Positions 1 to 37,560 of a DNA stretch of 37,560 bases are shown here, piece after piece. This stretch comes from Verrucomicrobiia bacterium (lineage in GTDB: Bacteria > Verrucomicrobiota > Verrucomicrobiia > Limisphaerales > CAIMTB01). The stretch's first letter is position 1. Each line of letters begins with the position of its first letter. The translations under genes and the position numbers were made by a program. The DNA is taken from positions 1-37,560 of the forward strand of contig JAHCBA010000009.1 in the NCBI GenBank assembly GCA_019634625.1, read 5' to 3'. The notes beneath the pieces are model-generated. The model ran no database searches and was not told where the DNA came from. It worked only from the letters and a program-made list of their open reading frames with translations.

Positions 1-445
1 GGTGCCGGACCCCCATTGGGTTTTGGGTTGGCAAACATCTTCTTCCCAGAGATACGCAGCCCCCGGCTGGGGATGAGCCCCCGTCCGGGGATGAGCCATA
101 TCCCGCAGCGGGACCTGTCGCGGCAGTAGGTGCTTCCCCGAGTCCATCGCCCCCCCCGGCGTGCCGCCCTGTTCCGATGTCCGACAAACAATGTCAGGCA
201 TTTAGTTGCTGTCGGCGCGGATACTCCAAGAAACCCCATCGGGCCGCTGGGGGAGGGCTTTGCTCTGGATGGTCAACTTTACACTGCGGTTATTAAAATG
301 CCGGTCTCACTATTTTTGGAACGAACTCCCGGGTCCGTGCCTTTCGCGGATCGTCAACAGTAAAAAGTCAGGCTCATTAAACCACCTCTGGCGGGCCGTC
401 AGCCTAGGCAGAAAGTCAACAGTACAATGCCGGTCCCACTATTCT
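1..445. other. Gene-free left end of window
   Basis: I see no convincing gene here. The longest open frame starting near 130 (77 codons) has no recognisable domain and unlike codon use. The stretch is more AT-rich than the genes around it, for example 270-320 and 353-420. It contains a short imperfect repeat: AATGCCGGTCTCACTATT near 297 and AATGCCGGTCCCACTATT near 426, plus GTCAACAGTA twice (353 and 415). It could be decayed mobile or phage-like DNA, or an untranslated region of a gene beyond the left edge. Confidence 0.5.
61..113. repeat. Three adjacent short hairpins, two of them tandem 18-nt units
   Basis: 61-78 and 79-96 are near-identical 18-nt units (CCCC-N4-GGGGATGAGC). Each can fold with CCCC against GGGG. 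101-113 is the perfect odd palindrome TCCCGCAGCGGGA. No T-tract follows, so a classical intrinsic terminator is not shown. They may mark the 3' end of a gene lying left of the window. Confidence 0.5.
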
Positions 446-552
446 GGCGAGTTCCACGAGGCTGTAACGGGGGGTGGGCTGTGGGTTATGGATTCGCGGA
501 ACTCGTCGCTCCGATTCGCTGCCTCCTCGCCCACAACCTGGGGGATGCACCG
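446..552 (+). repeat. Dispersed inverted-repeat element, copy 1 (truncated, decayed)
   Basis: It matches the reverse complement of the full copies at 27118 and 35839. It keeps GAGTTCCACGAGGC (449 on), the core ATTCGCGGAACTCGTCGCTCCG, and the outer end GGGGGATGCACCG. The left outer arm and the left part of the inner arm are missing. It ends about 69 nt before the start codon at 621. Confidence 0.8.
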
Positions 553-620
553 ACTGTGGGGAGGAGCGCCGATTTCGGCTTCGTTCCGGGCGAAGGGCCG
601 GGTTAGATCGCGCCGTTCCG

Positions 621-2138
621 ATGACGAACGCTTTGCGCCGTTTCGCCCGCCGTCGCCTTTCCGGCCTCGGGGGGTGGGTGCTGCTGGCGTTGGGGATCGG
701 GGTGGGAGGGCTGTCCTGGGGGGGGGAACCGCGGGCGCCTTGGGTGGCGGCGGGGCCGCTGTTCCAGACCTTCCCGCTGGCGCTGGAACCGGGGGACGGG
801 GTCGAGGCGCTGGGACCGTTGTTTTACCGGAGGGAGGGGGAGGACGAGACGTTGTGGGCGGTGCCGCCGGTGGTCTCGGTGCTGCGGTCGGATGATGGCG
901 AGCGGGTGCAGGTGCTGGTGCTGCCTCCGCTGTTCACGTGGCGGCGGTACGGGGAGGACATGCGCTGGCAACTGGTCCAGTGGATCAATGGGTCGCGGTT
1001 GGAGCGCATTGACGAGGACCGGGAGGTGCGGCGGTTCAACCTGTTCCCATTCTGGTTCTACCAGGACGCACCGGATCCGGAGCAGGACTATTGGGCGTTG
1101 TTTCCGTTTTACGGGACGCTGCGGAACCGGATGTTCCGGGACGAGGCGGAGTTTGTTCTGTTTCCCTTGTGGCTGAAGACGCGGAAGGGGACGATGACCA
1201 CGCGGAACGTGTTGTTTCCGGTGGTGCATACGCGGGAGGGTCCGGGATTGCGGGGGTGGCAGGTGTGGCCGCTGGTCGGGCATGAACGGCGGGCACCGGG
1301 GGTCCGGACCAATGTGGTGGACGAGATCGAGGTGGTGCCCGGGCACGACAAGACGTTTGCCCTGTGGCCGGTCTTTTTCCGGAACCGGCTTGGTCTGGGC
1401 ACGGAATCGCCGGCCCGGGTGGATGCGGCGCTGCCGCTGTTCTACGCCGAGCGGTCGCCGGCCCGGGACCACACGTCGGTTTTGTGGCCGCTGGTCTCGT
1501 GGACGGAGAACCGCGAGGAGCGGTTCCGGCAGTGGAACGCGCCCTGGCCGCTCGTCGGGTTCGCGCGGGGCGAGGGCAAGACGCTGGACCGGGTGATCCC
1601 GTTTTTCAGTGTGGGCCGGACGGAGACGTTCGAGTCGGAGTCGTATCTGTGGCCGCTGTACCGGCGGCGCCATCTGATGACCGAATCGATCGACCGTGAC
1701 CGGCGGCAGTGGGCGGTGTTTCTCTACGTGGACCTGCGGGAGCAGAATCTGGAGACCGGGCGGACGGCGCGGCGGATCGACTCGTGGCCCCTGTTTTCGT
1801 GGAGCCGTTCGCCCGAGGGGGTGGAGCGGTGGCAGGGATTGTCGGTGATGGAGCCATTGCGGCGGGGGGCGGGGATCGAGCGCAACTGGTCACCGGTATG
1901 GGGGCTGTGGCGGGGGGAGCACGATGGTCGGACGGGGAAGGGGAACCGGTCGATTCTGTGGAATGTGTACCGACGGGATTACGAAGCCGCGATGTCGCGG
2001 ACCTCGTTTCTGTTCGGATTGGTGCAGTGCGAACGGACCGTCGCGGGGCGGCGGTGGAAGTGGTTTCATTTCGGGTCACGCCACGGGGGCGGGGCCGCAA
2101 CCGAGGAGCGAGCGAGCGATGTTCCGGACGATCGGTGA
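621..2138 (+). CDS. Exported protein with repeated W/F-P-L motifs, first gene of mla operon
   Basis: A 505-residue protein I cannot assign to a named family. An Arg-rich n-region (RRFARRR) and a hydrophobic stretch at about 14-31 suggest an export signal. Residues about 141-393 carry at least twelve short motifs of the form aromatic/aliphatic-P-aromatic/aliphatic (LFPFWF, LFPLWL, VWPLVG, LWPVFF, LWPLVS, LWPLYR, SWPLFS). They are spaced about 20-35 residues apart and separated by charged turns, which suggests a beta-rich repeat fold. I chose ATG 621 because the longer in-frame start at 474 would put a dispersed repeat into the coding sequence. The 3' end overlaps mlaE by 20 nt, so the genes are probably co-transcribed. 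A role in outer-envelope lipid transport is inferred from position only. Confidence 0.75.
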   Translation: MTNALRRFARRRLSGLGGWVLLALGIGVGGLSWGGEPRAPWVAAGPLFQTFPLALEPGDGVEALGPLFYRREGEDETLWAVPPVVSVLRSDDGERVQVLVLPPLFTWRRYGEDMRWQLVQWINGSRLERIDEDREVRRFNLFPFWFYQDAPDPEQDYWALFPFYGTLRNRMFRDEAEFVLFPLWLKTRKGTMTTRNVLFPVVHTREGPGLRGWQVWPLVGHERRAPGVRTNVVDEIEVVPGHDKTFALWPVFFRNRLGLGTESPARVDAALPLFYAERSPARDHTSVLWPLVSWTENREERFRQWNAPWPLVGFARGEGKTLDRVIPFFSVGRTETFESESYLWPLYRRRHLMTESIDRDRRQWAVFLYVDLREQNLETGRTARRIDSWPLFSWSRSPEGVERWQGLSVMEPLRRGAGIERNWSPVWGLWRGEHDGRTGKGNRSILWNVYRRDYEAAMSRTSFLFGLVQCERTVAGRRWKWFHFGSRHGGGAATEERASDVPDDR

Positions 2139-2862
2139 GATCATGGTGCTGGGTGGGCGGACGGCGTCGGCTTTGCCGCAGACGTGGCGGCAGCGCCGGA
2201 AGGTGGCCGAGCAGTTGTTCGAGATCGGCAATGCGAGCCTGTTCATGGCCTGCATGCTGTCGCTGTTCATCGGCGGGGTCCTGGCGCTGCAGAGCGGGCC
2301 GAGGCTGGCGGAGCGGGGGATTTCGTCGATGCTGGGCGGCCTGGTGGGATTGTCGATGGCGGAGGAACTGGCGCCGGTGATGATGTCGATCCTGATCGCC
2401 GGGCGGGTCGGGTCGGCGATGGCCGCGGAGATCGGGTCGATGCGGGTGTACCAGGAGATCGATGCGCTGCGGACGATGAACATCAACCCGATCCACTACC
2501 TGGTGCTGCCGCGCCTGGTGGCGATCACGGTGGGGTTGCCGATGCTGGTGGTGTTTTCGATGCTGGTCGGCTGGACGGGCGGGGCGCTGGTGGCCATGGG
2601 CAACCCGGCGATCGGGATCAGCGGGGCCGAGTATTTCAACAACCTGGGCGAGACGGTGGAGCGGTTCGACATTGCCAAGGGGCTCATCAAGAGCGTGGTG
2701 TTTTCGGTGGCCGTCGGGCTGGTGTCATGCAACCAGGGATTGCGGACGTCCGGGGGTCCGCGGGGGATCGGGAAGGCGGTGACGCAGGCGGTGGTGCAGT
2801 CGATCGTGCTGATCCTGATGCTGGATTACGCCCTGACCCGGACGCTGCTGATCTTCGATTGA
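2119..2862 (+). CDS. mlaE: MlaE-family phospholipid ABC transporter permease
   Basis: A 247-residue integral membrane permease of the MlaE/YrbE family, the inner-membrane core of the Mla complex that moves phospholipids between inner and outer membranes. The diagnostic family segment EIDALRTMNINPIHYLVLPR is present, as are several long hydrophobic segments (FMACMLSLFIGGVLAL, LVVFSMLVGWTGGALVAM, the C-terminal SIVLILMLDYALTRTLL). ATG 2119 was chosen because homology begins there (MFRTIGEIMVLGG) and AGGAG lies about 11 nt upstream. The start sits inside the end of the preceding gene, and the stop shares bases with the next start (TGATGA). This is typical of a translationally coupled mlaE-mlaF pair. 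Confidence 0.93.
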   Translation: MFRTIGEIMVLGGRTASALPQTWRQRRKVAEQLFEIGNASLFMACMLSLFIGGVLALQSGPRLAERGISSMLGGLVGLSMAEELAPVMMSILIAGRVGSAMAAEIGSMRVYQEIDALRTMNINPIHYLVLPRLVAITVGLPMLVVFSMLVGWTGGALVAMGNPAIGISGAEYFNNLGETVERFDIAKGLIKSVVFSVAVGLVSCNQGLRTSGGPRGIGKAVTQAVVQSIVLILMLDYALTRTLLIFD

Positions 2863-3620
2863 TGAACGCGAAGCAACACAGGGTGGGGGTCGAGATCCGC
2901 GGTCTGCGGAAGGGGTTTGGCGGTGTCGAGGTCCTGCGTGGGATCGACCTCACGATCGAGCCGGGCGAGGTGTTCGTCCTGATGGGCCCCAGCGGGAGCG
3001 GCAAGACGGTGCTGTTGCGCCAGATCATCGGGCTGGACCGGCCGGATGCGGGGGAGGTTCGTGTGGACGGGGAGCCGGTCCAGTCCGACGGGCTGGCGGG
3101 GCGGGTGCGGATGGCGATGGTATTCCAGTCGGCGGCGCTGCTGAACTCGCTGACCGTAGGGGAGAACGTGGGGTTGTACCTGACGGAGCATCGTCTGCAG
3201 CCGCATGCGGTGGTGGAGCGGATTGTGTCGGAGAAGCTGCACCTGCTGGGGTTGTCGGGGGCGGAGGGCAAGCTGCCCGCCGAGCTGTCCGGGGGGATGC
3301 GCAAGCGGGTGGCGATTGCCCGGGCGCTGGTGATGGAACCTCAGTTGCTGCTGTACGACGAGCCGACCAGCGAACTGGATCCGCTGCGGACGGCGACCAT
3401 CGGGCGGGAGATCCGGAACCTGAACCGGCGCCTTGGGGTGACGTCGATCGTGGTAACGCACGACCGCGATCTGGCGATGGGGGTGGGGCATCGGATCGCC
3501 TTTCTGCATGAGGGTGCGGTGCGGTTTGTCGGGACACCCGAGGGATTGAGCGCCAGCGAGGACACCCTGATCCGCGATTTTCTGACCGTCGATTTCAACG
3601 CCACCTCCGTCTCCGACTGA
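2862..3620 (+). CDS. mlaF: MlaF-family ABC transporter ATP-binding protein
   Basis: A 252-residue cytoplasmic ATPase that powers the MlaE permease. All ABC motifs are visible: Walker A GPSGSGKT at about residues 42-49, signature LSGGMRKRVAIARAL, Walker B LLLYDEPTSELDP and the H-loop VVTHD. The signature variant SGGMRKR is typical of MlaF/MKL proteins rather than general importers. The start is ATG 2862, overlapping the mlaE stop (ATGA), and the end is 5 nt before mlaD. An out-of-frame upstream extension (from 2184) is antisense-like and was discarded. Confidence 0.94.
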   Translation: MNAKQHRVGVEIRGLRKGFGGVEVLRGIDLTIEPGEVFVLMGPSGSGKTVLLRQIIGLDRPDAGEVRVDGEPVQSDGLAGRVRMAMVFQSAALLNSLTVGENVGLYLTEHRLQPHAVVERIVSEKLHLLGLSGAEGKLPAELSGGMRKRVAIARALVMEPQLLLYDEPTSELDPLRTATIGREIRNLNRRLGVTSIVVTHDRDLAMGVGHRIAFLHEGAVRFVGTPEGLSASEDTLIRDFLTVDFNATSVSD

Positions 3621-3625
3621 ATGCC

Positions 3626-4618
3626 ATGAAAAGTTCGCTTGAAACCCGGTTGGGCGTGTTCTTCGCCCTTGTCATCCTGGCCGCCGTCGTGCTGCTCGAA
3701 GTGTCCGGTGGATTGACCTTCTTCCGGAAGGCGACCCATGTGCGGGCCCGGTTCGATGCGGTGAACGAGCTGCAGCCCGGCGCCCCGGTGAAGCTGGCGG
3801 GGGTGCCGGTCGGGCAGGTCCGCGGTGTTGCCATCGAGGACAACAAGGTGGTGGTCACGATGCGGCTGCGAGCGGACGTGGATGTGCGGACGGACAGCCG
3901 GGCGATCATCCGGTTCGCCGGGCTGATGGGGCAGAACTACGTCGCGCTCACGTTTGGATCGCCCGGGGCGCCGCGGGTGACGGAGGGGACGGAGCTGGCG
4001 GCCGAGACGCTGCCCGATCTGGGCGAGATCATGGCCAAGCTGGATGCGGCGGCGTCGGGGGTTGGGAACATCACGAACCTGTTTGGCGGCGACAATTTCC
4101 AGAACCTGCTGGGTCCCTTCACGGACTTTCTGCGGGACAACAGTCCGCGGCTGACGGCCATCCTGGGGAATCTCCAGGTGGTCTCGAAGCAGATTGCGGA
4201 CGGGGAGGGGACCATCGGGAAGCTGGTGAGCGACGATGCGCTGTACACGGCGGCGATCGGCACCATCACCAACATGAACGACGTGGCGGTGCAGATTCAG
4301 GCATTGAGCGGGGACGCCCAGGCGGCGGTGGCCGAGGCGCGGCAGATGGTGGCGGACGTCAGCGCCGGGCAGGGGACGCTGGGCCGTCTGATGCGGGACG
4401 AGGCGCTCTACCGGGAGACCACGGAGGCGATGACCAGCCTTCGGGAGATTCTCGGGAAGATCAACCAGGGCCAGGGGCTGGCGGGCAAGGTCGTCAATGA
4501 CGAGACCTTCTTCAAGAGCGTGAAGGGCACCCTGCAGAAGGTGGAGAAGGCCACCGACGGCCTCGAGGATCAGGGTCCGATCTCCGTGCTGGGAACGGTG
4601 ATCGGAACGTTGTTCTGA
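3626..4618 (+). CDS. mlaD: MCE/MlaD-family lipid-binding protein
   Basis: A 330-residue membrane-anchored MCE protein, the periplasmic lipid-tunnel subunit that sits on MlaEF. One N-terminal TM helix spans about residues 9-28 (LGVFFALVILAAVVLLEVSG). The MCE domain follows at about 38-118, with the characteristic 'L.PGAPVKLAGVPVGQV' and 'GLMGQNYVALTFG' segments. The C-terminal half is helical and contains three copies of a G-x-G-T/L-x-G-K/R-L/V-V/M unit (GEGTIGKLVSDDALY, GQGTLGRLMRDEALY, GQGLAGKVVNDETFF), as in long MlaD/Ttg2C-like proteins. No mlaC or mlaB gene follows. The last 49 nt overlap the convergent tgt gene. Confidence 0.92.
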   Translation: MKSSLETRLGVFFALVILAAVVLLEVSGGLTFFRKATHVRARFDAVNELQPGAPVKLAGVPVGQVRGVAIEDNKVVVTMRLRADVDVRTDSRAIIRFAGLMGQNYVALTFGSPGAPRVTEGTELAAETLPDLGEIMAKLDAAASGVGNITNLFGGDNFQNLLGPFTDFLRDNSPRLTAILGNLQVVSKQIADGEGTIGKLVSDDALYTAAIGTITNMNDVAVQIQALSGDAQAAVAEARQMVADVSAGQGTLGRLMRDEALYRETTEAMTSLREILGKINQGQGLAGKVVNDETFFKSVKGTLQKVEKATDGLEDQGPISVLGTVIGTLF

Positions 4619-5790
4619 GATCCCGCCTGCCCGGAGTCGGTCGGGGCGGGACGCTGGGCGTCGGCCGAGCGGGCGGCGAGGACGCGCCGGGTGGGGATGT
4701 AGCGGGCGAGGTACTCGCGGTGGAACTCCCCGAAGGTGCCGGCCTGCAGGTGCTGGCGGACCTCGGCCATGAGGCGGAGGTAGAGGTGGGTGTTGTGGAC
4801 GCTGACCATGCGCAGGCCGAGGATTTCATCAACGTTGAGCAGGTGGCGGATGTAGGCGCGGGTGAAGCGCTGGCAGCAGAAGCAGTCGCAGCCCTCTTCG
4901 AGTGGACGGAAATCCATGCGGTTGTAGCCGGCCTTGGCATTGAAGGCTCCCTGGTGGGTGTAGGCGGTGCCGTTGCGGGCGACGCGGGTGGGGAGGACGC
5001 AGTCGAACATGTCCACGCCGCGGGCGATGAGCTGGATCATCTGGGCGGGTGTGCCGAGGCCCATGGCGTAACGCGGTTTGGCCGGGGGAAGGTGGGGTTC
5101 GGTCATCTCGATCGCCCGCAGCATGTCGGGTTCGGGTTCCCCGACGCTCACCCCGCCGATGGCATAGCCGTCGAAGTCGAGGCCGACGAGTTCGCGGGCG
5201 CAGCGTTCGCGGAGTCCGGGGTGGGTGCCGCCCTGGACGATGCCGAAGACGCGTTGACCCTCGGCGCGGGGTTGTTCGCGGCATTCGCGCGCCCAGCGCA
5301 GGGTTCGCTGGACGGCGGCCTCGACGTCGCGGACCGGGGCGCCTGCGGGGGGGCAGTCGTCGAAGACCATGGCGATGTCGGAACCCAGCACGCGCTGGAT
5401 GTGCATGGATTCGCGGGGGCCGAGGAAGAGGGGGGAGCCGTCGAGGTGACTGCGGAAGGCGACGCCGTGTTCCTCGATCCTGCGGATTTTGGCGAGGCTG
5501 AAGACCTGGAATCCGCCGCTGTCGGTGAGGATCGGCAGGGACCAGTTCATGAAGCGGTGCAGACCCCCGGCCGCCTCGATGACGTCGAGCCCGGGGCGGA
5601 CGAAGAGGTGGTAGGTGTTGCCGAGGATGATCTGGGTGCCGGATTCGAGGAGTTCGCGGGGGTCGAGGGCCTTGACGGAAGCCTGGGTGCCAACGGGCAT
5701 GAACGTGGGCGTGTCGATGACTCCGCGGGCGGTGGTCAGTCGGCCCAATCGTGCGCGGGTCCCGGAGTCCGTCGTCAGGAGTTCGAACAT
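4570..5790 (-). CDS. tgt: Queuine tRNA-guanine transglycosylase
   Basis: A 406-residue enzyme that swaps guanine-34 for preQ1 in the GUN anticodons of Asp, Asn, His and Tyr tRNAs. The general acid/base aspartate is D90 in TDSGGFQVFSL. GIVQGG lies at 184-189. The nucleophile is D263 in MFDCVLPTRVARNGTAYT. The structural zinc site is C301, C303, C306 plus H332 (CDCFCC...VHNTH). The first residues (MFELLTTDSGTRARLG) align with family N-termini, supporting this start. About 30 residues beyond the usual C-terminus are Pro/Ala/Ser-rich and run back over the end of mlaD, giving a 49-nt convergent overlap; an overlong tail is likely. Confidence 0.96.
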   Translation of the reverse strand: MFELLTTDSGTRARLGRLTTARGVIDTPTFMPVGTQASVKALDPRELLESGTQIILGNTYHLFVRPGLDVIEAAGGLHRFMNWSLPILTDSGGFQVFSLAKIRRIEEHGVAFRSHLDGSPLFLGPRESMHIQRVLGSDIAMVFDDCPPAGAPVRDVEAAVQRTLRWARECREQPRAEGQRVFGIVQGGTHPGLRERCARELVGLDFDGYAIGGVSVGEPEPDMLRAIEMTEPHLPPAKPRYAMGLGTPAQMIQLIARGVDMFDCVLPTRVARNGTAYTHQGAFNAKAGYNRMDFRPLEEGCDCFCCQRFTRAYIRHLLNVDEILGLRMVSVHNTHLYLRLMAEVRQHLQAGTFGEFHREYLARYIPTRRVLAARSADAQRPAPTDSGQAGSQNNVPITVPSTEIGP

Positions 5791-5905
5791 CGGCGCGATG
5801 AGGCCACAATCCGGGTCTGTTGCCGAGCGGGGAGGGGGGCGGAGGATTTCCGGTGTCCGGGCCGGGGGAAGCGGGTAGGGTGACGGGCACTGCGTGGAAA
5901 CACCG

Positions 5906-7753
5906 ATGGAGACACCAACGTTGCGGCAGCGGCTGGCGCTGCGGCTGGAGGGTTATCCGCTGCTGCGGATGCTGGTCTTGGACCGGGCGTTTTTCTGGGC
6001 GTTCCTGGTGGTGACCGGAGGCATTGCGGGACTGGCGCTGGCGCTGCCGAAGGTCTGGCGGACGACGCCCCGGGATTTCCCGCGGGGCACGGTCAAGATC
6101 AGCCTGCTGGACCTGGGCCAGGCGTGGTCCCTGGGGCGGGCGGCGCGGCGGGCGGAGGCCCGTGGGGACCACGACGGGGCGATGCTGGCGTGGCGGGGGG
6201 CCCTGGTGAACAACCTGGGGGATCCGGACCGGCACCGGGATTTGCTGGTGCATTTGCGGGAGGTGCCGGAGGCGCGTCCGGATCACGTGACGGCGGCGTT
6301 GTTCAGCAGCACATGGTTGCTGGCGTTGACGGGGACGAACGTATCGGACCTGGAACTGGCGGCGGACGTATTGGAGAAGTATCGCGTGGCGGGGTACGGG
6401 CTGGATCTGCTGGAGGCTTCTAAGCTGGAGGCGGAGGCGAAGCTGGCGGCGGTTCGGGCGCGCTGCCTGTTTTCGGTGGGGCGGGTGGAGGCGTTCCTGG
6501 CGTTGTGGGAGGCGAATGCGACGGCGTGGGGGGCGGATGCCCGGCAGCGGCTGTACCACGATGCATGGCGGGCGGGTTGGGACACGGGGACACCGGCGGT
6601 GGAGGCGTTGCTGCGGTTGAAGGAGGCGACACGGGAAGGGGGAAACCTGGGGCTGACGGCGGCGCGCATGGTGTTGACGGCGGGGACGCGACGGGGGACG
6701 CCGGACGACGTGGCGCTGGCATTGGACCGACTGGAGGAGGGGCGTGCGGCGTCGGTGACGCAGCACGCGATGTACTGGCGGTTTCTGGCGTCGGTCGGAG
6801 ACCTCGAGAAGGCGCGGGAGAAGGCGCGATCGTACGAGGGGACGCCGCGGTTGCCGACGGACGCGGCGGAGTATGCGGCGGTGCTGGCGGCGCTGGGGTT
6901 TCGGGACGAGGCGATCCGGTTTCTCGAAGGCAACCTGGGCCGCCTGGGAACGCATCCGTCGGTCTGGGAGGTGTACCTGTCGATCCTGATCGACGCGCGG
7001 CGATGGAACGACGTGCGTCGGGCGGCGAACCAGGTGAGGACGCAGACGGCGAGCTTCGAGATGGCGCGGATCCTGGCGGAGTTTGCGGAGTACCGGGCGG
7101 AATCGGGGGACGGGCGGGATCACATGGCGGACACGTTGGCGCGACGTTTGGGGCAGGTGCCGATCCTGGACGGCGGGATGGCGATGCGGATTGCGGACAC
7201 GCTGCTGCGGGACGGGCGGGCGGAGCCGGCGTTGGGGCTGTTGCGGAGGAAGCGGACGGAGATGGCCGGGATGCTGCCGTACTGGCAGCTGGTTTTTGCG
7301 GCGGCGTTGTCGGCGCGGGACCTGGAGGGGATGCAGGAATCGACGCTGGAGATGCTGCGGCTGGCACCGAACAGCCCGGTGGCGCTGAGCAACCGGGCGG
7401 CGATGCTGATCGCGCTGGAGGAGAAATCTCCGGAGGCGCTGGAGATCACCTTCCGGCTGGTGACGCAGTATCCGAACGCGGCGGCGTTTCAGATCAACCA
7501 TGCGTTTGCGCTGCTGTTGAACCAGAGGGTGAACGAGGCGTGGGAGATTCTGCGCCGCTTGGATCCGGGCCGGCTGGACCGGCAGGCGGCCTCGGCGTTC
7601 CATTTGGCGGTGACGGAGGCGCGTTACGCGAGGGGCGAGTATGCGGAGGCCCTGGAGGCGTCGGACCGGGTGCAACCGGGATTGATACTGCCGCCCCAGG
7701 CGCGGCGGCTGGAGCGTTTGCGACAGGAACTGCGGACGCGGGTTCGGGGGTAG
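5906..7753 (+). CDS. Membrane-anchored TPR-repeat protein
   Basis: A protein of about 615 residues with a short cytoplasmic N-terminus, one TM helix at about 29-48 (FFWAFLVVTGGIAGLALALP) and a long helical remainder. The remainder is built of TPR-like pairs, for example ARRAEARGDHDGAMLAWRGALVNN, VLAALGFRDEAIRFLEGNLGRLG and FALLLNQRVNEAWEILRRLDP. Such proteins usually scaffold other proteins at the membrane; no enzymatic motif is visible. An in-frame GTG at 5894 gives four more residues, a duplicated METP; neither start has a clear ribosome site. It is convergent with the metal ATPase downstream (48-nt gap). No specific function is proposed. Confidence 0.8.
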   Translation: METPTLRQRLALRLEGYPLLRMLVLDRAFFWAFLVVTGGIAGLALALPKVWRTTPRDFPRGTVKISLLDLGQAWSLGRAARRAEARGDHDGAMLAWRGALVNNLGDPDRHRDLLVHLREVPEARPDHVTAALFSSTWLLALTGTNVSDLELAADVLEKYRVAGYGLDLLEASKLEAEAKLAAVRARCLFSVGRVEAFLALWEANATAWGADARQRLYHDAWRAGWDTGTPAVEALLRLKEATREGGNLGLTAARMVLTAGTRRGTPDDVALALDRLEEGRAASVTQHAMYWRFLASVGDLEKAREKARSYEGTPRLPTDAAEYAAVLAALGFRDEAIRFLEGNLGRLGTHPSVWEVYLSILIDARRWNDVRRAANQVRTQTASFEMARILAEFAEYRAESGDGRDHMADTLARRLGQVPILDGGMAMRIADTLLRDGRAEPALGLLRRKRTEMAGMLPYWQLVFAAALSARDLEGMQESTLEMLRLAPNSPVALSNRAAMLIALEEKSPEALEITFRLVTQYPNAAAFQINHAFALLLNQRVNEAWEILRRLDPGRLDRQAASAFHLAVTEARYARGEYAEALEASDRVQPGLILPPQARRLERLRQELRTRVRG

Positions 7754-7801
7754 GGAGGCGATGCATCCGCGGTGGCGTCCGGAAGGCGACCCGTTCCGGG
7801 A

Positions 7802-10132
7802 TCACCTGGGGAGCGACCGGGACCGGGCGGGGAAGAGGAGGCGGAGGCTGTTGAGGACGACGAGGACGGTGCTGCCTTCGTGGCCGAGCACGCCATGGGA
7901 GAGGGGGAGGCGGGCGGCGATGGCGAGGACGGCGAGGACGGCGAGGGTGCCGAGGGAGATGACGAGGTTCTGGCGGATGATGCGTCGGGCGCGGCGGCTG
8001 AGGTGGTGGGCGTGGCGGACGTTTTCGAGGCGGTCGTGCATGAGGACGACGTCGGCCTGTTCGAGTGCGGCGTCGGAGCCGCGGGCGCCCATGGCGATGC
8101 CGACATGGGCGGCGGCGAGGGCGGGGGCGTCGTTGACACCATCACCGACCATGGCGACGCGGCGGCCCTGACGGGACCAGGCGGCGATGGCGGCCACTTT
8201 TTGTTCCGGGCGGAGTTCGGCGCGGACTTCGTCGAGGTCGAGATGGCGCTGGAGGTGATCGGCCGTGGAATGGCGGTCGCCGGTGAGGGCGACGGTATGG
8301 AGTCCGTGTGCGCGGAGATCGGCGACAACCTCGCGGGCCTGGGGTCGGATATCGTCGCGGAGGAGGAGGCGTCCGACGAGGGGTCCGTGGCGGAGCCAGA
8401 CTTCGGAGGTGCCCGGTTGGGGCGGGGGCGGTTCGGGCGCGTCCGGGTGGGAACCTTCGAGGACAAAGTCGCGACGTCCGAGGCGGAGATCGAGGTCGTC
8501 GAGGCGGGCGGTGGCGCCCTCGCCGGGCACGGCTTCGAGGTGGTGGACGGGCGGGGGTTGGAGGCCGAGACGTTTGCCGTGGCGGACGATGGCGCGGGCG
8601 AGGGGATGGGTGGAGAGGCGTTCGACGCCGAAGGCGAGGCGGGTGACGTCCGTTTCGCGGCCGGGAGGAAAGCTTTCGACGGCATCGACGCGCAGTTCGC
8701 CGGTGGTGAGGGTGCCGGTCTTGTCCATGGCGACGACATCGATGTCGGCGAGTTTTTCGACGGCCGCTCCACCGCGGAAGAGGATGCCATGGCGGGCGCC
8801 GTGGGCGATGGCGGCGAGGATGGCGGAAGGGATGGAGAGGACGAGGGCGCAGGGGGAGGCGACGACGAGGAGGGTCATGGCCAGGTAAAAGGCGCTGGGG
8901 CGGTCGGGGGCGCCGATCCACGGAGGGCGGCCGGCGGCCCACCAGACGAGGAACATGAGGACGGTGAGGCCCAGGATCCCGACGGTGTAGCCGGTGCCGA
9001 AGCGGTCGGTGAACCGTTGGGAGGGGGCTTTGAGGCGCTGGGAATCGCGGATGAGGCGGATGATGCGCTGGAGGGCGCTGGATTCGGCGGGGCGGAGGGC
9101 GATGGCTTCGACGGAGCCCCAGAGGTTGAGGGTGCCGCCGAGGACGGTGTCGCCGATCTGTTTGTCCACGGGAACGGCTTCGCCGGTGAGGTTGGATTCG
9201 TCGGCGGCGGTCCTGCCGAGGGCGATCTCGGCATCGACGGGGAAGAGGTCGCCGGGTTTGAGCAGGAGCCGGTCGCCGGGGCGGAGGTGGTCGACGGGGA
9301 CGAGGTGTTCGGAGGCATCGGGTCCGAGGACGACGGCTTCGCGGGGGGCCGTGCGGATGAGGGAGCGGATTTCGCGATGGGTGCGGCCTAGGGCGTAGCT
9401 TTCGAGGGCACCGGAGAGGGAGAAGAGGAAGAGGAGGATGGCGCCTTCGCCCCAGGCGCCGATGGAGGCGGCGCCGGCGGCGACGGCGAGCATGAGGAAA
9501 TGGATGTCGAGGTGACGCTGGCGCAGGCGTTCCCAGACCTCGACGGCGGGGAACCAGGCGCCGGCGAGGTAGGCGGCGGCGAAGGCGGACGGGGCGAGGG
9601 GATGGGTTCCGAGGAAGGCCCCGAGGAGGCCCAGGGCGCCACACAGGAGGGCGGCGACGATCTGGGGTTTCCACTCCTGTTCGGAGGCCTCGCTGTCGGG
9701 GAGGCGGACCTGACGGGGCACCAGGCGCGGGAACGGCTGGTCGCGCCAGCGCCAGAAGCGCGGGGCGGTGGGGCAGGTGACGCGGGCGACGGTGGTGGAG
9801 CCGGGCTGGTGCTGGACGGTGAGGCGGCTGTTGGCGAGGGGCTGGTCGGCCGCCGGGCAATCCGCGCAGTCGGAGGCCCCGGAGAGCAGGGCGCAACCTG
9901 GTCCATCGGGATCGGCCGCGCCGGCGTCGGCGAGCTGGCGGGCCAGGCGGTCGGCGAAGGGGGTACCGACATCGCCGAAGGTGGCGACCGAGAGGGATCC
10001 GGCCGCGTGGTCCACCTTCACGGCCTCGAGGGCCGGCTGGGATTCGAGTTCACGGGCAACGATCCGGACGAGGCAGAGGTCCGTCTGGGTTCGGGCCGGG
10101 GACGGCGGGTTCGTGGACGGAAGGGGGTCCAT
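7802..10132 (-). CDS. P1B-4-type heavy-metal-translocating P-type ATPase
   Basis: A metal-exporting ATPase of about 776 residues. Catalytic features are TGE (316-318), the phosphorylation loop DKTGT with D470, the HP motif STHP (508-510) and GDGVNDAP (663-670). The membrane metal motif is SPC (426-428), not CPC, and the last helices hold HEGST (751-755). This pair defines the P1B-4 subgroup (Co2+, Zn2+ or Fe2+ exporters such as CoaT/CtpD). P1B-4 proteins usually lack N-terminal metal domains. This one has about 150 extra residues: an HMA-like but cysteine-poor segment (18-60) and a Cys cluster (C80, C89, C92). ATG 10132 was preferred over TTG 10171. The start still overlaps the upstream gene's 3' end by 83 nt, so the exact N-terminus is uncertain. 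Confidence 0.9.
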   Translation of the reverse strand: MDPLPSTNPPSPARTQTDLCLVRIVARELESQPALEAVKVDHAAGSLSVATFGDVGTPFADRLARQLADAGAADPDGPGCALLSGASDCADCPAADQPLANSRLTVQHQPGSTTVARVTCPTAPRFWRWRDQPFPRLVPRQVRLPDSEASEQEWKPQIVAALLCGALGLLGAFLGTHPLAPSAFAAAYLAGAWFPAVEVWERLRQRHLDIHFLMLAVAAGAASIGAWGEGAILLFLFSLSGALESYALGRTHREIRSLIRTAPREAVVLGPDASEHLVPVDHLRPGDRLLLKPGDLFPVDAEIALGRTAADESNLTGEAVPVDKQIGDTVLGGTLNLWGSVEAIALRPAESSALQRIIRLIRDSQRLKAPSQRFTDRFGTGYTVGILGLTVLMFLVWWAAGRPPWIGAPDRPSAFYLAMTLLVVASPCALVLSIPSAILAAIAHGARHGILFRGGAAVEKLADIDVVAMDKTGTLTTGELRVDAVESFPPGRETDVTRLAFGVERLSTHPLARAIVRHGKRLGLQPPPVHHLEAVPGEGATARLDDLDLRLGRRDFVLEGSHPDAPEPPPPQPGTSEVWLRHGPLVGRLLLRDDIRPQAREVVADLRAHGLHTVALTGDRHSTADHLQRHLDLDEVRAELRPEQKVAAIAAWSRQGRRVAMVGDGVNDAPALAAAHVGIAMGARGSDAALEQADVVLMHDRLENVRHAHHLSRRARRIIRQNLVISLGTLAVLAVLAIAARLPLSHGVLGHEGSTVLVVLNSLRLLFPARSRSLPR

Positions 10133-10643
10133 CGAGGGGGGCAGTATCCGCGGCAACGGGTGGCGAGGCAAGGGGGTGGATCGGGCTGGCGTTGATGCTG
10201 GTCAGGGCATCCTTGAGGGCGGGGAGGACGGCCTGGTCCTTGGGCCGATTGGAGGCGGTCTTGCTTGCGATGATCCGGGCCAGAGGCAACACGGGGAGGG
10301 AGAGGCCGGCAACGCGTATCGGGATCGCATCCTCGAATTCGCGGGCGAAACCTCTCAGCCCATCCATTCTCAGGACGATGTCGAATGGATCCGAGCCTGG
10401 GCCGGCGAGCATTGGGGGATTGAGATCAAAGGGCGGCACGTAGGCGGCGCCGACTTCCCGAAGCGCGGCCGCCATGCGCTGATCAGCAAGGTCTTCGAAC
10501 CACAGATCGATGTCTTGAGTGACCACAGGAGCTCCCTGCAAGGCGGCGGCCGAGAGGCCGACGACCAGGAACCGGACCTGGTGACGGGTGAGGGATTCCA
10601 GGAGGATCCGCTCAGCGTCGGAAAGCGGCAAAACCTCGGCCAC
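10050..10643 (-). CDS. Nucleotidyltransferase-fold protein (DUF6036/MNT-like)
   Basis: A 197-residue protein with a nucleotidyltransferase-like N-terminus. The segment RFLVVGLSAAALQGAPVVTQDIDLWFED holds the G-[GL]-S helix and a D44-x-D46 metal pair, as in minimal nucleotidyltransferases and the AbiEii/DUF6036 group. Residues about 115-150 include a K-x-x-x-x-R-x-K-D segment (KTASNRPKDQAVLPALKDAL), also common in this group. The last 45 residues are Pro-rich and overlap the ATPase start region, so they are probably just read-through to the stop. The gene overlaps the small upstream partner by 32 nt. Together they could be a toxin-antitoxin-like or tRNA-modifying pair; the sequence does not decide. 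Confidence 0.75.
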   Translation of the reverse strand: MAEVLPLSDAERILLESLTRHQVRFLVVGLSAAALQGAPVVTQDIDLWFEDLADQRMAAALREVGAAYVPPFDLNPPMLAGPGSDPFDIVLRMDGLRGFAREFEDAIPIRVAGLSLPVLPLARIIASKTASNRPKDQAVLPALKDALTSINASPIHPLASPPVAADTAPLDGPPSVHEPAVPGPNPDGPLPRPDRCP

Positions 10644-10857
10644 GTTGGAGACTCCTTGCCAGCCGCTGGTCGGGGCTGCGTTCGAGGCAGATCAAGGTCC
10701 ACCGAACATGTTCGGGGTCGGCTTCCGGATGCCGGGCCACGACGGCCGCGACCCGCTCGGCGAGGCGTCTTCCCCAGGCCACGGGGTCTTCGTCTGGGCT
10801 GGGTGCCTGGGAATCGGGGCGCATCGGGAGGGAGGGTAGTTCCTTGGAAGGCGGCAA
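10612..10857 (-). CDS. Small helical protein paired with the nucleotidyltransferase
   Basis: An 81-residue protein with no named family that I recognise. The N-terminal 25 residues are Pro/Ser-rich and probably unstructured. The rest looks like two or three helices (DPVAWGRRLAERVAAVVARH, EHVRWTLICLERSPDQRLARSLQRGRGFAAFRR). The ending 'SP-x-x-RLxRSLxRGR' is a pattern I associate with small genes preceding DUF6036-type nucleotidyltransferases. It overlaps the next gene by 32 nt, supporting co-translation. An alternative start (MRPDSQ) lies at 10824. It could be an antitoxin-like partner, but that is only inference. Confidence 0.6.
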   Translation of the reverse strand: MPPSKELPSLPMRPDSQAPSPDEDPVAWGRRLAERVAAVVARHPEADPEHVRWTLICLERSPDQRLARSLQRGRGFAAFRR

Positions 10858-10884
10858 GTCGAGCGATCCCCGGATGGGGGAAAG

Positions 10885-11490
10885 TCACCGATAGATATCC
10901 ACGAGGTAGGCGACAGCCTCGGTGCGGCCCTGGTTGAGGATGGCGTGGGGGACGTCGGCGCGGTAGCTGGCGGAGTCGCCATGGGCGAGTTCCTCGACGT
11001 CGTCGCCGGATTCGAGCCGGAGGCGGCCTTTGACCACGGTGAGGTACTCGCGGGTGCCGGCGAAGTGGGGGGCGCTGCGAAGGGCGCCTCCGGGGCCGAG
11101 GCGGATTTCGTAGAACTCGACGTCCTTTTCGAGGTTGAGGGGGGAGAGGGTGCGGATCCGGCAGTCGGGGTCGGAGCGGAAGAGGTGGGTTTTGTCGTCG
11201 CTGCGGATGGTCTGGATGGACGACTGGGCGGAGGGGGATTCGAGGAGTTCGGCGAGCGTCATCTGGAAGGCCTGGGCGATGCGGCAGGTGACGGCGAGGG
11301 TGGGGTTGGCCTCGTGGCGTTCGATCTGGCTGAGCATGGAACGGCTGACGCCGGAGGCGGCGGCGAGCTGGTCGAGGGACCAGTCGCGCCGTTTGCGGAG
11401 GTCACGGACACGGCGGCAGAGGTGGGCGCTGACGGCATCGGGTGGCGATTGGGGCGTTGCTTGGGGCGGGACCGGATCGGGGGGTGTCAT
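10885..11490 (-). CDS. XRE-family transcriptional regulator with cupin domain
   Basis: A 201-residue two-domain repressor/activator. The N-terminal HTH_3 domain (about 25-82) reads RVRDLRKRRDWSLDQLAAAS-GVSRSMLSQIERHEANPTL. The C-terminal cupin fold (about 125-195) has the 'HFAGTREYLTVVKGRLRLESG' and 'GDSASYRADVPHAILNQG' strands, usually the ligand-sensing part. ATG 11490 (MTPPDP) was chosen over upstream options because the extra 28 residues run through AT-rich promoter-like DNA. The gene is divergent from tdh-kbl across 144 nt containing two palindromes. It is therefore the obvious candidate regulator of threonine catabolism and perhaps of itself. No ribosome site precedes the start, so a leaderless transcript is possible. 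Confidence 0.88.
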   Translation of the reverse strand: MTPPDPVPPQATPQSPPDAVSAHLCRRVRDLRKRRDWSLDQLAAASGVSRSMLSQIERHEANPTLAVTCRIAQAFQMTLAELLESPSAQSSIQTIRSDDKTHLFRSDPDCRIRTLSPLNLEKDVEFYEIRLGPGGALRSAPHFAGTREYLTVVKGRLRLESGDDVEELAHGDSASYRADVPHAILNQGRTEAVAYLVDIYR

Positions 11491-11502
11491 ATATCCGATA
11501 TA
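11490..11502. promoter_or_regulatory. 13-nt palindrome at the regulator start codon
   Basis: TATATCCGATATA is a perfect odd palindrome that begins on the first base of the regulator's start codon. It is the most AT-rich spot in the region. It is a plausible autoregulatory operator for the XRE-cupin protein, by position only. Confidence 0.4.
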
Positions 11503-11515
11503 ATGGAGAAAAGTC

Positions 11516-11545
11516 TTGCAGGGCGGAGGTGATTCTTCCGATATT
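11516..11545 (+). promoter_or_regulatory. Candidate sigma-70-type promoter for tdh-kbl
   Basis: TTGCAG (11516-11521) and GATATT (11540-11545) are 18 nt apart, about 90 nt before the tdh start. Each hexamer keeps four of six consensus bases. This is a weak match but stands out in very GC-rich DNA. Confidence 0.35.
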
Positions 11546-11556
11546 GCGCATGCGCA
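11545..11556. promoter_or_regulatory. Perfect 12-nt palindrome TGCGCATGCGCA
   Basis: A perfect palindrome, and also a tandem TGCGCA repeat, immediately overlapping the candidate -10 element of the tdh promoter. This is a typical place for a repressor operator. The divergent XRE-cupin regulator is the likely binder. Confidence 0.45.
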
Positions 11557-11634
11557 TCCGCCATTTCGGAGCAATCAAGCCGGAGCCGGGAATGGGTGCA
11601 AGGCGAAAGGCCGGGGGGGCGGGCGCGAACGCAC

Positions 11635-12687
11635 ATGAAGGCACTTGTGAAATCCAGGAGCGAGCCCGGGTTGTGGCTCGAGGACATCCCGCAACCGGAG
11701 ATCGGCATCAACGACGTTCTGATCCGGGTTCACAAGACCGGGATCTGCGGGACGGATCTGCACATCTGGAAGTGGGATGCGTGGGCGCGGAGGACGATAC
11801 CGGTGCCGATGGCGGTGGGGCACGAGTTTGTGGGGGAGATTGTGGAGGTGGGGGCGAACGTGCACGATTTCTTTCCCGGGCAGGTGGTGAGCGGGGAGGG
11901 GCATGTGGTCTGCGGGCGGTGCCGGAACTGCCTGGCGGGGCGGCGTCACCTGTGTGCGGACACGAAGGGGGTGGGGGTGAACCGGGCCGGGGCGTTTGCG
12001 GAGTATCTGGCGTTGCCGATGACGAACGTGTGGGTGCATGCGCCGGAGGTGGACCGGGAGGTGGCGTCGATCTTCGATCCGTTTGGAAACGCGGTGCACA
12101 CGGCCCTTTCCTTCAGTGTGCTGGGCGAGGATGTGCTGGTGACCGGGGCGGGGCCGATCGGGATCATGGGGGCGGCGATTGCGCGGCATGCGGGGGCGCG
12201 GTACGTGGTGATCACCGACGTGAATCCGTGGCGGCTGGAACTGGCGCGGCGGGTTGGGGTGACGCGGGCCGTGGATGTGCGGAAGGAGAGTTTGAAGGAC
12301 GTGCAGCGGGAGCTGGGGATGAAGGAGGGGTTTGACGTGGGGTTGGAGATGTCGGGGAACCCGAAGGCGTTCTCGGAGATGATCGGGGCGATGGCGCACG
12401 GGGGGAAGATTGCGCTTCTCGGAATCCCGGCCGAGCCGATGGCGATCGACTGGAACGCGGTGATTTTCAACATGCTGACGATCAAGGGGATTTACGGGCG
12501 GGAGATGTACGAGACGTGGTACAAGATGACGGTGATGTTGCAGAGCGGCCTGGATATCCGGCCGGTGATCACGCACCGGTTCCGGTGCGAGGATTTCCGG
12601 GGAGCCTTCGAGGTGGCGTTGTCGGGGGAGTCGGGGAAGGTGATTCTCGACTGGGAACACGTTGGAGGACCGGGGGGGCGGGAATGA
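11635..12687 (+). CDS. tdh: L-threonine 3-dehydrogenase
   Basis: A 350-residue zinc-dependent medium-chain dehydrogenase that oxidises L-threonine with NAD+ to 2-amino-3-ketobutyrate. Visible are the catalytic zinc ligands C38 (KTGICGTD) and H63-E64 ([12 protein letters not shown]), the structural zinc cysteines C93, C96, C99 and C107 ([15 protein letters not shown]) and the Rossmann motif GAGPIGIMG. Length and N-terminus (MKALVKSR) fit the Tdh family, which supports ATG 11635. The stop overlaps the kbl start (ATGA), so the two enzymes are coupled. The 3' end carries a Gly-rich tail (GGPGGRE). Confidence 0.96.
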
Positions 12688-13868
12688 GCGCGCGGTTCCT
12701 GGCGCATCTCGAGGAGCAACTGGCCGGGATCCGTTCGGCCGGGTTGTACAAGTCGGAGCGGGTCATCGCGACGCCCCAGGGGGTGCGGGTGCGGGTGGGG
12801 GAGGGGGCACCGGTGCTGAATCTGTGCGCCAACAATTATCTTGGGCTGGCCCAGCATCCGGCGGTGCGGGAGGCGGCGCGGGAGGGGTTGGAGCGGTGGG
12901 GTTACGGGATGGCGAGCGTGCGGTTCATCTGCGGGACGCAGGGGGTGCACAAGGAACTCGAGGGGCGGCTGAGCGCCTTCCTGGGAACCGAGGATACGAT
13001 CCTGTACACGAGCTGCTGGGATGCCAACGGCGGGGTGTTCGAGACGCTGCTGGGACCCGAGGATGCGGTGGTGTCGGATGAACTGAACCACGCCTCGATC
13101 ATCGACGGGATCCGGTTGTGCAAGGCCCGGCGGCTGCGGTACCGGAACAACGATGCGGCGGATCTGGAGGCGAAGTTGAGGGAGGCGGCGGACGCGCGGT
13201 TCCGGCTGATCGTCACCGACGGGGTGTTCAGCATGGACGGGATCGTGGCGGATCTGGGGGCGGTCTGCGACCTGGCGGAACGGCACGACGCGCTGGTGAT
13301 GGTGGACGACTCGCACGCGGTGGGGTTTGTGGGGCGGCGCGGCCGGGGGACGCACGAATTGCACGGCGTCATGGGCCGGGTGGACATCCTGACCGGGACG
13401 CTGGGGAAGGCGTTGGGCGGGGCGAGCGGCGGATACACCAGCGGGCGTCGGGAGATTGTCGAGATGCTGCGTCAGCGGTCGCGTCCGTACCTGTTCAGCA
13501 ACACCGTGGCGCCGCCCATTGCAGCGGGATCGATCCGGGCGCTGGAGTTGCTGGAAGGTTCGACGGAGCTTCGGGACCGGCTGGAGGCGAACACGCGGTT
13601 GTTCCGGGAGGGGCTGGCGCGGATCGGATTGCGGACGGTGCCCGGGGAGCATCCGATCGTGCCGATCCTGCTGGGGGAGGCGACGGTGGCGCAGCGGTTC
13701 GCGGAGGCGATGCTGGCGCGGGGGGTGTACGTGGTGGGGTTCTTTTATCCGGTGGTGCCGCAGGGGAAGGCGCGGATCCGGACGCAGATGTCGGCGGGCC
13801 ACACGCGGGAGGATCTGGAATTCGCGCTGGAGCAGTTTGCCGCGGTGAAGGCGGAACTGGGCGTGTGA
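12684..13868 (+). CDS. kbl: Glycine C-acetyltransferase (2-amino-3-ketobutyrate CoA ligase)
   Basis: A 394-residue PLP enzyme of the alpha-oxoamine synthase family. It cleaves 2-amino-3-ketobutyrate with CoA to glycine and acetyl-CoA. The PLP lysine is K242 in [13 protein letters not shown]. The cofactor-binding DDSHAVGF (208-215) and the family segments [10 protein letters not shown] and [12 protein letters not shown] are intact. BioF and HemA are relatives, but CGTQ-x-x-H plus direct coupling to tdh identify Kbl. The start at 12684 overlaps the tdh stop by 4 nt. The product pair converts threonine to glycine without release of the unstable intermediate. Confidence 0.96.
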
Positions 13869-13896
13869 ACGGGGCGTTGCGCCCGGAGGAGGGGGG

Positions 13897-14550
13897 ATGA
13901 ACCTGGCGGATCCGACGACGCTGTACATCGGGTTGCAGCATGTGGGGGTGGCGATCAGCGCGATCTCGGGCGTGCTGGCGGCGCGTGGGCGCGGGGTGGA
14001 TTTGTTCGGGGTGGTGGTGCTGGCGCTGGTGACGGCCCTGGGCGGGGGGACGTTGCGGGACATCTGCCTGGGGGCGACGCCGGTCTTCTGGATTGCGGAC
14101 TGGCGGTATGCGCTGACGGCGGCGGGGACGGGGATTGCGGCCTTTTGGTGGGTGCGACACCTGGGGCCGGTCTTGAAGTGGTACGAGGTGGCGGATGCGG
14201 GGGCGTTGGCGCTGTTCACGATCGTGGGGGCGACCAAGACGCTGTGGCTGGGAGCGGACGGATTCAGCGCGGTGGTGATGGGGACGGTGACGGGGGTGGC
14301 TGGCGGGGTGTTCCGGGATGTGCTGATGAACGAGCTGCCGCTGGTGTTTCGACCGGAGATCCGGTTGTACGCGACGGCGGCGATCGCGGGGGCGACGGTG
14401 TTTGTGGGGTTGAACGGGGTTTGGCCGGGGGCGGATTGGGTGATGCTGGCGGGGGTGGGTACGACGCTGGCGATCCGGTTGGCGGCAATGCGGTGGGAAT
14501 TGAAGCTGCCGGTGTTTGAGGGGCGGAAGGGGGACGGGGAAGGGCGGTGA
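13897..14550 (+). CDS. TRIC/UPF0126-family membrane protein, putative glycine transporter
   Basis: A 217-residue protein with about seven hydrophobic helices and the internal duplication of the UPF0126/TRIC family. The two half-repeat signatures are GGGTLRD (49-55) and GGVFRD (136-141), with DAGALALF (100-107) between them. Pfam names this family 'glycine transporter' from bacterial fitness data on YicG-type members; animal relatives are TRIC cation channels. It follows kbl by 28 nt with a strong ribosome site (GGAGGAGGGG at 13885-13894). Together with tdh and kbl this suggests moving glycine made from threonine across the inner membrane. The direction of transport cannot be read from the sequence. 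Confidence 0.88.
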   Translation: MNLADPTTLYIGLQHVGVAISAISGVLAARGRGVDLFGVVVLALVTALGGGTLRDICLGATPVFWIADWRYALTAAGTGIAAFWWVRHLGPVLKWYEVADAGALALFTIVGATKTLWLGADGFSAVVMGTVTGVAGGVFRDVLMNELPLVFRPEIRLYATAAIAGATVFVGLNGVWPGADWVMLAGVGTTLAIRLAAMRWELKLPVFEGRKGDGEGR

Positions 14551-14564
14551 TCGCGGGAGGGGGT

Positions 14565-14632
14565 GGAGTTCCATGGGGCCGGAAGGGGCCTGGGGCGATG
14601 GGATGGGGACTCGCGGAGCTCGTCCCTCCGGG
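14565..14632 (+). repeat. Dispersed inverted-repeat element, copy 2 (internal fragment)
   Basis: It keeps GAGTTCCATGGGGCCGGAAGG (variant inner arm) and the exact core GGACTCGCGGAGCTCGTCC, followed by CTCCGG. Both outer arms are gone. It begins 14 nt after the stop of the putative glycine transporter and ends 77 nt before the next start codon. Confidence 0.75.
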
Positions 14633-14693
14633 ATGGCGAAGCCCGCCGGGTGGAAGATGCGCCATTGAATGGAAAGGGCGGGGACGGTTGGAT

Positions 14694-14700
14694 GGGGAGG
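14694..14700 (+). promoter_or_regulatory. Ribosome-binding site deciding the GTG start at 14709
   Basis: GGGGAGG lies 8 nt upstream of GTG 14709, right before a signal-peptide-like sequence. This favours 14709 over the in-frame ATG at 14547, which would read through a repeat copy. Confidence 0.7.
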
Positions 14701-14708
14701 TGATCCCT

Positions 14709-16592
14709 GTGAAATGCCTGGTCCGGAGGTGCGGTTGGTGGGTGGTGATGGTGCCCTGGCTGGTGGTGGGTGCGGAATGGCCGCCGCGTGGGGCGGCGCT
14801 GTTGAAGACCGATCTGATGGGGGTGTTCGCGCATCCGGACGACGAGGTGGGCATGGCGGCGACGGTGGCCCGGTACGCGCTGGGGGAGGGGAAGGGGGTG
14901 GCGCATGTGTATGCGACCCGGGGCGAGGGAGGGGGGAACATGGTGGGGACCCACTGGGGCCCGGCGCTCGGGGTGTTGCGGGAGGCGGAGTTGCGGGACT
15001 GCCTGCGGCTGCTGGGGGTCCGGTACACGTACTTCCTGGATCAGACCGACTTTTTCTACACGGAAAGCCTGGAGGCGACCCTGCGGGTGTGGGATCGGGA
15101 GGAGGCGTTGCGGCGGCTGGTGCGGCTGGTGCGGGCGCTCCGTCCGGAGATCATCGCCACGATGAATCCGGCGCCGCGGGCGGGGCAGCACGGGCATCAT
15201 CAGGCGGCCGGCGTGCTGGCGACGGAGGCCTTTGCGGCGGCGGCGGATCCGGGGCGGTTTCCGGAGCAGCTCGCGGACGAGGGACTGGGGATCTGGCAGG
15301 CACGGCGGTTGGTGTACGGCGGGGTGCAGGGAAGGGATGTGGTGCACGTGGGGGTGACCGATCCCCTGCCCGACGGGCGGATTCCGGCGGATGTGGCGGG
15401 GGAGGCGCTGAGTCATCATCGGTCGCAGGGATTTGGCGGATTCGCCGGGGCACCGTGGCTGCGGCGACCGCAGGCGTTCACGCTGGTGAAGAATGCCGTC
15501 GCGCACCCATCTGCGGCCTTCGACCTGTTCGCGGGACTGCCGGCGTTCGGTCCACTGGCGTGGGCGGATCCGGGACCGGCACCCGGGAGACCCTTGGTGG
15601 CCTTCGTTCCGAGGCCGTCGATCGTGCGATATAGAGAATGGGCGCGGGAACAGGGGCTGGAACATCTGGGTGCGGAGTTCCCGGCCGATCTGCCGGTGGT
15701 GGCGGGCGAGGGGAACCTTGTCGAAGTCGAAGTGGCGCCGGAGGTTCCGGATGTCGTGCTGACGGGTTTGAAGTGGGAAGGACCGGAGGGATGGGGATGG
15801 AGCGGTCTGCAACGGGGTGGCGAGCCGGGACGTTGGCGGATGGAAGTCGTGCCGCCGGAAGGTGCCCTGGGGAGTGCGGCGGTGCGGTTGCGGGGGGCGA
15901 TGGCGGGGAAGTCCATCGAGGCCGAAGCGCGGTTGCATGCCGTGCCGCGGGCGCGGGTTCCCCGGGTGCCGGAGGGAGCGATGACGCTGGGGCCGGGCGC
16001 GCACTGGGAGGGGGGCGCCCTGCTGGAGATCGGGCCGGACCGGGTGTGGCAGGGGCAGGTCGCCGATGCGGCGGACCATTCGGCGCGGGTGCGGGTGGCG
16101 CATGGCGGCGAAACGCTGTGGGTGGAGGTCTTGGTTCGGGACGACGTGGTGGTCTCGAACATCGCGCCGGACGACATCCGGGGTCACTGGCGGAGCGATT
16201 CCGTGGAGATTTGTGTGGATCCGGCAGCGGGGGCGGGCGACACGACAGGGACGCTGAAGGTGGGGATATTTCCCTTCGACACGAGCGGACGGGTGCGGGC
16301 GGCACGGGACGCGGATGCGCGGCAGGGTCCGGTGGAGTGGACGGCGCCGGGATTGCGGCTGGCGTCGGCACGGATGCCGGACGGCTACCGGGTGGCGGCG
16401 GCGATCCCGCTGGCGCTGATCACGGACGGCGGCCCGGTGCCGGGGCGGCTCGGGTTCAACGTGCTGGTGTACGACGGCGACAAGCGCGATGCCGCTCCGG
16501 GGGAGAACATCAACAAGTCACGACTGGCCTGGGCGCCCCGTGCGGGGGTGCAGGGACGGCCGGAGGATTGGGGGCGGATCGATCTGGAATGA
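14709..16592 (+). CDS. Secreted PIG-L/LmbE-family deacetylase with CBM9-like C-terminal domain
   Basis: A 627-residue exported protein. Signal peptide at about 1-21 (KCLVRRCGWWVVMVPWLVVGA). The PIG-L domain (about 35-300) has the zinc motif AHPDDE (41-46) and the second histidine set in GQHGHHQAAG (H161, H163, H164). These are ligands of Zn-dependent N-acetyl-sugar deacetylases such as GlcNAc-PI or mycothiol-type enzymes. A middle region of about 130 residues looks beta-rich. The last 170 residues, including LWVEVLVRDDVV, RSDSVEICVDP and PLALI, resemble a CBM9-like or DOMON-like sugar-binding fold. A role in trimming acetylated glycans outside the cytoplasm is likely; the substrate is unknown. 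The start is GTG. Confidence 0.85.
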   Translation: MKCLVRRCGWWVVMVPWLVVGAEWPPRGAALLKTDLMGVFAHPDDEVGMAATVARYALGEGKGVAHVYATRGEGGGNMVGTHWGPALGVLREAELRDCLRLLGVRYTYFLDQTDFFYTESLEATLRVWDREEALRRLVRLVRALRPEIIATMNPAPRAGQHGHHQAAGVLATEAFAAAADPGRFPEQLADEGLGIWQARRLVYGGVQGRDVVHVGVTDPLPDGRIPADVAGEALSHHRSQGFGGFAGAPWLRRPQAFTLVKNAVAHPSAAFDLFAGLPAFGPLAWADPGPAPGRPLVAFVPRPSIVRYREWAREQGLEHLGAEFPADLPVVAGEGNLVEVEVAPEVPDVVLTGLKWEGPEGWGWSGLQRGGEPGRWRMEVVPPEGALGSAAVRLRGAMAGKSIEAEARLHAVPRARVPRVPEGAMTLGPGAHWEGGALLEIGPDRVWQGQVADAADHSARVRVAHGGETLWVEVLVRDDVVVSNIAPDDIRGHWRSDSVEICVDPAAGAGDTTGTLKVGIFPFDTSGRVRAARDADARQGPVEWTAPGLRLASARMPDGYRVAAAIPLALITDGGPVPGRLGFNVLVYDGDKRDAAPGENINKSRLAWAPRAGVQGRPEDWGRIDLE

Positions 16593-16649
16593 GTGGAATG
16601 TGAATGGTGGGGAGAGGCGCGAGCATCGGGAAGCGTGGCATCGGCGGGT

Positions 16650-16752
16650 CGGGTTCCAGGAGGCCGCAGGGGCGGGGTGCGGTGGATTGAGGACTCGCGG
16701 AGCTCGTCCCTCCGATTCGTGGGCTTTTCGCCTGCAACTTTGGGGTGCACCG
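16650..16752 (+). repeat. Dispersed inverted-repeat element, copy 3 (left part lost)
   Basis: It contains GGTTCCAGGAGGCCGCA, the core GAGGACTCGCGGAGCTCGTC with CCTCCGATTCG after it, and the outer end GCAACTTTGGGGTGCACCG. It lies 58 nt after the deacetylase stop and 116 nt before the next start. It is oriented like copies 1 and 2. Confidence 0.8.
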
Positions 16753-16867
16753 GGGGATCTGGGGGGGGTGGCTGCGGGCTTGCGTTAAGGGCGCGGACAG
16801 GGAGATTCGGGTCTTCGGCTGGGGCCGGGCATTGACGCGCCGGCACTCCGAGTTTACCCGAAGTCGC

Positions 16868-18544
16868 ATGATGCAGGAAGTTGTCGTAGGGAAACCCATT
16901 AGGCGTGGGGCGGTTGGAGGGGGTGGGACCGCCTGGGGGACCGGGGTGGGATGGGCGCTGGCGGCGTTGTTGCTGGCGGGGGTGGGTCGGGCCTCGGGGG
17001 CGGAGCGGCTGGTGACCCTGGCGTGGGATCCGAACCCGGAATTCAATCTTACGGAGTACCGGGTCCATTACGGCTTCAGTCCGAACGTGTATGTGGCCAC
17101 CATTCCGGTGGGCCTGGTGACGCGGGTGACGCTGTCGCTGCCGGTGCCGGGAATCCGGTATCATTTCGCCGTTTCGGCGGTGAACACGGATGGGTTGGAG
17201 AGCGACCGTTCGAATGTGGTCCCCTTCACTGCCCGGGCGGACGGCACGCCGGTGGAACTGATGGGAACGACGGTGAGGACCCCGGAGGATGAGCCGGTGA
17301 CGGTCACATTGTCCGCGGGGTTGGCGGCGGTGGCGATCGAGTGGGTGCTGGTGGAGCCACCGCGGCGGGGGCGCCTGAGCGGCAGTGCCCCCGTCCTGAC
17401 GTACCATCCGGCGGAGGATTACTGGGGCACGGATTCGTTCCGTTACATTGCGATGGTGGGGAGCGAACGGATTGTGCAGGTGACGACGTCGCTGATTGTG
17501 GAACCGGTACCGGACCCGCCGGTGGCTTTCGACCGGGACTACGGGACGGCGCCGGGGGTGCCGGTGGCGGTGCTTCTCGAGGCATTCGACGTGGACAGCC
17601 CAGTGCTGACGTACCAGATCGTGCAGGGTCCGACGTTGGGCCAGCTCAGCGGGACGCCGCCGGCCCTGACGTACACGCCGGGGCCGAATTTCGCGGGGGA
17701 GGACCAGTTCGTCTTCCGGGCCGTCGATGAGGTGGGGCTTCTCTCGAATCCGGCCAGGGTGCGGATCCGTGAAGAGGCGCCTGAACCGTTGCGCCGCGAG
17801 GAGTCCCTGACGCTGGCCGAGGACACGTCGGTGCCGGTGCCGATGCGAACGACGGGCGAGGGGGGTATCCCGATCCGCATTGAAGTGATCGACGATCCGG
17901 AGCAGGGACGGCTCGAGGGGATGCCGCCGTCCGTGACGTACCATCCCGACCCGGACTATGCGGGTTCGGATGGTTTCCGGTACCTGGAGATCCCGGAGAC
18001 GGGAAGGCCGACGGTGGTGACGGTCGTGGTGACGGTGACGCCGGTCAATGACGCACCGGTGGCGATGGACCTGGAGGTGGAGGGGACGACCGGGGCATCG
18101 GTGTCGATCACTCTGGTGGGGATGGACGTGGATCTGGACCCATTGACCTACCGGGTGGTGGAGTCGCCGGCGAACGGATGGCTGACCGGGGTTCCGCCCG
18201 AGCTGGTGTACCAGCCGCAGGCCGGGTTCGTGGGGGAGGATGTGTTTCGTTATGTGGTCTCGGACGGGCTTCTGGAGTCGGAACCGGCGACGGTCCGAGT
18301 GTGGATCAGCCGGGGTTTGGAGGTGGCGCTGCGTGCGGGGACGTCCCCGGGGACGGCCTCCTGGGAGCTGGAGTGGCAGGGGCGCGAGGAGACGACCTAC
18401 CGGGTGTTGTACAAGGCGACGATTTCGGCGCCCGAGTGGGTTCCGGTGGGAACGGTGACGCCGATGGTGTCGGGAGCGGTGCGCTGGCCGGTGGAGGTGG
18501 GTGGGGCGGCGGGATTCTACGCCATTGAGGCGACGTCGCCGTGA
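16868..18544 (+). CDS. Secreted FN3 and cadherin/Ig-like repeat protein
   Basis: A 558-residue extracellular protein. Signal peptide at about 22-45 ([18 protein letters not shown]). An FN3 domain (about 47-118) carries [21 protein letters not shown] and [16 protein letters not shown]. It is followed by four roughly 90-residue tandem-95/cadherin-like repeats. Each has the pair 'G.L.G..P.LTY.P...F.G.D.F.Y' ([80 protein letters not shown]). A final 70-residue 'TTYRVLYKA...WVPVGTV' domain is common in verrucomicrobial secreted proteins. Starts ATG 16868 and 16871 are both possible, and neither has a ribosome site. It is probably a surface adhesin or structural protein. Confidence 0.85.
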
Positions 18545-18662
18545 CGGGGCGGGGAGGAGGCGGTTGCCGGGGGGATGGATGCATTGTGCCTGTGCCCTGG
18601 AAGAACCGCTGGACGGCGACGGGGCGGAGGGGCGAGGATCTGGTTGCAGGAGCTTCCTTCCC

Positions 18663-19376
18663 ATGAATCCGTATCCCGAACCGACGGTATCCGACTTCCC
18701 GCGGGAGGCGCGGGGTTTCACGCTCATCGAGTTGTTGGTGGTGATTGCGATCATCGCGATTCTGGCGAGCATGCTGTTGCCGGCGCTGAGCAAGGCGAAG
18801 GAGCAGGGGCACCGGACGGTGTGCACGAACAACCAGAAGCAGATGATGCTGGCGAACCACCTGTACACGGGGGACAACGAGGAGTGGATGCCGCACAACA
18901 ACTGGGATTTCCAGCCATGGGCGGGGTGGTTGTGCACGCCGCCCTACACGCGGCCGGAGACGAACATCCAGACGGGGGTGTTCTGGCCCTACCTGACCGC
19001 CTACAAGATCTACCGGTGCCCGCTGGACCGGACCAACACGGTGCAATTCCGGAGCCGCGGGCAGAAGTACTCCAGCTACATCATGAACGGGTCGGTGACG
19101 GCTTTTCAGATCCGGCGGCCGACCTTCAAGATCCACCAGTTCAAGCCGGACGACATCATTCTGTGGCAGGCGGACGAGCGGAGCCCCGGGGATTACAACG
19201 ACGGATCGAGCAGTCCCAGCGAGGGGATCACGCGGAGTCACAACATCGGGACGACGGTGGGGGTGGTGGACGGCCATGTGGAGTACATGAAGATCACGGC
19301 GTTCAACCGGGAGGCGACGCGACGGCCGGGCCGGTTGTGGAATGTGCCGGGCAGCGTGAGGGGGGACGGGCCGTGA
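18663..19376 (+). CDS. Type II secretion-style pseudopilin (prepilin-type N-terminal domain, H-x9-DG)
   Basis: A 237-residue prepilin-like protein. The class III leader ends at G18, followed by [20 protein letters not shown] with E23 in the required +5 position. A prepilin peptidase would cleave G18-F19. The C-terminus has the H-x9-DG signature ([14 protein letters not shown]). That signature is typical of the very abundant pseudopilins of Planctomycetes and Verrucomicrobia, whose function is unclear. AGGAG at 18649-18653 supports ATG 18663. The gene starts a run of four closely spaced genes ending with the ABC-F ATPase. No other secretion gene is nearby. Confidence 0.93.
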
Positions 19377-19392
19377 GGAAAGGGGGAGGGCT

Positions 19393-19830
19393 ATGAAAGC
19401 GATTTGCTGCGGGGTGTTGATGGGGGCGATGGCGGTGTTGTCAGGCTGCGGGTCCGGGGGTTCATCCTCCGGGGTGGACGCGGACGCGCTGGAGGCGGTT
19501 TTCCAGGGGGAGGCTGCGGTGGAGGAGACGGCGCCGGACGAGAGCACCACCGACGTGCTGGTCCTGCCTTCGGGCGGGGCGGCGGGCAGCGAGGTGTCGC
19601 TGCGTGAGGTGGCCGGCCAGGCGGCGGTGGCGATTCGAAAGGACGACCTGGCGGAGGCGATGATGCTGTTGCAGACGCTGCGGCGGGCGCGCAATCTGTC
19701 GCCGAACCAGTTGACTGCGGTACAGGATCAGATGGCGGCCCTGCAATCGGATCTGGCCAGCCGGGCGGAGAGCGGGGATGCGCGGGCGAAGCAGGCGTTG
19801 GACCTGATCATGCAAAGCACGCGCTGGTGA
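19393..19830 (+). CDS. Small lipoprotein
   Basis: A 145-residue predicted lipoprotein. The N-terminus (KAICCGVLMGAMAVLSGC) ends in the lipobox LSGC with acylated C19. A Gly/Ser linker and an acidic low-complexity segment follow (about 20-60). A helical C-terminal half with alternating basic and acidic residues completes it (about 70-145, EVAGQAAVAIRKDDLAEAMMLLQTL). I recognise no named domain. A strong GGGAGGG lies just upstream of the start, and the gene begins 16 nt after the pseudopilin stop, so the two are probably co-expressed. The helical part could be protein-binding. Confidence 0.82.
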   Translation: MKAICCGVLMGAMAVLSGCGSGGSSSGVDADALEAVFQGEAAVEETAPDESTTDVLVLPSGGAAGSEVSLREVAGQAAVAIRKDDLAEAMMLLQTLRRARNLSPNQLTAVQDQMAALQSDLASRAESGDARAKQALDLIMQSTRW

Positions 19831-19845
19831 GCGTAACGACGGCCC

Positions 19846-20832
19846 ATGGCGATTGAGTCGGTGGATGTGCGCAACCGGATTGCGCAACTGCGACGGCAGC
19901 GGCGGTGGTGGCCGACGGTGGCGGCCCTGGGGTCCACGTTGGCGATTCTGGCGCTGGCGGTTTGGGTGTTGCGGGAACACCTGGATGCATGGACCGGGCC
20001 CCTGGCGTTCCTGGCGATCGGGTTGATGCAGTATCGGTTGGTGCTGGCCTCGCATGAGGCGACCCACAAGACCCTGCTTCAGCCGGTGTGGCTGAACGAG
20101 GCGGCGGGACTGTTTTGTGCGTCCCTGGTCGGGGTCTCGCTGTTCAACTACCGTCGGGCGCACTTGGAGCATCACAAGGCGCCGCAATCCATCGAGGAGG
20201 ACATCGACGGGTACATCTACCGGCCCCTGCTGCGGGCCCGACCGGGCTGGCCGCGGCTGGTGCTGCTCTTCACGGGGAACTACGTGGATATTCTGACCAA
20301 GCTGCGACGGAAGTTTTTCGGGGACGGCGATCTTGAGGGGGCCCATGCAATGGCCGGGGCGGAGCAGCCGGGTCCGATGCAGGTGGCGAGGCAACTGGCG
20401 CCGCTGGCGGTGGTGCAGGGCGGGGTGTGGGCGTTGTTTGCCTGGCAGGTGGGGTGGTGGAGCTATCCGGTGTTCTGGCTGGCGCCGATCTTCGTGGTGG
20501 CCCTGCAGATGGACCGGATCCGGACGTTTCTGGAGCACGGGTACAACTACTTCTTCCCGGGTCCGCCGGTGGCTGATTTGTCGGTGGCGCCTCAGAGCAC
20601 GATCGACGTCGAGACCAACCCCGTTGAGCGGTACCTGTTCGCGCCGTTTGGATTCAGCGATCATCAGGCGCATCACGCGCAGCTCACGGTGCCGTTTTAC
20701 AACCTGCCCGAACTGCGGCGGCTGCTGGAGAGCCAGCAGCCCGGGTATGTCCGGCGGGTGCGGGCCTCTTACGTGACGCTGCTGTACCGGATGATCCGCG
20801 CCCCGCTCGCGCCGGGGGTGACCGTGCGATGA
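19846..20832 (+). CDS. Fatty-acid desaturase-family membrane enzyme
   Basis: A 328-residue di-iron membrane enzyme. The three histidine boxes are HEATH (70-74), HLEHH (106-110) and HQAHH (near 272-276). They hold the iron pair that inserts double bonds or hydroxyls into acyl chains. Hydrophobic helices lie at about 22-45, 52-68, 86-100 and 195-230, placing the active site at the cytoplasmic face of the inner membrane. Substrate and regiospecificity cannot be read. It starts 15 nt after the lipoprotein and its stop overlaps the next start (ATGA), so it is translationally coupled to the ABC-F gene, an unusual partner. Confidence 0.88.
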   Translation: MAIESVDVRNRIAQLRRQRRWWPTVAALGSTLAILALAVWVLREHLDAWTGPLAFLAIGLMQYRLVLASHEATHKTLLQPVWLNEAAGLFCASLVGVSLFNYRRAHLEHHKAPQSIEEDIDGYIYRPLLRARPGWPRLVLLFTGNYVDILTKLRRKFFGDGDLEGAHAMAGAEQPGPMQVARQLAPLAVVQGGVWALFAWQVGWWSYPVFWLAPIFVVALQMDRIRTFLEHGYNYFFPGPPVADLSVAPQSTIDVETNPVERYLFAPFGFSDHQAHHAQLTVPFYNLPELRRLLESQQPGYVRRVRASYVTLLYRMIRAPLAPGVTVR

Positions 20833-22742
20833 GTTCCTCCGCCGCGGCCCTGTTGTCGGCCAGTCAGCTTCAGTTGGCGTTCGGGTTTCAGCGGGTGTTG
20901 GACGGCGCCTCGGTGAGTGTCCAGCCTGGGGAGAAGGTCGGGCTGGTGGGGCGAAACGGGTGTGGAAAGACGAGCCTGTTGCGGATTCTGGCGGGGGCGG
21001 CCGAGCCGGATGGGGGGGAGATTTCCAGGCGCCGGGGGGCGCGGGTCGGGTATCTCCCGCAGGAGTTCGAACTCGATGGGGCGGGCACGGTGCGGGAGAA
21101 CATCGAGGCGGGGGCGGCGGATCTGCTGGAGTGGGTGCGACGGTACGAGGCGGGGGAAGGCAGCGAGGCGGAGTTGGGGGAACTGCAGCACCGGATCCAG
21201 GATGCGGACGGCTGGCATTTCGAGGCGCGGCTGGAGGCCTGCGCGACGGCGTTGGGAGCGCCGCCGCGCGATGCGGTGGTCGGGCCGTTGTCGGGCGGGG
21301 AAAAGCGGCGGGTGGCGCTGTGCCGGGCGCTGGTGGCACGTCCCGATCTGCTGTTGCTGGACGAACCGACCAACCATCTGGATGCCGACTCGATCGGCTG
21401 GCTGGAGAGCTTTCTGCGGGACTTTCCGGGGGCGGTCATCTTCGTGACTCACGACCGGTACTTTCTGGATGTGATTGCGACGCGGGTGATCGAGCTGGCC
21501 GAGGGACGGTGTTTTTCGCACCCGGGCAATTACACGGCGTATCTCGAGGCCAAGGCGGTGCGGCAGCAGATCGCCGAGCAGGCCGAGCGTCGGCGCCAGC
21601 GTTTCCTGCGGGAGGAACTGGAGTGGGTTCGGGCGGGGGTGAGGGCGCAGCGGTCGAAGTCGCGTCACCGTCTCGACAAGTTTTACGCGACGGCGGGTCT
21701 GGAGGCGCCGCCGGAGGAGCGGGAGATGGACCTGATTCTGCCGCCGGCGCCGGAGATGGGGAATGTGGCGGTGGCTTGCGAACGGGCGGGGGCGCGGGTG
21801 GGTGAAGGGACGGAGGCGCGGTGGTTGTTTCGCGGTCTGACCTTCTCGCTGAAGCCGGGTCAGTGCACCGGGGTGGTGGGCCGCAACGGGGCGGGCAAGA
21901 CCACGCTGTTGCGGTTGTGTCTGGGCGAACGGGCCCCGGACGAGGGGACGGTGACCTTCGGGAAGAAGGTGGCGTTCAACTACATCGACCAGTCGCGACT
22001 GCAGTTGAATCCGGGTCGCACGCTGCTGGAGGAAGTGGCGGGTGTGAACGAGATCGTTCATTTCGGGACCCAGCGCCTCAGTGCCCGGGCGTATCTCAAG
22101 CGGTTCCTGTTTCCGGACGAGCGGCTGATCGAGCGGGTCGAACGGCTGTCCGGGGGGGAACGGGCGCGACTGCTGCTGGCCAAGGTGCTGTGCCGGGGCG
22201 GCAACGTGATCGTGCTCGACGAACCGACCAACGATCTGGATCTGCCGAGTCTGCGCATGCTCGAGGAGGCTCTGGCGGATTTCGATGGCAGCGTGCTGGT
22301 GGTCAGCCATGACCGCTACTTTCTCGACCGGATCTGCGACCAGGTGGTCGCCTTCGAGGAGGGCGGGGTGTGGGTGCAGCCGGGCAACTACTCGTACTAC
22401 CTCGAGAAACGTCTCGAGCGGGAGACGCAGGCCCGTCGGGGCCGGGAGGTCTGGGAATCCGGCGGCATGGTGGTTCCCGCGTCCCAGGGCACCGATTCCG
22501 GGCGGTCCGTCCGCCCCCGGCGGCTGAGTTTCAAGGAGCAGCGCGAACTGGAGGGGATGGAGGCGGCCATTCTGGAGGCGGAGGAGCGGGTGGCGGAGCT
22601 GGAACGGACCTTGAACGATCCGGAGTTTTTCGTCACCCGGGCCCGGGAGGCGCCGGATCTGATCGCCGAACTGGACACGCGCAAGGCCGCGGTCGGACGC
22701 CTGTACGAGCGCTGGCACGAGCTGGACCAGGTTGCCCGGTAG
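20829..22742 (+). CDS. uup: ABC-F family ATPase, Uup-like
   Basis: A 637-residue soluble protein with two ABC domains and no membrane segment. Domain 1 has Walker A GRNGCGKT (41-48), LSGGEKRR and LLLLDEPTNHLD. Domain 2 has GRNGAGKT (351-358), LSGGERAR and VIVLDEPTNDLD. A charged inter-domain linker (FLREELEWVRAGVRAQRSKS) is the ABC-F P-site-tRNA interaction motif region. A C-terminal coiled coil (about 565-637, FKEQRELEGMEAAILEAEER) matches the Uup DNA-binding tail. Uup/EttA-type proteins act on stalled ribosomes or branched DNA. The start at 20829 overlaps the desaturase stop by 4 nt. The stop codon lies inside a hairpin. Confidence 0.92.
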   Translation: MSSSAAALLSASQLQLAFGFQRVLDGASVSVQPGEKVGLVGRNGCGKTSLLRILAGAAEPDGGEISRRRGARVGYLPQEFELDGAGTVRENIEAGAADLLEWVRRYEAGEGSEAELGELQHRIQDADGWHFEARLEACATALGAPPRDAVVGPLSGGEKRRVALCRALVARPDLLLLDEPTNHLDADSIGWLESFLRDFPGAVIFVTHDRYFLDVIATRVIELAEGRCFSHPGNYTAYLEAKAVRQQIAEQAERRRQRFLREELEWVRAGVRAQRSKSRHRLDKFYATAGLEAPPEEREMDLILPPAPEMGNVAVACERAGARVGEGTEARWLFRGLTFSLKPGQCTGVVGRNGAGKTTLLRLCLGERAPDEGTVTFGKKVAFNYIDQSRLQLNPGRTLLEEVAGVNEIVHFGTQRLSARAYLKRFLFPDERLIERVERLSGGERARLLLAKVLCRGGNVIVLDEPTNDLDLPSLRMLEEALADFDGSVLVVSHDRYFLDRICDQVVAFEEGGVWVQPGNYSYYLEKRLERETQARRGREVWESGGMVVPASQGTDSGRSVRPRRLSFKEQRELEGMEAAILEAEERVAELERTLNDPEFFVTRAREAPDLIAELDTRKAAVGRLYERWHELDQVAR

Positions 22743-22790
22743 GCCGGGCCCGGTAGGCCGGGCGGCGAAGGGGTCCGGAGGGGCAACCCC
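22734..22790. terminator. Tandem GC-rich hairpins at the end of the desaturase-uup run
   Basis: GCCCGGTAGGCCGGGC occurs twice in tandem (22734-22749 and 22748-22763). Each is a perfect 6-bp stem with a 4-nt loop, and the first includes the uup stop codon. A further GGGGCAACCCC hairpin lies at 22780-22790. No T-tract follows, so strength as an intrinsic terminator is uncertain. Confidence 0.4.
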
Positions 22791-22920
22791 GAGCGCTTCA
22801 GTGGGTTCGGCCGCATGCCGATAGCGAAGGGGTGGGGATGGTTCAGCGCATTGTCGTGCCGTCCGCGCCCGAGGGGTGCGGGTCGGTGTGGTTCACCGCC
22901 ACCGAGGGTCCGGAGTCGCC

Positions 22921-25900
22921 ATGAGGGGGTTTCCTGGCATGGGCCGGGTCGCCTGGACCCGCGTTGGCGAGACCGCGTGGCGCTGGGGGTGCGGGATCGC
23001 CGTCGCCAGCCTGGTCGCAGCGGCCGCCACGGTCCGGTGCGATGCGGGCGAGACGCATGAGGTGCCCTACCTCGGGGAGGTCTGGACCACCGAGGACGGC
23101 CTGCCCGGGAACACGGTCACCTCGATCCTGCAGACGCGGGATGGATTTCTGTGGATTGGGACCTTCAACGGTCTGGCGCGGTTTGATGGGAAGCGGTTCA
23201 CGGTATTCCGGCAGGAGGCGCATCCGGGAATGAGCAGCGAACGGATTCTGTGTCTGACCGAGGACCGGGCCGGGGTGTTGTGGATCGGGACGGAGGGGGG
23301 CGGATTGATGCGGTACGCGGAGGGGGCGTTTTCGAGTCTGACGACGGCGGAGGGGCTGGCTCACGACGTGGTGAGGTCCGTGCACGAGGATGAGCGGGGG
23401 CAGATCTGGGTGGCGACCCTGGGGGGATTGAACCGTGTGGTGGCCGGGCGGGTCGAGGAGCGCCTGGGCAGGGAGCGGGGATTTCCCGGGGAGGAGTTTC
23501 ATGGGCTCGGCTCGGATGCCCAGGGCAACCTCTGGGTGAGCGGGCCACGGTGGCTGGGGATGCTGCGGGACGGTCGCTGGACGCGGTTCGAGGCGGACGA
23601 TCCCGACACGCATGGCGGCGCCGAGTTGCTGGGCGACAGCGGGGAGGACAGCGGGGAGGACAGCGGGGAGTTCCGCTGGCTGCGGCTGCCGCAAGGGGTG
23701 TACCGGATCGATCCTTCGGGCCAGGTTGGATACTATCGCGGGGGGTATGGGGGCACCTTGTGGACGGATCTGGACAACCGGTTGCGGCGTTGGAACGACG
23801 GGCGGGTCATTGGGGCCGAGGCTCACGCCGACCTGCTGCAGACGAAGGTGCGGACACTTTTCGAGGACCACGAGGGAAGCGTATGGGTGGGGACGTGGGC
23901 GGGAGGGCTGGTGCGGTTGAAGGAGCGGCGGGTGACCATGCTGACCCGTCGGGACGGCCTGAGGCACGACGTGGTGATGTCGCTGTGGGAGGACTCGGAC
24001 GGGTCGATCCTGGCCGGATTGAACTGCGGCGGGATCGACGTGCTCCGGGGCGGTCGGGCGACCCCGCTCGAACCGGCCCGGGATCGGTGCGTCTGGTCGG
24101 TGTTGCGGGATCGATCCGGGGTGTTGTGGGCGGGGACGTGGGGGGACGGACTGTTGCGGATCGAGGGCGACCAGGTCGAGACCTGGCGGGCCGGCACGGG
24201 ACTGCGGGACGATGTGGTGCTGTCGCTGTACGAGGATCGGGCGGGCGGTTTGTGGATCGGGACGTATGACAGCGGATTGAGCCATTTGCGGGACGGGCGG
24301 TTCGAGCATTTTGGTTTGGGGGAGGGGCTGACCGGGAAGTTCATCACGTCGATCGTGGAGGATGGGGTTGGGGGGGTATGGGCCGGATCCAATGGGGACG
24401 GGTTGTTCCGCGGGGAGGAAGGTCGCTTTCGTCGGTATGGGCGGGACGACGGATTGCCCAACGAGGGGGTGCGAACACTGTTTCTGGACGGGGAGGGACG
24501 ACTCTGGGTCGGAACGGGCAAGGGCCTGGCGATCTGGAGGAACGGGCGGTTCCACGCCTTCGGGGCGGCGGAGGGGCTGATTTCCGACGTGGTGTACCAG
24601 ATCATCGAGCAGGGTGCGTTCCTGTGGTTGGGGACCCAGCAGGGGATCCTTCGGGTGTCCCGGGACGGCCTGCTGGCGGTGGCTCGCGGGGAGCGGACGG
24701 AAGTGCAGCCCCTGCGTCTGGGCCTGGCCGATGGGATGGCCACGGCGGAGTGCACCGGTGCGTTCAGTCCGGCCGGGCTGCTGGGCCGGGACGGCCGCCT
24801 GTATTTCTCGACCATCAAGGGTGTGGCGGTGGTGGACCCGGCGCGCATCCATCCGAATCGGGTGCCGCCGGCCGTGCAGATCACGGACGTCCGCGTGGAC
24901 GGAACGGATTGGAGCGGCGGGGGCGGATCGGTCAGCGAGGCGGTGCTGCCGCCGGGCACGGAACGGCTCGAGTTCGACTACACGGCGCTGAGCTTTCGGG
25001 ATCCTTCGGCCGTTCGATTCCGGTACCGGCTGGTGGGGTTTGACCGGGACTGGGTGGAGGTGGGATCGCGGCGGACGGCCTATTTCACGAACCTTCGACC
25101 GGGGCACTATCGGTTCCAGGTGATGGCGTGCAACGATGACGGGCTTTGGAACAAGGAGGGGACGGAATGGATCTTCCGGGTGGAACCGCGGTTCCACGAG
25201 ACGCCGGCCTTTTACGTGCTGGCGACGCTTGCGGTGATGGGGGCCGGACTGGGAGCGCATCGCTGGCAGGTCCATCGATGGCGGAGGCGCCAGGCCTGGA
25301 TCGAGAAGGCGGTGCAGGAGCGGACGCAGGCGCTGCGGGAAGAGGTGTCGGTGCGCGAGCGGGCGGAGCAGGAGGCCGAGCAGGCGCGGCTGGCGGCGGA
25401 GTCGGCGAACCAGGCGAAGAGCCAGTTCCTGGCCAACATGTCCCATGAGATCCGGACCCCCATGAACGCGGTGATCGGGATGAGCCATCTTCTGCTCGAA
25501 ACGCCGCTGGGACCGGACCAGCGCGAGTTTGCGAAGACGGTGAAGGAGAGCGGCGAGGCCCTGCTGGAGATCCTGGATGACATCCTCGATTTCTCGCGAA
25601 TCGAGGCGGGAAAGCTCTCGTTCGAGGATCAGGACTTCGATCTGCGACAGGTGCTGGAAGGCACGCTCGACCTGGTGGCGGCGAGGGCCCGGGAGAAGGG
25701 GCTGGCGATGTGGCATCGCCTGGGGCGCGAGATTCCGACGGCGCTGCGGGGCGATCCGGGCCGATTGCGGCAGGTGCTTCTGAACCTTCTGAGCAATGCG
25801 ATCAAGTTCACGTCACGCGGGGATGTGTGGCTTGAAGTGACGACGGTCGAGGATTCGGAGTCGGAGGTGACGCTTGGGTTCGCCGTCCGGGACACCGGCA

Positions 25901-27027
25901 TGGGCATTGCCCCTGAGGCGCAGGCGAGGCTGTTCCATGCGTTTGAGCAGGCGGACAACTCGACGACACGGCGTTTCGGGGGCAGCGGTCTGGGCCTGGC
26001 GATCTGCCGGCGGCTGGTGACCATGATGGGCGGTGAGATCGGTGTGGAAAGCGAGGTCGGGCGGGGATCCACCTTCCGGTTCACGGCACGCCTCCCGAAG
26101 CGGATGGCCGTGGCTTCCACGGACGCCGCGAACGCCCTTCAAGGAGTCCGGGTGCTGGTGATCGAATCCCACGGCGGGCAGCGGGAGGCGCTGGCGTCGT
26201 GGCTGCGCGAAGCGGGTTTGCGATGCGACAGCGCCGTTCCCGACGGTCGGGCCGTCGCCGCGCAGGTGCGGGAGGCGTCGCGGCTCGGCGACCCGTACCG
26301 GTTGATCCTGATGGATGACAACGTGCTGGAGACCGAGCGGGAGGCGGTGATGGCCGTCCGACGGGACGGTTTGGTCGGGCAGCAGGTTCGGCTGGTGGCG
26401 ATGACCCCGCTGGGGCAGCGGACCCGGTCCTTGCGTCCCGGGGAGGACGGATCGGATGCCTGGATGACGAAACCGATCCGGTATTCGACCTTGCTGGAGA
26501 CGTTGGCCGGGGCGCTGGCCGATTTGAGACCGGGGGACGTCGGGGTTTCAGCCGGACCCGCCGACGAGCCGGGTCCGGAGGCCGGACTTCGCGTCCTGCT
26601 GGCCGAGGACAACGCGGTCAACCAGAAGGTCGCCTTGAGGCAGTTGAGCAAGCTGGGCTGCGCCGTCGAGGCCGCGTCCAGCGGTGTCGAGGTGCTGGAG
26701 CGGTTGGCGGCACGGCGGTACGACATCGTGTTGATGGACTGCCACATGCCGGAGATGGACGGATTCGAGGCCACACGGCGGTGGCGGGCGATCGAGGCCA
26801 CGCGGGGCGCGGGGCGGGTGCCGGTGATCGCGCTGACGGCCAACGCGATGCCGGGAGATCGGGACGGCTGCCTGCGTGCGGGAATGGACGATTACATGTG
26901 CAAACCCGTGCGGATCGAGACCCTTCGGGCCGCGCTGAGGCGATGGGGGCCGGGGAGGGGGCAAGGGGAGCACTGCGGGGTCCAGGGAGGGGCCATGGAG
27001 GCTGGCGGTTGGGGGGCCACACCGTAG
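22921..27027 (+). CDS. Periplasmic beta-propeller hybrid sensor histidine kinase
   Basis: A 1368-residue hybrid kinase. An N-terminal signal segment lies at about 18-40. About fourteen Reg_prop blades (about 50-650) carry motifs such as [23 protein letters not shown] and [18 protein letters not shown] domain follows (about 690-757) and a TM helix (about 762-783). Then come a coiled coil, HisKA with H842 ([15 protein letters not shown]), HATPase_c (DTGMGI at 991, GGSGLGL) and two receivers. REC1 (D1132) lacks the usual acidic pair (VLVIESHGG). REC2 (D1273, [11 protein letters not shown]) looks complete. Unlike Bacteroides hybrid systems it has no AraC-type DNA-binding end, so a separate output protein is implied. 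ATG 22921 was chosen with GGAG about 8 nt upstream. Confidence 0.9.
23635..23670 (+). repeat. Three perfect 12-nt tandem repeats inside the propeller kinase
   Basis: GACAGCGGGGAG occurs three times without mismatch and encodes DSGE x3 at residues 239-250. The unit is a multiple of three, so copy-number change would keep the frame. It sits in a loop between propeller blades. Confidence 0.85.
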
Positions 27028-27117
27028 CGTGCTGGGGATTGGAGGGGAGCGATGCGCGAGGTGGTGGGATGGGACGGGTGGAGGGTTGCGGCCGGCTGAA
27101 GCCGGGACACCGAACGC

Positions 27118-27278
27118 GGTGCATCCCCAAGTTGTCGGTGAGGAGGCAGCAAATCGGAGGGACGAGCTCTGCGAGTCCACAACCCAACGCTCCACACCGT
27201 TGCGGCCTCGTGGAACCCGGCCCTCCGAGGCGATGCTTCGCGAAGTTCGCGCCTCTACCGACAACTCCGGGATGCACG
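27118..27278 (-). repeat. Dispersed nested inverted-repeat element, copy 4 (full length)
   Basis: A full 160-nt element. The outer arms GTGCATCCCCAAGTTGTCGGT (27119-27139) and its partner at 27257-27277 pair at 19 of 21 positions. The inner arms 27155-27175 and 27207-27227 pair at 16 of 21. The apex has a 5-bp CAACG/CGTTG stem. It is about 87 percent identical to copy 5 by hand alignment with no gaps. It lies 90 nt after the kinase stop and 64 nt before the lipoprotein start. Confidence 0.9.
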
Positions 27279-27341
27279 GCCGGACGGGACCGGGCGGTTT
27301 GCCCCTTGAAGGGTTGCGGGCCTTTTGTTTGCATCTGGCCC

Positions 27342-27722
27342 ATGAAGAATTTTGCGGCCGCTTGCGTGCTGCTGATCGCCTTGTTGACCACGGCCACCGG
27401 CTGTTACAGGACGCTCGACGACCGCTCCCGGGCAGGGGTGCCCTTCGGCAAGGACCGGATCAGCGGGCAGTACGAGCGTTCGGTGGACAAGGTGCAGGAG
27501 GCGGCGCGTCGGGTCCTGGCGTACAACGGGCAACTGGTGAGCGACGACATTGTGAACCGCGTCCTGGTGGGCCGGGTGGACACGCGGACGGTCTATGTGG
27601 GCCTGACCGAGCTGCAACCGAACCTGACCGGAGTGACCGTGCAGGCGCGACGGCAGGGGGGCGGGACCGACATCGATCTGGCGGCGCAGATCGAGAAGGA
27701 GATCGCGCTGAACCTGCGGTAG
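27342..27722 (+). CDS. Small lipoprotein, DUF3568-like
   Basis: A 126-residue predicted lipoprotein. The signal KNFAAACVLLIALLTTATGC ends in a weak lipobox (ATGC, acylated C21). The mature part resembles the DUF3568 pattern: a helix (YERSVDKVQEAARRVLAYNG), then alternating strands (NRVLVGRVDTRTVYVGLTEL, TGVTVQAR) and a final helix (DIDLAAQIEKEIALNL). It is a small alpha-beta fold of unknown function found in many verrucomicrobial envelopes. ATG 27342 was chosen because the signal peptide starts there; longer in-frame versions would read through the repeat element. It stands alone between two signalling genes. Confidence 0.8.
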   Translation: MKNFAAACVLLIALLTTATGCYRTLDDRSRAGVPFGKDRISGQYERSVDKVQEAARRVLAYNGQLVSDDIVNRVLVGRVDTRTVYVGLTELQPNLTGVTVQARRQGGGTDIDLAAQIEKEIALNLR

Positions 27723-27826
27723 GGCGCGAAGTCAGAGCCGGCCCGGCGGGTTCACGCCATGGATGTCCGGCGGTAGGGCGGAGCCTGGGGTGGGACTCTT
27801 CGCGGAGATGCCGCGGGTTCGAGATT

Positions 27827-29779
27827 TCACGCCTGGGCTGGCGGGTGGCCTGCGGTCAGCACATTGCGGAGGACGGTCAGGAGCGTTTCCGCCGAGTAGG
27901 GCTTGGCGAGGAAGTGCTGCACTCCGACGGCGTTGGCCCGGTCAACGTTTTCCCCCCCGGTGATGCCACTGGCGGCAATGACCCGAACCGCGGGGTGGAT
28001 GCGCCGGAGGACCTGGATCATCGCTGGACCGTCCATGACGGGCATCATCATGTCCGTGAGGACGAGGGCGATGGACGAGGGGGACTGCTGGGCAAAGAGG
28101 GAGACGCCTTCCGCACCGTTGGCGGCGGTGAGGACGCGGTAGCCGAAGGCTTGGAGAGTCTGGGCGGTGACCTGGCGGATGATGGGTTCGTCATCGACCA
28201 CCAGGATGGTTTCCCCGTTGCCTTGCGGCAGGGGTTCGAAGCGGGTCGAGCCTGGGGCATCGGCGGATGGGGAGAGGTGGGCGGGGAGATAGACGCGAAA
28301 CCGGGTGCCGATGTCCCGATCGCTGTACACCCGGATGAAGCCTCCGTGGCTCTTGACGATGGCCAGTGCCAGGGAGAGGCCGAGTCCGGTGCCGGCACCG
28401 ATTTCCTTGGTGGTGAAGAACGGTTCGAAGACGCGATCCAGGTCGGCGGTGGCGATGCCGGTGCCGGTATCCTCGACCTCGACGACCACGTGGGGTCCGG
28501 TCCTGGCATCGAGGTTCATGGCGGCGTAGGCCGCGTCGATGTCGGTATTGCGGACGCGGAGGTGCAATCGCCCGCCCTCGGGCATCGCGTCGCGGGCGTT
28601 GAGGCAGAGATGGAGCAGGACCTGGTGCAGTTGGGCGGGATCCCCCAGCACGGACCAGGGGTTCGGGTCGAGCACAGCGTGGATGGCAACGGATGAGGGG
28701 CAGGCTTCGCGGGCGGTTCTCTGGATGTCCCGGATCAATCGATCCAGGCGGACCTCGATGCGCCGGCCCGGGACACCGCGGGCGACCGAAAGCACCTGGT
28801 TGACGAGGTCCACGCCGCGACGGGCGCAATCGGCGATGGTGTCGAGGATCTGCCGGGCCCTGGGTTCGGTGAGTTCGGTGTCGAGCAGGCCCAGGCCGAG
28901 CAGGATTGGGGAGAGGATGCCGTTGAGATCGTGGGCGATGCCGGTGGCGAGGGTGCCGATGCTCTCGGATCGCCGGGCCCGGAGGACCTCCTGCTCGAGG
29001 CGCTTGCGTGAGGTGATGTCCTGAACCGTCCCGGCCAGGGCGACGGCGCGGCCGGAGGGGTCCTTGATGAGCACCGCCCGTTCATGGACGTGCCGGACAT
29101 CGCCGTCCGGCCGGACGATGCGGTGTTCGAGATCCAGGGGTCCATCGCCGCGCAGGGCGCGTTCGCGGGCGGCCAGGAGCTGGTCCCGGTCGTCCGGATG
29201 GACGCGGGAGAAGAAGGCATCGGAACCGGCCTCTGTGGGGGCATCGGGATCGACGCCAAAGATGCGATAGATCTCCTCCGACCAGACCAGCCGGTTGTCG
29301 CCGAAGTGACGTTGCCAACTGCCCACCTGGGCAATGCGCTGGGCGGTTTCCAGGAGGCGACGGGTGTCGCGAAGGCTGTCGGCCGTGCGTTTCTGGCGCA
29401 GGAAGACCCGGATGCAGGCGAGCAGTTCGGTGTCGGAGACGGGACGCCTGACGGAGCCATCGGCGCCGGCATCCAGGAGGGGGACCAGTCGTTCCGCCGG
29501 AACGGCCGGGGCGGCGAGGAACACGACGAAGACACCGGCAAGGCGTGGGTCGGACTTGAGGGCGGCCACGAACTGGACGCAGGGGAAGTCCGGGGCGTCG
29601 GGTTCGACGAGGACCAGGTCGGGACGCCATGCCCGGGCGCGGTCCAAGGCGGCGTTGCTGGCCGGAGCGGCCTCGGTGTCGATGCCGGCACCCTTCAGGA
29701 GGGCGACGGTTTCCGGTGCGGGACCGACGACGAGTACCCGGGTGTCGGAGGCGGAGTCCTGAGCGATCGGAGGCGCCAT
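27827..29779 (-). CDS. REC-PAS-histidine kinase-REC hybrid sensor
   Basis: A 650-residue cytoplasmic kinase with no TM helix. An N-terminal receiver-like domain (about 13-128) has E59 where the phospho-aspartate should be (LVLVEPDAPDF), no acidic pair, and R instead of the conserved Lys (RRPVSD). A PAS/PAC follows (about 150-258: VWSEEIYRIFGVDP, GTVQDITSRKRLE). HisKA holds H283 (LATGIAHDLNGIL). HATPase_c carries N394, DTGTGI and GTGLGLSLA, and resembles the NtrB/HWE-adjacent class. A normal C-terminal receiver has D576 (VLTDMMMPVMDG) and K626. It is divergent from the four-gene signalling operon, with 336 nt between. Confidence 0.9.
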   Translation of the reverse strand: MAPPIAQDSASDTRVLVVGPAPETVALLKGAGIDTEAAPASNAALDRARAWRPDLVLVEPDAPDFPCVQFVAALKSDPRLAGVFVVFLAAPAVPAERLVPLLDAGADGSVRRPVSDTELLACIRVFLRQKRTADSLRDTRRLLETAQRIAQVGSWQRHFGDNRLVWSEEIYRIFGVDPDAPTEAGSDAFFSRVHPDDRDQLLAARERALRGDGPLDLEHRIVRPDGDVRHVHERAVLIKDPSGRAVALAGTVQDITSRKRLEQEVLRARRSESIGTLATGIAHDLNGILSPILLGLGLLDTELTEPRARQILDTIADCARRGVDLVNQVLSVARGVPGRRIEVRLDRLIRDIQRTAREACPSSVAIHAVLDPNPWSVLGDPAQLHQVLLHLCLNARDAMPEGGRLHLRVRNTDIDAAYAAMNLDARTGPHVVVEVEDTGTGIATADLDRVFEPFFTTKEIGAGTGLGLSLALAIVKSHGGFIRVYSDRDIGTRFRVYLPAHLSPSADAPGSTRFEPLPQGNGETILVVDDEPIIRQVTAQTLQAFGYRVLTAANGAEGVSLFAQQSPSSIALVLTDMMMPVMDGPAMIQVLRRIHPAVRVIAASGITGGENVDRANAVGVQHFLAKPYSAETLLTVLRNVLTAGHPPAQA

Positions 29780-30115
29780 GAGTCAGGAGGGATGCGAACG
29801 GGTCGGCGCCAGGGTGGGGCGGGGCGGGCGATCGTCGATGGACAGGGATTCAGGCATGGGAGGGGCGGTTGATGACCCACCCTGAGCCGCGGGTGCTGTG
29901 CCGCACGCCGGGGACGGCTCGAAGGGTCTATCGGTACGTCAGGTGCGAAGCTTGAATCCGTATGCCGGGGCTGACGACCTGGAGGAGGCGAGGGGACCAA
30001 GTGGAGCGGGTTAAAGGATGCCGGAATCCGGACCGATAGTCCCCTTGGCGCAGGACCGTCCCGGAACCCCGGGGTGGGCGTCGCCATGCGGCGCCGGAGA
30101 GGCGCCTCGACGACC
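29780..30115. other. Divergent intergenic region between signalling genes
   Basis: It is about 336 nt between the minus-strand kinase and the PAS kinase operon and must hold both promoters. I found no convincing -35/-10 pair or long palindrome. Some open frames cross it but lack start sites or domains. Confidence 0.5.
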
Positions 30116-31453
30116 ATGATCGCGGCACCCAACCTTCCTCCGACCCGCCTGACGGACGTGATGGGTGCGCCAGGTGCCGAGGTGCCGGGCGGGGCCGTCG
30201 AAGCGCCCTCGGATGCGCTGTATCGATCCCTGATGGAGACGCTGCCGCACAGCGTCTTCCGCAAGGATCGGGCCGGGCGCTTCACCTTCGTCAACCGGCA
30301 GTTCTGCGAGACCCTTCGACTGGCCCGGGAAGGAATCCTGGGTCACACGGATGCCGACCTTTTCCCGGCGGCGCTGGCGTCGAAGTTCTCCGCGGACGAC
30401 CAGCGGGTGATGCAGACGCGGCGGCCGCTGGTCACCGTGGAGGAGCATACGGAACCCGGAGGCGGTCGGATTGTGGTGGAAGTGACCAAGCATCCGCTGC
30501 TGGGCGGCAACGGGGAGGTGTGCGGGGTTCAGGGGATGTTTGTGGACATCACGGACAGGGTGGAGGCGGACCGTGAACGCAGGCGGATCGAGGTTCAGCT
30601 CAGGCACTCGCAGAAGATGGAGGCGGTTGGGCAGCTGGCCGCCGGGATTGCGCACGAGATCAACACGCCGACGCAGTTCATTGGGGACAACATCCGGTTC
30701 CTGAAGGATTCCTTCGAGGACCTGCGTTCGGCGCTGGAGGCGTACGGGCGCCTTTTCGAGGCGGTTCAAACGGGCAGTCCGGTCCCGAAAGCGTTGCTGG
30801 ACGAAGTCGGCGCATGGGTCGCCCGGGCCGACATCCCGTATCTGATTGAGGAGATCCCCACGGCCCTCCGGCAGTCCCTCGACGGGGTCACGCGCGTGGC
30901 GACGATCGTCCGGGCCATCAAGGACTTCTCGCATCCCGGCGGCGAGGACAAGACGCCGACGGACCTCAACCGGGCGATCGACAGCACGCTGACCGTCTCG
31001 CGCAACGAGTGGAAGTATGTGGCGGAGATCGTGACGGACTTCGATCCCGGGCTCCCGTGCGTGCCCTGTCTGCCCGGGGAATTCAACCAGGTGATCCTGA
31101 ACCTGGTGGTCAATGCCGCCCACGCCCTTGGGGACGCCATGAAGGAGCGGGGCGGCGCCAAGGGAACCATCACCGTCCGGACGCGGCGGGCCGGCGATTT
31201 TGCGGAGGTGCGCGTCGAGGACACCGGAACCGGCATTCCGGAACAGGCGCGGGGACGGGTGTTCGAGCCGTTCTTCACCACCAAGGAGGTCGGACGGGGG
31301 AGCGGCCAGGGTCTGGCCATCGCGCATTCGGTGATTGTCGAGAAGCACGGGGGCTCCATCCGGTTCGAGACCGAATCCGGACGTGGAACGACCTTCATCA
31401 TCCTCCTGCCGCTCCATGTGGCGGACGAGGGAACCCTGAGCCTGCGTCCATGA
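30116..31453 (+). CDS. PAS-domain sensor histidine kinase, first gene of signalling operon
   Basis: A 445-residue soluble kinase. A PAS fold (about 34-148) has the typical ends SLMETLPHSVFRKDRAGRFT and GVQGMFVDITDRVEADR. The coiled coil RRRIEVQLRHSQKMEAVGQL leads into the histidine box AAGIAHEINTPTQFIGDNI (H180), the ZraS/NtrB-like form. After a 100-residue helical insert comes HATPase_c with N (ILNLVVNAAHAL), DTGTGI and GSGQGLAIAHSVI. ATG 30116 is used; GTG 30074 and ATG 30086 are in frame too. The stop overlaps the next start (ATGA), implying the kinase and the HDOD regulator are made together. Confidence 0.87.
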   Translation: MIAAPNLPPTRLTDVMGAPGAEVPGGAVEAPSDALYRSLMETLPHSVFRKDRAGRFTFVNRQFCETLRLAREGILGHTDADLFPAALASKFSADDQRVMQTRRPLVTVEEHTEPGGGRIVVEVTKHPLLGGNGEVCGVQGMFVDITDRVEADRERRRIEVQLRHSQKMEAVGQLAAGIAHEINTPTQFIGDNIRFLKDSFEDLRSALEAYGRLFEAVQTGSPVPKALLDEVGAWVARADIPYLIEEIPTALRQSLDGVTRVATIVRAIKDFSHPGGEDKTPTDLNRAIDSTLTVSRNEWKYVAEIVTDFDPGLPCVPCLPGEFNQVILNLVVNAAHALGDAMKERGGAKGTITVRTRRAGDFAEVRVEDTGTGIPEQARGRVFEPFFTTKEVGRGSGQGLAIAHSVIVEKHGGSIRFETESGRGTTFIILLPLHVADEGTLSLRP

Positions 31454-32658
31454 AAACCCGGGTGCTGTTTGTCGATGACGAGCCGCTCATCCTCCAGGGA
31501 TTGCAGCGGATGCTCCGCAGCCAGCGTCATGAGTGGGACATGACCTTTGTCGAGAGCGGCGACGAGGCCATGGCGCGCATGGATCAGCAATCCTTCGACG
31601 TGGTGGTGTCGGACATGCGGATGCCCGGCATGGACGGCGCGTCGCTTCTCAACCGGGTGCGGGAACGCCATCCGGAGACGCTGCGATTCATCCTCTCGGG
31701 CCATGCCGATCAGGACATGGTGATGCGCTGCGTCGGATCCACGCACCAGTTTCTATCGAAGCCCTGCGACCCGGACGCGCTGCGGACCACCATCGAACGG
31801 GCGCGGCGTCTGGCGGGGACACTGCACGGCGACGCCCTGGGGCGACTGGTCGGGCGCCTGGAGCACCTCCCGAGCCTCCCGTCCCTGTATGTCGAGATCG
31901 TGGACCGCCTGCGCGATCCGGAAGTCTGCACCGACGATGTGGCGGCGGTGGTCGCCAAGGACGTGGCGATGACGGCGAAGATGCTGAAGCTGGTGAACTC
32001 GGCGTTCTTCGGACTTGGCCGTCCCATCGCCAGCCCGGCGGAAGCGGTGTCCTACCTCGGGATCGAGACCATCAAGTCCCTGGTGCTGACGATGCATGCG
32101 TTTGCCCAGTACGAGGGGACGTCCGTTCCGGCGGAGTTCATGGGGCAACTCTGGAGTCACAGTCTGGAGGTGGCGGGCGCCGCCAGGACGATCGCAGGGG
32201 CGGAGGCCGCCGGCCGGCACATCGAGGAGGAGGCCTTCGGGGCGGGCATGCTGCACGATGTCGGCAAGTTGATCCTGATGTGCAACGTCCCCGACGAGTG
32301 CGCGCTTGCGCGGCGCCTGGCGGAGCAGGAATCCATTGCGTTGTGGGAGGCGGAGACCCGGGTGCTGGGGGCGTCCCACGCCGACGTTGGAGGGTACCTT
32401 CTCGGCCTTTGGGGTCTCCCCGCTCCGGTGGTGGAGGCCATCGCCCTGCATCACGCCCCGCAGTCGTCGCCCACCCGGGCCTTCGGACCGCTGGCCGCGG
32501 TCCACGCCGCCAACCTGCTGGCAAAGCCCGTGAACGGCGTCGCGGCCATGCTGCGGGGGAACCTGGACTCCGAATACCTGGAAGCCATCGGGTGCGCGGC
32601 CCGGGCCGGGCACTGGCGCGCCGTCCTTCAAAACCCGGCACCGCGAAACCATCCATGA
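31450..32658 (+). CDS. Response regulator with HDOD output domain
   Basis: A 402-residue regulator. The receiver (1-118) is complete: VDDEP acidic pair, phospho-acceptor D55 (VVVSDMRMPGMDG), S/T in ILSGHA and Lys in LSKPCD. The HDOD domain (about 125-330) starts at LPSLPSLYVEIVDRL, with AKDVAMTAKMLKLVNSAFFGL and SYLGIETIKSLVL, and keeps GMLHDVGKLILM. HDOD proteins control motility, c-di-GMP or competence in several bacteria, usually by protein binding rather than catalysis. ATGA overlaps occur on both sides, coupling it to the upstream kinase and the downstream degenerate HD-GYP regulator. Confidence 0.9.
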   Translation: MKTRVLFVDDEPLILQGLQRMLRSQRHEWDMTFVESGDEAMARMDQQSFDVVVSDMRMPGMDGASLLNRVRERHPETLRFILSGHADQDMVMRCVGSTHQFLSKPCDPDALRTTIERARRLAGTLHGDALGRLVGRLEHLPSLPSLYVEIVDRLRDPEVCTDDVAAVVAKDVAMTAKMLKLVNSAFFGLGRPIASPAEAVSYLGIETIKSLVLTMHAFAQYEGTSVPAEFMGQLWSHSLEVAGAARTIAGAEAAGRHIEEEAFGAGMLHDVGKLILMCNVPDECALARRLAEQESIALWEAETRVLGASHADVGGYLLGLWGLPAPVVEAIALHHAPQSSPTRAFGPLAAVHAANLLAKPVNGVAAMLRGNLDSEYLEAIGCAARAGHWRAVLQNPAPRNHP

Positions 32659-33809
32659 GCAGTCAACGGATCCTCTGTGTCGATGACGACCCGAACATTC
32701 TGGCGGGGTATCAAAGGGCCCTGCGGAAATCGTTTCCCATCGAGACCGCCTCGGGGGGCGAGGAGGCGCTGCGTCTGTTCGAGGCCCAGGGGCCCTATGG
32801 TGTGATCGTGGCGGACATGCAGATGCCGGGGCTGTCCGGGATCGAACTCCTTTCCATGGTGGCGGACCGGTACCCCGACACCGTGCGGCTGATGCTGACG
32901 GGCAATGGCGAGCAGCGGACGGCGGCCGAGGCGGTGAACCAGGGCCGCATCTTCCGGTTCCTCACCAAGCCCTGCGCCGCCGAGACGCTCGAGGAGGCGC
33001 TGCGGGCGGCGATCCAGCAGCACCGGCTGGTACGGGCGGAGCGCGAACTGCTCGAGAACACCCTGCACGGCTCGGTCAAGACCCTGACCGAGATCCTGTC
33101 GATGGTGGATCCCGCCTCGTTCGGGCTCGGCCAGGTGCTGCGGGAGGAGGTGCGCCGTTTCCTCGAGTCGCTGGGGCGGCCGAGTTACTGGGAGTATGAG
33201 ATCGCCGCCATGCTTTCGCAGATCGGGTTTGTGACCATCCCGCAGCCGGTCATCAAACGCATGCGCGAAGGCCACGGGCTGGGCGGGGACGAACGGCGGA
33301 TGATCGAGCGCGTGCCGCAGGTCGGTGCGGATCTCCTGGCGCCCATCCCCCGCCTCGAAGGGGTGGCACGCGCCATTCTGTACCAGCGGAAGAACTACGA
33401 TGGCGGCGGCTTCCCGATCGATGACGTGGCGGGAGAGGAGATTCCCCTGGGGGCGCGCATTCTCCGCGTCCTGCTCGATCTCCACGAGGCGGAGTCGCGC
33501 GGACTGGCCCGGGGCAACGGGCTGCTCCTCCTGCGCGAGCGGGAGGGCCTGTACGATCCGCGCGTCCTCGAGGCGATGGCCCGGTGTTTTCATGCCCCGC
33601 TGCCGACCGAGGCGACCGGCCCGGTCGAGACGCGACTCCTTCGGTTGAGGGATCTCGAACCGGGGCAGGTGCTGGCCACCCAGGTGGAGACGCAGGATGG
33701 CACGCTCCTGGTCCCCGCGGGCCGGACGCTGACACCGGTCATCATCGAGAAGATCCGCAACTTCGCCACCATCGCCGGCATCCGGGAGCCCATCGCCGTG
33801 GAAACCTGA
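32655..33809 (+). CDS. Response regulator with degenerate HD-GYP domain
   Basis: A 384-residue regulator. Receiver: VDDDP, D54 (VIVADMQMPGLSG), LTGNG and K-P in LTKPCA. The second domain aligns with RpfG-type HD-GYP phosphodiesterases, but the metal/catalytic residues are altered. The expected L-L-H-D-I-G-K is MLSQIGF (186-192). The expected H-H-E-x-x-D-G-x-G-Y-P is YQRKNYDGGGFP (243-254), so the HD pair and HH are gone and GYP is GFP. A short C-terminal domain (about 330-384, LEPGQVLATQVETQDGTLLV) follows. It probably senses rather than hydrolyses c-di-GMP. ATGA overlap with the HDOD gene. Confidence 0.88.
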   Translation: MSSQRILCVDDDPNILAGYQRALRKSFPIETASGGEEALRLFEAQGPYGVIVADMQMPGLSGIELLSMVADRYPDTVRLMLTGNGEQRTAAEAVNQGRIFRFLTKPCAAETLEEALRAAIQQHRLVRAERELLENTLHGSVKTLTEILSMVDPASFGLGQVLREEVRRFLESLGRPSYWEYEIAAMLSQIGFVTIPQPVIKRMREGHGLGGDERRMIERVPQVGADLLAPIPRLEGVARAILYQRKNYDGGGFPIDDVAGEEIPLGARILRVLLDLHEAESRGLARGNGLLLLREREGLYDPRVLEAMARCFHAPLPTEATGPVETRLLRLRDLEPGQVLATQVETQDGTLLVPAGRTLTPVIIEKIRNFATIAGIREPIAVET

Positions 33810-33819
33810 TGCTTCGACC

Positions 33820-35832
33820 GTGGAAGCTCGCATCGCAAGGGCAACGAACCGGACGGCGCCGGACCGGACAGCGGGAAAGGCGTGGACGCCTGACGCCTCC
33901 CGTCGCCGGGCGTGGGCATCGGGGCTGGCGATGGCAATCTGGGCGGGGGTCTGGCTGGCGGTCGGGTTGGGGGCGGTGACCGGGGCGGGAGCTGAACCCG
34001 TCCGGACCGGGAGCGCGACTCCCGGGGCCGCGGGTTGGCGGGCGGGATGTCTGCTGGCCACCGGAACGTGCCTGGTGCTGGCCGCAACGATCTGGGCTCT
34101 GCATCGCCGCCACGCCCGGAGGACTGCGGAGGCAGCCGCCCGGCTTCGAACGCGGACCGCGGTGCTGGACCGGGCCTTGCAGGAGGAACGGAAGGCCAGT
34201 CAGGCCGCGACGGCGTCGGTCCGGGCCCGCAGCACCTTTCTGGCCAATGTGAGCCACGAACTGCGAACCCCCATGAACGCCATCCTGGGGATGAACGGCC
34301 TGCTGCTGGACACGCCGATGACGCCGCAGCAGCGGGAACTGGCGGAGGCGGTTCAGACCAGCGGCGAGGCCCTGCTGACGATCGTCAATGACCTGTTGGA
34401 CCTTTCCCGGATCGAGAGCGGCAACCTGGTGGTCGAGCGGACGGAACTGCACCTGAGGCAGGTCATCGAGAGCGCGGTCGAGGTGGCGTCGGGCCGCGCC
34501 CACGAGAAGGGGATCGAACTCGTGTGCCTGGTGCATCGAAGTGTGCCGGCCCATCTCCGCGGCGATCCGAACCGCATCCGGCAGGTGCTGCTCAATCTCG
34601 TCGGCAACGCGATCAAGTTCACGGAGCGCGGCGAAGTGGTGGTGGAGGCGCGGCTGGTCCGGGATGAGGGAGCGAGTGTCGAGGTGCGGATCGAGGTCCG
34701 GGACACCGGGATCGGCATGGACGCCGGGATGGTTGCCGGGCTGTTCCAGCCCTTCACCCAGGCGGATGCCTCGCCCTCGCGGCGGTTCGGTGGCACCGGG
34801 GTGGGACTGGCGATCTCGGAGCGCCTGATCGATCTGATGGGAGGCACGATCGGGGCCAGAAGCCAGCCGGGCGAGGGATCGACCTTCTGGTTCACCGTGC
34901 GGCTGGACCGACCCGAATCCACGATCCAGGAAACGGGACCGGACCTGGTGGCGTCGTTTGCCGGCGTTCAGGTGCTGCTAGTTGAACCGAACGCCGCCAC
35001 GCGCCGCATGCTGGGGCATCACCTGGAAACCTGGGGCATGATCAACGGCCTTCATGCCAGCACCGGCGCGGAGGCCCTGGCCGCCCTGCGGGCCGCCCGG
35101 GCCGGCCGCCGGCCGATTCCTGTGGTGTTGGTCAGTCATGACCTGGCGGACATGGATGCCTTCTCGCTGGCACGAAGCGTGCGCGAGGAGAAGGGGCTTG
35201 AGGAAACCCGCATGGTTCTGTTGACGGCCTTGACGCGGCTGCTGGATGCGGGGCGGTTGCAGAGGGCCGGGTTCGATGCGTGGCTGACGAAGCCGGTCCG
35301 ACAATCCCACCTGCTGCACGCCTTGCGGGACGTGCTGGTACCGGGCGGGACGGCCTGGCCGACAGCGTTGAGCCCGGCGAGGCTGGCGCACTCGGGCGAG
35401 CGGTCCTGTGAGGATCTGTCCGGACTCCGCGTGCTGGTGGCGGAGGATAATCCGCCCAATCAGGTCTTCGCCCGCCGCCTGATGCTCAAGCTGGGGATCG
35501 ACGCCCTGGTGGTGTCCGACGGCGCAAAGGCGCTCGATGCGCTCCATTCCCATCCGTTCCACCTGGTGCTGATGGACTGTCACATGCCCGGCATGGACGG
35601 ATTCGAGACGACACGGCGGATTCGGCGCAGCCGTCAGCCGTGGGCCTGCATACCGATTGTGGCGGTGACGGCGGATGCCGTGGAGGGCACCCGGGAGCTG
35701 TGTTTCGAGGCGGGGATGGATGCCTACGTGACCAAGCCGCTGAAGACCGACGAACTGCTGTCGGCGATGCGCCAGGTGCTGGCCAGCGCCTCGGCGGGGA
35801 CGGCGCGACGCGGTCGTGAACCGGACAGGTGA
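33820..35832 (+). CDS. Membrane hybrid histidine kinase with two receivers
   Basis: A 670-residue hybrid kinase. It has two hydrophobic segments (about 36-56 and 73-91), then a coiled coil. HisKA follows with H146 (FLANVSHELRTPMNA), and HATPase_c with N, DTGIGM and GGTGVGLAIS. REC1 (about 380-500) lacks the phospho-acceptor: the aligned position in VVLVSHDLADMDAF is S, although a Lys is kept (LTKP). REC2 is intact with VAEDN, D586 (LMDCHMPGMDG) and VTKPL. The start is GTG 33820, 10 nt after the previous stop. An ATG at 33809 overlaps that stop but is in another frame and ends at 33979. It is the last gene of the operon; its stop TGA lies in a 13-nt repeat flanking a mobile element. Confidence 0.88.
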   Translation: MEARIARATNRTAPDRTAGKAWTPDASRRRAWASGLAMAIWAGVWLAVGLGAVTGAGAEPVRTGSATPGAAGWRAGCLLATGTCLVLAATIWALHRRHARRTAEAAARLRTRTAVLDRALQEERKASQAATASVRARSTFLANVSHELRTPMNAILGMNGLLLDTPMTPQQRELAEAVQTSGEALLTIVNDLLDLSRIESGNLVVERTELHLRQVIESAVEVASGRAHEKGIELVCLVHRSVPAHLRGDPNRIRQVLLNLVGNAIKFTERGEVVVEARLVRDEGASVEVRIEVRDTGIGMDAGMVAGLFQPFTQADASPSRRFGGTGVGLAISERLIDLMGGTIGARSQPGEGSTFWFTVRLDRPESTIQETGPDLVASFAGVQVLLVEPNAATRRMLGHHLETWGMINGLHASTGAEALAALRAARAGRRPIPVVLVSHDLADMDAFSLARSVREEKGLEETRMVLLTALTRLLDAGRLQRAGFDAWLTKPVRQSHLLHALRDVLVPGGTAWPTALSPARLAHSGERSCEDLSGLRVLVAEDNPPNQVFARRLMLKLGIDALVVSDGAKALDALHSHPFHLVLMDCHMPGMDGFETTRRIRRSRQPWACIPIVAVTADAVEGTRELCFEAGMDAYVTKPLKTDELLSAMRQVLASASAGTARRGREPDR

Positions 35833-35838
35833 CGGCAC

Positions 35839-35998
35839 GGTGCATCCCCAAGTTGTCGGTACCGAGCCAGCGACTCGGAGGGACGAGCTCCGCGAGTCCT
35901 CAACCCAACGCTCCACACCGTTGCGGCCTCGTGGAACTCGGCCCTCCGAAGCGCCATTTGGCGGAGTTCGCACCTCTGCCCGCAACTCCGGGAGGCAC
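35839..35998 (-). repeat. Dispersed nested inverted-repeat element, copy 5 (full length, flanked by direct repeat)
   Basis: A full 160-nt element. The outer arms 35840-35860 and 35978-35998 pair at 15 of 21. The inner arms 35876-35896 and 35928-35948 pair at 18 of 21. The apex stem is 35906-35910 with 35919-35923. The 37 nt around the apex are identical to copy 4. GGTGACGGCACGG stands directly before it (35828-35840) and again directly after it (36000-36012), as expected of a target-site duplication. It ends 66 nt before the MFS start. Confidence 0.9.
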
Positions 35999-36063
35999 TG
36001 GTGACGGCACGGATTTCCGGGGAGGGATTGCGGGAGGGCGGGCGGGCGCCCTAGGGTCAGCCG

Positions 36064-37293
36064 GTGAACGACGCCGAACGCACGGCCTTGACGTACCGGC
36101 TGGAGCGTTGGCGGGCATTGAGCAGCGGAATCCTCGAGACCGCCGGCACCACCTTCCTGCTCCTCATCGCCGTGCGCTGGTTCGAGGCGGGAGCCTGGTC
36201 CAAGGCCCTGGTTGCCGCCGGCAGCAGTGTGGGGCTTCTGCTGACGCCCCTGGTGGTGGCCTGGGTGGCTCGAAAGCGCCTGCGTCCTTCGGACGCTGCC
36301 CGGCGATTGCTCAACGCGGGAGCCGTGTCGTTCCTTGCGCTGGCGATGGTTCCCAGGCTGCCGCTGTTCGTGGCCGGTTCGGTTCTCGCCATGGCCACCT
36401 TCACCGCGGTGGTGCCCCTGCTCACCCACATGTACCAGGAGAATTACCCGGCCGCCGAGCGGGGCCGGTTGTTCTCGCGCACGGTCGTGATCCGCATCCT
36501 TGCGGCGGCCGGGTTCGCCAAACTGGCCGGGTTGTTTCTGGCGGAGGACATGGCGCGGTTCCGCTGGCTGCTGGTGGTCTTCGCAGGGGCCTGCCTGGCG
36601 GCGGGAGAGCTGTTGCGCCGCTGCCCGACGGCGCCGCTCCACGACGACGGCGGACGACACCCGTTGAGGGCGATGCGGTTCGTGCGCGAGGACGCGGTGT
36701 TCCGGCGGACGCTGATTGCGTGGATGCTGATGGGGTTCGCCAACCTGATGATGCTGCCGCTGCGGGTCGAGTACCTCGCGCATGAGCGGTACGGACTGCA
36801 GCTTTCCGCCGACCGCATCGCCCTGTACACGGCGGTCCTGCCGAACCTCGCCCGGGTGGTGATGAGCCCGGTCTGGGGTTGGGTCTTCGACCGGATGAAC
36901 TTCTTCGCGCTGCGCGTCACGCTGAACGTTGGATTCCTGGTGGGGATTCTCGCCTTCTTCACCACCGGCAGCCCGACGGGACTGGTCGTCGGATCGCTGG
37001 TGTACGGCGTTTCCAACGCCGGCGGCGACGTGGCATGGAGCCTGTGGGTCACCAAGTTCGCCCCGCCCAACCGGGTCGCCGACTACATGGCGGTCCACAC
37101 CTTCTTCACCGGGTTGCGCGGGGTTCTCGCCCCGCTGACCGCCTTTCTGCTGGCCGGCCGGGTTTCCCTGCCAACCCTGGGCTACTTCGCCGCCGCCCTG
37201 ATTGCCATCTCCTGCCTGGTCCTGCTGCGTGAACTTCCCCGAAACCGACGTCACGCGCCCCCTCCACCGATGTCCGGCGATCCGATCCGATGA
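36064..37293 (+). CDS. MFS transporter
   Basis: A 409-residue membrane protein with about 12 predicted helices in two halves and a central cytoplasmic loop (about 185-215, RRCPTAPLHDDGGRHPLRAM). The family signature in the second half is ARVVMSPVWGWVFDRMNFFALRVTLN, matching the MFS loop motif G-x-x-x-D-R. FLLLIAVRWFEAG opens the first half. The substrate is not identifiable. The start is GTG 36064 and a weak ribosome site is present. Codon choice is more C-ending than in genes before 30 kb. The stop overlaps a further start (ATGA) for the cut-off gene at the right edge, suggesting an operon. Confidence 0.85.
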   Translation: MNDAERTALTYRLERWRALSSGILETAGTTFLLLIAVRWFEAGAWSKALVAAGSSVGLLLTPLVVAWVARKRLRPSDAARRLLNAGAVSFLALAMVPRLPLFVAGSVLAMATFTAVVPLLTHMYQENYPAAERGRLFSRTVVIRILAAAGFAKLAGLFLAEDMARFRWLLVVFAGACLAAGELLRRCPTAPLHDDGGRHPLRAMRFVREDAVFRRTLIAWMLMGFANLMMLPLRVEYLAHERYGLQLSADRIALYTAVLPNLARVVMSPVWGWVFDRMNFFALRVTLNVGFLVGILAFFTTGSPTGLVVGSLVYGVSNAGGDVAWSLWVTKFAPPNRVADYMAVHTFFTGLRGVLAPLTAFLLAGRVSLPTLGYFAAALIAISCLVLLRELPRNRRHAPPPPMSGDPIR

Positions 37294-37560
37294 AGTCCCC
37301 CTGCGCCCTTCCCGGAAGTTCCCGTCAACCTGCGTGGAGCGATCCGCCAGCGTGCCGCCCGAATCGCATGCGATCGCGGCCTCTGCGCGGCGGGTCGGGT
37401 CCCACCCTGCCGCCCGATCGCGTGCGCCACCCGGCCCGGACCCGCGGCGCGCGTCCCCGCGGATTCACGCACCTGATGGTCCAGATCCTGGTCGGGCTCA
37501 TCGTCGCGCCCGTCTGCGGCGCGGACGGTCCCGGACTTCTGCTGGAACTGTCCGCCGGCT
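37290..37560 (+). CDS. 5' part of an exported protein gene, cut by window end
   Basis: An open frame of at least 90 codons runs off the right edge. The first ATG (37290) overlaps the transporter's stop (ATGA). The first 60 residues from it are Arg/Pro-rich and unlike a protein start. A later in-frame ATG at 37476 begins VQILVGLIVAPVCGADGPGL, which looks like a signal peptide with cleavage after VCGA. The true start is therefore probably 37476. Function cannot be told from this fragment. Confidence 0.55.
   Translation, partial: MKSPCALPGSSRQPAWSDPPACRPNRMRSRPLRGGSGPTLPPDRVRHPARTRGARPRGFTHLMVQILVGLIVAPVCGADGPGLLLELSAG

What the first reader, a model, noticed from the sequence alone, without database searches (positions are those of the whole stretch)
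621..2138. Unnamed repeat protein with about twelve W/F-P-L motifs at the head of the mla operon
The motif recurs every 20-35 residues with charged turns between, a pattern suggesting a beta-rich solenoid, propeller or barrel. Its position before mlaEFD (20-nt overlap) and the absence of mlaC/mlaB make it a candidate partner: an outer-membrane or periplasmic lipid carrier replacing MlaA or MlaC.
Basis: partly seen in the sequence, partly recalled or inferred. Interest (0 to 1): 0.55.

Follow-up and report, generated by a model that had tools for sequence, protein, structure and literature searches.

The report
Undescribed partner of Mla lipid transporter
A secreted protein built as a long chain of small beta-hairpins, with no named family, sits directly in front of a membrane-lipid transporter in nearly all the Verrucomicrobiota genomes that have it, which makes it a strong candidate for a missing part of how these bacteria move lipids between their two membranes.

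Summary
Window 621-2138 encodes a 505-aa protein ("P1") with an N-terminal signal-like helix, 11-12 W/F-P-L-type motifs (about 1-3.5 expected) and a 20-nt overlap with mlaE. P1 matches no Pfam, NCBIfam or PDB sequence. It is neither local nor random: 88 of 97 genomes of its order and 124 of 288 sampled across the phylum have it. P1 is followed directly by mlaE-mlaF-mlaD in 72 of 77 and 64 of 78 testable loci of the order (overlapping samples) and in 37 of 39 loci outside it. MlaC is absent from 96 of 97 order genomes. In one family of the class, all 5 P1-negative genomes have MlaC and 18 of 19 P1-positive ones lack it. AlphaFold2 (pLDDT 88.6) gives about 44 short strands. Fold matches are free-standing single-layer beta-sheets (CPAP G-box, OspA, MORN), not an outer-membrane barrel. 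In Limisphaerales an HpnN-like RND gene usually precedes P1. Most likely P1 is a dedicated periplasmic component of a MlaC-less Mla system, acting between the MlaD ring and the outer membrane as a docking or bridging beta-ribbon. Partnership is well supported; the mechanism is inferred.

The parts
621..2138 (+). P1: secreted beta-hairpin repeat protein, 505 aa, unnamed family
   Evidence: Open frame; homologues in 88/97 order genomes and 124/288 phylum genomes; no Pfam/NCBIfam/PDB sequence family; AF2 pLDDT 88.6
621..722 (+). probable Sec signal peptide (residues 1 to about 34; helix 17-32 in the model; cleavage site not determined)
   Evidence: Charged N-terminus plus hydrophobic stretch by eye; helix in model; no signal-peptide program available
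762..2063 (+). about 44 short beta-strands (residues 48-481); W/F-P-L motifs lie in the links between hairpins
   Evidence: DSSP on AF2 models; conserved prolines
2119..2862 (+). mlaE, ABC permease, overlaps P1 by 20 nt
   Evidence: TIGR00056 226.3 bits over cut-off 212.2; PF02405 237.6 bits; start
2862..3620 (+). mlaF-like ABC ATPase
   Evidence: PF00005 115 bits; MlaF model NF008809 166.5 bits, below its cut-off 441
3626..4618 (+). mlaD, MCE protein of the long type (330 aa)
   Evidence: PF02470 73 bits; TIGR00996 100.2 and TIGR04430 81.1 bits, both below cut-off

Best explanation
P1 is the dedicated envelope (periplasmic) component of a MlaC-less Mla phospholipid transport system typical of many Verrucomicrobiota. 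It is exported by the Sec route; a few orthologues appear lipid-anchored instead. It folds as a long, open, single-layer antiparallel beta-ribbon of about 44 short strands whose W/F-P-L motifs link successive hairpins along one edge. Its most likely job is to act between the MlaD hexamer in the inner membrane and the outer membrane: docking the long MlaD to, or bridging it towards, the outer membrane, where E. coli uses MlaC and MlaA. In Limisphaerales the same protein is also tied by gene order to an HpnN-like RND lipid transporter. Shown: gene, homologues, gene order, distribution, predicted strands. Inferred: periplasmic location, ribbon shape, contact with MlaD, role in lipid transfer.
For: (1) P1-mlaE-mlaF-mlaD order, same strand: mlaE directly downstream in 72 of 77 and 64 of 78 testable order loci (two overlapping samples), and in 37 of 39 loci from other orders and classes, where P1 is far diverged yet the same family over its whole length (hhalign probability 100%, E 6e-82, 433 columns). 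(2) None of the 124 P1-positive phylum genomes is among the 20 listed genomes without any MlaE (1 further MlaE-negative genome was not listed). (3) MlaC: 1 of 97 order genomes against MlaE in 96 of 97; phylum: 117 of 124 P1-positive genomes lack MlaC; in family f66, 5 of 5 P1-negative genomes have MlaC and 18 of 19 P1-positive ones lack it. (4) P1 goes with long MlaD (median 327 aa, n=69; 325.5, n=36) while the 11 detected MlaDs of the MlaC set are 145-174 aa. (5) MlaE tree: a 98/90 branch separates MlaC- and ClpC-linked MlaEs from all P1-linked ones. (6) Confident all-beta model, and a half (residues 42-262) alone at pLDDT 93.7; best fold matches are free-standing single-layer sheets: CPAP G-box up to Z 10.2 and 11.3, OspA up to 9.9 and 10.2 (one at 2.6 A over 118 residues), MORN1 9.2-9.7. 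(7) Lipobox-like signals by eye in about 6 orthologues (L243, L255, L267, L268, L090, L117). (8) Published: MlaD of the PVC group lacks the outer-membrane barrel proposed to bridge the envelope in Veillonella (PMC10665443, section 9 read).
Against: No coordinates were available, so ribbon length, curvature and any groove are not measured; the fold inference rests on matches with high rmsd (mostly 5-15 A) in a class where Z under 13 may mean only a common arrangement. Strand faces are polar (hydrophobic fraction 0.39 and 0.36, register approximate), so there is no obvious greasy lipid path. Two genomes (G013, G056, both 57% complete) have P1-type mlaEFD without P1 upstream; 5 of 77 and 14 of 78 order loci and 2 of 39 others have P1 without mlaE next to it. 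Seven P1-positive genomes of the phylum sample also have MlaC; in the three checked (G197, G273, G305) MlaC lies by a different mlaE. The MlaC/P1 exclusion is weak phylum-wide (Fisher p 0.03, not corrected for kinship). Gene order does not prove physical contact.
Confidence: 0.55

Rival explanations
1. P1 is a soluble lipid-binding shuttle that replaces MlaC functionally: it picks phospholipid off MlaD and carries it to an outer-membrane acceptor.
For: Takes MlaC's place in gene content: MlaC absent from 96 of 97 order genomes and complementary within family f66. MORN1, of a similar fold class, binds single phospholipids but not vesicles (PMC7725318, abstract). ApoB100 appears among fold matches (Z 8.4 and 9.1).
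Against: No enclosed pocket is suggested by a single-layer sheet; both faces polar; no PF05494 match. 505 aa in about 44 strands is unlike the compact MlaC fold (recalled).
Confidence: 0.2
2. P1 is an outer-membrane beta-barrel, the OM receptor or exit of the system.
For: All-beta; weak matches to LptD, porins and TOM at Z 5.5-6.7.
Against: Strands 4-8 residues and polar on both faces; half the protein folds alone at pLDDT 93.7; disordered charged tail after residue 487 rather than a terminal strand; several orthologues look like lipoproteins.
Confidence: 0.07
3. P1 chiefly serves the HpnN-like RND transporter (hopanoid or other lipid export), and its place before mlaE is secondary.
For: HpnN-like RND gene directly upstream in 42 of 70 and 62 of 73 testable order loci; where mlaE is not downstream, RND is upstream in 4 of 5 and 12 of 13. 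Order genomes mostly have hopene cyclase (80 of 97), and the five P1-negative genomes at least 90% complete lack it.
Against: Outside the order P1 stays with mlaEFD and no RND hit is seen at any of the 39 loci; only 4 of 124 P1-positive phylum genomes have hopene cyclase. The five P1-negative genomes are about three lineages.
Confidence: 0.1
4. P1 is an assembly or regulatory factor of MlaEFD, or a cell-wall scaffold, with no direct part in lipid transfer.
For: Structural analogues such as MORN proteins are protein-interaction modules (PMC7725318 abstract); conserved polar residues alternate along the strands.
Against: No direct evidence; P1 was never found in a listed genome without MlaE, which suggests a working part.
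Confidence: 0.2

Closest known systems
Six-component Mla system of Escherichia coli (MlaFEDB + MlaC + MlaA)
   Same: MlaE, MlaF-like ATPase and MlaD homologues in one operon
   Different: No MlaC or MlaA in the own genome; MlaD is of the long type; P1 is added at the head of the operon
Three-component MlaEFD of Veillonella parvula with transenvelope MlaD (PMC10665443)
   Same: MlaC- and MlaA-less, long MlaD
   Different: Veillonella MlaD ends in an OM beta-barrel and the genes are followed by tolC and tamB; that paper reports no barrel in PVC MlaDs, and here a separate beta protein, P1, is present
HpnN / BstA RND transporters (hopanoid, sterol)
   Same: The gene upstream of P1 in most Limisphaerales loci (L135 tested) matches TIGR03480 (583.7 bits) and BstA NF045600 (316 bits)
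   Different: Below both models' cut-offs (751.85 and 1400); BstB and BstC were not looked for at these loci; in the window's own genome this gene is on another contig
Free-standing single-layer beta-sheet proteins (CPAP G-box/TCP10, OspA, MORN repeats)
   Same: Arrangement of short antiparallel strands in the fold comparison
   Different: No sequence similarity; P1 is larger, exported and tied to a lipid ABC transporter

Membership tests
E. coli-type Mla system | MlaE, MlaF-like ATPase and MlaD together | tested here: met
E. coli-type Mla system | MlaC (PF05494) | tested here: not met
   0 matches in own genome, 1 of 97 in the order, control E. coli found
E. coli-type Mla system | MlaA (PF04333) | tested here: not met
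   0 matches in own genome; 21 of 97 in the order
E. coli-type Mla system | MlaB (STAS protein) | not tested
   Not next to the operon; no genome-wide search
MlaC family (P1 as a member) | PF05494 similarity | tested here: not met
   No Pfam match for P1 (E up to 1) and no MlaC match among 80 members
Outer-membrane beta-barrel | Long amphipathic strands closing a barrel with a membrane-facing hydrophobic side | tested here: not met
   Strands 4-8 residues, both faces polar in an approximate register, on a predicted model only
MORN repeat proteins | MORN sequence repeat (Pfam) | tested here: not met
   No Pfam MORN match
Single-layer beta-sheet fold class (OspA, G-box, MORN) | Free-standing single-layer antiparallel sheet | tested here: inconclusive
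   Best Z 10.2 and 11.3, but mostly high rmsd; coordinates not available
Veillonella-type transenvelope MlaEFD | C-terminal beta-barrel on MlaD | not tested
   MlaD not folded here; paper says absent in PVC
HpnN hopanoid transporters (upstream RND gene of relatives) | Score above TIGR03480 cut-off | tested here: inconclusive
   One gene tested (L135): 583.7 bits against 751.85

The most novel reading that the evidence does not exclude
P1 is the first member of an undescribed class of periplasm-spanning beta-ribbon. About 44 strands at 4.8 A would be roughly 21 nm if straight, close to the width of a periplasm (recalled). It would connect a MlaC-less MlaEFD pump to the outer membrane and, in Limisphaerales, couple a hopanoid-type RND exporter and the Mla pump into one two-way lipid exchange machine.
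Probability: 0.22. Interest if true: 0.85.

Novelty: new variant of a known kind. Interest (0 to 1): 0.6.

Why it matters
How phospholipids cross the periplasm in bacteria without MlaC and MlaA is an open question; the published minimal model needs MlaEFD only (PMC10665443). A fixed extra gene in a phylum whose MlaD lacks the proposed outer-membrane barrel names a testable missing part. The link to an HpnN-like transporter also suggests a route to study how hopanoids and phospholipids are balanced in the outer membrane.

Tried and rejected
Sequence search of the PDB: P1 alone gave only WD40 parts of RAPTOR at E 0.02, and the family profile gave nothing at E up to 1: chance. Beta-propeller: Foldseek listed propellers (IFT-A, LRP6) but with query TM-scores of about 0.1, and a half protein folds alone: rejected. 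Plasmid-borne P1: no match. Hopanoid-specific role: rejected as the general role. Single clade of P1-linked MlaE: not shown; all P1-linked rows lie on one side of the 98/90 branch, but so do one long-branch row without P1 (L307) and two rows of P1-type MlaE lacking P1. Spread beyond the phylum could not be tested: the only genome-contig scan returned the best 80 of 196 loci, and the titles mostly say Verrucomicrobia; Akkermansia, Klebsiella, Proteobacteria and Omnitrophota labels on a few loci are taken as mislabelled MAGs (opinion). Paper searches that found no description of P1 in their listings: (open-access PMC only). The face analysis assumes that neighbouring strand ends pair, so only the local pattern is trusted. 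Paper search (single-layer sheets) was mostly noise; it gave PMC7725318, of which I saw the abstract and outline. One search (hopanoids in Limisphaerales) gave nothing used.

Full report
OBSERVATION. The window is the first 37,560 bases of a 184-kb contig of a 6.7-Mb genome. Bases 621-2138 encode P1, 505 aa, with a positively charged and hydrophobic N-terminus like a Sec signal. The motif count is far above shuffled sequence (11 against 1.09 expected; 0 of 5000). mlaE begins 20 nt before P1 ends, followed by an ABC ATPase and a long mlaD. The same 20-nt overlap is seen in a genus relative (L031).

FAMILY. No Pfam match at E up to 1 for P1, none in NCBIfam, none in the PDB with the family profile; of 80 members one matches DUF7457 at E 0.006, taken as chance. 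P1 is single copy in its genome. Homologues occur in 88 of 97 genomes of the order, 57 of 62 good-quality ones, and in 124 of 288 genomes drawn across the phylum. Named relatives are mostly Limisphaerales / Pedosphaera / Verrucomicrobia subdivision 3 MAGs (196 loci confirmed, best 80 kept). The order family and 30 members from other orders and classes align over 433 columns (E 6e-82).

GENE ORDER. Two overlapping samples of the order were mapped by tblastn and counted with contig edges excluded: mlaE lies directly downstream in 72 of 77 and 64 of 78; an HpnN-like RND gene lies directly upstream in 42 of 70 and 62 of 73. Where both sides can be seen, only one locus in each sample has neither (L097, L189). 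Where mlaE is missing, the RND gene is nearly always present (4 of 5; 12 of 13). Outside the order, 37 of 39 loci have P1 followed by mlaE and mlaF (mlaD too in 36) and none shows the RND gene. So the constant partner is MlaEFD, and the RND gene is an addition in this order. In the window's own genome the RND gene and yebC lie together on contig C50 without P1.

WHICH MLA SYSTEM. MlaE is in 96 of 97 order genomes but MlaC in 1 of 97 and MlaA in 21 of 97, not in the own genome. In the phylum sample MlaE is in 267 of 288, MlaC in 30 of 288. Both P1 and MlaC occur in 7 genomes; 117 P1-positive genomes lack MlaC; 23 have MlaC without P1; 141 have neither (Fisher p 0.03, uncorrected for kinship). 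Within family f66 the split is sharp: 19 P1-positive genomes with MlaC in 1 (G251), 5 P1-negative genomes all with MlaC (p 1.4e-4, again uncorrected). Several MlaC loci read mlaE-mlaF-short mlaD-mlaC with no P1; the 11 MlaDs detected in the MlaC set are 145-174 aa, against medians of 327 (n=69) and 325.5 (n=36) at P1 loci. A second mlaEFD set without P1 lies next to clpC in several order genomes. The MlaE tree sets the MlaC- and ClpC-linked permeases apart from the P1-linked ones by a branch with support 98/90; one long-branch row without P1 (L307) and two P1-type rows lacking P1 (L292, L293) lie on the P1 side. None of the 20 listed MlaE-negative genomes has P1.

STRUCTURE. AlphaFold2 with 80 sequences: mean pLDDT 88.6, pTM 0.76, helix 17-32, then about 44 strands of 4-8 residues, one short helix near 417-427 and a disordered tail. 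Residues 42-262 alone: pLDDT 93.7 with the same strands. The conserved prolines fall between strands, so W/F-P-L marks the link between hairpins. Foldseek found no convincing single relative. VIA-align ranked CPAP G-box/TCP10, OspA and MORN proteins first for both models (Z about 9-11; rmsd mostly 5-15 A, 2.6 A over 118 residues for one OspA variant). These are free-standing single-layer sheets (class recalled). No coordinates could be inspected, so shape and length are inference. Both strand faces are polar (hydrophobic fraction 0.39 and 0.36, approximate register), which argues against a membrane barrel and gives no plain lipid groove.

LOCATION. Most orthologues have an ordinary signal peptide by eye; about six look like lipoproteins (L243, L255, L267, L268, L090, L117, judged by eye; the automatic pattern missed two of them and also flagged cysteines inside hydrophobic cores). 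With orthologues of both kinds in the same gene family, a periplasm-facing protein is the simplest reading.

HOPANOIDS. The RND gene tested (L135) matches HpnN (583.7 bits, below cut-off) and BstA. Hopene cyclase is over cut-off in 80 of 97 order genomes including the own genome, but in only 4 of 124 P1-positive phylum genomes. The five near-complete order genomes without P1 (G005, G060, G064, G077, G096) lack it, though they amount to about three lineages. So hopanoids may matter for the order's cassette, not for P1 in general.

MECHANISM. In E. coli MlaC ferries lipid between MlaA and MlaBDEF (abstract of PMC10665443). In Veillonella a long MlaD with its own OM barrel is proposed to bridge the envelope; the same paper finds no such barrel in PVC MlaDs, and the section I read names no extra component for them (section 9). 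P1 fills that gap by position, distribution and presumed place in the cell. I favour docking or bridging over shuttling because the predicted fold is an extended polar sheet; shuttle, scaffold and RND-centred roles remain open.

NOVELTY. Searches of the open-access library listed no paper describing this protein or its link to mlaE; subscription papers and preprints were not searched. The transporter is of a known kind; the P1 component and the phylum-wide arrangement appear undescribed there.

Noticed in passing
L308:3133-5091 (-), L309:3422-5422 (-), and other MlaA hits: MlaA in Limisphaerales is often the N-terminal part of a 627-815-aa frame; the two read here carry a long C-terminal part with a GYSMG (GxSxG, hydrolase-like) motif that Pfam does not recognise. 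It could be an outer-membrane lipid hydrolase fused to MlaA.
   Followed up: partly
L294, L295, L296, L297, L300, L303: A second mlaE-mlaF-mlaD set without P1 lies next to clpC in several order genomes.
   Followed up: partly
L230:5262-8683 (-): In the window's own genome the HpnN-like RND gene and yebC sit together on another contig, without P1, so the relatives' cassette seems split here.
   Followed up: partly
G005, G060, G064, G077, G096 (whole genomes): The five near-complete order genomes that lack P1 also lack hopene cyclase.
   Followed up: partly
L292, L293: Two incomplete genomes have P1-type mlaEFD with no P1 upstream.
   Followed up: no
window 4570-5790 (-): Queuine tRNA-ribosyltransferase (PF01702, 504 bits) follows mlaD on the other strand.
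   Followed up: no
window 7802-10171 (-): P-type (E1-E2) ATPase, 789 aa.
   Followed up: no
L142, L143, L145, L162, L168, L176 (record titles): MAG titles naming Akkermansia muciniphila, Klebsiella pneumoniae, Proteobacteria or Omnitrophota carry the Limisphaerales P1 gene; probably wrong labels.
   Followed up: no
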